Assembly (NCBI GenBank): GCA_963169745.1
Contig: CAUJCU010000017.1
Location: 248,001-312,000, forward strand
DNA length: 64,000 nucleotides
Direction of reading: 5' to 3'
DNA from: Bacteroidota bacterium
GTDB lineage: Bacteria > Bacteroidota > Bacteroidia > UBA4408
The notes beneath the pieces were generated by a model, which saw only the letters and a program-made list of their open reading frames with translations, was not told the DNA's origin and did no database searches. Position 1 is the first letter of the stretch. Every line of letters begins with the position of its first letter. Shown piece by piece: positions 1 through 64,000 of this stretch. The translations under genes were made by a program, and so were the position numbers.

Positions 1-1818
1 ATTGTAAATTTTTCCATCTTGAATGATGCGGAAAAAATATAGGCCCTTACTTAAATGACTAATATCTATTTGAGTATGTGTTTCATAAAGTTCTTTAGAC
101 ATAATTTTCTGGCCAGAAGTATTGAATAAATCGATCACAAGTGGTAAGGTAGCACTCTTTTTCTCGAAATCTATATAAAGCTTCTCCTGTGCTGGGTTAG
201 GATAAATAAGGAAGTTGTTATCTACAGACCATGGTTTTACTGAAGATGTTGTGTTAATCGTATTTTTGACAGTATTGGTCACAATTGGAGTATTTAAGTC
301 AAAGTATATATAGGCCGTATTATTAATTTTTGTACCTAAAGCAAGATTGTTTTTGAGTTTTACTTTAAAAGTAATAAATCCGTGACTGGCCGGTTCGTTA
401 CTAAAACTATCAGGTAAATTAATGTTATTAAAATTTAACCCCAATACGTTTGGAGCTACCCATTGTGGAATAACATGATGACTGTTTCCTAAAATAATTA
501 AGCTTTCGGGTACTATGTGTTGCGACAAAGTATCAATTATTTTAACATTAAAAGCAGGCGCATTCCCTGTGTTCTGAAAATGTATTGTATAAGTTAGTTC
601 TGATTGACTAGGAGGTATAACGCCATCAACACCTATTCCTTTGGGCTCAACTTCTTTAGCATTAGGGTCAAACGAATTAACTACGGCATAACATACTTGA
701 TTTTGATTATTAACAGGATTTATATCATTTGAAGGTACGTTGCTAAAAATAGAAAAACAAAGTGTGTCGCCAATATTTACAGTAGAATCGGGGGTTAAGT
801 GCAGCATAGATGAAAAACTATTCCAATATCCTCCGGCACTTAAATTACTCAATGCACTATAATTCCAAATTAATGTATCTCCATTAATATTGCTCGGATT
901 GTTTGTGCTCAACAAAGGATTATAGGAAACTCTGCTATCTAATAGTACCTTCATCCAGCCTGAAACGGTATCGCAACCCATATTGCTTACCTGCGGATAA
1001 AGCATAAATGGAATAGCTGGCCTTAAAACTCCCGAAGCAGCAAGCCAAGTTGCCACATCAATATTTGAAGTACAATGTAATGCAAAATCAGCATTATTTA
1101 ATGGAAACGTTGAATTGGTATTAAAATTATAGAATAATGGAGAACACGTATTCGGGTATGCAAAGGGTAAAGAGTTGGAATAAGAAATACTCCCATTGTT
1201 TAAATATGAGGTTTGTACTAACATACTGTATGTTCCGTTTGGCCCAGGGTAATAGGAAAAATAGTTGCCAAAGCTTCCATTATAATTAGCATTAACCCCT
1301 ATGTTGTAATTGCTCTGAAAAACATCATCACCCGCATTATACACACAGTCGTTGTTGTTATCAATATATACTCTTCCATTAATCGAGCCATATGAACACG
1401 GATTAGGAACCGGAACTTGATAAGAAGCAAAATTTGTAACAACTGAATCGGGAGTATTTTTAAATTTAACAGGAAATGCCATAAATTCTGCAATTCCGTT
1501 AGTTATTGCGAAATCAGGAATGAAAGGCGAGGTATTTACAGAGGGAACTGAAACACTCCAAGGACTCTGTCCAGTATTATTGACAAGTACCATCAGCAAG
1601 GCATTGGTATTTGCATCTTTCATAAGTAAAGAATCATTTATGAATGAATTGTTTACTGTTACCATGTAAACTACATTCCCGTTACTTCCACAGACTGTTG
1701 AGTCGTGGCTGCCACTAAAATTTGGAACAACACTAAGGTCGCCCTGTTGGTAAACTTGCCCAAAGCTAAAGGCCGAAGCAAATAAAAAAGTAAATAGTAA
1801 TTGATGTTTCATTTTCAT
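1..1818 (-). CDS. Secreted protein with DUF11-like repeat and T9SS type A sorting domain (3' end outside window)
   Basis: Open without a stop to the window edge, so the C-terminus is missing. Two in-frame ATGs (1818 and 1812) precede a typical signal peptide ending in a FSFGQ-like cleavage site. The body (about residues 25-380) is Asn/Ser/Tyr-rich extracellular sequence with VYIDNNNDC, a calcium-binding-looking stretch. From about residue 384 (DPNAKEVEPKG) comes the conserved DUF11/DUF7619-like beta domain often found in T9SS cargo. A type A sorting domain begins near residue 539 (YPNPAQEKLYIDF) and continues through KGLYFFRI to the edge. Known for the family: the C-terminal domain directs export through the type IX system and cell-surface attachment. 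The specific function is unknown. It is probably a surface adhesin or structural protein. Confidence 0.85.
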   Translation of the reverse strand, partial: MKMKHQLLFTFLFASAFSFGQVYQQGDLSVVPNFSGSHDSTVCGSNGNVVYMVTVNNSFINDSLLMKDANTNALLMVLVNNTGQSPWSVSVPSVNTSPFIPDFAITNGIAEFMAFPVKFKNTPDSVVTNFASYQVPVPNPCSYGSINGRVYIDNNNDCVYNAGDDVFQSNYNIGVNANYNGSFGNYFSYYPGPNGTYSMLVQTSYLNNGSISYSNSLPFAYPNTCSPLFYNFNTNSTFPLNNADFALHCTSNIDVATWLAASGVLRPAIPFMLYPQVSNMGCDTVSGWMKVLLDSRVSYNPLLSTNNPSNINGDTLIWNYSALSNLSAGGYWNSFSSMLHLTPDSTVNIGDTLCFSIFSNVPSNDINPVNNQNQVCYAVVNSFDPNAKEVEPKGIGVDGVIPPSQSELTYTIHFQNTGNAPAFNVKIIDTLSQHIVPESLIILGNSHHVIPQWVAPNVLGLNFNNINLPDSFSNEPASHGFITFKVKLKNNLALGTKINNTAYIYFDLNTPIVTNTVKNTINTTSSVKPWSVDNNFLIYPNPAQEKLYIDFEKKSATLPLVIDLFNTSGQKIMSKELYETHTQIDISHLSKGLYFFRIIQDGKIYN

Positions 1819-1875
1819 TTTTTGTTTGGTTATAATTTAATATACGCTTAAATATGTTTAAGTGTTAGAATTACA

Positions 1876-3150
1876 TTATTTTGAATGAGACTCGTCAATT
1901 AATTTTTGGTCTGAATCTAGCTCCAATAATTTTACCTCTTGAATAGCGCTTCCGGCAATTCCTTTTATAGATCCATACATTTCAATTGTATTTTGGGTAA
2001 CCATTTCAATATGTTTTTCTCTTTGTTTCCAAATTTTAAACATGGCATTTTTTTCTTTTTCCAGATCATTCTTCATTTGTGTAAATCCATGCACAATGGC
2101 CTCTACCTGCCTGTGAAAAGCAGTACTAGTAAGGTAGTCATAAAGCATCTGCATTTTATCGCCCTTATTTTCTTGAGAAACCATCACATTGCTAATTTGT
2201 ATTACCGTTTCTCGGAGTACAGCACTCAGGCCTTTAAATTCTTCGAAAGTACAAATCCAGATACCCTCTTTCTGCCCCATTCTTTCCATACCCGGTGGCA
2301 TGGCCTCGGTAACAAGCACTCCCAAAGTGGCATTTTTCTGCTTAATATCAGCCTTAAACTTTTCTATCCATGCTGCTGAAAACTCTTTTGTACGCTTACT
2401 TTCATAATAAATAACCCCACAGTTTAATCGTAATCGTGTGTTTACAATTTGCAGGCAATCACCGCCTCTTGCTCCTTTTTTTATTTCACTTATAGTATCT
2501 ATTGGAAACTGTGTCATAAGCCACTCTTCAATAGCCAACTCCTGCACTTCACCTTGTAGTTGCATGGAGCCTTGCTCCTGCTTGCGTTTCATTTCTTCCG
2601 TTAATTTTTTCTGATCTTCAAGCTGTTTTTGAAGCTCTTTAATACGCATGTCATTTTTTTCTTCTTCAGTTCGTCTTATTTTTTCTCTTTCTTCGGCTAT
2701 CTGTTGGTTTAGCCGTTTTGCTGCTTCTGCTTCAATACTGGTTTTCAACTCATCTTTTTCACGTTTCAGTTTTTCAATTTCGGCCTTTGTTCTATGTAGC
2801 TCCTGAATTTGCAATGATTTTTCTTGGAGTTCTTTTTGCAGCAAATCCATTTTTTCCTTTTGCTCTTCTTCTTGCTGTTTTCTTACTTGTAATTCAATGT
2901 TCTTGCGCTCTTGTTTTAATGTGCTATCCAAACGCTCCTGAAACAATTCATTTTCTCTTTGTTTTTTTCGATCAAACGCTTCTTTTTCTATTTTTAAATT
3001 TTGCAATTGCGTTTCGAGACCTTTCTGATTATCGGCTATTATTTTATCATATTTGCTCTTAAGCTGCTCTTCTAACTGATGCGACAAAGCATACTGGACA
3101 TCAACAGAATGACCACAATTAGGACAATTAACCCGGCTAGAATCTTGCAT
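1876..3150 (-). CDS. DUF2130 domain-containing coiled-coil protein
   Basis: The N-terminus carries one CxxC knuckle (CPNCGH, residues 9-13) resembling half of a zinc ribbon. A long charged Glu/Lys/Gln heptad-like coiled coil follows at about residues 20-205. The DUF2130 domain starts near AIEEWLMTQFP and includes KGARGGDCLQ and ESKRTKEFSAAWI. The length of 424 aa is normal for the family. DUF2130 proteins are described as distant relatives of restriction-endonuclease-fold proteins, and the Glu-Ser-Lys in this stretch would fit such a core, but I cannot prove nuclease activity. No signal peptide is visible, so it should be cytoplasmic. It sits alone between a T9SS gene and the permease gene, with 57-70 bp gaps, and has no obvious partner. 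Confidence 0.85.
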   Translation of the reverse strand: MQDSSRVNCPNCGHSVDVQYALSHQLEEQLKSKYDKIIADNQKGLETQLQNLKIEKEAFDRKKQRENELFQERLDSTLKQERKNIELQVRKQQEEEQKEKMDLLQKELQEKSLQIQELHRTKAEIEKLKREKDELKTSIEAEAAKRLNQQIAEEREKIRRTEEEKNDMRIKELQKQLEDQKKLTEEMKRKQEQGSMQLQGEVQELAIEEWLMTQFPIDTISEIKKGARGGDCLQIVNTRLRLNCGVIYYESKRTKEFSAAWIEKFKADIKQKNATLGVLVTEAMPPGMERMGQKEGIWICTFEEFKGLSAVLRETVIQISNVMVSQENKGDKMQMLYDYLTSTAFHRQVEAIVHGFTQMKNDLEKEKNAMFKIWKQREKHIEMVTQNTIEMYGSIKGIAGSAIQEVKLLELDSDQKLIDESHSK

Positions 3151-3219
3151 AATACGGAACGTTTAAATAAACTCTAAAGTTAATTGTTTTATTTTTGAGG
3201 AGAAAAAAAAGAATACAAC

Positions 3220-4299
3220 TTAACGTATGCTTACTCGGGGGTCCAAAATACCGTATATAATATCTACAACAATATTAATGAGTACAAAGGCTAAAGAAAT
3301 AACCAATACACCGCCCATAACTACCGGAAAGTCATAATTTTCAAGAGCATCTACAATTTCTTTCCCTATACCTTTCCAGCCAAAAATATATTCAATAAAA
3401 ACGGCTCCGGCAAGCAAGCCGGCAAACCACCCGCTAACAGCTGTAACAATAGGATTTAAAGCGTTGCGTAAAGCGTGTTTATACAATACGGCATTTTTGC
3501 TTAAACCCTTAGCCCGTGCTGTTCTTATGTAATCTTGCGAAAGAACATCTAAAAAAGAACTTCGAGCAAGCTGAACAATAACTGATAAAGGTCTAATTCC
3601 TAAAGTAAAGGCTGGCAATATTAAATTTTTGAGTTGCAGATAGCTCCCAGCCCCAAAGTCATCAATATAATACAAACTGCCAGTCATATTTAAACCTGTA
3701 TAAGGTGCCAAAACAAAACCAAAAAGCCAAGCCACAAGTACAGCCATAAAGAAAGAAGGCCCGGCCATTCCAAACACCGTAAATACTAAGAAAAAATTAT
3801 CTATCCAAGTACCTTTTTTTACCGCTATAAACGAGCCTATAAGTATGCCCAAGAGCGAAGCAAAAAGCATACTAACAGCAGCTAAAAGTGCTGTTTGAGG
3901 TAAAGATGCAGCAATAATTTCAGACACTTCTCTTTTACTTACTGAAGATCTACGCAAGTAAGGGGTTTTTAAAGCAAGCCCATATCCTGCACTTGTTTTC
4001 AGTAATATTTTACCATGATATTTTTGGTTGTCAAACCAAGTGCTGTGTTCCTTATTTAACGTATTGTGGACTGACAAAGGCATTAAATCATTAAGATACA
4101 GTACATATTGTTTCCATAACGGCTTATCTAATCCAAGTTCTTTATTAATGGCTTCAATTGCTTTAGGATCCGAATGTTGTCCCAGCATCATACGCGCAGG
4201 ATCTCCGGGCAAAGTGTTAAACAAAATAAAAATAAGGGTTACCACCCCGAGAATAACCAATAGGCCATAAAAAAATTTTTTAAGTATATAGCCTAGCAT
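3220..4299 (-). CDS. ABC transporter permease, DppB/OppB type
   Basis: Inner-membrane permease of the peptide/nickel ABC importer family. TM1 spans about residues 9-29 and is followed by the family signature PGDPA (31-35). A long periplasmic loop (about 36-130) follows. Five further hydrophobic segments lie between 131 and 350. The cytoplasmic coupling loop is ARAKGLS...HALRNAL (261-280). The C-terminal DPRVSIR matches the usual DP-R ending. In typical loci this gene is followed by dppC, two ATPases and a binding protein, but none is present here. It lies 8 bp downstream of the DoxX gene and is probably co-transcribed with it. The substrate is not determinable; oligopeptides are the default guess. 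Confidence 0.9.
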   Translation of the reverse strand: MLGYILKKFFYGLLVILGVVTLIFILFNTLPGDPARMMLGQHSDPKAIEAINKELGLDKPLWKQYVLYLNDLMPLSVHNTLNKEHSTWFDNQKYHGKILLKTSAGYGLALKTPYLRRSSVSKREVSEIIAASLPQTALLAAVSMLFASLLGILIGSFIAVKKGTWIDNFFLVFTVFGMAGPSFFMAVLVAWLFGFVLAPYTGLNMTGSLYYIDDFGAGSYLQLKNLILPAFTLGIRPLSVIVQLARSSFLDVLSQDYIRTARAKGLSKNAVLYKHALRNALNPIVTAVSGWFAGLLAGAVFIEYIFGWKGIGKEIVDALENYDFPVVMGGVLVISLAFVLINIVVDIIYGILDPRVSIR

Positions 4300-4307
4300 C
4301 TTTAAAG

Positions 4308-5429
4308 CTATTTTTCAGGAAATTTTGCTCTAAACTCTTCAAAAGTTGGAAAATCATTAAAATGCCACTTTCCAACAACAGTACCTTTTTTAAGTAATAC
4401 TAAACCCGGGTTTGATCGGATAATAGTTTTTAAAGTCGTTTCATCAGCCGTATAAAAATCAAAAGCTGCCTGTACTTCATGTCTAAAAGTTTCAACTTCC
4501 GTATTAACACTGGCAGATATTCCTATAAAAGGAATTTGAGCCTTATCACAAGCTGCTGTAAAAGAATTTATTTTCTGTGCAAAAACATCCTTGTCGGTGT
4601 TGTTAATGTTATAACAAATCAAAAGAAAAGTATAACCTTCTTTATCTAAAATATCTTCGGTATAATCAGATCCATCTTTGCTAATGCTAAAGTCATGAAT
4701 AGGTGGTAAATCTCCTTTTCTAACTACCTTATCAATACGGTCAACAAATGTAAACGTACTATCTGCTTTACCTATTTCAGCAGGGCTAAATTCAAATCTT
4801 TGCCCTCCTTTTTCATATATAAATACCATAGCAATACTGTCTTTTATAGCATCTGGCGGAAGTTTCATTCCTTCCTGAATATTTTTTCCAATAGCATAAG
4901 GTCTAAAATCAATTACAGGCAAATGTTTATATGTATATAATGTAAACCATGTAATTATAAGGGTGGTTCCTAAAACTATGTAAGTATCGGCTTTAGGGCT
5001 TAAAAAGGATTGAATGTGATTGCGGTGTAAAAAAATTGGAAGTATCAGTACCAACAAAACGATATCTTTAGTAAAAGAGCCCCATGGGGTTAATTTAAGA
5101 GCATCGCCAAAACAACCACAATCGGTTACTTTGTTGAAATAGGCCGAGTAAAAGGTTAAAAAGGTAAAAAATACAATCATTAGTGTAAGTGCCCATGCTG
5201 TAGCTTTAGGCCAGGTTCCGGTTATCGTAGTCACTCCGCAAAGCACTTCAAAAATACAAATGAGCATAGCCAATGCTAAAGAAGCTGGCTTGAGCCACTC
5301 CATACCAAAAACCTCAAAATACTCCGCCAATTTATATGAAAACCCCAGAGCATCATTGGCTTTAATAAGACCTGATATAATGAAAAGTGTTCCAACTAAA
5401 AATCGGCAAATGGTCACAATATATTTCAT
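4308..5429 (-). CDS. DoxX/MauE-like membrane protein with C-terminal thioredoxin-like domain
   Basis: The N-terminal half has five hydrophobic segments (about residues 5-22, 48-68, 76-98, 121-135 and 149-167), with DCGCFG at 103-108. This is the hallmark of MauE/DoxX redox-associated membrane proteins. The C-terminal half (about 175-373) resembles a thioredoxin-like fold without a CxxC: GYTFLLICYN, a PFIGISAS stretch and GLVLLKKGTVVGKW. This two-part build matches the BT_3928 family of Bacteroidota. The role is inferred as envelope thiol-redox or quinone-linked chemistry. It is first in a two-gene unit with the permease downstream. The upstream rpoD terminator at 5531-5573 isolates it, so its promoter should lie in 5430-5530, where I found no clear consensus. 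Confidence 0.82.
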   Translation of the reverse strand: MKYIVTICRFLVGTLFIISGLIKANDALGFSYKLAEYFEVFGMEWLKPASLALAMLICIFEVLCGVTTITGTWPKATAWALTLMIVFFTFLTFYSAYFNKVTDCGCFGDALKLTPWGSFTKDIVLLVLILPIFLHRNHIQSFLSPKADTYIVLGTTLIITWFTLYTYKHLPVIDFRPYAIGKNIQEGMKLPPDAIKDSIAMVFIYEKGGQRFEFSPAEIGKADSTFTFVDRIDKVVRKGDLPPIHDFSISKDGSDYTEDILDKEGYTFLLICYNINNTDKDVFAQKINSFTAACDKAQIPFIGISASVNTEVETFRHEVQAAFDFYTADETTLKTIIRSNPGLVLLKKGTVVGKWHFNDFPTFEEFRAKFPEK

Positions 5430-5530
5430 ATTCTAATATTTTAATTTCGTGGGTAAAAATAGCTGTTTTAAACTATTTACAGTGTTCCACAACTTTTTTT
5501 TACATTATCCATACATTTTTCTGAATTTAC

Positions 5531-5573
5531 AAAAAAAACAAAGGCTGAGCGGTAAAAAACCACATCAGCCTTG
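5531..5573 (-). terminator. Rho-independent terminator of rpoD
   Basis: Read on the minus strand, just after the rpoD stop, AAGGCTGA pairs with TCAGCCTT (arms at 5541-5548 and 5566-5573). Further GTGG/CCGC pairing lies inside around a T-rich loop. The hairpin is followed by TTTGTTTTTTTT at 5531-5542. Stem plus U-tract is the classic intrinsic terminator arrangement. Confidence 0.85.
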
Positions 5574-5595
5574 TCACCAACCAAATGCTCAAGTA

Positions 5596-6459
5596 TTATC
5601 CTAAATAGGCCTTTAAGTGTTTACTTCTTGACGAGTGTTTTAAACGCTTTATAGCCTTTTCTTTTATTTGACGTACTCTTTCACGGGTCAAATCAAATTT
5701 ATCTCCAATTTCTTCAAGTGTATATTCGTGATTAAAGCCTATTCCATAAAATAGTTTAACCACATCTCTTTCTCGTTCGGTGAGCGTAGAAAGTGATCTT
5801 TCAATTTCTTTTTGTAATGATTCACTAATAAGTATAGTATCTGCTCTTGGTGAGTCGGCATTAACCAAAACATCCAATAATGTATTTTCTTCGCCTTGAA
5901 CAAAAGGAGCATCCATACTTACATGGCGACTTGAGACACGCATTGTGTCGGCAATTTTGTCTTCAGCCACGTCTAAAATTTCGGCCAATTCCTCGGCCGA
6001 AGGTGTTCTTTCAAACTCTTGTTCTAATTTGGAAAAGGCTTTATTAATTTTATTTAATGAGCCAACTTGATTTAAAGGCAAACGAACAATACGAGCTTGT
6101 TCGGCTAAAGCTTGAAGAATAGATTGACGAATCCACCAAACAGCATAGGAAATAAATTTAAACCCTCTAGTTTCATCAAACCGTTTAGCAGCTTTAATTA
6201 AACCAAGGTTGCCTTCATTAATTAAGTCGGGTAAACTGAGACCTTGATTTTGATATTGTTTGGCTACCGAAACCACAAAACGAAGGTTCGATTTAGTTAA
6301 TTTTTCAAGGGCTACTTGATCACCCTCTCTAATTCGTTTAGCTAAGGCCACTTCTTCATCAGCACTAATTAGTTCTTCACGTCCAATTTCCTGAAGATAT
6401 TTATCTAAAGATGCGCTTTCACGGTTTGTAATTGATTTGGTTATCTTGAGTTGTCTCAT
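5596..6459 (-). CDS. rpoD: Primary RNA polymerase sigma factor (sigma-70, Bacteroidota RpoD)
   Basis: Housekeeping sigma factor that brings core RNA polymerase to promoters. Visible parts in order are a short region 1.2 ([20 protein letters not shown]), region 2 with [20 protein letters not shown] (DNA melting and -10 recognition), region 3, and region 4 with the helix-turn-helix [20 protein letters not shown]. The C-terminus is SKHLKAYLG. At 287 aa it lacks the long region 1.1 and the non-conserved insert of proteobacterial RpoD, as is normal for Bacteroidota, whose primary sigma reads TTTG/TAnnTTTG promoters. It is a single-gene unit with its own promoter (6509-6541) and terminator (5531-5573). 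Confidence 0.97.
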
Positions 6460-6508
6460 TCAAAAATAAATTGAGTTCGTAAAAAATAAAATATAGGCAA
6501 TCGATTTG

Positions 6509-6541
6509 CAAATTTAAGTGATAACAAGTTAACAATCAAAA
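6509..6541 (-). promoter_or_regulatory. Bacteroidota-type promoter of rpoD
   Basis: On the minus strand TTTTG (6537-6541) is separated by 20 nt from TAAATTTG (6509-6516). This fits the Bacteroidota consensus TTTG-N19-21-TAnnTTTG. It would start transcription near 6502 and leave a leader of about 43 nt before the rpoD ATG. Confidence 0.7.
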
Positions 6542-6729
6542 TTATTTTAATTGTTATAACAAAAATTAAAGTTTTATTAAACCCTTGATATAGCAATTGT
6601 TTAGATTTATCGCTTAAAAGTCGTTTCATACACTCGAATGTCTTTTTTTTGTGGCTTAACAAAATAATTATTGTTTGGTTTATCATTCTTATGTTATTTC
6701 CAGTTTAGCATCCATTTAGGCAATGTGAC

Positions 6730-6775
6730 ATTCAATTTTCTTTTCGTTGAAATCGGATTTTGTTTGTTTTGATGT
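6730..6775 (+). repeat. Partial copy of dispersed repeat A
   Basis: Contains ATTCA-TTTT, then TGAAATCGGATTT and, after a short gap, TTTGTTT. These elements occur in the same order in the A copy at 7369-7466 (opposite strand). The two copies therefore form an imperfect inverted pair around the B repeats. Outside this core the match fades, so the limits are approximate. Confidence 0.45.
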
Positions 6776-7027
6776 CTTTTATTCGTTATACTGTATTGGC
6801 AGCATCAAGTCCAAGTGTGATTATTCTGTTAGGTTATACATTGTTCAAAATTTCATCTTCAAAAATGAATTTATTATGAGGCAGTAATCTTTTTTCAATA
6901 AATGAAGAAGAAGATTGACTTTTTCGTTTTAACCCCTTGTATTAACCTCTGAATCTCACCGAAAAGGCCCCTAAAAATCTACAAAACCACCTATAGGAAA
7001 AACCTTAATCATGTTGCTGAACAACGT

Positions 7028-7077
7028 ATAGCAAAAAGCCCTGAAAGTTCCTCCTATCCGGGCTTTTTTATTGCTAT
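7028..7077. terminator. Strong intergenic stem-loop, possible bidirectional terminator
   Basis: ATAGCAA (7028-7034) pairs with TTGCTAT (7071-7077), and AAAGCCC (7035-7041) with GGGCTTT (7060-7066), leaving a small bulge and an 18-nt loop. The plus strand has a T-run after GGGC and the minus strand an equivalent one, so termination in either direction is possible. No recognised gene ends nearby, and the loop on the minus strand reads GGATAGGAGGAAC. It might instead be part of a small RNA. Confidence 0.5.
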
Positions 7078-7090
7078 GGCTTTTTATATT

Positions 7091-7223
7091 CCCAGTAAAC
7101 GCGAAGCTGTGCTTTGTGTTTTTTAATAGTTAGTGCTTGGCTTCATAGTGAAGCAAGTTTAATTTAAAAACTCGCAAGTAAAACTTGCTCAATTAAAGGA
7201 AAGCGAAGCTCAGCATCGCTTTT
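7091..7223 (+). repeat. Dispersed repeat B, copy 1
   Basis: About 133 bp rich in short palindromes. CGCGAAGC-tgt-GCTTTGTG is a near-perfect 8-bp stem, GCTTC-atagt-GAAGC a 5-bp stem, GCAAGT-aaa-ACTTGC a 6-bp stem, and AAGCGA...TCGCTT a closing stem. The same order recurs in copy 2 immediately downstream and, inverted, at about 50.4 kb. No coding frame is shared. Confidence 0.8.
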
Positions 7224-7232
7224 ACAAAAAAA

Positions 7233-7368
7233 CAGGGTAAACGCGAAGCTGTGCTTCGTGTTTTTTAATAGTAAGAGCTTTGCTCGGTTTGGTAGAGCAG
7301 CAAATTATTTCAAAGTGAGCAAGTAAAACTTGCTCCATTAAACGAAAGCGAGGCGCAGCATCGCTTTT
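7233..7368 (+). repeat. Dispersed repeat B, copy 2
   Basis: Tandem to copy 1, separated by about 9 bp. It shares GTAAACGCGAAGCTGTGCTT, then TTTTTTAATAGT, GCAAGTAAAACTTGCTC and GCAGCATCGCTTTT. Its middle differs, but paired arms are preserved: GAGC-ttt-GCTC replaces the GCTTC stem of copy 1. Change of sequence with retained pairing suggests that the structure matters. Confidence 0.8.
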
Positions 7369-7466
7369 CCGTCAGTTCGTCTAATTTTTTTCATCTATTG
7401 TCTTGCTAAACTAAACAAATAAATCCGATTTCAGGCACTTAAAATGAATCTTATTTTAGAAGATTA
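7369..7466 (-). repeat. Dispersed repeat A, copy at 7.4 kb
   Basis: Read on the minus strand, it aligns with 50561-50670. Shared blocks are TCTAAAATAAG, TCATTTTAAG, GGATTT/TGATTT followed by ATTTG-TTAGTTT, CAATA-ATG and a TTAGAC...CGG end. It lies directly downstream of the 173-aa membrane-protein gene and directly against B copy 2. Confidence 0.65.
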
Positions 7467-7509
7467 GACCGTTTGCTGTTCGGAATAATGATAGTGGTTT
7501 GTGACTTTC

Positions 7510-8031
7510 TTATCCCTGTTTTAAATGTCCAATTTTGTTCAGAGTTGCAGTCAGTTCATCTGGTTTATTTGTTCCAATAAGTAGCTTCTTATTGTTTTTA
7601 AATTCAAGTTGCAATCCTTTATTGCCCGAAACATTATATGCTGTTCCTTTTCCAAAAAGTCCAATGCGCAAACCCCAACCGCCATACTCGATAAGTGGCG
7701 AATATTGTCTGACAAATGATTTTGTTAAGCTGTCCCAAGTGTAATGTTTGAATTTTAAGTGAAAGTGAAAAAAGCGAACATAAATTCCGTCCATTCTTAT
7801 TGTAGTGTCAAGGCGAAAATTCACAATCAAAATTGTTAAAATAATTGTCAGCCCCGTTGCAATTAAAAGTTCTAAGTTACTCATTGGCTTGTTTCCAAAT
7901 TGTTGTCCACTGATAACTTGTTTGAAAACTCCAAATAAAAAAAATCCGTTAATACCCAATAAAATTAACCACAACCACCATTGTTTGAATTTCTGCTGTT
8001 CCGTAAATAATATATCGTTTGCCTTTGTCAT
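7510..8031 (-). CDS. Small membrane protein with PH-like cytoplasmic domain
   Basis: 173 aa. Two hydrophobic segments (about residues 18-37 and 51-70) form a hairpin in the membrane. A soluble beta-rich domain follows (about 72-170), with YGGWGLR, GTAYNVSGNKGLQLEF and KKLLIGTNKPDEL. This resembles bacterial PH-like domains found in membrane proteins of Bacteroidota. The function is unknown. It is separated from the upstream GNAT gene by 71 bp containing GGTAGGCCGACC, and is followed by repeat A. This makes it look like a separately acquired accessory gene rather than part of the dnaE unit. Confidence 0.7.
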   Translation of the reverse strand: MTKANDILFTEQQKFKQWWLWLILLGINGFFLFGVFKQVISGQQFGNKPMSNLELLIATGLTIILTILIVNFRLDTTIRMDGIYVRFFHFHLKFKHYTWDSLTKSFVRQYSPLIEYGGWGLRIGLFGKGTAYNVSGNKGLQLEFKNNKKLLIGTNKPDELTATLNKIGHLKQG

Positions 8032-8102
8032 TTCGCTTTTTGTTCAAATTTCATTTTACGGTCGGCCTACCATAAGATTTAACTCTATTAAACCCAATAC
8101 TA

Positions 8103-8648
8103 TTACTCGGCCATCTCATTATCAGATATATTGGCAATAAGTTGAAAAAACAATTCATCAACAAAGCCGCCTTTAACCTTATTCCACTGGTGTTTTTTAC
8201 CTGTTTGAACAAAACCAATTTTGGTAAACAAAGCCACACTAATTAAATTATCAGAATTGATGTTGCAATAAAGTTGATTCAGGTATAGAATAGAAAAGCA
8301 ATAATTACATAAAAGTTCCAATGCTTCTGAGGCGTATCCCTTGCCGCGATGTTGTGTATCAGCAATCAATATTCCCACTCCAGCACGTTGGTTGGCAGGG
8401 TCAAAATCAAACAAATCAATACACCCAATTGGGCCATACTTAGGTGTAGTTATAATTAATCGTAACTGCTTGGTAACATAAATATCGCGCTTTGAGTTTT
8501 CAATAAATTCTTTTATTGCAAATTTAGAATAGGGCGTAAGGGTGTTTGACAAATTCCAAATCTGAGCGTTGTTCTCCCAATGATAGAGTAAATCTAAATC
8601 GCTTGGCTCTACAGCTCTTAACGTAACTAATTGTCCTTTTAAGTGCAT
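8103..8648 (-). CDS. GNAT family N-acetyltransferase (RimJ/RimL-like)
   Basis: 181 aa, the usual size. The start VTLRAVEPSDLDLLYHWENN (residues 8-27) is typical of the Acetyltransf_3 group, which includes ribosomal-protein and spermidine-type acetylases. The acetyl-CoA pyrophosphate loop is RGKGYA (101-106), followed by SEALELL. Then comes the NxxSxxLFxKxGF pattern (DNLISVALFTKIGF). The substrate cannot be told from sequence. It begins 6 bp after the dnaE stop, so it is probably co-transcribed with dnaE. Confidence 0.88.
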   Translation of the reverse strand: MHLKGQLVTLRAVEPSDLDLLYHWENNAQIWNLSNTLTPYSKFAIKEFIENSKRDIYVTKQLRLIITTPKYGPIGCIDLFDFDPANQRAGVGILIADTQHRGKGYASEALELLCNYCFSILYLNQLYCNINSDNLISVALFTKIGFVQTGKKHQWNKVKGGFVDELFFQLIANISDNEMAE

Positions 8649-8654
8649 ACGATA

Positions 8655-11600
8655 CTAATTTAAGTGATATCTAATTTTATGATTATCCTCTATATATCTT
8701 ATCAAATTATCATTCAGATTTATTTTTATTCGAGGAGATTCTAATTCTATTTGTAATTCTTCTTTTTCGTCTTTAATTTTAAATAACAAAGAACAATCGC
8801 CCGGATACTCTTGAATAAGCTTATTAATTTGTAAAATAAAAGGCTCTGTTAAGTCGCTTAAATTTATATGCAATTCTATTCTTTTTGTTATTTTATATCG
8901 TACATCCGACAAGAGCATAACATTTACAGGAGTTATCCAAAACTCAGGCTGCTGGCTGGTACTATTATTACTTTTTCTTTCATCAACCTTTAAGGTTAAG
9001 TAAATATATAAACCTTCTTGTAAAAAATAATTTCTCCATTTTAAATAATTATCTCCGAATAGGTTTAACTGATAAGTTCCGGTTTTATCTTCGATAACAA
9101 AACGACCATAAGGCTTTCCTACTTTATTAACTAAATGTTGTACCTGACTGAGTACAACACCAAAAGTTAATTCTTTATTTTTTACGGCATTTAAATCTTC
9201 AAGTTCAGAAATAGTATTTCTACAGTAGTTTTTTATTTCAAAAGTATAATCATCAAGCGGATGGCCACTAATAAATATTCCAATAACTTCTTTTTCTTTG
9301 TTTAACTGCTCTAAATTACTCCAAGGCTCACAATAAGGAATGGCAGGTTCTGGCATGCTAACGGCTGCATCATCTCCAAATAATGAAACCTGAATACTGT
9401 TGCTATTATCTTGTGAGTTTTGCCCGTAACGTATTGCTTTTTCAATAAAAGTAGCGCTGTCTTTTTTATCTTTAAAAAAATACTGTGCCCGGTGCACGTT
9501 TACAAAAGAATCAAAAGCTCCTCCATAAGCTAAACCTTCAAATACTCGTTTGTTTACCGCTTTCATGCTGACTCTTCGACATAAATCAAATATAGAAAGA
9601 AAGGGGCCGCTATTTTTGCGTTTCTCAACTATTTCCTCTACAGCACTCTCTCCTACTCCTTTCAAAGCACTTAATCCAAAGCGCAACTGTCCCTTCTTAT
9701 TTACCGTAAATTTTGAAGCACTTTCGTTAATATCCGGCCCTAATACCTGCAATCCCATTCGTTTGCACTCTTCCATTATAAAGGCTGTTTGCTCAATATT
9801 AATTTGAGCATTTAAAACGGCTGCCATAAATTCGGCCGGATAGTGTGCTTTTAAATAAGCCGTATGAAAAGCAACATAGGCATAACAAGTAGCATGCGAT
9901 TTGTTGAATGCATAAGAGGCAAATGCTTCCCAATCTGACCATACTTTCTCGACTTTCTTTAGCTCATGCCCATTTTTTAAACACCCTTCAATAAATTTAG
10001 CTTTCATTTTTTGAAGTTCCTCCATTTTCTTTTTCCCAATGGCTTTTCTCAATCCATCTGCATCTCCTTTGCTAAAGCTTGCCAAACGCTGAGAAAGCAG
10101 CATAACCTGTTCCTGATATATGGTAATTCCGTATGATTCCTCAAGTAAATCTTTGGTTTCATCAAAATCGTAAGTTACTTCCTGTATTCCATGTTTTCGT
10201 TTAATAAAATCAGGAATGTAGCCCATAGGACCTGGCCGAAAAAGAGCAACCATTGCAATTATATCATCAAACTTATCGGGTTTTAACTCTTTAAGATATT
10301 TTTGCATACCCGGACTTTCAAATTGGAATACGCTAACGGTTTCACCATTTTGAAAAAGTTTATAGGTTAGTTCATCATCTAATGGAATATCATCGAGAAC
10401 AATTTTAACTTGATAGTTTTCTTGAATTAACGCCAAACTATCTTTAATGATACTGAGCGTTTTTAATCCTAAGAAGTCCATTTTAAGTAAACCGGCCGAT
10501 TCAATAACGCTACCGTCCCATTGTGTTACCCATAAATTAGCATCCTTTGAAACGGTTAATGGTAAATGCTCCGTTAAATCACTTGGTGCAATAATTACAG
10601 CCGAAGCATGAATACCTGTGTTTCGAATGGAGCCTTCTAATTTTAAGGCCTCTTTTAACACGGTAGCTTTTAAGCCGCTTGACTCAAAAATCCCTTTTAA
10701 ATCTTTGTTTTCTTCAATGGCTTCATGTAATTTAATTCCGGGCCTGTCAGACACCATTTTAGCCAGCTCGTTACTTTCGTTTAAGGGCAAATCTAATACC
10801 CGAGCTACATCTTTAATAGATGATTTTGCAGCCATAGTGCCATAGTTGATAATTTGTGCAACTTGATTTTTCCCGTACTTATCAATAACATAATTCAATA
10901 CTTTTTCTCTTCCAACATCATCAAAATCGGTATCAATATCGGGCATGGACTTGCGTTCCGGATTCAAGAAACGCTCAAAAAGCAAATTATACTTTATGGG
11001 ATCAATATTGGTTATACCAATGCAATATGCAACAGCCGAACCGGCTGCACTGCCTCGACCAGGACCAATAAGCACCCCCATATCGCGGCCTGCATTAATA
11101 AAATCGGAAACAATTAGGAAGTAGCCCGGAAATCCCATACTTTGTATGGTAAATAGCTCAAAGTTTAAACGCTCCTCTATTTCGGGTGTTATTTCTTGGT
11201 ATCGCTTTCGAGCTCCTTCAAAAGTTAAATATCGAAGATATTCATCAGCACTGGTAAATTTTTCAGGCAAGGGAAAATGGGGAACTAAAATATCACGCGT
11301 TAGATTAAGTGTTTGTACTTTATCCACGATTTCGCCTGTGTTATCAAGGGCATGCGGGAGATCTGGAAATGCTCCAAGCATCTCACTTTTCGTTTTAAAA
11401 TAAAACTGGTCATTATCAAAACCAAAACGGTATCCACGTCCACCTTCTTCATCTGTTGCAATGGGAGTGCTTTGTTTATCTCCTGTATTTACACATAATA
11501 ATATATCATGGGCATTGGAATCTTGCTGGTCCACATAATGCGAATCGTTTGAAGCTATAATTTTAACATGATATTTTTTGGCAAACCGTAGTAATACTTC

Positions 11601-12161
11601 ATTTACTTTATCCTGACTGGGTATATTATGGCGTTGCAATTCTATATAATAATCTTCACCAAAAATATTATACCACCATTGAAAAACAGCCTCTGCTTCT
11701 TGTTCTGATTTGTTCAGGATGGCTCTAGGCACCTCAGCCCCCAAGCAACAAGTAGTTGCAATTATTCCTTTATGGTATTTTAAAATAAGCTCTTTATCTA
11801 TTCGCGGCCATTTACTATATAAGCCATCAATGTATCCTAATGAGCATAATTTAATAAGGTTTTGATAGCCCTCTTCATTTTTAGCTAGCATAAGTTGGTG
11901 AAAACGCTTGTCTTTTAGCTCTTTTTTAAATTGCTTTTTAAAACGATCTTCAACCACATAAAACTCACAGCCAATTATGGGTTTGATATTATGATTGGCC
12001 GCCTCGGCAACAAATTTAAATACTCCAAACATATTACCGTGATCGGTAATTGCCATTGCCCGCATACCATCACTCTTAGCTTTATGAAGTAATTTTTTTA
12101 TATCAGCTGCTCCATCAAGTAGGCTATACTGCGTGTGTACATGTAAATGATTAAACTCCAT
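8655..12161 (-). CDS. dnaE: DNA polymerase III alpha subunit
   Basis: Replicative C-family polymerase, 1168 aa, close in length to E. coli DnaE. The N-terminal PHP domain starts HLHVHTQYSLLDGAA. The palm carries the catalytic PDIDTDF at residues 407-413 and KMDFLGLKTL further on. Fingers and the tandem HhH region follow (LSALKGVGESAVEEIVEKR). A consensus beta-clamp-binding motif QVSLF lies at 924-928, close to the position of the internal clamp motif in E. coli DnaE. An OB fold follows (GVVLSQV...GRFVIEDKTGTYQLNLFG). Its C-terminal tau-binding tail is short. It is the first gene of a unit with the GNAT gene. Confidence 0.97.
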   Translation of the reverse strand: MEFNHLHVHTQYSLLDGAADIKKLLHKAKSDGMRAMAITDHGNMFGVFKFVAEAANHNIKPIIGCEFYVVEDRFKKQFKKELKDKRFHQLMLAKNEEGYQNLIKLCSLGYIDGLYSKWPRIDKELILKYHKGIIATTCCLGAEVPRAILNKSEQEAEAVFQWWYNIFGEDYYIELQRHNIPSQDKVNEVLLRFAKKYHVKIIASNDSHYVDQQDSNAHDILLCVNTGDKQSTPIATDEEGGRGYRFGFDNDQFYFKTKSEMLGAFPDLPHALDNTGEIVDKVQTLNLTRDILVPHFPLPEKFTSADEYLRYLTFEGARKRYQEITPEIEERLNFELFTIQSMGFPGYFLIVSDFINAGRDMGVLIGPGRGSAAGSAVAYCIGITNIDPIKYNLLFERFLNPERKSMPDIDTDFDDVGREKVLNYVIDKYGKNQVAQIINYGTMAAKSSIKDVARVLDLPLNESNELAKMVSDRPGIKLHEAIEENKDLKGIFESSGLKATVLKEALKLEGSIRNTGIHASAVIIAPSDLTEHLPLTVSKDANLWVTQWDGSVIESAGLLKMDFLGLKTLSIIKDSLALIQENYQVKIVLDDIPLDDELTYKLFQNGETVSVFQFESPGMQKYLKELKPDKFDDIIAMVALFRPGPMGYIPDFIKRKHGIQEVTYDFDETKDLLEESYGITIYQEQVMLLSQRLASFSKGDADGLRKAIGKKKMEELQKMKAKFIEGCLKNGHELKKVEKVWSDWEAFASYAFNKSHATCYAYVAFHTAYLKAHYPAEFMAAVLNAQINIEQTAFIMEECKRMGLQVLGPDINESASKFTVNKKGQLRFGLSALKGVGESAVEEIVEKRKNSGPFLSIFDLCRRVSMKAVNKRVFEGLAYGGAFDSFVNVHRAQYFFKDKKDSATFIEKAIRYGQNSQDNSNSIQVSLFGDDAAVSMPEPAIPYCEPWSNLEQLNKEKEVIGIFISGHPLDDYTFEIKNYCRNTISELEDLNAVKNKELTFGVVLSQVQHLVNKVGKPYGRFVIEDKTGTYQLNLFGDNYLKWRNYFLQEGLYIYLTLKVDERKSNNSTSQQPEFWITPVNVMLLSDVRYKITKRIELHINLSDLTEPFILQINKLIQEYPGDCSLLFKIKDEKEELQIELESPRIKINLNDNLIRYIEDNHKIRYHLN

Positions 12162-12499
12162 TCTTAAAAATATAATATAACCGTTTTATATGATTGTAAA
12201 TTTACAAAGTATTAGCCCTTGTTTCCTATAGTGTTTAAAATTATTTAGCTTCTGTTAATTAATATCTTAAGCAATATTGGGTTTTCTGCAATGAGATTAA
12301 CAATTCAACCAAAAGGAAAGGCGCCTAAAGATGTAATTTATAGCACTTTTGTTAATATACAAATCAATAAAAAAAGACAAAATGACATTATTTTTAAATA
12401 AAACAAGCCATATTGTCGTTATTTTTAAAATAAATAGGGGTTGGAATAGAGATTGAAGATATCGTTTTAGTAAATTATTAATCTTTAAAAACAAACAAC
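12162..12499. other. Divergent dnaE/hsp20 intergenic region with candidate operator sites
   Basis: 338 bp between two divergent starts. TTGTAAATTTACAA (12194-12207) is a perfect 14-bp palindrome close to dnaE. TTATTTTTAAA occurs twice as a direct repeat (12388-12398 and 12419-12429), 31 bp apart or about three helical turns, upstream of hsp20. Both could be protein-binding sites. No clear TAnnTTTG box was found for either gene. Confidence 0.35.
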
Positions 12500-12949
12500 A
12501 TGACACTAATTAAATTTCAAAACCCAACATCAAAACGATTCTTTAACAACGACAGCATGTTTCCAAGCTTTGGAGGCGCTTTTGACAACCTATTCAAAAT
12601 GGATTACAACTATGGAGAAACACTGCCTTCGGTAAATGTTACCGAAGATGAAGCCGGGTATTATTTGGAATATCTAGTACCTGGATTTAAGAAGGAAGAA
12701 ATTAAGGTTTCTTTAGATCGAAATTTGTTAACTGTTAAAGCAGAGAAAAAAAGCGAAAACACCGAAGAAACGAAACGCTACACACGAAAAGAATTTAGCT
12801 ACAGTTCATTTAAGCGTTCGTTTACTTTACCTGAAAATGTAGCTTCAAGCAATTTAGTTGCGAAACACGAAAATGGAGTTCTTCACATTGAGTTACCTAA
12901 GATTGTAGAGAAAAAAGAAAGTGGTGAAAAAGAAATAGAAATAATATAA
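12500..12949 (+). CDS. Small heat shock protein, Hsp20/alpha-crystallin family
   Basis: 149 aa ATP-independent holdase chaperone that binds unfolding proteins. The N-terminal arm contains MFPSFGGAFDNLF. The alpha-crystallin domain runs from about residue 40 (PSVNVTEDEAGYYLEYLVPG) to 135, with the A-x-x-x-N-G-V-L signature as KHENGVLHIELPK. The C-terminal EIEII supplies the I-x-I motif used in oligomer assembly. It stands alone, convergent with the M43 protease gene across a perfect palindrome. Direct TTATTTTTAAA repeats upstream may take part in its control. Confidence 0.95.
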   Translation: MTLIKFQNPTSKRFFNNDSMFPSFGGAFDNLFKMDYNYGETLPSVNVTEDEAGYYLEYLVPGFKKEEIKVSLDRNLLTVKAEKKSENTEETKRYTRKEFSYSSFKRSFTLPENVASSNLVAKHENGVLHIELPKIVEKKESGEKEIEII

Positions 12950-12961
12950 GTTTCATTCTTC

Positions 12962-13003
12962 TAAATAAAAAAGGGTCGGTTTAAACCGACCCTTTTTTAT
13001 TTA
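12962..13003. terminator. Perfect 42-bp palindromic bidirectional terminator
   Basis: Every base from 12962 to 13003 pairs with its partner around a centre between 12982 and 12983. The G/C core is GGGTCGG...CCGACCC, flanked by six A/T pairs that give a U-run on both strands. It lies between the convergent stops of hsp20 and the M43 protease and would serve both. Confidence 0.92.
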
Positions 13004-13020
13004 TGGTTATATGGGGTTTA

Positions 13021-15102
13021 TTAATCAACTAGAACTTTTCTAATAATTTGGTGGTCTCCAACTACTATTTTTACCATATAAACACCAGATGATAAATTGC
13101 TTTTTTCAATTTTATAACTGCTTGTATTATCATTTTGAACTCCGTTAAAAACATCAGCTACTTTTCTTCCGGTTAAATCATGAATATTTATCGAAACCTT
13201 TTCAGCTTTAGAAAGTGTAAGAGTAATATTTGATTCATTTTGGAAAGGATTAGGTGAAATACTTATTTGAGTTTCAGGGTTTCCTAATTCATCTGTAGAA
13301 AGAACGCCAGTTATATTAATGTCATCCATATAAAAGTTATTAGTAAATAAGCCAGCAGCATGTCTAAATCTAAAGCGAACGTTAGCTACGCCATAAGTAG
13401 AAGGGTTTAGAGCAACAGAAGCTGTTGACCAGTTATCGGTTGCAGCAGGTACGTAAAAAGCGTTGGTTTGGCCTGCTTTAGCAAGATTGGCTCTTTTAAT
13501 AGTTAGCCTTGGAGTTCCCCAGTTGCGACCACAGTCGGTAGAGGCATAAATAGTTAAAGAATCACGCATTTCTGTAATATTTGTTGCCATAGTAGCTCCA
13601 ATGTATTTAAAAGTAAGGTTGATGTTGCTCATATATCTTAAATCATAAGAAGGAGAAATGAGCTCATCCACATCTCCCTGAGCTTGATTGAAACCGCTTA
13701 GCATCATACTGCTTGAGCCACTATAGGCACTGTTAGATACGCGTTGCCATTTTCTGCTGTTATTTCCGGGATTATTATTAATCCATTTCTCGGTCTGTAA
13801 AGCATCTTCAAAGCTTTCTACATAGTTTGCCGTGTAATCACTCCAATTTGGAGAAACAATTATATAATTATTATAAGTAATTGTATTACTACCTTGAGCG
13901 TTGGTAGCCGTAAGGGTTACAGGATAAACTCCCGGATCAGGGTAGGTTACATTTGGATTTTTAACCGTAGAGGACGATGGTGTGGCTCCAGGGAATGACC
14001 AATTCCACGAAGTAACTTCGCCATTAGAACTATTATCTTTAAAATTCACTAAAGTGCCCGAACAAATATATTTGCTGGTGGCATAAAAATCGGCTTTAGG
14101 TGCACATGGTGTTGGATTTAAAACTCCGGTAGCGGTTAAATTCTCGAGTGTCCACAAGTTATTTCTAAAAGATACATCACTATTCATAGCTGCCAACATA
14201 GCTTGTTTTTGTCCTTCGGTGTACATAAAAGAACAATAAGAATAATCCATATAGTTTTGATAATTTTCTTTTATACCTGGGGTACATACTGCAGAGTTTT
14301 GCGGTAATGGACAGGTAGTCCATCCTTTTGTAATTGGGGTATCTTGAATTCCATCATCGCCACAAGCCCCGCCCGGTTGGTTATTATCTCCCCAAGTATG
14401 AGAAAGGTTCATCCAGTGACCTATTTCATGTGTTAATGCACGGCTTTTTCCGGGTGATCCTGTACCCACCGAGCCAATATAATCTTGCAGTATAATAATT
14501 CCATCAACAGGAAATCCTAAACCACTAACCCCAGAAGGTTTATAAGCATATCCTGCCACGTCATCAGACATCTTTTTTACGGTCCAAACATTTAAATACT
14601 TTCTTCTGTCCCAAGGGTTAAGCTTGGCTTCATCATTACCCAAATAAGTAAGCGGACTGGCAATACGGTCAATTCCATTGGTACAGTTTCCATTGGGATC
14701 AATTTGTGCTAATTTAAATGTTATTCCAACATTAGCTATAAATGGCTTCATTTCCGGTATAACCAAATTGGTGTCAGCGTTAAGTAAATTATAATCTTCA
14801 TTTAAAATATTTACCTGATCAATAATTTGAGCATCGCTAATATTTTCAACACCATAATCATGAATAACGTGAAACACAATTGGGATTACTATGGAGTTTC
14901 TGTTTGTTTCTCCATAATGCTCAGCAACATATTGCTGAACGTATGCGTCAAATTGAGCTTGTTGTTGTCTTAGCTCCGGATGTTTCTGGAATAATGCTTC
15001 CTGAGCTTCTGAACTACCGCATTTAAAATTCTGGCTCATCCCTTGATTAGAGAAAGCTAATAAAGAAAAAGCGAGTACATTGCTAATGAGTAATTTTTTC
15101 AT
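13021..15102 (-). CDS. Secreted M43 family zinc metalloprotease with PKD domain and T9SS sorting domain
   Basis: 693 aa. Signal peptide (about 1-23, ending SNQGMSQ), then propeptide. The M43 (pappalysin/cytophagalysin) catalytic domain has the full zinc motif HExxHxxxxxH at residues 225-235 (HEIGHWMNLSH). It also has CxxDGIxDTP-like and NYMDYS downstream, the latter supplying the Met-turn. A PKD domain follows (about 334-415, WNWSFPGATPSS). Next is a jelly-roll/choice-of-anchor-J-like domain (about 425-610) with the YMDDINITG ending. A type A sorting domain (from about 617, ISPNPFQNES) ends in KVLVD. All catalytic residues are present, so it should be an active exported protease. The natural substrate is unknown. 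Confidence 0.93.
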   Translation of the reverse strand: MKKLLISNVLAFSLLAFSNQGMSQNFKCGSSEAQEALFQKHPELRQQQAQFDAYVQQYVAEHYGETNRNSIVIPIVFHVIHDYGVENISDAQIIDQVNILNEDYNLLNADTNLVIPEMKPFIANVGITFKLAQIDPNGNCTNGIDRIASPLTYLGNDEAKLNPWDRRKYLNVWTVKKMSDDVAGYAYKPSGVSGLGFPVDGIIILQDYIGSVGTGSPGKSRALTHEIGHWMNLSHTWGDNNQPGGACGDDGIQDTPITKGWTTCPLPQNSAVCTPGIKENYQNYMDYSYCSFMYTEGQKQAMLAAMNSDVSFRNNLWTLENLTATGVLNPTPCAPKADFYATSKYICSGTLVNFKDNSSNGEVTSWNWSFPGATPSSSTVKNPNVTYPDPGVYPVTLTATNAQGSNTITYNNYIIVSPNWSDYTANYVESFEDALQTEKWINNNPGNNSRKWQRVSNSAYSGSSSMMLSGFNQAQGDVDELISPSYDLRYMSNINLTFKYIGATMATNITEMRDSLTIYASTDCGRNWGTPRLTIKRANLAKAGQTNAFYVPAATDNWSTASVALNPSTYGVANVRFRFRHAAGLFTNNFYMDDINITGVLSTDELGNPETQISISPNPFQNESNITLTLSKAEKVSINIHDLTGRKVADVFNGVQNDNTSSYKIEKSNLSSGVYMVKIVVGDHQIIRKVLVD

Positions 15103-15414
15103 ATTGAATTTTAATTGTTTAATGTTTTTAGCGCTGTTTATAGTTAAAATATGGGGTAAAAATACTTAATAATTTTGAAATAAACTAATCTTTTCGTATT
15201 TTTTGTTAAATCATAGTGCCAAAATTTTCATTTGGTATCAATCAATAAATTGAGTTTTCGGTATTAATTCACTTTAAGTACGACTCTACTATTAAAGTAA
15301 ATTATGTTATACTTTAATTAATCCTGACAAATAAAGTGAAAATAAGTAAAAAAGTATGACCTAAGATTTGTAAACTTATAAACAATTTATTGGTGGCAAA
15401 TGGACTATGCAGAC
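15103..15414. other. Intergenic region between M43 protease and surE
   Basis: Divergent gap. AT-rich; I see no gene, hairpin or repeat worth naming apart from the surE promoter at its right end. Confidence 0.5.
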
Positions 15415-15446
15415 TTGCCTAATTTGTTTTATAGAAAGTAATTTTG
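15415..15446 (+). promoter_or_regulatory. Bacteroidota-type promoter of surE
   Basis: TTG (15415-15417), 21 nt, then TAATTTTG (15439-15446), matching TTTG/TAnnTTTG except for one base. Transcription would begin near 15453, 23 nt before the ATG at 15476. This argues against the longer upstream reading frame beginning at 15407. Confidence 0.6.
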
Positions 15447-15475
15447 TTTTTAAAAACATAAATTTGAATTTACTT

Positions 15476-16252
15476 ATGCCAAGAAATAAACCACTGATTT
15501 TGATAACAAATGATGATGGTGTATATGCACCGGGTATTAGAGCTTTAATAGAAACAATAAAACCTTTAGGTGATATACTCGTAATTGCACCAGACAAACC
15601 CCAATCGGGCATGGGTCATGCCATTACCATAAACTCTACTTTACGGATAAAAAAAATTCATGAAGAAACAGGGTATGCAGAATACAGTTGTAGTGGAACT
15701 CCTGTTGATTGTGTAAAAATTGCTGTAAATAAACTATTGCCTCGTAAACCAGACTTATGTTTATCGGGAATTAATCATGGTTCTAATTCCTCAATTAATG
15801 TTATTTATAGCGGAACCATGTCAGCAGCTGTTGAAGGATGTATTGAGTCGATCCCATCTATTGGTTTTTCACTATGTGATATTTCGGTAGAGGCTGATTT
15901 TGGAGCTTCTAAAAAAATAGCATATTCAGTTGCAAAAAGGATATTAGAGCATGGCCTCCCGGCAGATGTGTGCCTAAATGTTAATATCCCAAATATAGAA
16001 TACGAAAAACTAAATGGGATAAAAATATGCAGGCAAGCCAAGGCTAGTTGGGAAGAAGAACTTGATGAGAGAAAAGACCCCTCGGGTCAAAGTTATTTTT
16101 GGTTAACCGGTGTTTTTAAAAATTATGATCATGGAGCCGATACTGATGAATGGGCATTAGCTAACCAATATGTAAGCATAGTGCCCGTGCACATTGATTT
16201 TACAGCTCATCATACCATTCCCTATTTAAAAAATATCGACATTAAATTATAA
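15476..16252 (+). CDS. surE: 5'/3'-nucleotidase SurE
   Basis: Dephosphorylates nucleoside 5'- and 3'-monophosphates (survival protein E family). The chosen start gives MPRNKPLILITNDDG, which places the metal-binding Asp pair at the expected N-terminal position (TNDDGVYAPG). An in-frame ATG at 15407 exists but lies upstream of a good promoter and would add a non-family leader. Other signatures are APDKPQSGMGHAIT, CSGTPVDCVK and LSGINHGSNSS (metal and phosphate binding). At 258 aa the length is typical. It heads a plus-strand series: surE, a membrane protein 2 bp later, lpxB, SpoIID-like. Confidence 0.95.
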   Translation: MPRNKPLILITNDDGVYAPGIRALIETIKPLGDILVIAPDKPQSGMGHAITINSTLRIKKIHEETGYAEYSCSGTPVDCVKIAVNKLLPRKPDLCLSGINHGSNSSINVIYSGTMSAAVEGCIESIPSIGFSLCDISVEADFGASKKIAYSVAKRILEHGLPADVCLNVNIPNIEYEKLNGIKICRQAKASWEEELDERKDPSGQSYFWLTGVFKNYDHGADTDEWALANQYVSIVPVHIDFTAHHTIPYLKNIDIKL

Positions 16253-16254
16253 TT

Positions 16255-16554
16255 ATGGATACCAAATTAAAAAAAGCAGACCGGTTTTTAGTGGGTTTTA
16301 TAATCGGAATCATTGCACCCATAATAGTATTTATAATCTACTATAAAATGTATTATGATTTTATTCGAATTGATAGCTTTATTTTTGATGTTATGGTAAA
16401 AAATATTTTTGCTCCATTACTTAGTTTATGTGCTGTTATTAATCTGGGTATTTTTTATTTTTTTTATTGGAAATTTCTGAATTATGCCGCCCGAGGAGTT
16501 GTTGGAGCTACATTTATTTATGCATTTATAGTTATAATAATAAAACTTCTGTAG
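16255..16554 (+). CDS. Small membrane protein, three predicted TM segments
   Basis: 99 aa of strongly hydrophobic sequence with segments at about residues 12-31, 48-70 and 76-98. Charged residues are confined to the first ten positions. It begins 2 bp after surE, so it is very likely translated from the same message. lpxB follows after 83 bp. Its place between surE and lpxB suggests an envelope role, but I do not recognise a family. Confidence 0.7.
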   Translation: MDTKLKKADRFLVGFIIGIIAPIIVFIIYYKMYYDFIRIDSFIFDVMVKNIFAPLLSLCAVINLGIFYFFYWKFLNYAARGVVGATFIYAFIVIIIKLL

Positions 16555-16637
16555 CCTCAAACACTCAATGTAGTAGCACCTTAATAATATACTTAAACAA
16601 ATAATAATTTATCATTTGTATAAAATTTGGCAACCGA

Positions 16638-17756
16638 ATGAAATATTACATCATAGCAGGTGAAGCATCGGGCGATTTGCATGGATCCAACTTAATAAAA
16701 CAGTTAAAAAAGGAAGATTCCAATGCCTCATTTCGATGCTGGGGAGGCGATAAAATGCAAGAACAGGGTGTTTATTTAATTAAACACATTAAGGACTTAG
16801 CATTTATGGGATTTGTTGAAGTGTTAAAAAATTTAGCTACTATCCTAAAAAATTTACGATTCTGTAAAAATGATATTTTAAATTTTAATCCGGATGTGCT
16901 TATTTTAATTGATTACCCTGGATTTAATCTAAAAATAGCCTCATTTGCTCATAAAAGAAGTATTAAAGTTGTCTATTACATATCTCCGCAAGTTTGGGCA
17001 TGGAAAGCCTCACGCGTAAAGAAAATAAAAGCTACTGTGGATCGAATGATAGTTATTTTACCTTTTGAAGAATCCTTCTACAAAAAATATAATTATCCTG
17101 TTTATTATGTTGGGCACCCCCTACTTGATGCTATAGAGTTATTAAAAACAACGAGTAATACCCGAAAAGAATTTAATCACATCAATCAGTTAGATAATAA
17201 ACCTATAATTGCACTTTTACCCGGTAGCAGAAAGCAGGAAATAGCTACCATGCTGCCCGAAATGATAAAAATTCAAAATAATTTTCCTGACTATCAATTT
17301 GTTGTAGCCTGTGCCCCGGCCATAAGCAGCTCATTTTATTATGATGTAATTGGAACGCAAAAGATTAAACTTATTTATGATCAAACCTACTTCTTATTAC
17401 AACATGCCAAGGCCGCTTTAGTTACCTCAGGTACAGCAACTCTCGAAACCGCCTTGCTAAAAGTACCAGAAGTTGTATGTTACAAGGGAAATAAAATATC
17501 CTATCGTATTGCACGAAAACTTATTCAAGTAAAGTATATTTCACTTGTAAATCTTATTATGGAGAAAGAAATAGTGAAAGAGCTTATTCAGGACGATTTT
17601 AATTCAAAAAATTTATGTTTTGAATTGTCTAAAGTTTTAGATCCTGAAAACCAGCTTAAAATTAAACAAAAATATGATGAGTTAGAAATTCGATTAGGGG
17701 GCCCCGGAGCCTCCTTAAGAGCAGCAAAGCATATTATTGCGTTTCTAAACAAGTAA
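16638..17756 (+). CDS. lpxB: Lipid-A-disaccharide synthase
   Basis: Joins UDP-2,3-diacylglucosamine to lipid X to make the lipid A disaccharide; a peripheral inner-membrane GT-B enzyme. The N-terminus has the hallmark GEASGDLHGSNLIKQLK (residues 8-24). Later come FIGFVEV-like AFMGFVEVL, IDYPGFNLK, SPQVWAWK, VGHPLLD, LLPGSRKQEI and TSGTATLE. At 372 aa it is the normal length. With waaA at 38.5 kb it shows that the cell makes Kdo-lipid A. The next gene begins 1 bp after its stop. Confidence 0.97.
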   Translation: MKYYIIAGEASGDLHGSNLIKQLKKEDSNASFRCWGGDKMQEQGVYLIKHIKDLAFMGFVEVLKNLATILKNLRFCKNDILNFNPDVLILIDYPGFNLKIASFAHKRSIKVVYYISPQVWAWKASRVKKIKATVDRMIVILPFEESFYKKYNYPVYYVGHPLLDAIELLKTTSNTRKEFNHINQLDNKPIIALLPGSRKQEIATMLPEMIKIQNNFPDYQFVVACAPAISSSFYYDVIGTQKIKLIYDQTYFLLQHAKAALVTSGTATLETALLKVPEVVCYKGNKISYRIARKLIQVKYISLVNLIMEKEIVKELIQDDFNSKNLCFELSKVLDPENQLKIKQKYDELEIRLGGPGASLRAAKHIIAFLNK

Positions 17757-17757
17757 A

Positions 17758-18939
17758 ATGACTAAATTAATTACTATTTTACTATTCGTTATTTCAGCAG
17801 CATATACTCAAAACAGTTGGGCTCAGGAATATGCTATTAAAGTAGGTGTATTGTATGGACAAACGCTAACAGAACTGCAAATACAAAACGGAAAAGGCAA
17901 GGCAAACATATTATTTGACAGTTTAAGTTATAACTTACAAGATACTGTATTTCAATTAAAAATAAAATCTGAATTAAAAGATAGTTTAAGTATATTTTTA
18001 GGGGATTCCCTAATCCTAAAGTGCAAAATGGTACGTGTTATTTTACCCCAAAATGATTACTGTACAATTATTTACAAAGAAAAAAATAAGAGAAGTTATC
18101 CCGGAGCCTTAAACCTGACAAATGTAAATGGGTTTGTTTTTGTTACCAACCTAATAGAAACAGAAAATTATTTACCTGGAGTGCTGGAGGCCGAAGTTGG
18201 TCTAGGGCGCGCCCCTGAATATTATAAGGTTCAAGCTATAATTTGCCGTACTTATGCCTTAAGCCACTTGCGCAGACATGAGATGGAAGACATTAATTTA
18301 TGTGATACCGAACACTGTCAAGTATATAAAGGTTTAAGTCAAAAAAGTACTGATTTGAATAAGGCCGTGAAAAAAACCGAAGGTGTTGTTATGGTTGATT
18401 CAGATTTTATGTTTATTACAGCTGCCTTTCATGCTAATTGTGGCGGTCAAACGGTAAACAGCGAAGATGTTTGGAATAAGAAATTGGATTATTTACGTAG
18501 CGTAAAAGATACTTTTTGCTTAAGACAGCGAAGTGCAGTTTGGAGCGTTTCTTTAAGTGCAGATAAATGGTCATCGGCTCTGTTAAAGCTTTGCCCCCAA
18601 TACCGGTCCGAAGAAGATTCTTTAATTCAATCTCATGAAGGAGCTTTTTTGCAGTTCGACCGTAAAAAATATTATACAGAAAGCCATTCGTGCATGATAA
18701 ATTTAAAAGATATACGTAGCAGCTTTGCATTAAAATCTACTTTTTTTAATGCTTATCAAAAAAATGGACAAATTATTTTAAACGGTCGAGGCTTTGGACA
18801 TGGAGTGGGTTTGTGTCAAGATGGAGCTATGCGAATGGCAAAGTTAGGTTATAGTTATAAATCAATTTTACATTATTATTACCAAAATGTTAGCATTGTG
18901 CACCTAGATAAACTAGATTTCTTTAAATTTAATGAATAA
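17758..18939 (+). CDS. SpoIID/LytB domain-containing exported protein
   Basis: 393 aa with a signal peptide (about 1-22, ending SWAQ). Family signatures are LPGVLEAEVGLG, the conserved RTYAL (CRTYALSHLRR), CDTEHCQVYKG and HANCGGQT. The closing GRGFGHGVGLCQDGA is followed by GYSYKSILHYYYQ. In Firmicutes SpoIID is a lytic transglycosylase acting on denuded glycan during engulfment. Bacteroidota carry homologues without sporulation, likely cell-wall amidase enhancers or glycan-cleaving enzymes. It starts 1 bp after lpxB. The family assignment is firm; the precise activity is inferred. Confidence 0.92.
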   Translation: MTKLITILLFVISAAYTQNSWAQEYAIKVGVLYGQTLTELQIQNGKGKANILFDSLSYNLQDTVFQLKIKSELKDSLSIFLGDSLILKCKMVRVILPQNDYCTIIYKEKNKRSYPGALNLTNVNGFVFVTNLIETENYLPGVLEAEVGLGRAPEYYKVQAIICRTYALSHLRRHEMEDINLCDTEHCQVYKGLSQKSTDLNKAVKKTEGVVMVDSDFMFITAAFHANCGGQTVNSEDVWNKKLDYLRSVKDTFCLRQRSAVWSVSLSADKWSSALLKLCPQYRSEEDSLIQSHEGAFLQFDRKKYYTESHSCMINLKDIRSSFALKSTFFNAYQKNGQIILNGRGFGHGVGLCQDGAMRMAKLGYSYKSILHYYYQNVSIVHLDKLDFFKFNE

Positions 18940-19044
18940 CAAGGAATTCCTCCAGTAATTTTGAAGATTGTTTCTTTGCCATTTTGTTAATTACTACTGT
19001 TGAAAACTCCTTTTTTTACCCACTTTATTTATTTTAAAATCTTC

Positions 19045-19052
19045 TACATTTG
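19045..19052 (+). promoter_or_regulatory. Possible -7 box (TACATTTG) for the caspase/SpoIIE gene pair
   Basis: Matches TAnnTTTG about 40 nt before the TTG start of the TPR/caspase gene. No TTTG lies at the right distance upstream, so this is half a promoter at best. Confidence 0.35.
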
Positions 19053-19091
19053 TTTGATATAGTGTATTCTCTAAACTGAATAAGGCTTGTT

Positions 19092-21491
19092 TTGACAAAG
19101 ACAACTAATAACAAAAGGGTTCTATTTTTTATCGTACAGTTTATTCTGTTTTGTAACGCTCTATCTTGGGCTCAAGTTTCAAAACCAGACAAAGCCGAAG
19201 CTAAACTTCTAAAAGAAAGTCAGAAATTTGAAGAAGCCCATGAAGCCTATACAGTATTAATAGAAGCCAGCCCCAACGACTATGAAAATTACATTGACCG
19301 TGCTTTTTGCAGTGAAAAGTTAAACCGTTACGAAGAAGCCATAAACGACTATCGTACAGCTTTGAATTTAAAACCCGGAGAAATTGATCTTTACAGAAAA
19401 GCTTTAATTGACTATCTTCAGATAGAAAATTACAATCAAGCTACAGAAATGTTTAGCACTATGGTTCAAATTAAAAACAAAACTGTAGCAGCCTATCAAA
19501 AAATGGCATTAGACAAAATAAAGTTAGCCGAATATGATGGGGCTGTTAAAGAAATAAACACAGCCCTTGATTATGACAATACCAATGATTACTCACACTT
19601 TATTAAGGGCATTGCCATGGACAGCACCGGAAATTTGCAAGTAGCTATTCAAAGTTATTTAAAAGCAATATCATGCATGTATCTTACTAAAGAGTATAAA
19701 GAAGCCAAAGACAAAACGGCATACAAACCTTATTTTATTAATTTAGCTATAGCACAACGAAGAACAGGCAGCGTTGAGGAAGCTCTTAAAAACCTGAATA
19801 CAGCCCTTTCATACGACAGTAATGATTATTTTATTTACACCCAACGTGCTGTAGCTTATACCACTAAAGGCGATTTTCTAAATGCAGAGGTTGATTTCGC
19901 AAAGTCGTTACAGCTTCAGGACAAAAGCGCCAATACATACTACGAGCGCGGTTTGATGTATAAAAAGCAAGAAAAATACCCCGATGCCATTGGAGATTTT
20001 ACCAATGCTATTCTATTTCAAGAAAAAAATCCAAGTGCTCATTATAATCGGGCGCTTTGCTATCAGCACTTGAATAAATATGAAGAAGCGCAAAAGGAAT
20101 TCGATGTTGCAAAATCACAGGGATACAATAAAAAAGCAATTGAAAATGCGGTAGCTGTGTGCAAAGAGAAAGCCTATGAGTTTAATAAAGAAACGAACAG
20201 CCCATTAATTGAAATGAGCAATGCGAATAACAGCTTTGAAAACAAAATAGTACGAGTTCCAAAAAATAAGATTACAGGCACCATAAAAGGGAAAGTAAAA
20301 GACCAAAGCACTATAAAGTCTATTGTTATTGACGGTGTTCCGGCTAATTTCTCGGAAGGTGAAAATAACCCTACTTTTACAGCTTCTATACCGCTTGATA
20401 ACAAAGAGAAAGTTACTGTACAGGTTACCGATGTTTATTTTAACACCACAACAGAAACTTATGATCTGATTCGGACAGAGTCAGCTCCCCCAAAAATAGA
20501 AATGGTTAGTCCTTTTATTACTTTTGATAAGGAAGTATTGCCTGAAAATTCAGGGATAACTAATATTTATGTAGAAGGTAAAATTGAGGATGAAAGTTTG
20601 ATTGATTATGTATTAATAAATGGAGAGAAAGCCAATTTTTCGGCCGAAAACACCAATCCTGTTTTTTCACAAACTATTAATATTGATGGGAAAGACTCTC
20701 TTGTTATTGATATATCTGATATTTATGAAAATCGTAAACGGGTAGCCTATTTTATCAATCGAACTATTGCTGAAGAAGAAAGCAAAAACCCGATGGGACG
20801 CACTTGGGTAATATTTATTGAAAACAGTGATTATCAAAATTTACCTTCATTAGAAGGAACTAAGAAAGATGTTTTGATGATGAAAAATGCATTAGCAAAC
20901 TACAGTATCAGTAAAATTGTTTACAAGCCGAATATGACCAAAGCGCAAATGGATAAGTTTTTCTCCATAGAACTACGCGATCAAATAAACAAGGGACATG
21001 TTCAATCATTGTTGGTATGGTTTGCAGGTCATGGCCGTTACATAAATGAAACCGGCTACTGGTTACCTATTGACGCCTCAAAAACAGATGAATTTACCTA
21101 TTTCCCAATAACGAGCTTAAAAGGCTACTTATCATTATACAAACTGCGCCATACCCTTATTATAAGTGATGCTTGTGAAACAGGACCTGCATTTTATTTG
21201 GCTATGCGTGGTGAAACTTTGGCTAAAGATTGCAATGATTGGGAATCAACTCGATTAAAATCGGCCCAAGTTTTTACCAGTACTGACCGTGAAAAAGCAT
21301 CAGATAACTCCATTTTTACAAAAACCTTTGCAAATGTTCTAAATAATGTTCCCGGAAAATGTATTTCCATTGATAAAATTACCGATAAGGTTAAAATTGC
21401 CGTTGAGCAAAATCAAAAGCAAAAACCAAAATTTGGTAACATTAGCGGACTTGAAGACCAAAATGGTACCTTCTTTTTTATTAAGAAATAA
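19092..21491 (+). CDS. Exported TPR protein with Ig-like repeats and C-terminal caspase-like (C14) domain
   Basis: 799 aa. It must start at the TTG at 19092. An in-frame stop lies at 19077-19079, no ATG follows before the signal peptide (KRVLFFIVQFILFCNALSWAQ), and the mature protein needs that signal. About ten TPR units fill residues 30-370. Two related beta-sandwich repeats begin near 395 and 494, sharing the pattern G-K-[IV]-x-D-x-S-x-I...NG/DG-x-x-ANFS. The caspase-like domain begins at about 572 (WVIFIENSDYQNLPSLEG). The catalytic His is H647 (FAGHGRY) and Cys is C695 (SDACETG); both are intact. The protein should sit in the periplasm or at the outer surface. It is coupled to the SpoIIE-phosphatase gene by a 2-bp gap. 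Confidence 0.88.
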   Translation: MTKTTNNKRVLFFIVQFILFCNALSWAQVSKPDKAEAKLLKESQKFEEAHEAYTVLIEASPNDYENYIDRAFCSEKLNRYEEAINDYRTALNLKPGEIDLYRKALIDYLQIENYNQATEMFSTMVQIKNKTVAAYQKMALDKIKLAEYDGAVKEINTALDYDNTNDYSHFIKGIAMDSTGNLQVAIQSYLKAISCMYLTKEYKEAKDKTAYKPYFINLAIAQRRTGSVEEALKNLNTALSYDSNDYFIYTQRAVAYTTKGDFLNAEVDFAKSLQLQDKSANTYYERGLMYKKQEKYPDAIGDFTNAILFQEKNPSAHYNRALCYQHLNKYEEAQKEFDVAKSQGYNKKAIENAVAVCKEKAYEFNKETNSPLIEMSNANNSFENKIVRVPKNKITGTIKGKVKDQSTIKSIVIDGVPANFSEGENNPTFTASIPLDNKEKVTVQVTDVYFNTTTETYDLIRTESAPPKIEMVSPFITFDKEVLPENSGITNIYVEGKIEDESLIDYVLINGEKANFSAENTNPVFSQTINIDGKDSLVIDISDIYENRKRVAYFINRTIAEEESKNPMGRTWVIFIENSDYQNLPSLEGTKKDVLMMKNALANYSISKIVYKPNMTKAQMDKFFSIELRDQINKGHVQSLLVWFAGHGRYINETGYWLPIDASKTDEFTYFPITSLKGYLSLYKLRHTLIISDACETGPAFYLAMRGETLAKDCNDWESTRLKSAQVFTSTDREKASDNSIFTKTFANVLNNVPGKCISIDKITDKVKIAVEQNQKQKPKFGNISGLEDQNGTFFFIKK

Positions 21492-21493
21492 AC

Positions 21494-24400
21494 ATGAAAG
21501 CAACACAATTGAAAACTTTTATTAATACAGTTGGTGCCTTCTTTTTTATTTTAACAGGGTATCTACAAACACATGCTCAAACGTTTAATTTTAATCATTA
21601 TTCTAATAAAGATGGCTTAATTCAATCAAACGTTAACGATATACTTCAAGACAAAGAAGGATATATTTGGTTTGCCACCGAGGGCGGGCTTTCAAAATTT
21701 AATGGTCAAACATTTGTCAACTTCAGTACCAATGATGGTTTAAGCGAAGCTTCTGTAAGTACGATATGCCAAGACAATATAGGAAAAATTTGGATTGGTC
21801 ATACTTTAGGAAAGGTATCTTTGTATGACGGACAAAAGTTTGAAAATTTTGAGCTAAAATTAAAGGAAACTCCGAATAGAATTTGTGATATTAGTCCTGA
21901 TAATAATAATAACTTGTGGATTAGCACGGTTGGGAGTGGTGCTATTCATATAAACCCGAAGACAAAAAGCTATACAACATACAGCATCAAAGAAAACTTA
22001 ACGGATATTGTTTTTATGAGTTATACTGATGTTAGTGGCCGCACTTGGTTTGTTACTGATATTGGTATTAAATATTTTGAACCTATAAGCAATACTTTTC
22101 TTTTTTTTAAGCCTAAAGGATTTCCATTTTTTGATTATACCTGTATGACACAGGACAAAAACGGTGATTTTTGGTTTGGAACCACTAACCAAGGCATCAT
22201 TAAGTACACCGTAAAAGATAGTACCTCAACTCAATTTAGTCTAGCCGAAGGACTGGAATCGGGCTTTATTACCGGGTTAATAACCAGTCCAACCAATGAA
22301 ATATGGGTAGGAACTTGGGAAGGTGGGATTTCAAAAATTCAAGATTTGAATATTTTAACCATTAGCCCCAAAAACGGCCTTCCAGGCAGTAAAATAAAAA
22401 GTTTATTTATTGATCGTGAATCCTTGTTATGGGTTGGTATGCAAGACAAAGGAATAGCTCAATTTAAAGGATTTCGATTTATTCATTATGGACTTGGAGA
22501 CGGAATTAACAATACCGTAATAAACTGTATTGCTGATGACAAACAAGGTAATTACTGGTTAGGAACGAATAATGGAATTGACATTGTTTCCGTATTCAAG
22601 AATTATATGAAAAAATCCATTCGACATATTGACCTTGAAAATTCACTAGGAAATAACTTAGTAACATCACTTTGCGTTTATGGGAATAAAATTTTTATTT
22701 CAACTTTTAAAGGAAATATTGGAGTTTACGATCTCAAATCGGGAAAAAGCATACAAACAATAAGTATTAACAATAGTTTAATCAATAATCTTACAGTTAT
22801 TAATAATGATCTATGGATTTCGGCTAGTACCGGTTTAACTTCTTATAACTTGAATACGGCCACATTTAAAGATTATACTGAGATGGATAAACGTGTGGTG
22901 CTGAAAGTACATCAAGATAGCCAGGGTGTTATATGGGTAGGAACTCGAGAGTCGGGATTATGGTATTTTCAGAAAGACAAACTAAAACAATTCAACAAAA
23001 TAAACCACAATAGCCCCACTAGCTTTTGCAATGACAAGTTGGGCAATTTATGGATAGGTACTGAAGGAGGAGGGCTTTATAAAAAAAGTGGTAGTGAAAT
23101 TATTAATTTTACCGTTAAGGATGGATTAAACTCCGATTATTTAACTCTTGTTACATCAGATAGCATTGGAAATATATGGGCAGGGACCAACACTGGCTTA
23201 ATAAAATACAACCCCTTAAAAAATGATTTTGTAAGATACGGTATACAGGAAGGCTTTAGTTTTATTGAAACAAAAAACAATGCTGTTCTTAATGATAGTA
23301 AAGGGAATATTTGGTTTGGTACCGTTAATGGAGCTACTTTACTTAATTTATCCGAAACAAAAGGAAAAGATATAGCGCCAATAGTTTACCTGACTAATTA
23401 TGAAATATTTTCAGTGGCACATTCATTGATTCCTAATGCCAAGTTTAACCATACACAAAATGAAATTACGTTCAATTTTATTGGGTTAAGCTTTAGAAAC
23501 CCCACACATATTTTATACGAGTACAAACTTGAAGGCTTAGATGACAAATGGCGCTCAGAATATGGCATTAATAAGGCTGTATTTTCACACTTACCACCAG
23601 GAGAATATAAATTTTTATTAAAAGCCAGCAACAGTGAAGGCGTTTACACCAACCAAACTATTGCCTACAGTTTCGAAATAATACCTCCCATATACAAAAG
23701 AATATGGTTTATTTCACTTATTGTTGTTATTATAATGCTTTTAATATTTGCTTATGTAGCATTTAGAACAAAGTATTTGCGTGATGCAAAAGAAATACTA
23801 GAGAAACAGGTTAAGGAAAGAACTCTAGAAATAGAACATAAAAATGATGTTCTAATACTTAAAAACAGCGAAATTGAGAATAAAAACAAAGAGATAACCG
23901 ATAGTATAAACTATGCCAAAAGAATACAGGAAGCAATCTTGCCAAGTATTCAGCACTTTAAGAAAATATTTCCTGAATCATTTGTAATGTACCGGCCTAA
24001 AGATATTGTAAGTGGTGATTTTTACTGGTTTGCAGATATAAAAGCAAAATCAAAAAATCACTCCGAAGAGAATGACATATATGTTTCCGTAGCCGACTGT
24101 ACTGGTCATGGTGTTCCTGGAGCATTTATGTGCATGATTGGGAATGCTTTGCTAAATCAAATTGTACAAGAATCAAACGATTTTAGACCATCTAAAACTT
24201 TAGAGTTACTAAACATTGGCGTACGCGATGCCTTAAAACAGCAAGAAACAGAAACTCGTGACGGGATGGACATTGCCCTTTGTCATATAAACAGAACAAA
24301 AAAAGTTATTGAGTTTTCGGGGGCAATGCGCTCGTTAATTTTGTTTAGAGGGGCTTCCTTCAAGCAACAACATAATTTACCTGCAAAAGAGTCAGTAATG

Positions 24401-24709
24401 CAAGAAATAAAGGCTGACAAGCTCTCTATTGGAGGTATACAAGGAGAAATTCTTAAGGAATTTACAAATTATCGTATTCCGTATTACCTGGGTGATACCA
24501 TTTATTTATATACCGATGGCTTTGCCGATCAGTTTGGAGGTGAGAGAGGGAAAAAATTAATGTCTAAACGCTTCAAAGAATTACTTCATGATATTCAAGA
24601 ATGTACTATGGAGGAACAGCAGAATAGTCTTAATTCGTATTTTAATAGTTGGCGTGGTGACTTAGAACAGGTTGATGATGTACTTGTTATCGGTATACGA
24701 TTGGTGTAA
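21494..24709 (+). CDS. Membrane sensor: two-component-type beta-propeller, Y_Y_Y domain, TM segment and SpoIIE/PP2C phosphatase
   Basis: 1071 aa. Signal peptide about 1-29. Two seven-bladed propellers (30-640) consist of 'reg_prop' repeats with GYIWFATEGGLSKFNG and many NxWxGT blades. A Y_Y_Y domain (about 650-735) includes YEYKLEGLDDKWR and LPPGEYKFLLKASN. One TM helix lies at 736-758 and a coiled coil at 765-810. A cytoplasmic SpoIIE-type PP2C domain runs to the end: SGDFYWFAD near 840, VADCTGHGVPGAFM near 865, YTDGFADQ and DDVLVIGIR. The metal-binding Asp residues are present. It looks like a hybrid-sensor histidine kinase whose kinase was replaced by a Ser/Thr phosphatase. Expected targets are anti-sigma-antagonist-type phosphoproteins, none of which is in the window. 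Co-transcribed with the caspase-like gene. Confidence 0.93.
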   Translation: MKATQLKTFINTVGAFFFILTGYLQTHAQTFNFNHYSNKDGLIQSNVNDILQDKEGYIWFATEGGLSKFNGQTFVNFSTNDGLSEASVSTICQDNIGKIWIGHTLGKVSLYDGQKFENFELKLKETPNRICDISPDNNNNLWISTVGSGAIHINPKTKSYTTYSIKENLTDIVFMSYTDVSGRTWFVTDIGIKYFEPISNTFLFFKPKGFPFFDYTCMTQDKNGDFWFGTTNQGIIKYTVKDSTSTQFSLAEGLESGFITGLITSPTNEIWVGTWEGGISKIQDLNILTISPKNGLPGSKIKSLFIDRESLLWVGMQDKGIAQFKGFRFIHYGLGDGINNTVINCIADDKQGNYWLGTNNGIDIVSVFKNYMKKSIRHIDLENSLGNNLVTSLCVYGNKIFISTFKGNIGVYDLKSGKSIQTISINNSLINNLTVINNDLWISASTGLTSYNLNTATFKDYTEMDKRVVLKVHQDSQGVIWVGTRESGLWYFQKDKLKQFNKINHNSPTSFCNDKLGNLWIGTEGGGLYKKSGSEIINFTVKDGLNSDYLTLVTSDSIGNIWAGTNTGLIKYNPLKNDFVRYGIQEGFSFIETKNNAVLNDSKGNIWFGTVNGATLLNLSETKGKDIAPIVYLTNYEIFSVAHSLIPNAKFNHTQNEITFNFIGLSFRNPTHILYEYKLEGLDDKWRSEYGINKAVFSHLPPGEYKFLLKASNSEGVYTNQTIAYSFEIIPPIYKRIWFISLIVVIIMLLIFAYVAFRTKYLRDAKEILEKQVKERTLEIEHKNDVLILKNSEIENKNKEITDSINYAKRIQEAILPSIQHFKKIFPESFVMYRPKDIVSGDFYWFADIKAKSKNHSEENDIYVSVADCTGHGVPGAFMCMIGNALLNQIVQESNDFRPSKTLELLNIGVRDALKQQETETRDGMDIALCHINRTKKVIEFSGAMRSLILFRGASFKQQHNLPAKESVMQEIKADKLSIGGIQGEILKEFTNYRIPYYLGDTIYLYTDGFADQFGGERGKKLMSKRFKELLHDIQECTMEEQQNSLNSYFNSWRGDLEQVDDVLVIGIRLV

Positions 24710-24736
24710 TTTCTCTAAACTATTATCTTCGATTTT

Positions 24737-25501
24737 TTAACCTGTACTGTTCCAAATTTCCCAAGCTTCATCAGCCTGAAATCGAAGCATAGAAGAGCCA
24801 TTTATAGCTGTTGCTCCAAAACTTCTTCCTTTTTTCATAAAGCTAGTTTCGTCAGGATTATACACTAGGTCAAATAGCAAATGCTCTGTGCTTAAAAAAT
24901 GGTATGGTATAACAGGGAAAGTATCGGTTTGAGGGAAAGTTCCTAATGGTGTTGTGTTAATGATTAATTTAAAAAAATGAATTACATTTTCATTAATTTC
25001 ATTAAAGTTTAAGTAGTTTTCATATTCAAATTTGTTATGCCTTCCGACCCAAAAAAATTCAACACCAAGAGCTTTTAATGCATAGGCGATTGCTTTTGCC
25101 CCCCCTCCTGTTCCCAATATTAGAGCTTTTTGATGATGTTGTGTTAAAAATGGTCTTACTGCTTTTGAAAAACCTATCCAATCGGTATTAAACCCTTTTA
25201 ATCTGTATTTATTTTCTGATTCCCAATCAACACAAACTGTATTAACAGCACCTATTAATTTAGCCTCAGCGCTTACCTCTTGCAGCAAAGGAAGAATTGA
25301 TTCTTTATAGGGAATAGTTACATTAAAGCCTTTTAATTTATGAGTTAAAATTATTTGGTTTAAAGAATCAAGGTTTAACTGTTCTAATTCAAATGTTTTG
25401 TAACTTTTACCGGTAATGTTTTCGAGCGAAAATTTATGTTTAAAATATGAAGGCGAAAAGCTGTACGTTAAAGACTTTCCAATTAAGCCAAAATTACTCA
25501 T
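24737..25501 (-). CDS. aroE: Shikimate dehydrogenase
   Basis: Reduces 3-dehydroshikimate with NADPH in aromatic amino-acid synthesis. Seen: the shikimate-binding SxS near the start (YSFSPSYF), GFNVTIPYKE with the catalytic Lys, GAVNTV, NTDWIGF, and the nucleotide-binding loop ILGTGGGAKAIAYAL. C-terminal DLVYNPDETSF and GSSMLRFQADEAWEIW are also typical. 254 aa. Its start overlaps the DedA stop by 4 bp (ATGA), so it is translationally coupled and is the last gene of a five-gene minus-strand unit. Confidence 0.95.
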   Translation of the reverse strand: MSNFGLIGKSLTYSFSPSYFKHKFSLENITGKSYKTFELEQLNLDSLNQIILTHKLKGFNVTIPYKESILPLLQEVSAEAKLIGAVNTVCVDWESENKYRLKGFNTDWIGFSKAVRPFLTQHHQKALILGTGGGAKAIAYALKALGVEFFWVGRHNKFEYENYLNFNEINENVIHFFKLIINTTPLGTFPQTDTFPVIPYHFLSTEHLLFDLVYNPDETSFMKKGRSFGATAINGSSMLRFQADEAWEIWNSTG

Positions 25502-26139
25502 AGACTTAATTTGGAATTGCGTTTTGCTTTAATGAATTCAATAATAACGGGTAAAATCGAAATAAAAATAATCATTAAGGCAACTAAATCAATATTCTTT
25601 CTAATCCATTCAATGTTGCCTAAGAAATAGCCCGCCAGAGTTAAGCTTCCAATCCATAACACCCCTCCCAAAATATCAAAAACTAAAAAGCGCTTATAAT
25701 CCATTTTGGCTACACCGGCAACAAAAGGGGCAAAAGTACGTACTATGGGAACAAAGCGCGCCATAATAATTGTTTTAGTTCCGTATTTTTTGTAGAATTC
25801 ATGTGTTTTATCTAAATATTCTTGCTTTACCAGCCGCTTTTCTTTCCATTTTATTTGTAACATTCTAAGTCCAATTTTACTTCCAATAAAATAATTCGTG
25901 TTGTCGCCCAAAACAGCTGCAATAAAAAGGAGTATAAATAGGTAGCTTAATTCTAAATGCCCGGTACGTGCAAATAGTCCGGCAGTAAACAAAAGCGAAT
26001 CGCCCGGTAAAAAAGGCATTAGAACAAGGCCGGTCTCAATAAAAATAACTAAAAATAAAATAAGATAAATAGCGGTATTGTACTCGGCAAAAATCCAGTC
26101 AAAATCTAAATGCAGGATGTGTTTGAATAATTCAATCAT
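25498..26139 (-). CDS. DedA/VTT-domain membrane protein
   Basis: 213 aa with hydrophobic segments near residues 25-45, 55-75, 145-165 and 180-200. The VTT/SNARE-associated domain signatures are PFLPGDSLLFTAG, GDNTNYFIG(S)KIG and FYKKYGTKTIIMARFVPIVRTFAPFVAG. The latter holds the functionally important Arg pair. DedA proteins in bacteria recycle undecaprenyl phosphate or flip phospholipids, and some keep the proton-motive force. A lipid-carrier transporter role is the best guess here. It lies between a rhodanese gene and aroE in a compact unit. Confidence 0.93.
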   Translation of the reverse strand: MIELFKHILHLDFDWIFAEYNTAIYLILFLVIFIETGLVLMPFLPGDSLLFTAGLFARTGHLELSYLFILLFIAAVLGDNTNYFIGSKIGLRMLQIKWKEKRLVKQEYLDKTHEFYKKYGTKTIIMARFVPIVRTFAPFVAGVAKMDYKRFLVFDILGGVLWIGSLTLAGYFLGNIEWIRKNIDLVALMIIFISILPVIIEFIKAKRNSKLSL

Positions 26140-26165
26140 ACGTTAGTATATAACAAAGTAATTTT

Positions 26166-26489
26166 TTAAGGAGTTAGCGAGTTGTCTATTTCATTTGCCC
26201 AAGCAATGATGCCACCTTTTAAATTATATAAATTGGTAAAGCCAAATTGGGTCTGAAGTTTATCAATAACTGCGGCTGATCGTGCACCGCTTCGGCAATG
26301 AATAACTACGGGTACGTCTTTTTTGATACGGTCTATTTGATTTAAAATTTCACCCATGGGTATTAGTTCTGCATTGAAAGATGCTATATCTGCTTCATAA
26401 GCTTCTCTTACATCAATTAGCTGATGAGGGATATACTTATCGCGATAGTGTTTTAGTTCCTGTACGGTTATTTCTTTTATCAAACTCAT
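26166..26489 (-). CDS. Rhodanese-like sulfurtransferase, single domain
   Basis: 107 aa, one rhodanese domain. LIDVREAYEADIA is the CH2A motif. The active-site loop is VIHCRSGARSA, with the catalytic Cys in a six-residue CRSGAR loop that favours sulfur transfer over phosphate. The GGIIAWANEID ending is typical of GlpE/PspE-like proteins. Rhodaneses move the sulfane sulfur of thiosulfate or persulfides, and thiosulfate cleavage releases sulfite. It lies 5 bp downstream of a phosphosulfolactate synthase, an enzyme family that consumes sulfite, which may not be chance. No signal peptide, so cytoplasmic. Confidence 0.93.
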   Translation of the reverse strand: MSLIKEITVQELKHYRDKYIPHQLIDVREAYEADIASFNAELIPMGEILNQIDRIKKDVPVVIHCRSGARSAAVIDKLQTQFGFTNLYNLKGGIIAWANEIDNSLTP

Positions 26490-26494
26490 GATTG

Positions 26495-27286
26495 TTATTT
26501 TGATTTTTTAATTGGCGCGTTCAGTTCTTTAGGTAAAAAGGTAAAAAAAGTATCTCCTCTAAGGCCAATACGCAGCGTTTCTAGAGGTATAACATCAGTT
26601 GTAGAAATATTGCCCAGGTTAACATTGGCTCCAAAGTTTTTAATAAACCAAACTTGTTGACTTTTTAATGGAGTTTCCCACATAATGTGCTCAATTTTTA
26701 TTTTAGAAATAATTTTATCAATAAGCATGGTATGAGCTTTCCCATCGCGGTGATATATTCCTACATTGCCACTTTCACGAGCTTCGGCTATAACTTTCCA
26801 TGAGCCAGCCTCCAACTCTTTTTTCATCATATTAATCCATTTAGCCGGATGAATGATTATGCCTTCTTCTTTTGATCCTACTTCAGAAAGCACGGTAAAA
26901 TCTTTTGCTAACATTTGTATGTAGTCGCATTTCACATCATGATTCATGGCTAATGAGCCATCAGACACTTCAGCCACTTTCAATTTAAATTTATCGAGAA
27001 CTTTTCTATACTCATCAAACATGCCTCTAACAATGAATGCTTCAAATAGAGTACCTCCTAAGTAAACCTTTAGACCTGCTTCGTGGTAGAGCTTTATTTT
27101 TTGTTCTAAATTCTTGGTCAGAAATGAAGTTCCAAATCCCAGTTTTATAAGATCAGTATATTCTGAATTGGCATCAATAAAGTTTTCAGCTTCTTTTACG
27201 CTAAGTCCTTTATCCATCATCATTGTAATTCCATTCTCTCTGGGCTTAGCATCTCTTTGAGGAATGTGGGGTAGTTTAAAATTCAT
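26495..27286 (-). CDS. Phosphosulfolactate synthase family protein (ComA-like)
   Basis: 263 aa. ComA condenses sulfite with phosphoenolpyruvate to make (R)-phosphosulfolactate, the first step to coenzyme M in methanogens and to sulfolactate in Bacillus. Recognisable features are the TIM-barrel start KPRENGITMMMDKGLS, DLIKLGFGTSFL, GLKVYLGGTLFEAF and VAEVSDGS. Further on come VLSEVGSKEEG, the segment VIAEARESGNVGIYHRDG, IMWETPLKSQQVWFI, and GANVNLGNI. Sulfolactate in Bacteroidota could feed cysteate and sulfonolipids, but that is inference and no other pathway gene is in the window. It overlaps the upstream TPR gene by 11 bp. Confidence 0.88.
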   Translation of the reverse strand: MNFKLPHIPQRDAKPRENGITMMMDKGLSVKEAENFIDANSEYTDLIKLGFGTSFLTKNLEQKIKLYHEAGLKVYLGGTLFEAFIVRGMFDEYRKVLDKFKLKVAEVSDGSLAMNHDVKCDYIQMLAKDFTVLSEVGSKEEGIIIHPAKWINMMKKELEAGSWKVIAEARESGNVGIYHRDGKAHTMLIDKIISKIKIEHIMWETPLKSQQVWFIKNFGANVNLGNISTTDVIPLETLRIGLRGDTFFTFLPKELNAPIKKSK

Positions 27287-28697
27287 TATTTTTATCGTAG
27301 AGTCTAATAATATTTGTAACTATTGGGTTGTTTATCAATGTTTCTTCTTGTTGCAAATAATCTATAAAGGCATCATAATCATGTGCTAAAGTAAACTCCA
27401 AAGTTTTTGTTGCTTCTTTTATTTTTCCGGCAGCAAGACAGTATAAAATATAGTGGTAGGCTATCATCGTATCATGAAGCCCGTATTCGTCCACCAAGGG
27501 TAATAAAATCTCCGCCATCATATCTATGTCATTCAGGATAAAATAAACGGAAGACATGTCTAATAAAGCATCATAATTTTCGGGATTTAATTTCACTGTT
27601 TTTTCATAAGCGTCAATAGCTTCTTCGTATTTTCCGGAACGATGCAACACATTGCCATAGCTATGATAGAAATTATCGTTATCGGGTTCTAAATCAATGG
27701 CCTTCTTAATATAATGCAAGCTCTCCAAATAGCTTTCTTGTAAATCGTATATCATTCCAATAGCGTATAATGCCGGAGTAAGCTCAGGTTCTATTTTTAT
27801 TGCCTTCTGATAATATTGCATAGCCTTGTTATTTTTCTCCAAAGCTTCATAACACTCGCCTAAATAATAATAGGTGTAGGCATCAGGCTCTTCGTATTCA
27901 AAAGTTTGTTTATAAACCTCTATGGCTTCATTATACTTTTCTAAATTGGCTAAAGCATTTGCCTTATTGAAATAAGCAGAAGCGAATGATTCTTCAATTA
28001 CAATACAGTAATCAAATGCCTGAATAGCTTTTTCGTATTGCCCAAGCTTGTTATAGGCTACTCCTAAATTATACCAAGCCGAAACGGAATATGAATCTTT
28101 GTCAATAAGCTCGTTGTAAAATGAAATGCTTTCTTCAACTTTTCCAGCTTCTTCATAACACCAGGCTAACTCAAACAAGGCTAATTCATTAGATGAGTTC
28201 AAATATATGGCTTTTTGCAGATACATTATTGCTTTAGAATACTCCTTCTTATTTTCATATTCAATAGCCAACATCATAAAAATTTCCTCCGGATCATCAT
28301 TGTTTTTAAGAGCTTGCTTGAAGCATAAAATAGCCTTATCGTGTTCGTTCAGCAAACTATACAGAGAGCCTTTTGTAATGAGTACCTCATCATTTGTTGG
28401 TTCAAAACTTTCGGCTTTTGAAATAGCTTCAAAGGCTTTGTGAATTTGATTGGAGGCTCCCAAAAGTTGGGCTTGTCGAATCATAAAAACAACACTGTAA
28501 GGATGTTGATTCAAGGCAATTTCAGTAGCTTTTAGTGCTCTTGGTATGGCTTTATTATCGGTATAAGCAGTAATAATATCATCAAACTCCTCAACATCAA
28601 AGAATACAGGAACGTCTTTATTAATCATTTGTTCAAAGCGTTCCAATAAAACATTTATACTGGTACGATCCTCTTGGTTTTCAAAGTCATCAAACAT
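27276..28697 (-). CDS. TPR-repeat protein
   Basis: 473 aa made almost wholly of tetratricopeptide repeats (about twelve). They run from about residue 35 to 440, with the usual W-LG-Y...A...F--A----P spacing (for example AWYNLGVAYNKLGQYEKAIQ). No signal peptide and no enzyme motif is visible, so it is a cytoplasmic scaffold. It heads the unit ComA-like, rhodanese, DedA, aroE, and its end overlaps the ComA-like start by 11 bp. Its role in that unit is unknown. Confidence 0.9.
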   Translation of the reverse strand: MFDDFENQEDRTSINVLLERFEQMINKDVPVFFDVEEFDDIITAYTDNKAIPRALKATEIALNQHPYSVVFMIRQAQLLGASNQIHKAFEAISKAESFEPTNDEVLITKGSLYSLLNEHDKAILCFKQALKNNDDPEEIFMMLAIEYENKKEYSKAIMYLQKAIYLNSSNELALFELAWCYEEAGKVEESISFYNELIDKDSYSVSAWYNLGVAYNKLGQYEKAIQAFDYCIVIEESFASAYFNKANALANLEKYNEAIEVYKQTFEYEEPDAYTYYYLGECYEALEKNNKAMQYYQKAIKIEPELTPALYAIGMIYDLQESYLESLHYIKKAIDLEPDNDNFYHSYGNVLHRSGKYEEAIDAYEKTVKLNPENYDALLDMSSVYFILNDIDMMAEILLPLVDEYGLHDTMIAYHYILYCLAAGKIKEATKTLEFTLAHDYDAFIDYLQQEETLINNPIVTNIIRLYDKNNEF

Positions 28698-28751
28698 ATA
28701 CGTTTTTTTTAGGTAGGTTATGACTGAAATTTTACATTAAAGCATTTAGGG

Positions 28752-28759
28752 CAAATTTA
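28752..28759 (-). promoter_or_regulatory. Possible -7 box (TAAATTTG) for the TPR-aroE unit
   Basis: Minus-strand TAAATTTG, 55 nt upstream of the TPR protein start. A TTTG lies 26 nt further upstream, longer than the usual 19-21, so the promoter is uncertain. Confidence 0.35.
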
Positions 28760-28860
28760 ACTATATAATACGTTCATTTATGAATCAAAGCATTAAATAA
28801 TTATAAACTTATTTTTTGTGATAAATAATTAAAAATACTTTCTCATTCAGTATGAACCAC

Positions 28861-29406
28861 CTAGAATGTATATTCTGAATCAAATTTATTTATTGCAGCA
28901 ATGGCATTTTGTAAACGATTATTATTTTGACCCCTTATCACTTCAAAATTTGCATTTGATTGTTTTAGATTTTCGGCATATAAATTAAACAATTCTTCTC
29001 TATATTGTGGGTGCTCCCTTAATGGGTCGTACTCCCAAGGCAAATCAATATGGCATAATAAGTGTAATTTATAATCATCGCTACGGTAGTGATCTATTAA
29101 TTGTTGCGGAATTGATTTAAATACGAAAGAAGCCCAGATAATATTTACGAGTAAAGTGGTATCACAAAACAAAAAGCGATGTGCATTTTTTATTTGTTCT
29201 TCTTCGGCTTTAAGCTGTAGATATGCAATTTCAATTATGTCATTAAGCTGGTAGGCTCCTCCCCTATTTTTTAAATAATCGCGGGCTATTTCAGGTACCC
29301 AAGGCGCTCCATAATGCGTTGCTAAACCTTGGGCAAGACTCGATTTTCCTGTTGATTCAGGGCCTACAATAGCAATTTTAATGATAGCGTTTTTGCTTTT
29401 TTCCAT
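28861..29406 (-). CDS. Nicotinamide riboside kinase (NadR C-terminal-domain-like AAA ATPase)
   Basis: 181 aa, P-loop GPESTGKSS near residues 14-22. Further features are PEIARDYL, FCDTTLLVN (Walker B-like), DLPWEYDPLREHP (lid/substrate region) and VIRGQNNNRLQNA. These match the ribosylnicotinamide kinase domain of NadR, without its adenylyltransferase or repressor parts. It would phosphorylate nicotinamide riboside to NMN. Its start lies 43 bp inside the end of the pnuC gene, so the transporter and the trapping kinase are translationally coupled. This fits metabolic trapping of imported riboside. It is the last gene of the minus-strand run from the double ddl. Confidence 0.9.
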   Translation of the reverse strand: MEKSKNAIIKIAIVGPESTGKSSLAQGLATHYGAPWVPEIARDYLKNRGGAYQLNDIIEIAYLQLKAEEEQIKNAHRFLFCDTTLLVNIIWASFVFKSIPQQLIDHYRSDDYKLHLLCHIDLPWEYDPLREHPQYREELFNLYAENLKQSNANFEVIRGQNNNRLQNAIAAINKFDSEYTF

Positions 29407-29951
29407 TTATAGTATCCAATTATGGCTAATACAACATATAGTGCATAAAGGGTTGCTGTGAGATGCAAATCTCGAACAATATAGATATAAATTGCTACCG
29501 TATCAATAACAATCCAAAACAACCAATTTTGTAAAACTCTTTGTACAACCAACCAAGTTGCCCACAAACTAAAAACTGTAACCGGTGCATCCACCCAAGG
29601 TAACATAGCATTGGTATTTTTTTGAAAAAAATAAGCCATTGCTACCGAAAGCAAGGTGCAAACACTTATTCCAATTAGGGCTTGATTCCAATTAAGATCA
29701 CGAATAACTTGTTGTGTACTCGAATTATTTTTCTTTCGGCTCCATTCCCAAAAACCCACTAACGCCATAACAAAATAAAAAAACTGCAACCCAGACTCAA
29801 TATACAATCGTGCATCATAACAAATTTTAATATATAACAGTGAGCTTATGGCAGCCGCTACCCAACACCATAGGTTTTGATAGGTAGCAAGAAGCAGATA
29901 AAGGAGCGCCAAAATTACGGCAAATAACTCGGTGTAATTAAAAGCTTCCAA
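29364..29951 (-). CDS. pnuC: Nicotinamide riboside transporter PnuC
   Basis: 195 aa integral membrane protein with about seven hydrophobic segments. PnuC signatures are YLLLATYQNLWCWVAAAISSLLY, YIESGLQFFYFVMALVGFWEW and LPWVDAPVTVFSLWATWL, then the paired WLFWIVIDTVAIYIYIVRDL and TLYALYVVLAIIGYYKWK. PnuC moves nicotinamide riboside by facilitated diffusion, driven by later phosphorylation. The kinase gene overlaps its 3' end by 43 bp. It lies 6 bp after a T9SS protein gene. Confidence 0.95.
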   Translation of the reverse strand: MEAFNYTELFAVILALLYLLLATYQNLWCWVAAAISSLLYIKICYDARLYIESGLQFFYFVMALVGFWEWSRKKNNSSTQQVIRDLNWNQALIGISVCTLLSVAMAYFFQKNTNAMLPWVDAPVTVFSLWATWLVVQRVLQNWLFWIVIDTVAIYIYIVRDLHLTATLYALYVVLAIIGYYKWKKAKTLSLKLLL

Positions 29952-29957
29952 TATTTA

Positions 29958-32204
29958 CTATGGTTGGGAAATAATAATTTTCCGGGTACTTGATTCTTTC
30001 GTTTTTAAGTTTGTTACAATGGTAAAATATAACCCGTTAGCTAAGTGTCCTAAGTCTATTACTTGCTTGTTTTGAACTGTTTGCTGCAATACTGAAACAC
30101 CTCTTAAATCATACATATTTATTTCAAATTTATCGGTAGCTGTGGTGTTAAAGGAAAGTAGCCCATTTGTAGGATTAGGGCTTAATGAGAAATTTACTGA
30201 TGTATTATTTTCAGACACTGCACTCACAAAGTCCTGGCAGACCCCAAAAACTGGTCGCATCATCCAAGAGCCCTTAAATTGCGTAGGATACCACACTCCA
30301 TTATAATCATAGTATTGCCATTCCATAGCGTTGGTATTTCTGTCTAAACCAATATTTAATTCTGAAGCTCCGAGCTGTTCAATACCAATAAAAAAATTAC
30401 CCGATACAATTAGTGTAGCGTCTAAATAATAATCAACAAAGCCATTTATCATAGCGCCATATTGAGGCACGTCTTCAGTTGTTTTACGATAGAGTTCATT
30501 TCCGGGAGCACCATCAGAGCCTTCTGCCCAAACCACAATGGTAAACTGATTTAGTTCGGCAGCATTTACAATTACAGGATTAAAATAGATACGCAAAGCT
30601 CTTAGTGTATCGCTTACTAAAGCGTTAAATTTTGATGCCATACGAGCGTATGGTACATTAATTCCATAAGCTGCCTCGGCTGTGCCATCATCATAAGCAA
30701 AGCAATCTCCAAAAATTTGTGTGTAGTACATTGTATCGTTACTCAAATTAGGTTCCGAAGCAATATTTTGTATTAGACTCCCTACCTCATATCGAGCGCA
30801 TAATGATGTATTTACAGGGAACGAAAAACTTCCTCCAACTAAAGGGTTTAAAATTTCATTACAAAAACTACAATTATTGATTTGTTGTGGAGAAAAATCA
30901 ACATTATTCACGTCAATATTAAACAAGGTATTATTAAAGTAATCTTTTACACGCAAAGCATAGGTCACATTAATGGGTTGTGTAAATAAATTACGTATAT
31001 AATTTTTCAGGAAATCGGCATTGTATCCGTTGTATTGTTTGCGGGGTATTTGCTGATATCGATTGAAAAGAGATTTTCCTGGATATACCCAAGTTATATC
31101 TTTAATTATAGTATCGGAAGCTAAATCAATACGAACGTAATCTATATGCCAATGGTCAAGACTGCCACTAAGGGTAGCATAATTGGTAAATCGAAATTCA
31201 AAATTTTTATGAAAAAAGATAGAATCATTCAGTGGAAAAACTTTTCTTGAAAAAACACTATCGTTGTTTAGTGTATAGCCTGATTTTCCCCACACCCTTT
31301 TCCAACTTCCATCTAGGGCCTTAAACTCCAAAGTAAGTGAGTCTTCCGGTTCAGGACTGTTTCCCCGCCCAGTTGACTGATAGAAAAAACTAAAATAAAT
31401 ACTGTCGTTTTGAGGATTATACAGCGACATATCAATAGGTACCGAGTTAAGCACATCTGCTTTTCCGTATGCTGTGGTCAAATTAAAATTATAAGGATAT
31501 CCGGTTGAGTCAATTCCATCAAATGTAACTACACCTATGCTTGGTGGATTTACTGGATAGGTATCATTCCAAAACACATTATTGTTTTTCCATTTATAGG
31601 GTCCGGCCGGTATTTTAATATAGTGGAGCGTATCATACACATACGAAACTAAAGTATCGGGTTGAATGAAAAAAGTGTCGGGTTGTTGTGTAACCTGATT
31701 AAAGTTAATACTGTCACTTACCGGCCATAAAATTTTGGTCATGGTTACTTGGTTAGGTACCATTTTGTTTTGGTAAAAAGTTACCGTTAAAGCGGGGTTT
31801 GGTAATTTTGTTACTGTTTGTGTACTGCTATTATAGGAGAAAGAGAAAGAAGTATCTTTCATAAAATACAAGTCTGTTATAACAGGTAACATTCCATTAA
31901 TGCGTACACTATGCCATAGGGTATCAGACTTTGCTGAAGTCGGATATTCGTCAGGGTTAAAGTTTGGGGCTTTTATACGGCTAAAATCATCTTGAAAAGG
32001 TAAACTTGTAATTGGAGAAAATATCCAATACAAATTGGAAGGTAAATTTCTAACTGATGATGCTTTTTCTTTATTTTTTTGAATCAACACCTCATTGGTA
32101 TTAAGGGGCAATATTCTCTCTTGGCTAAAGCTGTACGAAGGGTTTAAAATTAAAGGCAACAGTGCAATAAAAAAACTAATCCTGATCATTAATAATTTTG
32201 TCAT
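29958..32204 (-). CDS. Secreted protein with T9SS type A sorting domain
   Basis: The ATG at 32204 (MTKLLMIRISFFIALLPLIL) is preferred. An ATG nine codons upstream at 32231 would add a polar leader before the signal peptide. The mature part is large, beta-rich and extracellular. It has YDLRYM-like jelly-roll stretches, ALDGSWKRVWGKSG and LDHWHIDYVRID in a concanavalin-like domain, and GDCFAYDDGTAEAAYGI with an FxIGIEQLGASELNIGLDR-type lectin-like fold. The type A sorting domain begins at FSLSPNPTNG and ends RKIIISQP. No enzyme motif was seen. It overlaps the PASTA gene by 29 bp and precedes pnuC by 6 bp; why it sits in this unit is unclear. Confidence 0.88.
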   Translation of the reverse strand: MTKLLMIRISFFIALLPLILNPSYSFSQERILPLNTNEVLIQKNKEKASSVRNLPSNLYWIFSPITSLPFQDDFSRIKAPNFNPDEYPTSAKSDTLWHSVRINGMLPVITDLYFMKDTSFSFSYNSSTQTVTKLPNPALTVTFYQNKMVPNQVTMTKILWPVSDSINFNQVTQQPDTFFIQPDTLVSYVYDTLHYIKIPAGPYKWKNNNVFWNDTYPVNPPSIGVVTFDGIDSTGYPYNFNLTTAYGKADVLNSVPIDMSLYNPQNDSIYFSFFYQSTGRGNSPEPEDSLTLEFKALDGSWKRVWGKSGYTLNNDSVFSRKVFPLNDSIFFHKNFEFRFTNYATLSGSLDHWHIDYVRIDLASDTIIKDITWVYPGKSLFNRYQQIPRKQYNGYNADFLKNYIRNLFTQPINVTYALRVKDYFNNTLFNIDVNNVDFSPQQINNCSFCNEILNPLVGGSFSFPVNTSLCARYEVGSLIQNIASEPNLSNDTMYYTQIFGDCFAYDDGTAEAAYGINVPYARMASKFNALVSDTLRALRIYFNPVIVNAAELNQFTIVVWAEGSDGAPGNELYRKTTEDVPQYGAMINGFVDYYLDATLIVSGNFFIGIEQLGASELNIGLDRNTNAMEWQYYDYNGVWYPTQFKGSWMMRPVFGVCQDFVSAVSENNTSVNFSLSPNPTNGLLSFNTTATDKFEINMYDLRGVSVLQQTVQNKQVIDLGHLANGLYFTIVTNLKTKESSTRKIIISQP

Positions 32205-32997
32205 TTTGTTGGTTAAGTGAATCTTTTGCAATATTTATTTTTGACTCATCTTGGGTAAAAAATAAATCAACAGAACGCCCTATGCTCACTTTAGCATCAG
32301 CCGAATAAGACGGAAACTGCCTGTAAACCAATGACTTTGATGTATCTATAACTGATTTATCGTAAACCTCAGAGCCAACATTTAACGAATATGATTTCAA
32401 TTTATTGTTAGCATCAACTCTATTTAAACCAATTAAAAAAGGAACCTCTACTTTATCACCTTTTAAACCGTCACCTAATACGAGATCAATTTTTGATTCT
32501 ATTACAATAGGGTCGCCCGTTTTAATTTCTCGTCCTTTAAAATATTGCTTTAACACAGCATCTTTGGCAAAATCAGGTTCATATTTAAGATTTCCTACTA
32601 CCAAACCATAAGTTTCTAAAACTGCCTTAGCCTGTCTTAAGCTCATATCAATAAGACGCGGCATTTTAATGGTTGGAGGTTTATAAGCATTTAAAGTGAT
32701 GTAAACTTTTCGGTTTTGTTTGACTACGGAATGTGCCCCAGGATTTTGATCAATGACAGTTCCTTTTTTACGATCATAAATATAAACAGAGTCATTAATG
32801 ATAAATTCTAAATTTACAGTTTTTTCAAGCTCTTTTAGTTCTTGAGGTGATTTTCCGAGCAACTCAGGCACTTTTATGGTAACACCATGCTGTGTGTACT
32901 TTTTTAGCCATTGCAGCACACCAAAAATTACTGCAACATAGATAAATGCAATAATCAATATATTTTTAAAAATTGTATTTTGTTTTAAGGTAGCCAT
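32176..32997 (-). CDS. Membrane-anchored PASTA-domain protein
   Basis: 273 aa. A short cytoplasmic N-terminus is followed by one TM helix (about residues 11-32) and three PASTA domains outside: about 39-105 (VKVPELLG-type), 108-180 (IKMPRLIDMSLRQAK) and 183-255 (VEVPFLIGLNRVDAN). PASTA domains bind uncrosslinked peptidoglycan or muropeptides. No kinase or transpeptidase domain is attached, unlike the Firmicutes PASTA proteins. It lies directly downstream of the double D-Ala-D-Ala ligase gene, an association consistent with cell-wall precursor sensing or guidance of synthesis. Confidence 0.92.
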   Translation of the reverse strand: MATLKQNTIFKNILIIAFIYVAVIFGVLQWLKKYTQHGVTIKVPELLGKSPQELKELEKTVNLEFIINDSVYIYDRKKGTVIDQNPGAHSVVKQNRKVYITLNAYKPPTIKMPRLIDMSLRQAKAVLETYGLVVGNLKYEPDFAKDAVLKQYFKGREIKTGDPIVIESKIDLVLGDGLKGDKVEVPFLIGLNRVDANNKLKSYSLNVGSEVYDKSVIDTSKSLVYRQFPSYSADAKVSIGRSVDLFFTQDESKINIAKDSLNQQNDKIINDQD

Positions 32998-33012
32998 TTT
33001 TTATGATGGGTA

Positions 33013-33020
33013 CAAATTTA
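33013..33020 (-). promoter_or_regulatory. Possible -7 box (TAAATTTG) for the PASTA gene
   Basis: Minus-strand TAAATTTG in the 87-bp gap between the ddl stop and the PASTA start. No -33 partner at normal spacing. It could allow independent expression of the downstream genes. Confidence 0.3.
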
Positions 33021-33084
33021 ACTGAATTAATTAATCTACCTATTATGTAATTTGAGCAAAATTAGTCTGTATTCAATCTGCTCG

Positions 33085-35823
33085 CTATACCAACTTACTA
33101 AAATCTTTCCTTTTTAAATTTCTACGTTCCTGTCCAAATTCTAAAATTTTATCAATGAAGTCGTAGGGTTTATATTTATTTAGGGCTGTTTGGTGAAAAA
33201 TACAGGTTGCCGGTGTCATCCCCGGAAGGGAGTTAACTTCAATAAAAACGACTTCCACAGCATGGTTGTCGTACACTCTAACAAAAGCATCAATACGGGC
33301 GTATCCTTCAATATTCAAAATTCGGGCTGCCTTTTCAAATTGATCTTTTACTTTATCTGAAATGGCTTGGGCTGTTTTTTTATTTGTACTATATCGTGCC
33401 GGAGTTATATTTTGTCCCTGACCTGCTAAAAATTTTTCTTCGAGAGACAGTATTTCCCCTTCTGCCAAGGTTTCGCTGGCTTCAAAAATCTCATATTCTA
33501 TTTCATTTTTATGGTTGTATCGGGTAAGCATACCACCTGTAATTTCTAAAAAGTGTATAGCTCCATTTGCAGTTATCAGTTCTTCAATCAAAAATTCTTT
33601 CTTTTGAGGAAACTCTTCATTCGTTTTTATTTTTAAATATTCGGCTTCATTTTCAAGTAAAAGGCTTTGAGCTCTAAAAATTAAGGTGGCAAAAGCTTCC
33701 AGTTCATTTCTATTTTTTATTTTCTTAACTGCGCTGCTGCACCCGTCATCAACAGGTTTGGCTATAAACGGATAGCGTATCTTTCTTTCAATTTGAGCAA
33801 TGAGACTATTTTTTTCATTCAACCAATCCTGCTGCTTTACTAAAATATGTTTTGCTACCGATAAGCCGGCCTCCATTAGTATTTCATTGGTTTGGTATTT
33901 GTTTATAGTAATTTGCGAGCTGTTTACACCACTTCCATTATATGGGATTTGCAACTTTTCCAATCTGCTTTGAACTGCACCATCTTCACCAGGGCGACCA
34001 TGCAAGGCAATAAATACGACATCAACAAGTTGATTTAAACTCTCATAGTTTGTTTCCTGTGGGTATAAAATGGTTGATGTTCCGGCAAAGAATGAAGTTA
34101 TAGCAGCGGCCTGCTTTTTTACCGTAGTAATATAGGGATGTTCATTATAATTGATCACTTTCTCTTTAATATCATCTGCATTGTCTTTTAAAAGGATATT
34201 AACAGGTAAGATATACAATTTGTGGGTTTCGTTGTTTCCGGTTAAAAATATGGGAATGGGTGCATATTTTTCAGATGAAGATAACTTTTCGTATATATTA
34301 CGACCGCTCTCTACTGAAATGTGCCTTTCGCTGCTATATCCACCTAAAATTACACCTACACAAATTTTGTTGTTTTTTGAATTATGTATTTTATTAATGT
34401 TTTTATGTAAGTTATGATAGAGATCGAATATTTTTTTCTGATTCTTAGCAAATAGGGCTCTTTTATATAGTGAAGTACTGATTATAAATGTAAGAAACTG
34501 AGAGGGATTCAACCCTATTTCAGCAGCCTGATGGAAGAAAAAGGATGAGGGCATCATTCCCGATGTGGTATTCGGATCGTTCAGGTATATTTTGTTGTCG
34601 GACGTAATAAATCCATCAATACGCGCATAAACATCAAAATGAAGAGCCTTAAATAATTGTTTGCACGTTTCTGCAATTTCTTCAATTTGTTTTTGAGGTA
34701 AGTCAATGGGTGTAATTTTACGTGCTAAGCCCGGTAAATATTTACTTCGGTAATCAAAAAAATCTTGACCCTTTCGTATTTCTGTTGGTGGTAATGAAAT
34801 TATTTCCTGAACTTCATTCAGATAGTGCTCTGTAACTATGCATGAAAATTCTTTACCTTGAATAAATTGTTCAATGAGTATTTCATTTTCGCCATCTAAT
34901 GCTTCAATTTTTATGTGAGCATCAGGTAATGACATGTTATTTAGTTCTTCAAGAAGTTTTTCAGGGTGATAAACAATACTTTCATGAATTTCATTTTGAT
35001 CTTTGTAAACAGTTAGTATCACAGGCATTCCAATGCCTTCTCGAATATCTGCCCATTGCCTGATTGCTGCTATTTTTTTTGTTGGTTCATATTCGTTCCA
35101 TAATGCCGATGTAAATTCTATTCGAAAAAGACTCTTATTTACGGCTTGAACAAATGCATCTAAGTTTTCTTGCTTCAAAATAGAAATTCCAATAGAAGAG
35201 CCTTGTGTAGGGGCTTTTACTACCATAGCCTCGCCTATGGTTTGGAGCACTTCTTTATAAATATCCTTTCGAGTTTGACTGTCCCATGCTTTTTTAGAAA
35301 TTCTAAAAAAAAGAGGGCAATTAAATCCCGCCTGTAGCATAAGTTGCTTTTGAAGCGTTTTGTTAATACCCACAGCTGATGGAAATATTCCAGAGCCTGA
35401 ATAAGGTATTCCCAAAAAGTCAAGAAGCCCTTGTATGGTCCCGTCTTCACCAAATTTTCCGTGCAAACATAAAAAGGCAAAATCAATTTCCTGTTTTAGT
35501 TCATTTACAGGTATTATACGTCCTAGCTCGGCAGCCATTTTCAAATTCTCTGATTTCTGCTCATCATACAAGCTTTCGGCATATACTTGAAACTGGTTGG
35601 GGCTATCAGTAATAAAATTTACAGGTGGGTAAAAATCACGAATACTTCCCTTATATATATATTCCCAGTTGAGTTCTATAAAATTACCGAAGCTATCAAC
35701 AAAAAGAGGGATAGCTTCAAATAATGATTTATTCAGATTATCATATACAGTACGGCCTCCAGCAAAAGAGATTTCACGTTCATTTGAAAAGCCTCCAAAA
35801 ACAATTCCTATTTTTTGTTTCAT
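33085..35823 (-). CDS. Tandem (double) D-alanine--D-alanine ligase, two ATP-grasp modules in one chain
   Basis: 912 aa, about three times a normal Ddl (300-370 aa). Module 1 (about 1-455) starts IGIVFGGFSNEREISFAGG and has LHGKFGEDG, the glycine loop APTQGSSIGI, EQFIQGKEF and YARIDGF. Its metal site reads NDPNTTSGM, with Asp416 and Asn418 where E-x-N is usual. Module 2 (about 487-905) starts VGVILGGYSSERHISVESG. It has ALHGRPGEDG, a changed loop DDGCSSAV, YARIDAF and a standard metal site EVNSLPGM (E862, N864). A Lys/Asn-rich linker joins them. The reaction joins two D-alanines for peptidoglycan. Whether both sites work, or one module accepts another substrate, cannot be told. The PASTA gene follows. 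Confidence 0.88.
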   Translation of the reverse strand: MKQKIGIVFGGFSNEREISFAGGRTVYDNLNKSLFEAIPLFVDSFGNFIELNWEYIYKGSIRDFYPPVNFITDSPNQFQVYAESLYDEQKSENLKMAAELGRIIPVNELKQEIDFAFLCLHGKFGEDGTIQGLLDFLGIPYSGSGIFPSAVGINKTLQKQLMLQAGFNCPLFFRISKKAWDSQTRKDIYKEVLQTIGEAMVVKAPTQGSSIGISILKQENLDAFVQAVNKSLFRIEFTSALWNEYEPTKKIAAIRQWADIREGIGMPVILTVYKDQNEIHESIVYHPEKLLEELNNMSLPDAHIKIEALDGENEILIEQFIQGKEFSCIVTEHYLNEVQEIISLPPTEIRKGQDFFDYRSKYLPGLARKITPIDLPQKQIEEIAETCKQLFKALHFDVYARIDGFITSDNKIYLNDPNTTSGMMPSSFFFHQAAEIGLNPSQFLTFIISTSLYKRALFAKNQKKIFDLYHNLHKNINKIHNSKNNKICVGVILGGYSSERHISVESGRNIYEKLSSSEKYAPIPIFLTGNNETHKLYILPVNILLKDNADDIKEKVINYNEHPYITTVKKQAAAITSFFAGTSTILYPQETNYESLNQLVDVVFIALHGRPGEDGAVQSRLEKLQIPYNGSGVNSSQITINKYQTNEILMEAGLSVAKHILVKQQDWLNEKNSLIAQIERKIRYPFIAKPVDDGCSSAVKKIKNRNELEAFATLIFRAQSLLLENEAEYLKIKTNEEFPQKKEFLIEELITANGAIHFLEITGGMLTRYNHKNEIEYEIFEASETLAEGEILSLEEKFLAGQGQNITPARYSTNKKTAQAISDKVKDQFEKAARILNIEGYARIDAFVRVYDNHAVEVVFIEVNSLPGMTPATCIFHQTALNKYKPYDFIDKILEFGQERRNLKRKDFSKLV

Positions 35824-35876
35824 CTTATAGTCATAGATAAGAAGTAATTAATAATATTCCACATAGGGATACTATA

Positions 35877-35884
35877 CAAAAATA
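35877..35884 (-). promoter_or_regulatory. Possible -7 box (TATTTTTG) for the double ddl
   Basis: Minus-strand TATTTTTG, 54 nt before the ddl start codon. No TTTG/TTG is found at the expected distance. Confidence 0.3.
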
Positions 35885-35939
35885 CGTTCCGTATCAGATA
35901 AATCTGCTTAAAATAGAATATTACGTTAACAATGTAGTG

Positions 35940-36566
35940 TTAAATAGTTCTATTGGAGTAAAAAAAGCTAACCATTTCTTTAAAAGCGATGAAACGGTGA
36001 CTAATAGCATTTTTAGTTTGTGGGTCCATTTCGGCTAAAGTATGTTCAAAGCCCAAGGGTCTAAAAACAGCATCATAACCAAAGCCGTTTGTTCCTTTGG
36101 GTTCAGTTGTGATTTCACCTTTCAAAATTCCCTGAAAAAAATGCATTTCGCCTTCTAGAACCATACAAATTACTGTGCGGAATTGTGCCTTGCGATTGCT
36201 TTTATTTTTCATTTTTTCTAATAGCAAATGAACATTATCCTTATCGTTTTTATGCTCACCTGCAAAACGGGCACTATATACACCGGGCAGTCCGTTAAGA
36301 GCATCCACTTCAAGCCCAGTATCATCTGCAAAACAACTTTTAGCATATAGTCCGTATATTTTTACGGCCTTTATTTGGGCATTAGATTCCAAATCTAAGC
36401 CGTCTTCTTCAATAGGCTCATAATTACCTAACTGATCTAAACCTACCAGTTGAATATATGGAGGTAGCATATCTTGAACTTCTATCACTTTATTTAGATT
36501 ATGCGTAGCAAAAACAAGCTCTAAAGACTGCTTTTTCGTTTTTGTATGGAAGAAAGTTTCAAACAA
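35940..36566 (-). CDS. rdgB: Non-canonical purine NTP pyrophosphatase (RdgB/HAM1)
   Basis: Hydrolyses ITP, dITP and XTP to the monophosphates to keep them out of nucleic acids. Family motifs are ELVFATHNLNKVIEV, the EEDGLDLESNAQIKA substrate/metal segment, CFADDTGLEVDALNGLPGVYSARFAG, and GTNGFGYDAVFRP, with SHRF(I)A near the end. At 208 aa it has about 15 extra N-terminal residues (MFETFFHTKTKKQS) before the usual start. No ATG lies closer, so the extension is probably real unless a GTG/TTG is used. Confidence 0.95.
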   Translation of the reverse strand: MFETFFHTKTKKQSLELVFATHNLNKVIEVQDMLPPYIQLVGLDQLGNYEPIEEDGLDLESNAQIKAVKIYGLYAKSCFADDTGLEVDALNGLPGVYSARFAGEHKNDKDNVHLLLEKMKNKSNRKAQFRTVICMVLEGEMHFFQGILKGEITTEPKGTNGFGYDAVFRPLGFEHTLAEMDPQTKNAISHRFIAFKEMVSFFYSNRTI

Positions 36567-36844
36567 TTTTTTATACTTTTAATAAATAAAGGGGGCAATC
36601 TCCTACTTAAGTTAGAATTGTTACAATTATAGTAAAATAAATAAATATAGTAGTATGTTCGTCAGAAATTGGAGCAATTACAAATTTTTGTTTATAAAAC
36701 GCTTATCTGCATAGATAAAATAAAAATAACTGTGCTTTCAAGATAGTTCATACCTATTTACAAAAAAAAGAATATGCTCTGTGTAAGTCAACACATTTAG
36801 TTTATGTTTTGCCATCATTTTAAAATTCTGAAAACGTATTTAAA
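36567..36844. other. Intergenic region upstream of rdgB
   Basis: AT-rich stretch between the start of rdgB and the terminator of the PPIase gene. I see no gene, repeat or convincing promoter in it. Confidence 0.5.
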
Positions 36845-36877
36845 TTATAAAGGCGTAGAAATTCTACGCCTTTATAA
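36845..36877 (-). terminator. Terminator of the cyclophilin-FKBP gene
   Basis: A 33-nt perfect inverted repeat centred on 36861 with the core AAAGGCGTAGAA/TTCTACGCCTTT. It lies 21 bp downstream of the PPIase stop on the minus strand and is flanked by A/T pairs that give a short U-run. Confidence 0.8.
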
Positions 36878-36897
36878 ACAAATTTTGATTTCGTTTC

Positions 36898-37923
36898 TTA
36901 TTCAAAAGAAATTAGTTCTACATCAAAAACTAACCAAGCCTTAGGTGGTATAACACCCGGAAATCCTTGATCACCGTATGCTAGTTCACTAGGAATAATA
37001 AATTTACATTTCCCTCCTTTTTTCATTAGTTGAATTCCCTCTGTCCAGCCTTTAATTACCTGGTTTAGCCCAAAAGTAGCGGGTTGGCCCCGATCATAAG
37101 AACTGTCAAATTTTTTACCATCTAATAATAAGGTGCCTGTATAATTAACGGTAACCTTACTATTTATATTAGGGTTTGCTCCTTCTCCCTCTTTTTCAAC
37201 AATATAGCGTAATCCACTGGGAGTTACTTGAGCACTTTTATACTTTTCGTTTAATTGCTTATCTATGGCCTCTTTCACAGCAATTTGCTCTTTTTCAAAA
37301 ACTTGTGCTGCATTAAAAATTTCGGCTTCTTTGCCCTTACGTAGTATGGTAATTGTACGCATAGTATCGTTTTGCTGAATATTGTTTACCACGTCCATCC
37401 CATCAACTACATGACCAAAAACAGTATGTTTACCATTTAACCAGTCGGTTTTAACATGAGTAATAAAAAACTGGCTCCCATTTGTTCCAGGCCCAGCATT
37501 AGCCATTGATAAAATACCCGGTCCGCTATGTTTTAAAGTAGTGTCAATTTCATCATCAAATTTATATCCCGGGTCACCTGTTCCGTTACCCAATGGGCAG
37601 CCGCCTTGTATCATAAAGTTAGGTATTACCCTATGAAAGGTAAGTCCGTCATAATAAGGAGTGCCTATTGCTTTTTTATTGTTCGGAATAACTCCCTCAG
37701 CTAATCCAACAAAATTAGCCACCGTCAAGGGTGTTTTTTTCATTTCGAGCATTAAAAAAATATCGCCCTTGTTAGTTTTAATATGGGCATACATACCATC
37801 AGGCTGTTTTTCCAAAAAATCTTTCTCCATTTTTGTGTTTGAATTATTGTTTTTAGTTTGGGCTGGCAACACTCCACAGAATAGAGTAATGAAAGCCATT
37901 GTTAGTAATTGATTTAGTTTCAT
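36898..37923 (-). CDS. Exported peptidyl-prolyl isomerase, cyclophilin-FKBP fusion
   Basis: 341 aa. Signal peptide about 1-21 (ending GVLPAQ). The cyclophilin domain spans about 38-205: [45 protein letters not shown] and [18 protein letters not shown]. The residues equivalent to the human cyclophilin A catalytic Arg (FHRV), Phe and Gln (GSQFFIT) are present. A Lys/Glu-rich linker leads into an FKBP domain (about 240-341): [43 protein letters not shown] and [10 protein letters not shown]. It would catalyse proline isomerisation of exported proteins in the periplasm. It is a single-gene unit with its own terminator. Confidence 0.95.
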
Positions 37924-38111
37924 AAAATAAATTTTTCAAAGTGAGTTGTGCTCCTCCATCAAGAATTATACCATTTTTAGGTGTTGCAATGTTAAAACTA
38001 TTTCAATTAAAAACAAAAAGATGAAAATGTTTATTAAGAAGTTTGTTAGGCTATTAATTTTCAAAAGCATAAAGCATAAATTTAAATATTATTATCTTTA
38101 AACCCTAAAAT

Positions 38112-38447
38112 ATGAATAATAAACAAAATATTGATTTTGAAAACAGCAGTATTGTTAGGGAATGTGAAATAGCGCTAGATTCATTTTTTATGTATGGAAA
38201 TGTAACTGACTTTGACCAAGCCCTATTTTGGCTCAATCAAAATAATAAATTATGGCTTGAAGTTCATCAAATACTATTATTGCTAAATACTAAAGCCGGT
38301 ATTTATTCAGAAAAGCTAAATTACTTTTATGATTTCACAAATGACTTGATGTTTATGCTTGAAAAAGGAGGTAAATATTACTCTGAAAAATATGATTTTA
38401 CATTAGTTTGGACTGAAATACCTGATGAAGACAAAGTGAGGTTTTAA
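38112..38447 (+). CDS. Hypothetical protein, 111 aa
   Basis: Not recognised. It is acidic and aromatic-rich with no signal peptide or TM segment. The predicted content is mostly helical (IVRECEIALDSFFMYGN, then LWLEVHQILLLLNTKAG), with a short C-terminal strand region FTLVWTEIPDEDKV. Support for its being real comes from codon-like composition, a clean ATG following an AT-rich leader with TATCTTTA (38091-38098), and a hairpin that exactly fills the 19-nt gap to the convergent waaA gene. Confidence 0.6.
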   Translation: MNNKQNIDFENSSIVRECEIALDSFFMYGNVTDFDQALFWLNQNNKLWLEVHQILLLLNTKAGIYSEKLNYFYDFTNDLMFMLEKGGKYYSEKYDFTLVWTEIPDEDKVRF

Positions 38448-38466
38448 TTTAGAAACCTTTTCTAAA
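38448..38466. terminator. Small AT-rich hairpin between convergent genes
   Basis: TTTAGAAA (38448-38455), loop CCT, TTTCTAAA (38459-38466). It fills the entire space between the stop of the 111-aa gene and the stop of waaA. The stem is weak (A/T-rich), so termination is plausible but not certain. Confidence 0.4.
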
Positions 38467-39729
38467 CTATATCCATCCTTTTTGCTTTAGGATTTCTATA
38501 ATTCTTTTTACAGCACCTTTATTTTGTAGCACATATTCATGCGCTTTGCCTCCTGCAACTTTTCTTTCTGAATCTTTAAAAAGTAATTTTTCTAAAACTA
38601 CGCTTGCCTCGTGTTCATCGTGAATTGCAAAGGCTGCCTTTGCTTGAATTAGCTCATGTGCTTCGTTAAACTTTTGAAAAGCAGGACCAAACACAATTGG
38701 AATACCATAAACAGCAGCTTCAAGTGTATTGTGAATCCCTTTATCAAAGCCACCACCAATATAGGCAGTATGAGCATAAGCATATAATGATGATAACATT
38801 CCTACAGTATCAACAATCAATATGTTTTGCATATTGTATTTTACATCAAAATCTGAAAAAACAATACAGTTTTCTTTTCCAAAAATCTCCATACATTGAC
38901 GTATCCGAGTACTGTTAATTTCGTGAGGTACTATTACCAATTTAAAACTTTTATGTTGTGATAGAAAATACTCGAGGTTTTGTTTAAGTAGTTTATCATC
39001 TTTACTGTATGTGCTACCGGCTACCAAAACTAAGTTATCTCCAATAAACAAGTCCATTTCTTTAAAATGTTTTCTATTTTTTAAAATTTCATAAACCCTA
39101 TCAAAACGGGTATCTCCGGCAACAGTAGCATTGTTGTACCCAATGCCTTGCAGTAAATTAAAACTGTCGTTATTTTGAAGGAAGAACCAATTAAAACAAA
39201 TAAGCTGCCTTGAAGCCCATTTTCCATACCATTTAAAAAAGTAATGCTCTTTTCTGAATACTCCCGAAATTAAGAAACAAGGAATTTTTTGTTTTCGTAG
39301 TGTGTTTAAAAAATTAAACCAAAACTCATACTTCACAAAAAAAACAGCTTTGGGTTTTATAGTTTCTAGCCAAAAGTTTACGTTCGCTTGTGTATCGGAA
39401 GGCAAATAATAAACCCAATCAGCATAAGGGTATTTATTTTGAACTTCGTAGCCGCTTGGTGAAAAAAAGGTCAGTAAGATTTTACCCTTATATTGTTTTT
39501 TAAATTCTTCGATAAAAGGACGGCCTTGTTCAAACTCACCTAATGATGCGCAATGAACCCAATATACGTTTTGTCCTTTAAAATCAATTGATTTCAGTTT
39601 GTCCTTCCACCCTACTCGCCCATTAACCCATAAACGAGCCTTAGGGCTGAATAGTGCAGCAATTTTAATAAGTAAAATGTATAAATATATAAAAACAGTA
39701 TAAAGCCCGTACATTAATTTTAATACCAA
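38467..39729 (-). CDS. waaA: 3-deoxy-D-manno-octulosonic acid (Kdo) transferase
   Basis: 420 aa inner-membrane GT-B glycosyltransferase that adds Kdo to lipid IVA. One N-terminal hydrophobic anchor (about 4-24), then VNGRVGWKDKL. The N-terminal domain has VYWVHCASLGEFEQGRP, with the catalytic Glu in the LGEFEQ stretch, followed by ILLTFFSPSGYEV. The C-terminal half contains LVAGSTYSKDDKLL, IVPHEI and the sugar-nucleotide region YIGGGFDKGIHNTLEAAVYG with GPAFQKFNEA. Together with lpxB it indicates a standard lipid A-Kdo core. Monocistronic here. Confidence 0.96.
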   Translation of the reverse strand: MVLKLMYGLYTVFIYLYILLIKIAALFSPKARLWVNGRVGWKDKLKSIDFKGQNVYWVHCASLGEFEQGRPFIEEFKKQYKGKILLTFFSPSGYEVQNKYPYADWVYYLPSDTQANVNFWLETIKPKAVFFVKYEFWFNFLNTLRKQKIPCFLISGVFRKEHYFFKWYGKWASRQLICFNWFFLQNNDSFNLLQGIGYNNATVAGDTRFDRVYEILKNRKHFKEMDLFIGDNLVLVAGSTYSKDDKLLKQNLEYFLSQHKSFKLVIVPHEINSTRIRQCMEIFGKENCIVFSDFDVKYNMQNILIVDTVGMLSSLYAYAHTAYIGGGFDKGIHNTLEAAVYGIPIVFGPAFQKFNEAHELIQAKAAFAIHDEHEASVVLEKLLFKDSERKVAGGKAHEYVLQNKGAVKRIIEILKQKGWI

Positions 39730-40164
39730 ATTAGCGGTAAAGCTATTTACAATTCATGAAAAGTCAATAAATATTCCTCAGTAGGTTAATTATTAGACTG
39801 TTTTTAAAAAAGGTTTCAAATATATATTTGAGTTTTATAAATTGAAAACTCTTATGTTTTAGCTGAACTCGTCTATCTTATAATTATATATTTTCTACTC
39901 CCTTTTTCAGAACGAACAGTTCTCGATATCTATATGTTTTCGAAAAAAAAGTTTAGTATTCATATTTTTTTACGAAGTTATCGCTAATAAACACTAAAAA
40001 ACAGTGAAGTACTCTATTTCAATTTTTTTTCGGAAATATCCTAAATTTTAAATAAAAAGCGTTCGCTTCCTATTCATTTTTCAAATATGCTTTTTTTTAA
40101 TATTATTTGGTAATTTTAAGTGTGTTTTAAGACAGAGTACCATTTAAAGTATTGTTTTCTTACG
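39730..40164. other. Divergent intergenic region waaA/flavin reductase
   Basis: About 435 bp, very AT-rich, with many T- and A-runs. No gene, hairpin or repeat stands out. The only named site is the TATATTTG box at its right end. Confidence 0.5.
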
Positions 40165-40172
40165 TATATTTG
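40165..40172 (+). promoter_or_regulatory. -7 box (TATATTTG) just upstream of the flavin reductase gene
   Basis: Exact TAnnTTTG match ending 9 nt before the ATG. If used, transcription would start about 3 nt before the start codon, giving an almost leaderless message. No matching -33 element was found. Confidence 0.4.
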
Positions 40173-40181
40173 TAAGCACGA

Positions 40182-41075
40182 ATGATTACTATAAACCCCA
40201 AAGAAATACCTACAGCCCAATTACATGGGTATATGCTTTCTGCCATAGCACCAAGGCCTATTGCGTTTGCCAGTACACTTAATGAAGAGGGCATTCCCAA
40301 TTTAAGCCCCTTTAGTTTTTACAATGCTTTTGGGAGCAATCCGCCTATTGCTATATTTTCTCCTGCACGAAGGGTTCGTGATAATACCACGAAACATACT
40401 TTAGAAAATGTAAAAAACACTCCCGAAGTTGTACTTAATGCCGTGAGTTACAGCATGGTGCAACAAACATCTTTAGCTAGTACGGAGTATCCTTATGGAG
40501 TAAATGAGTTTGAGAAAGCTGGTTTTACCCCAATTTCTTCTGTTTTAGTAAAACCCTTTAGAGTAAAGGAAAGTCCGGTGCAAATAGAATGTAAAGTTAA
40601 GGATGTAATTACATTAGGTGATAGTGGTGGAGCCGGAAATTTAATAGTTTGCGAAATAGTACTCATGCACATACACCAAAGTATTTTGGATGCCGAAGGC
40701 CGTATAGACCAACACAAAATTGACCTTGTGGCACGTTTGGGGAAAGAATGGTACTCTCGTAATTCCGGAAGTGCTTTATTTGAGGTTCCTAAGCCCCTAC
40801 ATACCCCTTTGGGTATTGGGGTAGATGCCCTTCCTGAGGCAATAAGAAACAGCCATACCTTATCGGGGAATGATTTGGGTAAACTTGGCAATGTAGGTAT
40901 TTTACCTAATCAAGAAGAAATAGAAGCCTATCTTAAAACAACTGAATATGAGTTGGTGCATCAGGAGTTTAAGCTAAACGGAGAAGAAGCAGAAGCAACG
41001 CACCATGCAGCTAAACACTTTTTAGCCAAAAATGATACTGCCACTGCATGGAAAATACTTTTATCAAAAAAATAA
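40182..41075 (+). CDS. Flavin reductase-like FMN-binding protein
   Basis: 297 aa. The flavin-reductase split-barrel domain occupies about residues 8-195. PRPIAFASTLNEEGIPNLSPFSFYNAF is the FMN-binding start, followed by NPPIAIFSPARR, KNTPEVVLNAVSY and SPVQIECKVKDV. A C-terminal extension (about 200-297) is typical of the Bacteroidota/Cytophaga branch. It may reduce flavin for a partner oxygenase or act on its own, and no partner is next door. The downstream DUF3127 gene begins 22 bp after its stop. Confidence 0.92.
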   Translation: MITINPKEIPTAQLHGYMLSAIAPRPIAFASTLNEEGIPNLSPFSFYNAFGSNPPIAIFSPARRVRDNTTKHTLENVKNTPEVVLNAVSYSMVQQTSLASTEYPYGVNEFEKAGFTPISSVLVKPFRVKESPVQIECKVKDVITLGDSGGAGNLIVCEIVLMHIHQSILDAEGRIDQHKIDLVARLGKEWYSRNSGSALFEVPKPLHTPLGIGVDALPEAIRNSHTLSGNDLGKLGNVGILPNQEEIEAYLKTTEYELVHQEFKLNGEEAEATHHAAKHFLAKNDTATAWKILLSKK

Positions 41076-41097
41076 TACTCATATAATTCTTTCAATA

Positions 41098-41499
41098 ATG
41101 TTTAAAATTAAAGGAACACTAAAACTAAAACAAGCTGAACAACAGGTTTCAGATAAATTCAAAAAGCGTGAGTTTGTACTTACCGAATCAAGCTCACAAT
41201 ATCCTCAAATGCTTTTATTTCAACTTACTCAAGAGCGTTGCAATTTGATTGAAAATATAAATGAAGGCGATGAAATTGAAGTAAGTTTTAATTTGCGCGG
41301 AAGAGAATGGACCAATCAGCAAAATGAAGTAAAATATTTCAATTCTTTGGAAGCATGGAAAATTGATACTCTAAAATCGAGCAATAATCCATCTACTGCT
41401 TCTTCGTCAACAATTAATGAAAGCGGAAATTCTTCGGCCACAAGCGCTCCAGTTAGCACCACCATAGCTGAAGCCGAATCGGATGATTTACCTTTTTAA
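41098..41499 (+). CDS. DUF3127 domain protein with SSB-like acidic tail
   Basis: The start at 41098 (MFKIKGTLKLKQAEQ) fits the family; an in-frame ATG at 41032 lies inside the preceding gene. The domain (about 1-100) reads VSDKFKKREFVLTES, YPQMLLFQLTQERC, GDEIEVSFNLRGREW and YFNSLEAWKID, an OB-fold-like pattern. It is followed by a Ser/Thr/Asn-rich spacer and the last residues ESDDLPF. Bacterial SSB has the same arrangement: OB fold, flexible linker, tail ending DDxPF that recruits DNA-repair and replication proteins. A DNA-binding role is inferred. The mqnD stop faces it 1 bp away. Confidence 0.88.
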   Translation: MFKIKGTLKLKQAEQQVSDKFKKREFVLTESSSQYPQMLLFQLTQERCNLIENINEGDEIEVSFNLRGREWTNQQNEVKYFNSLEAWKIDTLKSSNNPSTASSSTINESGNSSATSAPVSTTIAEAESDDLPF

Positions 41500-41500
41500 A

Positions 41501-42328
41501 TTATACGAAAACAGGTTCAACCGGTTGGGGTATTAAATTTAGATTAAGAGCCGTTTGCAGTAAAGTACGAATGGCTTTTTTTCCTTCTTTACCTATATTA
41601 AGACTGTACTTATTTACGTAAAGGGCAATATGTTGTTGCATTACTTTAGGATTCATGCTTTGTGCATGTAATTGTGTATATGGCAGTGAAACAGAAGGGT
41701 TTTCAAATGCAAATTCTATGCTTTTCTTTATTAATGAATCTATGTCATTTTTTATCTGCTGATCAAAGCTTCTTTTAATAGCAATAGCTCCTAAAGGTAT
41801 TGGAAGGCCTGAGAAATTTTCCCAATACTGTCCTAAATCACGAATTAGTTTTAACCCCTTTAATTCGTATGTAAATCTGTTTTCGTGAATGAGTAACCCG
41901 GCATCAAAGCGACCATCTAATACCGCATTTTCTATTTCTGAGAATATAATGTCCTGTTTATTGGTAAGCTCCGGATAGGCTGATGAGAGTAAAAAATTGG
42001 CTGTTGTAAATTTTCCTGGAATAGCCGTTTTTAGTAATGATACAGGGTAATTCAACTTTTCTTCTGTAGTTATTAGTAAAGGTCCACATCCTTTTCCTAA
42101 GGCGCTTCCAGAGTTCAAAATCTGGTAGTTTTGACTTGCAAAGGCCCAGGCGTAGAAACTTAATTTTGTAATGTCTGCCTCGGCCTGAAATGCTTTTTGA
42201 TTCAATTGCTCCACATCAGACAAAATGACTTCAAAATCATATCCCATAGTATCAATGCGCTTATGAATTAAAGCATCAAATATAAAAGTATCGTTAGGGC
42301 AAGGCGAAAAAGCTAATGTTAACTTCAT
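41501..42328 (-). CDS. mqnD: 1,4-dihydroxy-6-naphthoate synthase (futalosine pathway)
   Basis: 275 aa. Converts cyclic dehypoxanthinyl futalosine to 1,4-dihydroxy-6-naphthoate in menaquinone synthesis. The protein has the periplasmic-binding-protein-like fold without a signal peptide. Recognisable parts are the start LAFSPCPNDTFIFDALIHK, then EQLNQKAFQAEADITKLS, LGKGCGPLLI, DAGLLIHENRFTY and LPIPLGAIAIKR. The other mqn genes are outside the window. A -7 box lies 24 nt upstream. Confidence 0.95.
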   Translation of the reverse strand: MKLTLAFSPCPNDTFIFDALIHKRIDTMGYDFEVILSDVEQLNQKAFQAEADITKLSFYAWAFASQNYQILNSGSALGKGCGPLLITTEEKLNYPVSLLKTAIPGKFTTANFLLSSAYPELTNKQDIIFSEIENAVLDGRFDAGLLIHENRFTYELKGLKLIRDLGQYWENFSGLPIPLGAIAIKRSFDQQIKNDIDSLIKKSIEFAFENPSVSLPYTQLHAQSMNPKVMQQHIALYVNKYSLNIGKEGKKAIRTLLQTALNLNLIPQPVEPVFV

Positions 42329-42351
42329 AATTTAGACCTAAAATATAAATG

Positions 42352-42359
42352 CAAAATTA
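42352..42359 (-). promoter_or_regulatory. Possible -7 box (TAATTTTG) for mqnD
   Basis: Minus-strand TAATTTTG, 24 nt upstream of the mqnD ATG. No -33 element at the usual spacing. Confidence 0.35.
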
Positions 42360-42775
42360 TATATTTATTGAGTATTTATATCGACATGTATTCTTATTGG
42401 GTTTACTTTTACCATGCAGCTTTTTGTCAGATACATTAGTTTAAAAGAAAGTTACTCTCTGTAAAAACGAATTATTGGACTAGATTTATTCTAATTTTAA
42501 AATGGCAGTAACCTTATAATCGCTTCAATTGAGTTCGTCTTTTATATAAAGAGAAGAAGGTATTCATAGTATTTATGACCCTATAATTCAACTGAAAAAA
42601 CTTATTCACGCTAGGATATTTAATCTATCATTTTTACAATCAAGCAATTAATAAGTAGCCATTACTTCATTTATTTAATGTAAAATATTGTTCAACTTTA
42701 CAAGATTTAATTTAAATTGGTATTGCTTTTAGTATAATTTTTGGGACTAGCTCATTTTTCGAAAATCATTAAAAA
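42360..42775. other. Divergent intergenic region mqnD/M1 peptidase
   Basis: About 415 bp, AT-rich, no gene seen. Near its right end CTCATTTTT (42751-42759) and AAAAATGAG (42772-42780) form a 9-bp inverted repeat. Its second arm contains an ATG in frame with the peptidase gene. Confidence 0.45.
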
Positions 42776-42805
42776 ATGAGTTACTTTGTACTTCAATTTA
42801 TGATT

Positions 42806-44689
42806 ATGAAGAAGTTAATACGAGTAGTTTACTGTTTCACTTTTTTGGTCCTCATTTCCTGTAACACTAAAGAAAAGGAAGATACTTTTGTGCCAGAAGC
42901 TACCAACGACAGTCACTCCTTTTCCAACCCAACAGAAATAACTATTTCTCATATCTATTTAAACTTTAAAATAAATTTTGACAGCAGCCGAATTGAGGGC
43001 ACATCAAGTCTTTCCTTGTTGCACAAAAAACCGGCTGATACTTTATGGTTAGACACTCGTGGGCTTGATATAAAATATGTAACATTAGACAGCAATAGTG
43101 CTAAAATAAATTATTTCTTAGGTCGTGAAATCTTGTTCAAAGGAAAAGCATTAGGAATACCGGTTAACCCAAATGTAAAGACGGTACACATCACCTATCA
43201 AACTACTTCTGAAAGTGTAGCTTTACAATGGCTTAGCCCGGCACAAACGGCAGGTAAAGATTACCCTTTTTTATTTACTCAATCTGAAGCTAATCTTGCA
43301 CGCAGTTGGGTTCCATGTCAAGATAGTCCGGGAGTAAGGTTTACCTATAGTGCAGATGTTTCTGTACCTAAAAATATGCTTGCTTTAATGAGTGCCGAAA
43401 ACCCCATAAAGAAAAATGAAACCGGTATTTACCATTTCGAAATGAAAGAAAAAATTCCTGCTTATCTTATGGCATTAGCTGTAGGTAATATTGAATTTTT
43501 ATCAACAGGAACACGTACTGGCGTATATTCTGAACCGGCTATGGTGCATAAAGCTGTTGTTGAATTTTCAGAAATGGACAATATGGTAAAAGCAGCCGAA
43601 GCACTTTATGGCCCGTACCGCTGGGGGCGTTTTGATGTTATTGTGCTGCCTCCTTCCTTTCCATTTGGAGGAATGGAAAATCCTAAGCTTACTTTTCTAA
43701 CTCCTACGCTTGTAGTTGGAGATAAATCGCTTACGGCTGTAGTAGCGCATGAATTGGCTCACTCCTGGAGTGGTAATTTAGTGACTAATGCTACTTGGAA
43801 TGACTTTTGGTTGAACGAAGGCTTTACCGTTTATATTGAAAGAAGAATTATAGAGCGAATGAATGGAAAAGACTTTGCCGATATGCAGGCTGTATTAGGC
43901 TTTAAAGACTTAAAAGAAACCCTTGACGAATTAAGTAAAACACCTGATGACACAAGACTAAAGCAAAATTTACTCAATCGTGATCCTGATGATGGCATGA
44001 CCGATGTAGCCTATGAAAAAGGGTATTTGTTTCTTCGGTTAATTGAAGAAACAGCGGGACGTGAAAAATTTGATGCATTTCTTACAACTTATTTTAATGA
44101 GCATGCTTTTCAGAGTATGACTACTGAAGCATTTATTCATTACCTAAAAACACGTTTGTTAAACGACAAAAACGGATTAAAAGGCAAAGTAAATATTGAT
44201 GAATGGGTATATAAACCTGGAATACCTGCTAATTGCCCTAAAATAGACTCAGAAAAATTTAGCATTATTGAATCTAAAACAGAACAGTTTTTAAGAGGAA
44301 CTCCTGCTATGGATTTGGGGCTGCAGAATGTTTCAACTAATGAATGGCTACACTTTTTAGATTGTTTACCTTCTAAACTTACACCTGCACAAATGGTTGA
44401 TTTGGATAGTGTGTATAAGTTTACTGATAGTGGCAATGCCGAAATTCTCTGTAAATGGCTCAGAAAATGTGTAGCCGGAAATTACCATAAAGCCGATGAA
44501 ACTTTGGAATACTTTTTACTTCATACGGGTCGCAGAAAGTTTGTAAAACCTCTTTTTGTGGAACTGGCAAAAACTCCTGAAGGGCTTGTTAAAGCTAAAG
44601 AAATATACACAAAGGCCAAACCTAATTACCATGCCTTACTCATTAACACTCTAGAGCAAATATTAGAGAAACAATCTGTAAAAATGTAA
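42806..44689 (+). CDS. M1 family aminopeptidase lipoprotein (leukotriene A4 hydrolase-like)
   Basis: The start at 42806 gives a clean lipoprotein signal, MKKLIRVVYCFTFLVLISCN, with the lipobox Cys at about residue 19. The ATG at 42776 adds ten residues in front. Catalytic features are the exopeptidase motif GGMENPKLTFLTP, zinc ligands H315, H319 (HELAHS) and E338 (WLNEGFTVY), and the general base E316. The proton-donor Tyr region is VAYEKGYLF. A C-terminal helical domain follows (about 470-628). GGMENP..TF.TPT and the C-terminal domain are closest to the LTA4H/aminopeptidase B branch. It should be tethered to an envelope membrane and trim peptides. Confidence 0.94.
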   Translation: MKKLIRVVYCFTFLVLISCNTKEKEDTFVPEATNDSHSFSNPTEITISHIYLNFKINFDSSRIEGTSSLSLLHKKPADTLWLDTRGLDIKYVTLDSNSAKINYFLGREILFKGKALGIPVNPNVKTVHITYQTTSESVALQWLSPAQTAGKDYPFLFTQSEANLARSWVPCQDSPGVRFTYSADVSVPKNMLALMSAENPIKKNETGIYHFEMKEKIPAYLMALAVGNIEFLSTGTRTGVYSEPAMVHKAVVEFSEMDNMVKAAEALYGPYRWGRFDVIVLPPSFPFGGMENPKLTFLTPTLVVGDKSLTAVVAHELAHSWSGNLVTNATWNDFWLNEGFTVYIERRIIERMNGKDFADMQAVLGFKDLKETLDELSKTPDDTRLKQNLLNRDPDDGMTDVAYEKGYLFLRLIEETAGREKFDAFLTTYFNEHAFQSMTTEAFIHYLKTRLLNDKNGLKGKVNIDEWVYKPGIPANCPKIDSEKFSIIESKTEQFLRGTPAMDLGLQNVSTNEWLHFLDCLPSKLTPAQMVDLDSVYKFTDSGNAEILCKWLRKCVAGNYHKADETLEYFLLHTGRRKFVKPLFVELAKTPEGLVKAKEIYTKAKPNYHALLINTLEQILEKQSVKM

Positions 44690-44722
44690 GCAAATCTATT
44701 ACTATTTATTTATAAACAACTT

Positions 44723-45811
44723 ATGATAACAACCGAGCAAGTTCTTGAAGCATTAAAAAACGTAGATGATCCTGATTTTAAAAAGGATATTGTAACCCTT
44801 AATATGGTAAGGGATATTAAAATTGAAGGTAAAAAAGTAAGCTTTACTGTTGTATTAACAACTCCGGCTTGCCCTATGAAGGAAATGATTCATAAAGCCT
44901 GTATAACTGCAATAACGCACTTTGTTGATAAAGATGCCGAGGTGCATGTAAATATGGACTCTCAGGTAACTTCACATCGTACCCATAATACTCCCCTGCT
45001 ACCAGGTGTAAAAAATATAATTGCTGTTGCCTCTGGCAAAGGAGGTGTTGGAAAATCTACAGTAGCCTCCAATCTGGCTGTTGCCTTAGCCTTAAATGGA
45101 GCAAAAGTAGGTCTTGTTGATGCTGATATTTATGGCCCCTCTATGCCCATTATGTTTGATGTTGTGGATGAAAAACCGGTGGTACAGCCTAAAGATGGAA
45201 AAAATTGTATTATACCGGTAAGCTCTTATGGTGTTAAATTATTATCTATAGGATTTTTTGCTGATACTTCGCAAGCTATAGTATGGCGTGGCCCTATGGC
45301 TAGTAAAGCCTTAAATCAAATGTTTGCAGATGCTTACTGGGGCGACTTGGATTATATGTTAGTTGACCTGCCTCCCGGAACTGGTGATATACATTTGAGC
45401 TTAGTACAAGCTATACCGGTTACAGGTGCCATAGTGGTAAGTACTCCGCAACCAGTTGCACTTGCTGATGCTCAAAAAGGAGTAAGTATGTTTAAAATGC
45501 CCAATATAAATGTTCCTGTATTAGGAATAATTGAAAACATGTCATACTTCACACCGGCTGAGTTGCCTGAAAATAAATATTATATTTTTGGAAAAGATGG
45601 AGCTAAAAATTTGGCTGAAAGACTTCAAGTTCCTTTATTGGGTGAGATTCCAATTGTTCAGAGCATACGTGAAGCCGGTGATGCAGGGAGGCCTGCTGTA
45701 CTGCAAGAAAACACCCCACAAGCCATTATCTTTAAAGAAATTGCCCAAAGAGTAGCCCAAGAAGTTGCCATTAAGAATGCTGAAAAGTTACGTGAGAAAG
45801 CAAGTGTTTAA
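44723..45811 (+). CDS. apbC: Mrp/NBP35-type iron-sulfur cluster carrier ATPase
   Basis: 362 aa. The N-terminal MIP18/DUF59 domain (about 1-85) contains VDDPDFKKDIVTLNMV and TPACPMKEMI. The deviant Walker A ASGKGGVGKSTVASNLA comes near residue 98. Then come VDADIYGPSMPIM, MLVDLPPGTGDIHLS (Walker B) and VSTPQPVALADAQKG. ApbC/Mrp proteins bind and hand over 4Fe-4S clusters as dimers. The canonical C-terminal CxxC is not evident: the segment reads ENMSYFTPAELPENKYYIFG, lacking both Cys of the usual CPxC. This is also seen in some Bacteroidota homologues as far as I recall, and it makes cluster binding less certain. Confidence 0.93.
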   Translation: MITTEQVLEALKNVDDPDFKKDIVTLNMVRDIKIEGKKVSFTVVLTTPACPMKEMIHKACITAITHFVDKDAEVHVNMDSQVTSHRTHNTPLLPGVKNIIAVASGKGGVGKSTVASNLAVALALNGAKVGLVDADIYGPSMPIMFDVVDEKPVVQPKDGKNCIIPVSSYGVKLLSIGFFADTSQAIVWRGPMASKALNQMFADAYWGDLDYMLVDLPPGTGDIHLSLVQAIPVTGAIVVSTPQPVALADAQKGVSMFKMPNINVPVLGIIENMSYFTPAELPENKYYIFGKDGAKNLAERLQVPLLGEIPIVQSIREAGDAGRPAVLQENTPQAIIFKEIAQRVAQEVAIKNAEKLREKASV

Positions 45812-46004
45812 GGAAAGTTGAAGATTGAAAAGGATATAACAAATATTATATCTTTTTAATACTTATTATGGCAATTAAGTTTTCTTTTACAGTAACATTT
45901 TTAAACTGCAAAAGTAAAATAACTTGATTCGTCTTTGAGCTTAAATTCAAAGATTGATATGGCATTATTCAAGAAAATTTAATTTTATAGCAATACGTTT
46001 TTTA

Positions 46005-48698
46005 ATGGAGCAAGCACCCGGTAAGAAAAATAAAGGCACTAAGAAAATTATTATTTTCCTGAGTATTATTTTGGTGGTATTGGGAAGTATTGCAGCTTTT
46101 GTTTCGTGGATATACGAAGACCAAGTAAAGAGCATCATCATTGGGCAAATAAACAAGCAGCTTATTGTGCCTGTACAAGTAAAAGAAATTAAATTTTCAT
46201 TAATAAAAGATTTCCCAAAAGCTTCCCTAAGTTTTTACGGTGTAAAAGCACAATCTTATTACAAGGGTAAGTATCCTAAGTATGCTCACGAAAATCTTTT
46301 AACCGCAAATGAAATTAATCTTCAATTTAATTTGTTAGATATTTTCAAAAGAAATTACACCATTACAAAAATTCAAATAAAGGGAACTGATTTGTTTTTA
46401 TATACAGACCAAAATAACAACGATAATTATCACATTTGGAAACAAGACACGACAAGCTCCCAAAAAGAAGTTGCTTTTAAACTTGAGCAAATATCTGTTA
46501 ACAACTTTAACCTAAATTATAAGGATTTTAATCATGACTTAATATTTTCTGGAAAAATTCCACAAACAATTATTACCGGTGAAATATCAGGTTCTGATTT
46601 TGCATTTATAACTAAGTCTGATATATTGATTCAGCATTTGGAGACTAACAAAGTGAGCTATTTAAAAAATAAAAATGTGCATTTGCACATTGGGTTAATA
46701 AAGAAAAAAAATGTATACAGCTTTTCGAATGCTGTTGCCGAATTAGAAAAACTTAGATTACAACTTTCCGGAAGCTTCACAGATAAAGAAATTAGTTTTG
46801 AAGCCCGAGGTAAGAATCTGGATGTACAGTCTTTTATATCCTTGTTACCCCAACAGTATAGCCAAAAGTTTTTAGAATATAGCAGTACTGGGTCTTTTAC
46901 CTTTAGTTTATCAGTAAAAGGAGCTCCATCACAGCCACAAATTAAAGCTAATTTTGACATTCGTGAAGCTACTGTAAAAGGAAAATCAAAATCAGTTGCA
47001 TTGCATCACCTTAATTTAAAAGGCTATTACAGCAATGGGAGTCAAAACAACTCTAAAACCTCAGGCATTTATATTCATAGTTTTAGCACACTACTCAACC
47101 AAAGCCCAATAAATGGGCATTTTTCGATAGTTGATTTTACGCAACCTTTTATTAATGCCGGACTTGAAGCAGTTGTTAAGTTAGAAGAAGTGAAAGAATT
47201 GCTCCAGCTCGACACGTTTAACATCTTAACCGGAAATGCCAATTTAAAATTAAATTTAGCAGGCACCGTGGAGCAACTAAGCGAAAAGGATATTTCAAAA
47301 ATGCGGGAAGGTCAAATTTCAGGAACTATGCTATTACAAAATGCAAGCTTTAAATTGGTTAACGAACGTTTAAGCTACGAACATATAGAAGCCGACATAT
47401 ATGCTAACGACAATTATATAATGCTTAAAACTTTGAAGTTTAACCATGGCAAATCAATTGTTGAACTTCAAGGAGAACTGGTGAATTTCCAATCCCTTGT
47501 TTCCGAAAGGCCCGAAAAAGCATCGCTTACAGCATACTTCAATGCTCCTGTTTTTGAATTAGAAGACTGGCTACCTGAGCAGACTAAAAATAATACCTCT
47601 AACCCCTCCATCAATAGTAATACCTATGGAAATAGAATTGAAATGAAATTGAAAGCAAAAATTGGACAGTTCCATTTTGAAAAATTCAATGCCTCGGAAT
47701 TAAACAGTACCATTTATTTTAAAGACCGTATTTTTTCATTTGAATCGCTTAATTTTAAAACTATGGATGGTAATGCCTCTACTCATGGCTTTATAAAACT
47801 TAAAAACAATGGAGGTTTTGATTTAACATGCCATGCCAAACTACAGCAAATTGATATTACAAAACTTTTTGAACAGCTTAATAATTTTGGGCAAACAACG
47901 CTTACACATAAAAATATAGCCGGAAAATTAAATACCGAAATTGACTATAGCAGCAGTTGGAGTAATCTAAACAATATTATTCCTGAAAGTATAATAGCCG
48001 ATGCAAAAGTGAATATTAGTGAGGGGCAGTTAAACAATTTTACACCATTAAACAAGCTGTCAAAATTTATTTCAATAACTGAACTCAGCCAAATAAAATT
48101 TAAAGATTTGGAGAACAATGTGAATATACAAAATAAAAAAATTTATATCCCTCAGTTTAAAATAAACTCTTCTGCTCTAAACTTATTGTGTAGTGGCACT
48201 CATGATTTTAACAATAATATTGATTATCATTTTCAGCTTACTTTAAATGATTTACTAAGTAAAAAATTTAAGCTTAACCGAAATAAGAATAGTGAATTTA
48301 ATGAAATAGCCGAAAGCGAAGAAGGTAAAACAACCTTGTTTATAAGCATGACCGGACATATAGACAACCCGGTTATTAAATATGATAAAAAAGAGTTAAA
48401 AAACTTTGTAAAAAGTGAATTCAAAAATGAAAAGAACACTATAAAGCAATTATTGAAAGAAGATTTTGGTTTATTTAAAAATGATAAAAGCATACAACAA
48501 AACACACCAAAGAAAGAATCGAAGCCAACTAATTTTGAAGTTGAGTGGGAAGAGTCTGACCCACCTATAGATAAAGTGAAAACAGACAAAAAAGCTTCTG
48601 ATAAGAAATTTTCAGACAGCCCGAAATCAACACCAAAAAGAGAAGAAAAAGAAAAGAAAAAGAAACAGAAGGAAGAAAACAGTGACGACTTTTTATAG
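46005..48698 (+). CDS. AsmA-like envelope protein
   Basis: The start at 46005 (MEQAPGKKNKGTKK) is preferred to 45954, which adds a leader with no family resemblance. About 897 aa. One N-terminal TM helix (about 13-36), then a long periplasmic beta-rich body. It includes the AsmA N-terminal segment PVQVKEIKFSLIKDFPKASLS and the C-terminal AsmA_2 region (about 590-790, with TLTHKNIAGKLNTEIDYSS and GTHDFNNNIDYHFQL). The tail (about 800-897) is highly charged (Lys/Glu/Asp/Ser-rich). AsmA-like proteins form bridge-like lipid carriers between inner and outer membranes; a phospholipid transport role is inferred. Confidence 0.88.
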   Translation: MEQAPGKKNKGTKKIIIFLSIILVVLGSIAAFVSWIYEDQVKSIIIGQINKQLIVPVQVKEIKFSLIKDFPKASLSFYGVKAQSYYKGKYPKYAHENLLTANEINLQFNLLDIFKRNYTITKIQIKGTDLFLYTDQNNNDNYHIWKQDTTSSQKEVAFKLEQISVNNFNLNYKDFNHDLIFSGKIPQTIITGEISGSDFAFITKSDILIQHLETNKVSYLKNKNVHLHIGLIKKKNVYSFSNAVAELEKLRLQLSGSFTDKEISFEARGKNLDVQSFISLLPQQYSQKFLEYSSTGSFTFSLSVKGAPSQPQIKANFDIREATVKGKSKSVALHHLNLKGYYSNGSQNNSKTSGIYIHSFSTLLNQSPINGHFSIVDFTQPFINAGLEAVVKLEEVKELLQLDTFNILTGNANLKLNLAGTVEQLSEKDISKMREGQISGTMLLQNASFKLVNERLSYEHIEADIYANDNYIMLKTLKFNHGKSIVELQGELVNFQSLVSERPEKASLTAYFNAPVFELEDWLPEQTKNNTSNPSINSNTYGNRIEMKLKAKIGQFHFEKFNASELNSTIYFKDRIFSFESLNFKTMDGNASTHGFIKLKNNGGFDLTCHAKLQQIDITKLFEQLNNFGQTTLTHKNIAGKLNTEIDYSSSWSNLNNIIPESIIADAKVNISEGQLNNFTPLNKLSKFISITELSQIKFKDLENNVNIQNKKIYIPQFKINSSALNLLCSGTHDFNNNIDYHFQLTLNDLLSKKFKLNRNKNSEFNEIAESEEGKTTLFISMTGHIDNPVIKYDKKELKNFVKSEFKNEKNTIKQLLKEDFGLFKNDKSIQQNTPKKESKPTNFEVEWEESDPPIDKVKTDKKASDKKFSDSPKSTPKREEKEKKKKQKEENSDDFL

Positions 48699-48753
48699 TT
48701 AATTTTTAGATTTTGTAAAAGAATTTTAATAGTATTGTGAAAATATCATCGTC

Positions 48754-49146
48754 ATGTCAACCAAATCAAAAAGTACAAAAGGAATTTTAATTCAGGCTGC
48801 TCCTGAGTTTAGTCCATCTAATTCAGATGTGAAAAATGATAAATATTTTTTCGCTTACACTATTACCATTCATAATCACACAAAAAAAACCTGTCAGTTG
48901 CTTCACAGGCAATGGATTATTTTTGACTCCATAGGCGAATTAATTAATGTTAATGGTGAAGGAGTAGTTGGGCAACAACCCGTTATAATGCCCGGCCAAA
49001 CCTATTCATATCAATCATTTTGTATGCTAAAATCAGACATTGGCTTTATGCAAGGTTCGTATCAAATGAAACAGTTAGAGAACGAAGTATTGTTTGATGT
49101 TCAAATTCCTGGGTTTGAGCTAATAGCCCCATTTAAGCTTAATTGA
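48754..49146 (+). CDS. apaG: ApaG/DUF525 domain protein
   Basis: 130 aa, a single immunoglobulin/fibronectin-like DUF525 domain. Typical features are YFFAYTITIHNHTKKTCQLL, HRQWIIFDS, GEGVVGQQPVIMPGQTYSYQS and MQGSYQM. ApaG is linked to Co2+ resistance and Mg2+ efflux phenotypes in enterobacteria; its molecular role is unknown. No signal peptide, so it is cytoplasmic. It is followed after 58 bp by an acyltransferase gene. Confidence 0.95.
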   Translation: MSTKSKSTKGILIQAAPEFSPSNSDVKNDKYFFAYTITIHNHTKKTCQLLHRQWIIFDSIGELINVNGEGVVGQQPVIMPGQTYSYQSFCMLKSDIGFMQGSYQMKQLENEVLFDVQIPGFELIAPFKLN

Positions 49147-49204
49147 TTTTATGGTAGATAAGTTTTCGTTACTCAAAAGCTTAAATGACGAGCATTAAAC
49201 AAAA

Positions 49205-50335
49205 ATGAGCAAACAGAAAATTTATTTTCCAAATCTAAACGGACTTAGATTTATAGCTGCTTTTTTAGTAATCATTCATCATATTGAACAATTTAAGTCA
49301 ATATATAAATATGAAAATTATTGGGGTTCAGTTCCATTTATTGGTATTATTGGCAAACTTGGTGTGGTTCTGTTTTTTGTTTTGAGTGGATTTTTAATTA
49401 CTTATTTACTTTTAGCAGAAGAGCAATCTTTTAAGAATATTAGCATAGGTAGGTTTTATGTTCGTAGGATATTGCGAATTTGGCCACTTTATTTTTTAAT
49501 TATCCTTTTAGCCTTTTTTGTTTTACCCAATATTGACTTATTTATATTGCCTAATTTCGGGAAGGATGTTATTTACTCGAACTTGCTCTTAAAATTGTTT
49601 TTATATGCAATATTCTTCCCCAATCTTGCTTTATCACTGTTAGGTATAGTTCCATACGCTTCTCACACTTGGTCGATTGGTACAGAAGAGCAATTTTATT
49701 TGGTTTGGCCAGTTTTGATAAAGTGGGTTAAAAAATACAGACTAGGATTGATGTTTTTTATAATAATATTTTACTTGGGTTTTCTCTTTTTTATGAAAAC
49801 ACAGTATTTTGAAATTATTCCTTATAAAAAATTAATTAAAACATTTTGGTATACATTTAATATAGATTGTATGGCCATTGGAGGAATTTTTGCAATCTTA
49901 CAATTTCAACAAAGTAGTTTATTAAAACTACTTAAAAATAAGCTTCTTTTTTATTTCACTATTGTTTTTGCACTGTTACTAATGGTGAAAGGGGTTTATA
50001 TACCTTATTTTCATTATGAGTTCTATTCTGTAATTTTTGGAATTATCATCTTAAATTTTGCAACAAACAATGAAATCAAAATATCACTTGAAAACAAATA
50101 TTTTAATTATTTGGGAAACATCTCATACGGCTTGTACATGTATCATCCAATAGGAATTATATTAGCATTATTTATTTGTAGTTATATTAACTATCTGACA
50201 AATTGGTTTATTTATCCACTATCTTTTGCTTTTACAATACTCTTGGCAGGACTCTCATACAAATATTTTGAATCTTTTTTCCTTAAGTTTAAAGGCAAAT
50301 TTTCGAACGTAATAAGTGGAAATAGTACTTACTAA
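49205..50335 (+). CDS. Acyltransferase family 3 membrane protein
   Basis: 376 aa with about ten hydrophobic segments. Acyltransferase_3 signatures are LNGLRFIAAFLVIIHH with the conserved catalytic-region His, GKLGVVLFFVLSGFLITYLL, FYVRRILRIWPLYFL and SHTWSIGTEEQFYLVWP. Near the end comes YLGNISYGLYMYHP. These enzymes O-acetylate or otherwise O-acylate surface sugars or peptidoglycan from the inner membrane. The acceptor cannot be told and no glycan gene cluster lies beside it. Slightly more AT-rich than its neighbours and directly next to the repeat block at 50.4 kb, so it may be part of an accessory spot. Confidence 0.93.
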   Translation: MSKQKIYFPNLNGLRFIAAFLVIIHHIEQFKSIYKYENYWGSVPFIGIIGKLGVVLFFVLSGFLITYLLLAEEQSFKNISIGRFYVRRILRIWPLYFLIILLAFFVLPNIDLFILPNFGKDVIYSNLLLKLFLYAIFFPNLALSLLGIVPYASHTWSIGTEEQFYLVWPVLIKWVKKYRLGLMFFIIIFYLGFLFFMKTQYFEIIPYKKLIKTFWYTFNIDCMAIGGIFAILQFQQSSLLKLLKNKLLFYFTIVFALLLMVKGVYIPYFHYEFYSVIFGIIILNFATNNEIKISLENKYFNYLGNISYGLYMYHPIGIILALFICSYINYLTNWFIYPLSFAFTILLAGLSYKYFESFFLKFKGKFSNVISGNSTY

Positions 50336-50411
50336 AAAAGGTAAACCACTAACAGTGGCAACATTTTAACCAGCTTCTCACTTTCCAGCAAATATTTCCG
50401 TTAAAGTGAAT

Positions 50412-50543
50412 CCATACTTCGTTTTCCTTTAATTGAGCAAGTCTTACTTGCCAGATTTCACCGCATTAAATTAGCTGCACTATTATAGCCGAGCAAAGCA
50501 TTATCTATTATAAAACACAAAGCACAGCATCGTGTTTATTGGG
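50412..50543 (-). repeat. Dispersed repeat B, copy 3 (inverted relative to copies 1 and 2)
   Basis: Read on the minus strand it follows the order of copies 1 and 2: CCCAATAAACACGATGCTGTG, TTTGTGTTTT-ATAATAG, TGCTTTGCTCGGC, GCAAGTAAGACTTGCTCAAT, TAAAGGAAAACGAAG. The GCAAGT-aag-ACTTGC stem is preserved. It is more diverged than copies 1 and 2 are from each other. Confidence 0.75.
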
Positions 50544-50560
50544 TATATATGGGGTTACAC

Positions 50561-50670
50561 TTCCTCTAAAATAAGCCTCATTTTAAGCGCTTAAAAGTGA
50601 TTTTATTTGCTTAGTTTTGCAAACAATAAATGAGAATTTTAAATTATTAGACAGACGTTGGCGGTCAGGC
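50561..50670 (+). repeat. Dispersed repeat A, copy at 50.6 kb
   Basis: Aligns with the minus strand of 7369-7466 over about 70 bp (TCTAAAATAAG..TCATTTTAAG; ATTTG-TTAGTTT-GCAA; CAATA-ATG) and continues into TTAGACAGACGTTGGCGGTC. It ends about 47 bp before the OmpA-like start codon. Confidence 0.65.
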
Positions 50671-50716
50671 TATTACGAAATAAAAAAAGGCTATCATTAT
50701 AAAACAGAAAATAAGA

Positions 50717-51829
50717 ATGAAAAAAATAAAATTATCATTACTAATAATTTGCATGGTTTCAATTGGCCAGATTGCTTATGCCCAAGAGGATGACATAAAT
50801 AGTGCTGAAAACAAAGCCTACAGCAATTTTGATTTTATTGCAGGCACTAAAACTATTTTCTATGACGACTTCTCTTCAGGGCTACATAAGTGGAAGGTTA
50901 TTGAATATGACCAGTCCGATGAAGTAGAAAAACCTGGCATAAAGAAAATTGCTAACGAAAACTATAATTGGCTGAAAACACCAAGACGAGGGATTTTTTA
51001 CCCTATGAATTTAAAAACGCTACCAGAACAATTTACTATTGAATTTGATATGTGGGCTGACTCCGAGAAAATGAGTGAAATGGAAAGTGGTTTGATAGTA
51101 TCTATAGTTGGCAACAAAGTTGTTAAAGACGAATACAGTACGGCTTTTGATGAAAATCCTCAGGTACAAATTGATATACATCCATCTCAAGAGCATCTCT
51201 ATTGCTTGGCTACCAAAGAAAACTCTGATGGTGAAAGACTTTTAGACCGGAAAGACATAAGGAATGGATGGAAATTGGGAAAGATTCATAGAATTTCCAT
51301 TTCGAGAAATGCTACACATATTAAAGTTTATATTGATGATAAAAAATTTCTTGATTTGCCTAACGGCTTGCCTGCAAAAACACCTTACACTTTGATAATG
51401 GCAACCAATATGTGGGGAGATGGATTGTATTTTACAAATTTTAAAGTTGCTGAGCTTGATTCAAAAACGATAAAAATAGATAACGAAAATAAATTTGTTA
51501 CTAATGCTATTTACTTTAATGTAAATTCAGCTATAATCAAGCCGGAATCCTGGCCTGCGTTAAAACAAGCTGCAAGTGCCATAAAATCTGTACAAGGAAC
51601 TATAAAAATTATTGGCCATACTGATAGTGATGGTAATGATACGGACAATCTCACATTATCAAAGAAACGAGCCGAAGCAGTTAAATTGTTTTTGATAAAA
51701 AACTTTGACATTGAAGGGTCGAGATTAGTAACAGATGGTGAAGGCGAAGCAAAACCTGTGGACAACAATAATACGGCTGAGGGAAAAGCCAATAACAGAA
51801 GGGTTGAGTTTGTTCTTCAAAAACAGTAA
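50717..51829 (+). CDS. Exported protein with concanavalin-like N-domain and OmpA C-domain
   Basis: 370 aa. Signal peptide about 1-22 (GQIAYAQ). A laminin-G/concanavalin-like beta domain occupies about 45-245 (FYDDFSSGLHKWKV, then FTIEFDMWADSEKM and VYIDDKKFLDLPN). The OmpA peptidoglycan-binding domain spans about 262-370: IYFNVNSAIIKPESWPAL, KIIGHTDSDGND, LSKKRAEAVKLFL, and the family-wide NRRVEFVL. The Asp and Arg that contact meso-DAP are in place. It probably links an outer-membrane or periplasmic ligand-binding domain to the cell wall. It lies between repeat A and a long gene-free stretch. Confidence 0.92.
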   Translation: MKKIKLSLLIICMVSIGQIAYAQEDDINSAENKAYSNFDFIAGTKTIFYDDFSSGLHKWKVIEYDQSDEVEKPGIKKIANENYNWLKTPRRGIFYPMNLKTLPEQFTIEFDMWADSEKMSEMESGLIVSIVGNKVVKDEYSTAFDENPQVQIDIHPSQEHLYCLATKENSDGERLLDRKDIRNGWKLGKIHRISISRNATHIKVYIDDKKFLDLPNGLPAKTPYTLIMATNMWGDGLYFTNFKVAELDSKTIKIDNENKFVTNAIYFNVNSAIIKPESWPALKQAASAIKSVQGTIKIIGHTDSDGNDTDNLTLSKKRAEAVKLFLIKNFDIEGSRLVTDGEGEAKPVDNNNTAEGKANNRRVEFVLQKQ

Positions 51830-52324
51830 GCCCGAACCGCTAAAAAGCAGTTTGGCTATATGGCGTATGAAATGCTCCTGTTGAGCAGAAGTACAAAATT
51901 GAACGGTATTAATTCTATTCAACATTGGTGCTAAATTATTGCCACATCGCAAGTAGCTGTACATAAACGGTCTAAAAACCCACTTACTTGTTAATACTAT
52001 GAATGGTAATAAGTTGCGTTTAAATTAATTGTTAATTAATTATCAATATATTCTATGTAGTATGTTATTTACAACAAGGAAAGACCTTCTAGGAACATCA
52101 GCAACTTCGCGCTAAACAATATTCATCATTCAAAAACTAAAATCAAACTCCAAAAATTGCAGAAAAATTATTATCGAAAATGTCCTACTATTGTAAACCA
52201 ATAGCAGCACTATAAATGAAGTGCAAACGTAAAGCAGGATTAATTAAACTAGAAACTTTTTTTATAAAGAGTTAAACTTTTACCTCGTATTTTTGATTTA
52301 ATTTCATATTAAAAGTAATAGTTT
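51830..52324. other. Intergenic region between OmpA-like gene and the broken L,D-transpeptidase
   Basis: About 495 bp, no gene recognised. Just after the OmpA stop comes CCGAACCGCTAAAAAGCAG, which resembles CCGAACAGCAAACGG found after the 173-aa gene on the minus strand near 7470. A short AT repeat, TTAATTAATTG-TTAATTAATT, lies near 52025-52045. The remainder is unremarkable. Confidence 0.5.
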
Positions 52325-53083
52325 ATGATTTTCTTTCATTTTGCCTTTGCTGTACTCTTGGTTCTCAACGGAATTTTTTACCCCGCAGAAAAGGGTTTTA
52401 GAGCTGAACAGCTTAAGTACCCAAGGGTAAGAGAAGCTATTATGGAAAAGGAAAGTATTTTAAGTAAACTTTATGCCGATAAGAATGTATCGCTAAAGTC
52501 GGCTAACATTTTTATACGTATTTTTAAGGAAGAAAATGACTTGGAGTTATGGGCAAAAAACAAAGAAGATAAAAGCTATGTTCTTATCAAAACCTTTAAA
52601 ATATGTGCCCAAAGTGGTACGCTTGGCCCTAAAGTAATAGCTGGCGACAGACAAGTTCCGGAAGGCTTATATTTTATTAATAGATTTAATCCCAATAGTT
52701 CCTATTTTTTATGATTAGGGATAAGTTATCCAAATAAGGCTGATAAAATACGTTCGGGATTATACCCAACCGGAGGCGATATTTTTATACATGGTTCATG
52801 TGTTACAATTGGCTGCGTACCACTTACCGACACTTATATAAAAGAATTGTATGTAGCATGTATTTGGGCAAAAGAATCTTTACAAAATAGAATTGAAGTT
52901 GAAATCTATCCTTGCAGATTATCAGAAACAAATTATATTCGCTTGCTAAGCGAATACAAAAAAAGTAAACAGAATTTAGCCCTTTGGAGTGTACTTTATA
53001 AAAGCTACAACTTCTTTGAGCAACACCAAACTCCTGTTACATATAAGTTTAACCCAAAAGGTAATTATCAACTTAAAGAATAG
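52325..53083 (+). pseudogene. Murein L,D-transpeptidase (YafK/YkuD type) interrupted by one in-frame TGA
   Basis: One continuous frame of 252 codons is split only by TGA at 52712-52714 (codon 130). Signal peptide about 1-20. Upstream of the stop are FKICAQSGTLGPKVIAGDRQ, VPEGLYFINRFNPNSSYFL. After it, LGISYPNKADKIRSG continues the same family sequence without a shift. The active site lies beyond the stop: H156 and C164 in FIHGSCVTIGCVPLTD, all intact. In homologues I recall, the stop position is usually Ser (…L-S-L-G-I/L-N-Y-P-N), so TCA to TGA is the simplest change. The 129-codon product would lack the catalytic centre. Recent loss, readthrough or a base-call error are all possible. Confidence 0.88.
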
Positions 53084-53193
53084 TTTAAGAAAACTACTTG
53101 ATTTTTAGAAAAAACATAAATTCGCAATATTAATTTTCAAAACATATAGTTATAAACACATCATCATCACATAAAGGGAAAAAGAAAATTGGG

Positions 53194-53940
53194 TTGTTAA
53201 AACGTGACGTTTTCGGGAATATTATTCCTTTAAAGAAATTGTTGATTTCGCTTATAGGAATAGCCAGTTTTCCTAGATTAAGCTGGATAAACAAAACTAA
53301 AGTATCGGGAATGGAGCATCTAAAAAATCTACCCAAAAATAATGTTTTGTTTGTGAGCAACCACCAAACATATTTTGCAGATGTAATGGCTATAATTCAT
53401 ATTTTTTGCAGTCATAAATGGAACTTTAAGAAAGGAATAAAAAATCCCATTTACCTTTTAAACCCTAAGGTTGACACTTATTTTATTGCTGCTGAAGAAA
53501 CAATGAAAAGCGGTTTATTACCTAAAATATTTGCTTATGCCGGTTCTGTTTCCATTAAAAGAACCTGGCGCAACAACGGACAGGATATTAACCGTCAGGT
53601 AGATATGAGTGATATTAGCCAAATTGGGCAAGCTTTAGAAAACGGTTGGGTAATCACTTTCCCGCAAGGTACAACAAAAGCGTTTGCACCCGGACGTAGA
53701 GGCACTTCCCATATCATAAAAAAATTTAAACCGTTAGTGGTTCCGGTTACTGTAAATGGCTTTAGGCGAGCCTTTGATAAAAAAGGACTATTTTTAAAAA
53801 AGAAAGGTGTTACGTTAGAGGTAAAATTTAAGGCTCCATTATCAATTGATTACAACCAAGATTCTGATGAGCTTTTATCTGTAATTATGGACGCTATTGA
53901 ACAATCTGATTCATTTAAAAATCCGTCACAAAACAATTAA
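53194..53940 (+). CDS. PlsC-like 1-acylglycerol-3-phosphate acyltransferase family protein
   Basis: 248 aa from a TTG start; no ATG is available between the in-frame stop at 53131 and the conserved region. Motif I is NHQTYFAD (H57, D63), with five residues between His and Asp instead of the usual four. Motif III reads FPQGTT (156-161) where PlsC has FPEGTR. SVSIKRTWR and VVPVTVNGFRR follow. I recall the same NHQTYFADV and FPQGTT in other Bacteroidota proteins, so this is a branch feature rather than damage here. It probably acylates a lysophospholipid or aminolipid in the inner membrane; the exact acceptor is unknown. Confidence 0.85.
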   Translation: MLKRDVFGNIIPLKKLLISLIGIASFPRLSWINKTKVSGMEHLKNLPKNNVLFVSNHQTYFADVMAIIHIFCSHKWNFKKGIKNPIYLLNPKVDTYFIAAEETMKSGLLPKIFAYAGSVSIKRTWRNNGQDINRQVDMSDISQIGQALENGWVITFPQGTTKAFAPGRRGTSHIIKKFKPLVVPVTVNGFRRAFDKKGLFLKKKGVTLEVKFKAPLSIDYNQDSDELLSVIMDAIEQSDSFKNPSQNN

Positions 53941-53965
53941 AGCATGTCAACAATTAATGTGTAAA

Positions 53966-54763
53966 CTAAAATTGTAATCCGGCTGAAAGTGTCATTTCGT
54001 AACAAGCAAAGTTTTGCCGGGCAGTACCCTCATATATTTTTAGGTTGCTATACCTGGCGTACACTACTTTTTGACTATATTCTAAAAAAAAATGTTTAAA
54101 TAAAACGAATTGAAGAGCAGTTTCTAATCCCGCATCAAACCCACCAAACTGAAAATGAGGAGTATTTTTATATCCTAAAATATTATTTTCAACATGTGGA
54201 TAAACAAATCCAATACCTCCTTTGAGTAATAGATTAAGAGCTGTTTGTGAGCTGTCAGTTCCTAATAATTGCACCTTTCGTACCGCATTAAAAAGAAAAA
54301 AATTGGCTCCATTGTTTAGCTGGTATTGCAGGTTTTTTGGTGTTCGTTCAAAGGTAGAATCAATTTCTCTACCCAAATATATTCCTTTCATGTGCAGGGT
54401 TTGATGCTGCACTTGATATTTGGTATGATCAAAATTGATTTCGACCCACCATTTAGAATTTATTTTATACCCCAAGCGGTAATTGTACTGTGGAATGGTT
54501 AATTCTTTATTTAATATACCCGTGTTCCACCCTGGTTTATCAACTCCTTTTACTTTTACAAAAGCAAAATTATTGCTCAAAGAAGCTTGTTTAATATGAA
54601 TATCACTCTTCGTGTACCATTCTTTATTATATCCCCAGGCAAAGTAAAATCGAGGTATATATTTGGATGTAGCCCACAGCTCCTTAGTATTGCAAAATAA
54701 GAGAACTAGGACAACTGAAATTTTTAATTTTTTTTTGAATAATTTCATAAATGAATTTAGCAT
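53966..54763 (-). CDS. Predicted outer-membrane beta-barrel protein
   Basis: 265 aa. A signal peptide follows either ATG at 54763 or the better placed one at 54748 (MKLFKKKLKISVVLVLLFC). The mature part alternates aromatic and polar residues typical of barrel strands (YIPRFYFAWGYNKEWYT, NYRLGYKINSKWWVEINF, FLEYSQKVVYARYSNL) and ends in LSAGLQF, the terminal Phe favoured by the BAM machinery. No family is recognised. It is the last gene of the eight-gene minus-strand unit, 11 bp after trmH. Confidence 0.75.
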   Translation of the reverse strand: MLNSFMKLFKKKLKISVVLVLLFCNTKELWATSKYIPRFYFAWGYNKEWYTKSDIHIKQASLSNNFAFVKVKGVDKPGWNTGILNKELTIPQYNYRLGYKINSKWWVEINFDHTKYQVQHQTLHMKGIYLGREIDSTFERTPKNLQYQLNNGANFFLFNAVRKVQLLGTDSSQTALNLLLKGGIGFVYPHVENNILGYKNTPHFQFGGFDAGLETALQFVLFKHFFLEYSQKVVYARYSNLKIYEGTARQNFACYEMTLSAGLQF

Positions 54764-54774
54764 CTAAGCTATGT

Positions 54775-55476
54775 TTAAAAATGGTTTTGCAAATAAATTT
54801 GATAAAGGTATTTTAGATTTGGAAAATGATTTAAAATCCATGTTCTTCGAAGGGCATCCTGCTCTTGTGATGAAAGTTGCCAAGGAAGCTCAGATTGTCT
54901 TAACTTTTCAGCCAGAGGCAATAAAATCATACCGGCTGCTACCGCCACATTGTAGCTTTGTGTAAATCCAAATTGAGGCAGGGCGATAGCCTTATCAGCC
55001 TCGCTCGAAAAAGATGCACTAATACCTTTACTTTCTTGACCAAAACAGAGTGCTACCGGACTTTTTAGATCAATATCGTGTATAGAATCAGTTGCATTAG
55101 GCGAAGTGACTACAATTTGGAATCCATTTTCTTTAAGCTTGTGAATACAATTTTGGGTATTATTTTCAAAAGTACTATCATAATATAAAAGATCGATCCA
55201 CTTGTGAGCGCCCTTTGAAACACTTTTTTGAGGAATGAATTTTACATCTCCATACACCAGACTAACCTCCTGCAAACCAATAGCCTCGCAAGTACGAATG
55301 ATAGCGTTGGCATTGTTTGAATTTAAAACATTTTCGGCAACAACTGTAATATGCTTAGTTCTATAAGGAATTACTTGGTCAATTTTAAGGAGTTTACTTT
55401 CAGGCATCATAGCCTCCAAAAAAGTAATAAAGCGCCTATCGTCAATATATTTTTCGAAGTTACTATATGGCTTCAT
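54775..55476 (-). CDS. SpoU/TrmH-family tRNA/rRNA 2'-O-methyltransferase
   Basis: 233 aa SPOUT methyltransferase. Signatures are HITVVAENVLNSNNANAIIRTCEAIGLQEV (motif 1 with the catalytic-region N-A-x-x-R), VALCFGQESKGIS (motif 2) and IALPQFGFTQSYNVAVAAGMIL (motif 3, knot). This pattern fits tRNA (guanosine-18-2'-O)-methyltransferase TrmH more than RlmB, since there is no N-terminal substrate-binding domain of the RlmB type. Its start overlaps the WD40 gene end by 14 bp. Confidence 0.92.
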   Translation of the reverse strand: MKPYSNFEKYIDDRRFITFLEAMMPESKLLKIDQVIPYRTKHITVVAENVLNSNNANAIIRTCEAIGLQEVSLVYGDVKFIPQKSVSKGAHKWIDLLYYDSTFENNTQNCIHKLKENGFQIVVTSPNATDSIHDIDLKSPVALCFGQESKGISASFSSEADKAIALPQFGFTQSYNVAVAAGMILLPLAEKLRQSELPWQLSSQEQDALRRTWILNHFPNLKYLYQIYLQNHF

Positions 55477-56401
55477 AATTTGTTTTACTGTAATGTATTT
55501 GCCAGCCTATAATACTGCGGTCGTCACCTGTAGAAACTAATGTATTGGCTGAGTTCGTCCATAGTAACTTATTTACTGAATTAATATGTCCTTTATTTTT
55601 TTCCTTATCTATTCGATACAAAAGTTGCATATTTTCAGCATTCCATATTTTTATTGTTTTATCGCGCGAGGCTGTGGCAAATAAAGTATTTTCGGGGTTA
55701 AACACAATATCATATAAGGCATAGTTGTGTGCCGGAATGCGATCTAAAACTTTAGCCGAAGGCCACTCTGTAATATTCAAGTATGCATCACGCCCTCCAG
55801 TTAGCAGCAAGGGTTTAGTAGGATGAAATACAACTTTATTAGCCGATAAATTATGTCCAAAAAACTGATGAATAACTTGTAATTTGGGGAGACTTAGCAC
55901 TTTAATATATCCATCACCGCAAGTGGCAACAACGTAGTTTCCATCTGGCGCAATGGCAAGACTTCGTATTTTTTTATCTGTAATTTGAATCTGCGAGAAA
56001 AGTTCAAAATTATTAATATTGAATGCTTTTATGTACCCATCAGCTCCGGCTGAAATAATACACGCATACTTTGGGTGATAAAGTATTTCGAACACAACTG
56101 CTTTAGGATGTACTATTAAGTTTTTTATTTCTTTATTTTGCTCTAAATCTAAAACATGTATATGTCCAATGCCAGAGCCAACAAAGAGTTTATTCATCTC
56201 TTTAAGATACACTAATTTATAAATAGCATTCGTCATTTTTGCCAAAGCCTCCAGAGGTTTCCCTTCTGAAATGTCCCATTGAGCTATTGTTTTATCACTA
56301 CTGCCGCTGTAAATTGTATTTTCTTCGCGACCTTCTGTCAAAGCATACACAGATGCATAATGACCTGTTAAATGAAATTTTTTTTCAATGATTATTTCCA
56401 A
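55463..56401 (-). CDS. WD40-repeat protein
   Basis: 312 aa, seven WD40 blades making one complete beta-propeller. Examples are GREENTIYSGSSDKTIAQWD, VFHPTKPLLLTGGRDAYLNI and NPENTLFATASRDKTIKIW, with the last blade LVSTGDDRSIIGWQ. No signal peptide, no fused enzyme domain. WD40 proteins of this kind are protein-interaction platforms; the partner is unknown. Tightly packed between xerD (4 bp) and trmH (14-bp overlap). Confidence 0.92.
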   Translation of the reverse strand: MEIIIEKKFHLTGHYASVYALTEGREENTIYSGSSDKTIAQWDISEGKPLEALAKMTNAIYKLVYLKEMNKLFVGSGIGHIHVLDLEQNKEIKNLIVHPKAVVFEILYHPKYACIISAGADGYIKAFNINNFELFSQIQITDKKIRSLAIAPDGNYVVATCGDGYIKVLSLPKLQVIHQFFGHNLSANKVVFHPTKPLLLTGGRDAYLNITEWPSAKVLDRIPAHNYALYDIVFNPENTLFATASRDKTIKIWNAENMQLLYRIDKEKNKGHINSVNKLLWTNSANTLVSTGDDRSIIGWQIHYSKTNYEAI

Positions 56402-56405
56402 TGCA

Positions 56406-57311
56406 TTAATTTTTTTGAGAACGAGGATGAAACTGAATAATCGTATCGCGCAAATACTCTCGGTCTAAATGGGTGTATATTTCGGTTGTTGTAATGCTTT
56501 CATGCCCCAGCATTTCTTGTACGGCCCTTAAGTCGGCCCCACCTTCAACCAAGTGTGTTGCAAAACTATGACGAAAAGTATGTGGACTTATTTTTTTATG
56601 TAATCCTATTTTTTGAGCTAATGCTTTAATTATAATAAATACCATATTTCGTGTAAGTTTTGTTCCATGTCTATTCAAGAATAAAATATCTTCATATTCT
56701 TTTTTTTGTGGTAAATTTAATCGTATATTTTCTTGATAAATTTTTATTGCTTTTATAGCCGAAGATCCAATTGGAATAAGTCGTTCTTTACTCCCTTTTC
56801 CGATTACTTTTATAAAACCAATATTAAAATGTAGATTAGATATTTGAAGATTTACCAGCTCGCTAACGCGTAAACCCGAACTGTACAAGGTTTCTAAAAT
56901 TGCTTTATTACGAATACCTTCAGGCAACGACAAATCAATAGCTGCAATTAGGGCATTAATATCCTCAACAGAAAGAGTTTCAGGAAGTTTTCTCCCTAAT
57001 TTTGGAGTTTCTAAAAGTTCAGTAGGGTCAACTTCAATAAGGTTTTCTAACAGTAAATATTTATAAAAACCTTTAAGTCCACTAATAATACGAGCCTGCG
57101 ACTGAGAAGAAAGGCCAATTTCGTTTATCCATTTAATAAAGTGTTTTAAATGTTCATACTTAATATCTAAAGGAAATTTATAATTAGGCTGCATTTCAGA
57201 AAACTGCATCAGTTTATCTACATCGCGCAAGTAAGCATCAATAGAATTTTCCGAAAGAGATTTTTCGAATTTTAAAAATGAGCGAAATCCATTAATATAC
57301 GAATTTTTCAA
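56406..57311 (-). CDS. xerD: Site-specific tyrosine recombinase XerD/XerC
   Basis: 301 aa, the usual length. N-terminal SAM-like DNA-binding domain (about 5-90: FLKFEKSLSENSIDAYLRDV). All catalytic residues are present: R148 (SGLRVSE), K172 (GKGSKE), H244 and R247 (HTFRHSFATHL), H270 (LGHESI) and nucleophile Y279 (EIYTH). Xer recombinases resolve chromosome dimers at dif. The neighbours are housekeeping genes and there is no integrated element, so a cellular role is likelier than that of a mobile-element integrase. Confidence 0.95.
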   Translation of the reverse strand: MKNSYINGFRSFLKFEKSLSENSIDAYLRDVDKLMQFSEMQPNYKFPLDIKYEHLKHFIKWINEIGLSSQSQARIISGLKGFYKYLLLENLIEVDPTELLETPKLGRKLPETLSVEDINALIAAIDLSLPEGIRNKAILETLYSSGLRVSELVNLQISNLHFNIGFIKVIGKGSKERLIPIGSSAIKAIKIYQENIRLNLPQKKEYEDILFLNRHGTKLTRNMVFIIIKALAQKIGLHKKISPHTFRHSFATHLVEGGADLRAVQEMLGHESITTTEIYTHLDREYLRDTIIQFHPRSQKN

Positions 57312-57319
57312 GATTCAGT

Positions 57320-58033
57320 TTAATATATTGCATAAGTAATACCAACGGTAGTTCGAGGCAATTCCTTAAAAAAAATATTTGATGAAAACATATTACTAAT
57401 ACGATACGTGCCGTAAATACTCCATTTTTTTATTCCAATTCGTGCCATTACTCCATAATTAAGAGGTAAAAACCATTTTTGTTTGCGTAGCAAATACTCC
57501 CCTTCCACCCCATGTGGCGTTCCTTTAGGAACACTAAACTTGTAATAATGTGTTCGTAAAAAACTCCATTCGCCATAAGCACCCAAATCTATATATTTCC
57601 CCAATGTATTACCCCGGCTGCCTAAGGTTATTCGAACCCATGGTTTTAAGTGAAGGTTTCTCACATAAATACGTTCCTTTTCGAGCTTGGCCATTGGAGG
57701 AAAAGGATAATAGGTTGTGTCATGAATCCGGTAATTTCTATATGAAAAGCCCCAATCATAGCCTAATGAAAAGTTTTTATTTAGCTTACGTTTTGAAATT
57801 CTTGAAATACCTATTTCATGGCTGTTTGCAGGTTCTATTATTTTAGAATCTGGAATAATACCACCAAAAAAGAAAGTGAAATAGCCAAATTTTTTAGCAT
57901 TAGGTCCGGTATTTATTTTTAATGTATCTTGTCGTAAATTGTGGTGTATTATTTGTTTTTGCGCCAGAAGCTGTTCATAACATAGGCATACTCCAACAAG
58001 TGCTGCTATAAACGAAATAATTTTTTTTGACAT
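57320..58033 (-). CDS. Predicted outer-membrane beta-barrel protein
   Basis: 237 aa. Signal peptide about 1-24 (ending YEQLLAQ). The remainder has amphipathic strand-like segments with alternating aromatics: LGYDWGFSYRNYRI, KPWVRITLGSRGN, YGVMARIGIKKWSIYGTYRI. It ends in VGITYAIY with a terminal aromatic, as expected of a BAM substrate. No family is recognised. It lies 12 bp after the subtilase gene and 8 bp before xerD. Confidence 0.72.
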   Translation of the reverse strand: MSKKIISFIAALVGVCLCYEQLLAQKQIIHHNLRQDTLKINTGPNAKKFGYFTFFFGGIIPDSKIIEPANSHEIGISRISKRKLNKNFSLGYDWGFSYRNYRIHDTTYYPFPPMAKLEKERIYVRNLHLKPWVRITLGSRGNTLGKYIDLGAYGEWSFLRTHYYKFSVPKGTPHGVEGEYLLRKQKWFLPLNYGVMARIGIKKWSIYGTYRISNMFSSNIFFKELPRTTVGITYAIY

Positions 58034-58045
58034 GATTGATTTTTT

Positions 58046-59641
58046 TTAAAAAGTATAGGAAGCTGTGTATCCGTCATAATGAATCATCACCTTTTGTCCC
58101 CGCTTGTAAAGCCGATATTCCAACCTAAGTACATCGGGCAAATCAGCTGTAATTAAATAGTAATCTAAAATAACTCCATTTTCATTTTCGATATGATAAT
58201 ATAAAGGTTTAGGAGCATTTAACAACGAATCTCTTGCAGCAGTTTCTTTCAGTTTAACAGATAGAGCATTGTCTTCAAAAACAAAGTCAAATGTAGGAGG
58301 TTTCTCTTTTACTGTTTTCAATAATTTTCCGGCTTGAGGTACTCCAAAACCGTGCATATAATCAAAATATGGAAATAATGATGAGCTTCGTTGAATGAGG
58401 TCGTAAAGTTCCATGGGTTTTCCTTTAAACTCAGGAAAAGCCTGTAGTGCACAAGCTGCAAATCCAGAAACTAAAGGACATGAAAATGAAGTACCGTCAA
58501 CTTGTATAAGTCCTCTTTTTCCGGAGGTTGTTACATGGCCAAATGCGCAAACATTAGGTTTCATTACATTTTTGCTGTTAGGGCCAATGCTGCTAAATGA
58601 GATATGATAACCTGTACCCGGGTCAATGCCTCCAACGGTTAAAACACTATCTACATCAGCCGGTGTAATTATAAAAAGCCAGGGATTTGCGTATTCGTTT
58701 CCGGCACTATTTACTACCAACATACCTTTTCTTACTGCCATTCGTGCAGCTTTAGACACAAGGCTTGTTTTTCCATCCATATCTTTGTAAAAATATCGTT
58801 CAAAAGTATAACCCAATGAACTACTAATAATGTCAGCTCCATTTTTATCAGCCCACTCGGCTGCGGCTAACCAAAATTCCTCTTCTCTATAAGGTTCTCT
58901 TTGATTGTATTCAGTAATTGCCAATAACAACTCGCAGCCAACGGCCAAACCTATTTGCATTTCTTTTGTTTTGCCCGCAATACATCCGGTAGTCATTGTT
59001 CCATGTACGCCTCCCTGATATACATTAGAGCTATTTTTAAGAAAATTAAATGTCCCCACAATACGTTTTTCAGCTCTTATTTCTGCAAAAGCATCATGTT
59101 TATCTAAATTCGGGAATCCGGCATCAAAAACAGCAACTCTTACTCCTTTACCATCTAAACCAACTTGCTTAAAAGTACTCAGGCCGAGGTTTTCCAATTG
59201 TTTATGAGCTAAAATTTTATTTGAATTTAGTGCTGTATTTTCCTGATTGTCATTAACCTTAGCCGTGTTTAAAAAGGTTTTTGTACTTTCTTCAATTTTT
59301 AGAACATAAGGTAAGCTTGCAATTATATTAAGCTGTGCATGCGAAACACCCCATATTTTTATGGCATTAAACCAACGGCTTTCAATAGTTACCGAATCGC
59401 CATATTGTTTAACTTCGTTAACAAAATGTTGATTTAAAGGATAATCAGAAATATCATCTAAGTCAATTCCAGCGTTTACTCTTCTTTCAATAGCATTTTT
59501 ATGAAAATAAGAATAAGGATTAAATTTTACTCCATTTTTATCTTTAAAATAAACCCAATAAGCAGCACTTTCTGTTTGTGCTTGTAGTCCTTTCAACGAA
59601 ACGACCAGTACAATAATGAGGGTTTTAAATTTCATACTCAT
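58046..59641 (-). CDS. Exported S8 subtilisin-like serine peptidase
   Basis: 531 aa. Signal peptide about 1-22 (GLQAQ). An inhibitor-like propeptide (about 25-125) contains WVYFKDKNGVKFNPYSYF. The catalytic triad is D173 (VAVFDAGF), H213 (VHGTMTTG) and S385 (DGTSFSCP), and the oxyanion Asn is in VVNSAGNEYANPW. A short C-terminal beta domain (about 430-531) lacks a recognisable T9SS sorting motif. This family of about 530-aa S8 proteins in Bacteroidota usually starts with this same propeptide. It probably stays in the periplasm or is exported by another signal. It overlaps the DCC gene by 17 bp. Confidence 0.93.
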   Translation of the reverse strand: MSMKFKTLIIVLVVSLKGLQAQTESAAYWVYFKDKNGVKFNPYSYFHKNAIERRVNAGIDLDDISDYPLNQHFVNEVKQYGDSVTIESRWFNAIKIWGVSHAQLNIIASLPYVLKIEESTKTFLNTAKVNDNQENTALNSNKILAHKQLENLGLSTFKQVGLDGKGVRVAVFDAGFPNLDKHDAFAEIRAEKRIVGTFNFLKNSSNVYQGGVHGTMTTGCIAGKTKEMQIGLAVGCELLLAITEYNQREPYREEEFWLAAAEWADKNGADIISSSLGYTFERYFYKDMDGKTSLVSKAARMAVRKGMLVVNSAGNEYANPWLFIITPADVDSVLTVGGIDPGTGYHISFSSIGPNSKNVMKPNVCAFGHVTTSGKRGLIQVDGTSFSCPLVSGFAACALQAFPEFKGKPMELYDLIQRSSSLFPYFDYMHGFGVPQAGKLLKTVKEKPPTFDFVFEDNALSVKLKETAARDSLLNAPKPLYYHIENENGVILDYYLITADLPDVLRLEYRLYKRGQKVMIHYDGYTASYTF

Positions 59642-60047
59642 ACGTCAAAAAAAACACCTTCATTTGAGCAGAAGGTACCATACATTTTTCTCTTTTCCCA
59701 AACCATCGGTAACGATTTCGTGCTATTATATCATACCCTTTATCTCTAATGAAACGCGGAAGAAAAATTAATGGATAAAACAAAGGCCAAAGTCCTTTTA
59801 AATATATACTTAAACGCAATGCACCTGAACTTTTTAAATATACTTTATTGTTATCAATAAAAACCAAAGAGTTATCAAAATTAGTCTTCAATTGGTATTT
59901 AACTAACAATGCTTTTCCAATGTCTGATTGTAAAGGGGCGTACCTGATTTGTTTTCTTTTGTCTCTTTTTATTATAAAGATAACAACGCTGTTACATAGG
60001 TTGCAAATTCCGTCAAATAAAAGTATGGTATGTTTTTGGTTAGACAT
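59625..60047 (-). CDS. DCC family thiol-disulfide oxidoreductase (DUF393)
   Basis: The ATG at 60047 (MSNQKHTILLFDGICNLCNS) is preferred. An upstream ATG at 60122 lies within the cyanophycinase gene and adds unrelated residues. Family hallmark: LFDGICNLCNSVVIFIIKRD, with the catalytic CxxC. LRLSIYLKGLWPLFYPL and YDIIARNRYRWFGK follow; the usual closing C-x-x-P appears as KCMVPS. About 140 aa. DCC proteins are thioredoxin-like with uncertain partners. Its start overlaps the cyanophycinase end by 8 bp and its end overlaps the subtilase start by 17 bp, so the three are coupled. Confidence 0.9.
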   Translation of the reverse strand: MSNQKHTILLFDGICNLCNSVVIFIIKRDKRKQIRYAPLQSDIGKALLVKYQLKTNFDNSLVFIDNNKVYLKSSGALRLSIYLKGLWPLFYPLIFLPRFIRDKGYDIIARNRYRWFGKREKCMVPSAQMKVFFLTYEYEI

Positions 60048-60912
60048 GTGCCTTTTTAAATTCTGAAAAAAATTTACGTTGGCGAACTTGATAATGATTT
60101 CCTTTTGCCATGATATGTACAATCATATTTTCGATAGAAAGGGGAGTTCCCTCTTCTATATCAGCAATATTTGTATGTTTTATTTGATGACCATCAAAAA
60201 TAATAATTAAACCCGAACCTATAGCCTCCAGGTCATTACCATTGGTTACTAAAACCCCTGTATCTTCACCCAAACCTATACCAATGCAGCCCGGATTTCC
60301 GGCAACAGCCTGAGCCAAACGGCCAAAACGCCCGCGCTTAACAAAATGTGAATCAATAATTACGTTCTGTAAAAAACCTAAACCTGTAGTAATTTTAACT
60401 TCACCCTTGAGTAATGATTCAGTGCTGCTTCCTTGATAAATCATGGTATTACTCATAGCCATTGCCCCGGCACTTGTACCGGCTATTACAAAATTTTCAT
60501 TTTTATAACGCTCATGCAAAATGCTTAGTATCTCCGTTCCGCCAAAAATCATACTCAAGCGTAATTGATTACCTCCTGTAAACATTACTCCATCGCATTT
60601 TCTTATACGTTCAATATAATCTTGATTTAAACAATCTTCTCGTTTTTTTATATGCATTAAGCCAACATTGGTAGCTCCCAGTTTAGCAAAGGCTTCGGTA
60701 TAGTTTTCACCAACCTCTTCGGGTATCATACTGGCCGATGTGATAACCTCTATTCGGGATTCTTTATCGTTTTCAAGCTCTTTTAATATCCTTTTTAAGA
60801 TACCGGATTCAAAGAAATCGAGATAGTTTTTTTGAGTAAAGTTCTTCTCAATATCTGTCCCTTTATCTTCATTGCCCCCCACCGAAATAAGTTTGCCTTT
60901 AGGAATTTCCAT
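60040..60912 (-). CDS. cphB: Cyanophycinase
   Basis: 290 aa S51-type serine exopeptidase that cuts cyanophycin (poly-Asp with Arg side chains) into beta-Asp-Arg. Seen are GKLISVGGNEDKGTD, MFTGGNQLRL, the nucleophile S147 in VIAGTSAGAMAMS, the GLGFL...VIIDSHFVKRGRFGRL region, and GIGLGEDTGVLV. No cyanophycin synthetase (cphA) or isoaspartyl dipeptidase is in the window. The lack of a signal peptide fits intracellular storage polymer. It is the first gene of the minus-strand unit and has a good promoter 24 nt upstream. Confidence 0.94.
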   Translation of the reverse strand: MEIPKGKLISVGGNEDKGTDIEKNFTQKNYLDFFESGILKRILKELENDKESRIEVITSASMIPEEVGENYTEAFAKLGATNVGLMHIKKREDCLNQDYIERIRKCDGVMFTGGNQLRLSMIFGGTEILSILHERYKNENFVIAGTSAGAMAMSNTMIYQGSSTESLLKGEVKITTGLGFLQNVIIDSHFVKRGRFGRLAQAVAGNPGCIGIGLGEDTGVLVTNGNDLEAIGSGLIIIFDGHQIKHTNIADIEEGTPLSIENMIVHIMAKGNHYQVRQRKFFSEFKKAHV

Positions 60913-60935
60913 AATTTTTTATTACATTTTTAAAT

Positions 60936-60968
60936 CAAAGATAATATGGTGTATTATGATTATACAAA
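60936..60968 (-). promoter_or_regulatory. Bacteroidota-type promoter of the cphB-led eight-gene unit
   Basis: Minus strand: TTTG (60965-60968), 21 nt, TATCTTTG (60936-60943). Both boxes match the consensus exactly. The start of transcription would fall near 60929, about 17 nt before the cphB ATG. Confidence 0.7.
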
Positions 60969-61063
60969 TAGAAATATCAAAAGTAAAATGTTAGTAACTC
61001 CATATGTTTAAGTTTATAACATTTATTGTGTAGTTTGATTTTAACTAATTATTGTATAATGTG

Positions 61064-61071
61064 TATATTTG
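61064..61071 (+). promoter_or_regulatory. Possible -7 box (TATATTTG) for the M20 peptidase
   Basis: Exact TAnnTTTG, 84 nt before the ATG. A TTTG lies 26 nt upstream, longer than usual, so the call is tentative. Confidence 0.4.
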
Positions 61072-61155
61072 AGCGTGTTTCATTATAAACTTTTGCAAAG
61101 TTTAATTTAGGATTGAAGTTTATACTTCTCCTATAAAAATTGTTCTATATCTTAT

Positions 61156-62622
61156 ATGTTTTTTTTTGATTTTAAGAAGTGTTTATTATTAATTGTTTGG
61201 TTAATTGGTACAAACTTGTACACCAGAGCACAAAACAATCAATTTTCAGATAAAGAATGGCCTCAGGAAACCAACAACATTGCCGCTTCACTAATTCGAT
61301 ATCGTTCTTTTTCGGGAAAAGAAAAAGCAGCTATGGAATATTTAAAACAGAAGGCTTTAGATATGCAACTTCAAGTTCAGCAATGGGACGCTTCAATAGA
61401 TAACGTCAATTTAGCTGTATCTGTTTTTCCTTTGAATCAAAAAAAGCCCAATATTATTTTATTATCACATATTGATGTGGTAAATGCTACAGATAGTATA
61501 GAATGGCGAAAACCTCCTTTTAGCGGGCTTGTTGAGGAAGATACCTTGTGGGGCCGAGGGGCACTGGATATGAAAGGGATCGCAGCCATGCAATTAATGG
61601 CAGTAAAACTTATGGCTGATGACTTCAAGAAAAATTATAAAGACTGGAATCTGACTGTTTTATTTGTTGGCGATGAAGAAGCTGGAGGTAAAAATGGAGG
61701 CGATTTTATCACTAAAAATTATTTAGATTCTTTAAATCCTTTGATAGTTTTAGGAGAAGGAGGTGGAGGCTTTTCAGAAATTTTACCATCAAAACCGGGG
61801 AAGCAGGTTTTTTTTGTTTCACAAAGTGAAAAAAGAAGTTTATGGATTAAGCTTAGTATCAACCACAAGGTTCGAGCACACTCATCGGTACCCAGTAGTG
61901 AAACTGCTAATAAAATTTTGATGCGTGCTGTTTCGCGCATTGAGGATGAACCCCCAATAATAATTTTTGATAAGACAACAAAAAAAATGTTTCAGGATTT
62001 AGGGAAACTAAATGGAGGTATTAAAGGCTGGGTGCTTAGTCATATAAACTCTTATCCTATCCGCCCTTTTAGAAGGAGTATTTTGCAACGTAATCCTTTT
62101 TTGCTGTCGTTGGTAACCAATACCTACCAATTTACACGTTTTGAAAACTCTGAACTGCCTCCCAATGTAATTCCCAATAAGGCCAGTGTTTATTATGATT
62201 GTCGTTTATTACCGGGCGTAAAAACAGATCGTTTTATTAGGCGTTTGAAAATAAAAATCCGAAACCCTAAAATTAAAATAAGTATTGAGGACCAATCACC
62301 CGAAAATCCAACAACACAAAACCCTTTATTATTTAAAGCCCTTCAAACAGCCCTTCAAGAGCAGTATAAAGAGTGCAGCGTTATACCGGTATTGTTTCCA
62401 GCCACTACCGACAACAGCTTTTTTAGAGCATACGGCATTCCTGCCTACGGTATTTTGCCTATTTTATTAAATAACGAAATGGTAGATAGTGTGCACGGTA
62501 TCAATGAGTATATTCCGCTAAAAAATCTACATCAGGGGGTTGAGGCCTATTGTACAATAATCAAAAAAATACTGCATCAAGTTTCAACTCATGAAATTGG
62601 TTCCGGTGTAAAAACAAACTAA
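61156..62622 (+). CDS. Exported M20 family metallopeptidase
   Basis: 488 aa. Signal peptide about 1-25 (ending LYTRAQ). Dinuclear zinc site: LLSHIDVV with the first His, GRGALDMKGIAAM with the bridging Asp, VGDEEAGGKNG with the Glu general base and ligand, and LGEGGGG. A dimerisation/lid domain (about 225-390) includes KVRAHSSVPSSETA. Near the end VFPATTDNSFFR and DSVHGINEYIP supply the last His ligand. Closest by eye to the M20 carboxypeptidase PM20D1/CPS1-like group. The substrate is probably small peptides or N-acyl amino acids. It converges with yraN (4-bp gap). Confidence 0.92.
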   Translation: MFFFDFKKCLLLIVWLIGTNLYTRAQNNQFSDKEWPQETNNIAASLIRYRSFSGKEKAAMEYLKQKALDMQLQVQQWDASIDNVNLAVSVFPLNQKKPNIILLSHIDVVNATDSIEWRKPPFSGLVEEDTLWGRGALDMKGIAAMQLMAVKLMADDFKKNYKDWNLTVLFVGDEEAGGKNGGDFITKNYLDSLNPLIVLGEGGGGFSEILPSKPGKQVFFVSQSEKRSLWIKLSINHKVRAHSSVPSSETANKILMRAVSRIEDEPPIIIFDKTTKKMFQDLGKLNGGIKGWVLSHINSYPIRPFRRSILQRNPFLLSLVTNTYQFTRFENSELPPNVIPNKASVYYDCRLLPGVKTDRFIRRLKIKIRNPKIKISIEDQSPENPTTQNPLLFKALQTALQEQYKECSVIPVLFPATTDNSFFRAYGIPAYGILPILLNNEMVDSVHGINEYIPLKNLHQGVEAYCTIIKKILHQVSTHEIGSGVKTN

Positions 62623-62626
62623 ATCA

Positions 62627-62977
62627 CTAAAAGGCATTCTCAATATGTTTTATTTGAAAAGTATGTTCAGCGTATAGAATGGCAACAATTTCAAACTTAA
62701 TTTCTTGCTCAATAGCATTTAATTCGCAGTATGCCTCAGCAGCCTCAGCAAAGAGTTGTTGCTTTCTTACACTTACAGCTTCTTCTGGTTTTATTATGCT
62801 ACCCCATGTTCGTGTTTTAACTTCAATAAAAATAATACATTGATTAAATGAAGCAATAATATCTACCTCGGCCTTTTCCCAACGCCAGTTCGTTTCTAAA
62901 ATAGAATATTGCTTTTCTTTTAAAAAATTCAAAGCCAGTTCTTCACCTCTTTTACCGAGTTCATTGTGTTTGGCCAT
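62627..62977 (-). CDS. yraN: YraN/UPF0102 family nuclease-fold protein
   Basis: 116 aa. GKRGEELALNFLKEKQYSILETNWRW is the family start. AEVDIIASFNQCIIFIEVKTR gives the D...ExK core of the restriction-endonuclease-like (Holliday-junction-resolvase-type) fold. The ending FEIVAILYAEHTFQIKHIENAF is typical. All the metal-binding positions are kept, but the biological role of YraN remains unsettled. It begins 1 bp after the LD-carboxypeptidase stop and is therefore co-transcribed. Confidence 0.95.
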   Translation of the reverse strand: MAKHNELGKRGEELALNFLKEKQYSILETNWRWEKAEVDIIASFNQCIIFIEVKTRTWGSIIKPEEAVSVRKQQLFAEAAEAYCELNAIEQEIKFEIVAILYAEHTFQIKHIENAF

Positions 62978-62978
62978 T

Positions 62979-63884
62979 TTAATACTCTAAATGAACTGTG
63001 TTTTCTGTTACTTTAAATGCCGCTTTAACACCTAAGGGCAATGCCTTGTTTTGGGTAATATGGCCAGCAGGAAAATCAAAGCAAATCGGGTATTTTTTTT
63101 CTTTTAAGTGAAAAGAAATAATTTCTTGTGCGTTTTGCCCAAAGGGAATAACATTATCTTTCATATCACTCATACCACCCACAATTAAACCGGCAAGATG
63201 ATCAAATTTTCCGGCACGTTTCAAACTCAGTATCATTCTATCAATATGATATAAATACTCATCCAAATCTTCTATAAACAAAATTTTTCCTTTGGTATTA
63301 ATATCAGTTTTGCTCCCTTGGAGTGCATAAAGTAGCGATAAGTTACCCCCTATTACAGGAGCAAAACCTTTGCCTGTTTTAAAAAGTTTTTTATTTTCTG
63401 ATTGTTCGTAGCTGTATGAAAAAAGTGTTGGTTTACCTATTAAAACATTAAAAAGCGATTGAGTTGCTGTTTTGTCAACTGCAAAATTCAAAGGCATTGT
63501 AGCATGCAAAGAGGCTATATTTTGAGTCAACAAGGCACTGTGCAAAACAGTAACATCACTATACCCCACAATCCATTTAGGGTACTTTTTCATATTTGTC
63601 CAGTTAATGTTATCTACAATACGCATATTACCGTAGCCTCCGCGAGCTATTAAAATAGCCTTAACCTCTTTATGATCTATAAGTTGCTGAATATCGCTAA
63701 GTCTTTGTTTATCATTTCCGGCAAATTGATTATCCTGCGCATAAAGATTATTACTTAAAAGAACACGAAACCCTTGAAACTCGATATTTTTTATAGCCAA
63801 TTGCATTTCATCAGCTGAAATTTTTCGAGCAGTAGCAGCTATTCCAATTAAATCACCTTTTTTTAGGAAAGGAGGTAAAAGCAT
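62979..63884 (-). CDS. S66 LD-carboxypeptidase (LdcA-like)
   Basis: 301 aa serine carboxypeptidase that removes the terminal D-Ala from murein tetrapeptides during cell-wall recycling. Visible are GDLIGIAATARKIS, ILIARGGYGNMRIVDNI, the nucleophile Ser in VGYSDVTVLHSALL, and GGNLSLLYALQGS. The Glu of the triad is in LFIEDLDEYLYHIDRM and the His near FPAGHITQNKALPLG. No signal peptide, as expected for the cytoplasmic enzyme. yraN follows 1 bp downstream. Confidence 0.95.
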   Translation of the reverse strand: MLLPPFLKKGDLIGIAATARKISADEMQLAIKNIEFQGFRVLLSNNLYAQDNQFAGNDKQRLSDIQQLIDHKEVKAILIARGGYGNMRIVDNINWTNMKKYPKWIVGYSDVTVLHSALLTQNIASLHATMPLNFAVDKTATQSLFNVLIGKPTLFSYSYEQSENKKLFKTGKGFAPVIGGNLSLLYALQGSKTDINTKGKILFIEDLDEYLYHIDRMILSLKRAGKFDHLAGLIVGGMSDMKDNVIPFGQNAQEIISFHLKEKKYPICFDFPAGHITQNKALPLGVKAAFKVTENTVHLEY

Positions 63885-64000
63885 TATCTGTTATATTTGC
63901 GTGCTAAATTAAAAACTTTTAAAAAAAACCGACACTTATAATACAGTAAAAGTTAACAGGTGTCTATTAATAAGAAATACCATGGGGCATTCAAAATATA
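63885..64000. other. Upstream region of a possible rightward gene
   Basis: Contains TATATTTG (63892-63899) on the plus strand, an exact -7 match without a -33 partner. An ATG at 63982 reads MGHSKY to the window edge. Too little remains to call a gene. Confidence 0.3.

Follow-up and report, generated by a model that had tools for sequence, protein, structure and literature searches.

A question raised by positions 19,092 to 24,709 of the window (i.e., the whole stretch of 64,000 nucleotides analysed here, from a Bacteroidota genome) is whether two genes lying 2 bp apart on the + strand, and followed by a convergent aroE, code for parts of one signalling system or for two unrelated envelope proteins. 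The first gene encodes an exported caspase-like protein (hereinafter CASP), the second a propeller receptor with a SpoIIE-type phosphatase domain (hereinafter PROP). Most discussion of bacterial caspase homologues presents them as proteases of cell death or defence, and for most of them the function is unknown.

Structure of the two proteins

The gene spacing, the domain layout of both proteins and the H647/C695 dyad, as described in the original prediction, were confirmed by the open reading frames, the Pfam matches and the AlphaFold2 models (Table 1). The open frames, the domain order and the gene order are conserved across the class at about 35% identity; this, in turn, implies that the observation is more than chance. 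Scans for promoters and terminators at the locus performed no better than on shuffled sequences.

Table 1. Coordinates (window numbering) of the CASP and PROP genes and of the features of their products.
Feature	Position	Strand	Description and basis
CASP gene	19092..21491	+	799 aa; TTG start; signal peptide, TPR solenoid, two beta-sandwiches, caspase domain
CASP signal peptide, residues 1-27	19092..19172	+	MTKTTNNKRVLFFIVQFILFCNALSWA-Q, read by eye; model helix 6-26
CASP TPR solenoid, residues 34-364	19191..20183	+	Pfam TPR models; model helices 34-364
CASP two beta-sandwich domains, residues 372-555	20205..20756	+	model strands 372-473, 491-555; weak PF09136
CASP caspase (C14) domain, residues 570-799, p20 + p10	20799..21488	+	PF00656, isolated-domain scan
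CASP catalytic His647 (AGHG)	21030..21032	+	invariant, 63/63 SpoIIE-paired homologues
CASP catalytic Cys695 (DACE)	21174..21176	+	63/63 SpoIIE-paired homologues; missing in 11/11 cyclase-lineage homologues
PROP gene	21494..24709	+	1071 aa; signal peptide, double propeller, Y_Y_Y, TM, coiled coil, SpoIIE phosphatase
PROP periplasmic double beta-propeller, residues 30-650	21581..23443	+	Reg_prop PF07494; model strands; Foldseek 4a2m E 1.2e-50
PROP Y_Y_Y domain, residues 667-727	23492..23674	+	PF07495, 47.7 bits
PROP single transmembrane helix, about residues 737-757	23702..23764	+	hydrophobic WFISLIVVIIMLLIFAYVAF within model helix 737-775; by eye
PROP cytoplasmic coiled-coil linker, residues 758-815	23765..23938	+	model helices 737-775, 785-815
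PROP SpoIIE/PP2C domain, residues 819-1071; D842, D868, D1008, D1062	23948..24706	+	PF07228; 6k4e; invariant or near-invariant Asp

In the AlphaFold2 model of CASP (alignment of 52 relatives, mean pLDDT 84.5), a run of some 19 TPR-like helices leads into the two beta-sandwiches, and an alpha/beta domain makes up the C-terminus. The TPRs were retrieved by Pfam in the full-length scan (PF07719, E 1.6e-27), the top Foldseek match to the solenoid is the OGT TPR domain (6eou), and with the full-length model only TPR proteins appeared among the best 50 matches. The beta-sandwiches, clear in the model, gave a weak Glucodextran_B match (PF09136, 20.9 bits versus a cut-off of 27). As for the caspase domain, PF00656 was not reported for CASP either in the full-length scan or in the genome-wide PF00656 search, which probably missed the protein because the domain is hidden by its full-length context; scanned alone, the domain scored 61.5 bits (cut-off 21.4), which places it in the C14 family. 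Searches of PDB sequences with the domain or with its profile did not retrieve any useful match. CASP lies below the cut-off of the EACC1-associated caspase subfamily (NF047832, 51.1 bits versus 140), and at E ≤ 5 its caspase domain matched PF00656 and DUF2459 alone, with no CHAT match that would point to a TPR-CHAT (Craspase) protein. The possibility that the two genes belong to a known anti-phage defence system was rejected, PADLOC having returned just a weak TPR match (15.5 bits).

The model of PROP (alignment of 52 relatives, mean pLDDT 86.3, with low values at 771-794 in the linker) shows a pair of propellers and a Y_Y_Y sandwich, then a single long helix that crosses the membrane, a coiled coil and, last, the PP2C fold. 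According to Foldseek, the ectodomain resembles that of BT4663 (4a2m/4a2l) and the C-terminus the PP2C domain of SiaA (6k4e, TM-score 0.88 on the target). With its Reg_prop match (129.8 bits) and its Y_Y_Y domain, PROP has the propeller and Y_Y_Y parts of the Reg_prop/Y_Y_Y hybrid two-component sensors; no Pfam kinase model matched, and a SpoIIE domain (PF07228, 49.6 bits versus a cut-off of 25) stands in its place. This match, together with the invariance of D868 and D1062 in the 52 relatives, bears out the PP2C-type phosphatase domain with its metal residues that had been predicted. The accompanying statement that a histidine kinase is the normal output of reg_prop sensors proved incomplete, the genome to which the window belongs harboring five propeller-SpoIIE genes and one propeller-cyclase gene. 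An assignment of PROP to PorZ of type IX secretion was rejected (NF052228, 76.2 bits versus a cut-off of 260).

A signal-peptide-like helix stands at the start of either protein, and the signal peptide of CASP, inspected by eye, lacks a lipobox cysteine; thus, CASP and the propeller of PROP should meet in the periplasm.

Linkage and co-inheritance of CASP and PROP

To check for the presence of the pair, 395 genomes, representing 197 genera, were drawn evenly from the class. At a threshold of E ≤ 1e-30, CASP was found in 54 of these genomes (22 genera); in 20 of them a propeller-SpoIIE gene of about 1060 aa directly follows on the same strand, in two more the contig ends inside the propeller gene, and in one family (f9) CASP is followed by a propeller-cyclase gene. 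On the whole, a propeller gene adjoins CASP in nine out of the 12 CASP-bearing families of this draw. These frequencies vary with the genome draw: in a separate phylum-level draw, CASP was present in one genome out of 395, the window's own, and since the listed part of that draw consists of complete, low-contamination genomes, the pair seems to occur mostly in uncultured lineages; one cultured species that carries it is Plebeiobacterium marinum (locus L207). Most of the genomes are MAGs, so that the absence of a gene is soft evidence; the absences of PROP reported below rest on searches of key genomes in which all or nearly all candidates were scored.

The tally proposed in the original prediction was carried out at the species level (GTDB r220, one genome per species), where 277 relatives were retrieved and the best 80 loci were read. 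Three of these stop at a contig edge right after CASP; in the remaining 77, PROP lies directly 3' of CASP on the same strand in 67 cases, with a median gap of 14 bp and a gap of 30 bp or less in 56 of the 67. The upstream neighbour is ribD in the main Bacteroidales group and surE-lpxB-spoIID in the window's genus. This variation of the flanking genes between lineages suggests that the pair is kept, and not the region. RibD was considered as a component of the system and rejected, since only one group has this housekeeping gene as a neighbour.

A phylogenetic tree was built from 49 propeller ectodomains. The CASP-paired PROPs, those with a cyclase output and those encoded away from CASP in genomes that have it fall into a single clade (support 100/99). 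The remaining propeller sensors of the window genome lie outside it, as does a sister group of propeller-SpoIIE receptors. The unlinked PROPs of this clade belong to one genome of family f1 (G005) and to three genera of family f3, each with CASP elsewhere in the genome; in G173 the two genes are about 90 kb apart. Hence, every sampled receptor of the clade comes from a genome with CASP. Moreover, the distance matrices of CASP and PROP are correlated with r = 0.94, and with r = 0.84 once the matrix of the upstream gene, which is mostly but not certainly throughout RibD, is removed (27 loci; permutation maximum 0.30).

A further line of evidence comes from the genus g88 of family f3, in whose five genomes no PROP of this type was found with all candidates scored. 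The CASP dyad is lost in this genus (QA, QA, LT and EG in four genomes, the fifth, L127, reading likewise), whereas the f3 relatives that possess PROP have a CASP with both His and Cys intact. This co-decay concerns one clade and hence probably represents one evolutionary event, independent of gene adjacency.

Two independent envelope genes might in principle be held in one operon by co-expression, and operon-like spacing is by itself no proof of a common function. CASP genes without a receptor beside them are in line with this idea: the window genome harbors two further CASP paralogues away from any receptor, one with the Cys changed to Thr, and in three genomes of family f62 (G174, G298 and G144) CASP is intact and no PROP of this type was detectable. 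The change of the flanking genes, the co-inheritance of the two proteins when unlinked, the co-decay in g88, the retention of the pair through a swap of the output enzyme and the recurrence of a similar pairing with WD40-caspases (see below) nevertheless make coincidental linkage highly improbable. An unconserved neighbourhood with independently inherited proteins, i.e., the outcome contrary to the prediction, is clearly at odds with the adjacency, the single receptor clade and the co-inheritance. The proposed two-gene combination is thus a conserved one, and CASP and PROP very probably represent one undescribed signalling unit, co-inherited across many Bacteroidota families.

Output swap, inactive caspases and the probable role of CASP

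In family f9, the propeller gene beside CASP has a class III nucleotide cyclase at its end (PF00211, 190 bits), and its motifs FTDMKGFT, KTIGDSYM and DIWGDTVNTASRM contain the residues that an active adenylate cyclase should have. The cyclase PROPs, including one from family f62 (L236) that also falls inside the clade, nest within the phosphatase receptors; a single origin of the swap has a tree support of 56%, the alternative being two swaps. The CASPs of family f9 have lost the Cys and the p10 part in 11 cases out of 11 and have kept the His in 10, whereas His, Cys and p10 are all present in the 63 CASPs paired with a phosphatase. Selection on proteolysis, as judged from residue conservation, is therefore visible in the phosphatase branch only. 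Catalysis is not needed everywhere, since the cyclase lineage pairs with a dead caspase, and the common denominator of the unit would be the relation between partner and receptor.

These data bear directly on the suggestion, made in the original prediction, that the protease cuts the sensor. According to such a scheme, CASP would cleave the periplasmic part of PROP and thereby turn the phosphatase on or off. In the SpoIIE pairs, H647 and C695 are strictly conserved, as is D693, two residues N-terminal to the Cys; in metacaspases, the equivalent Asp lines the pocket for Arg/Lys. However, the periplasmic part of PROP contains no Lys/Arg that is strongly conserved in the caspase-paired sensors and lost in the dead-caspase lineage; the best candidate site in the propeller or Y_Y_Y domain is the weak K/R68, present in 88% of the former and in 10% of the latter. 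The lineage with the dead, p10-less caspase, moreover, keeps the pair. Cleavage of the sensor therefore did not find support and appears unlikely.

A separate substrate, such as a periplasmic inhibitor, an envelope protein or a peptide, might instead be processed by CASP, and PROP would sense the product or the substrate with no contact between the two proteins. The closest solved relative of PROP is a heparin/heparan sulphate sensor (according to its PDB title), which suggests that this receptor type reads soluble ligands; the active dyad is retained where the output is a phosphatase, and the two genes can be unlinked. The persistence of the pair in the cyclase lineage, whose caspase is unable to cut, speaks against this scenario, which we regard as unlikely, albeit less so than direct cleavage.

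The reading that we prefer, with a probability of about two in three, is that CASP and PROP are subunits of one periplasm-to-cytoplasm signalling unit, with CASP acting as the dedicated exported input partner. CASP would read a periplasmic event, assuming that such a stimulus exists, through its TPR and sandwich surfaces, which would bind either PROP or some further protein; where the output is a phosphatase, the predicted proteolytic activity of CASP would be part of the input. CASP would then shift the state of the propeller/Y_Y_Y part of PROP, and the signal would run through the one transmembrane helix and the coiled coil to a replaceable enzyme, PP2C/SpoIIE in this case and adenylate cyclase in another lineage, so that the state of the receptor would set the putative PP2C activity. 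Downstream, the substrates of the phosphatase would probably be the stand-alone STAS proteins that belong to a switch of the RsbW type: the window genome encodes nine SpoIIE-domain genes found with the query used, two single-domain STAS proteins with a serine motif (NSSG and DSSG), located at C10:94212 and C10:35959, and one RsbW-like kinase (a small HATPase_c_2 protein) at C21:17464, the STAS and kinase genes being unlinked to the pair. Judging from these sequences, a Ser/Thr phosphoswitch downstream of PROP is possible, with the STAS and RsbW-like proteins as its candidates.

A search of the class with the caspase domain of another genome (G003), in which a propeller-SpoIIE gene whose product lies outside the clade described above comes 0 bp after a WD40-caspase gene, retrieved a second caspase class in 48 genomes, mostly WD40-caspases. 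Among the best 30 loci of this second class, a propeller gene lies directly 3' on the same strand in nine and tail to tail in one more; where covered, the receptors extend to the SpoIIE end (G185, G070, G173 and G003). The combination of an exported caspase with a propeller receptor thus probably arose more than once. More tentatively, these data may outline a kind of envelope signalling in Bacteroidota in which exported proteins of the caspase type would serve propeller receptors as dedicated co-ligands or as proteolytic triggers, the cytoplasmic output of the receptors being interchangeable between a phosphatase and an adenylate cyclase; it would have arisen at least twice, with TPR-sandwich-caspases and with WD40-type caspases, and the dead versions would be pure binding partners.

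The sister propeller-SpoIIE receptors, which form a separate clade in the tree, are of the same receptor type as PROP and likewise have an exported protein encoded just upstream; their partner is CarboxypepD_reg-like and not a caspase. That this clade works without a caspase counts against the preferred reading.

Comparison with known systems

In the open-access literature, we found no paper on a caspase-propeller-SpoIIE pair, on Y_Y_Y combined with SpoIIE, or on SpoIIE partner-switching in Bacteroidetes. The known systems closest to the receptor are the Bacteroides propeller sensor histidine kinases BT4663 and BT3049 (4a2m and 3v9f), which share with PROP the double reg_prop propeller, the Y_Y_Y domain, the one transmembrane helix and the signalling helix. 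The output of PROP is a SpoIIE phosphatase, whereas these hybrid two-component sensors use a histidine kinase with a response regulator; furthermore, and unlike them, PROP has an exported caspase-like partner encoded just upstream. SiaA, the biofilm phosphatase of Pseudomonas aeruginosa (6k4e, NF038263), has the PP2C/SpoIIE catalytic domain in common with PROP, which scores 181.8 bits over residues 764-1070, far under the NF038263 cut-off of 700; the sensor domains differ, and no SiaB/C-like genes were seen linked to PROP. It also appears that Bacteroidota propeller receptors swap their output enzymes and retain a dedicated periplasmic partner.

On the side of the caspase, CASP shares with prokaryotic metacaspases/orthocaspases (C14) the p20 and p10 parts and the His-Cys dyad, and differs from other prokaryotic caspase homologues in being exported and paired with a receptor. 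TPR repeats are listed among the common partners of these homologues in a 2012 survey, whose operon section names neither a propeller nor a SpoIIE partner (PMC3501461). Through its conserved pairing with such a receptor, a large group of exported caspases would gain a role in envelope signalling. The natural contrast between an active caspase with a phosphatase, a dead caspase with a cyclase, and a decayed caspase where the receptor is lost would make cutting versus binding directly testable. As regards the dead versions, pseudo-orthocaspases, which are mostly alpha-proteobacterial and cyanobacterial, are an example of a caspase fold that persists after the loss of the dyad (PMC6426788); the CASP of the f9 cyclase lineage resembles them in keeping the fold without the dyad and, unlike them, remains beside a propeller-cyclase receptor.

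Neighbouring genes and cyclic-nucleotide-related proteins

The SpoIID/LytB-domain gene of this Bacteroidota genome is located 152 bp upstream of CASP, the exported TPR/caspase protein gene, and this neighbour was seen in the window's genus only. An additional propeller receptor of the same genome, with a nucleotide cyclase at its end, falls outside the caspase-paired clade, that is, the tree clade formed by PROP receptors.

Features outside the CASP-PROP pair
Feature	Location	Genome	Profile match
SpoIID/LytB-domain protein	window 17758-18939	window's genome	TIGR02669, 194 bits
Propeller receptor with C-terminal nucleotide cyclase	L223:3482-7408 (G000:C2)	window's genome	
MFS-HEAT-cyclic-nucleotide-binding protein (family f62)	L236:7380-10709	third f62 genome	PF00027, 67 bits

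The f62 protein is located after CASP in two genomes (L107; L113/L255) and after a propeller-cyclase in a third; these positions hint at a candidate cAMP effector.

Stand-alone and second-class caspases

At L139, L148, L149, L154 and L189, a stand-alone caspase of 258-270 aa, apparently exported, lies immediately upstream of CASP; these loci are a three-gene version. CASP-related stand-alone caspase domains lacking TPRs (family f24, about 265-285 aa; L124, L125 and L235) have no adjoining receptor. A second exported caspase class, in most members with WD40 N-termini, directly precedes propeller receptors at L064/L222 (G003), L257, L258, L263, L264, L265, L272, L273 and L279.

The sister clade of propeller-SpoIIE receptors

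Sister-clade receptors are immediately preceded by an exported non-CASP protein at L238, L239, L240, L242, L244, L245, L246, L249 and L254, some of these partners being CarboxypepD_reg-like (33.5 bits at L239), and the arrangement is spread over many families.
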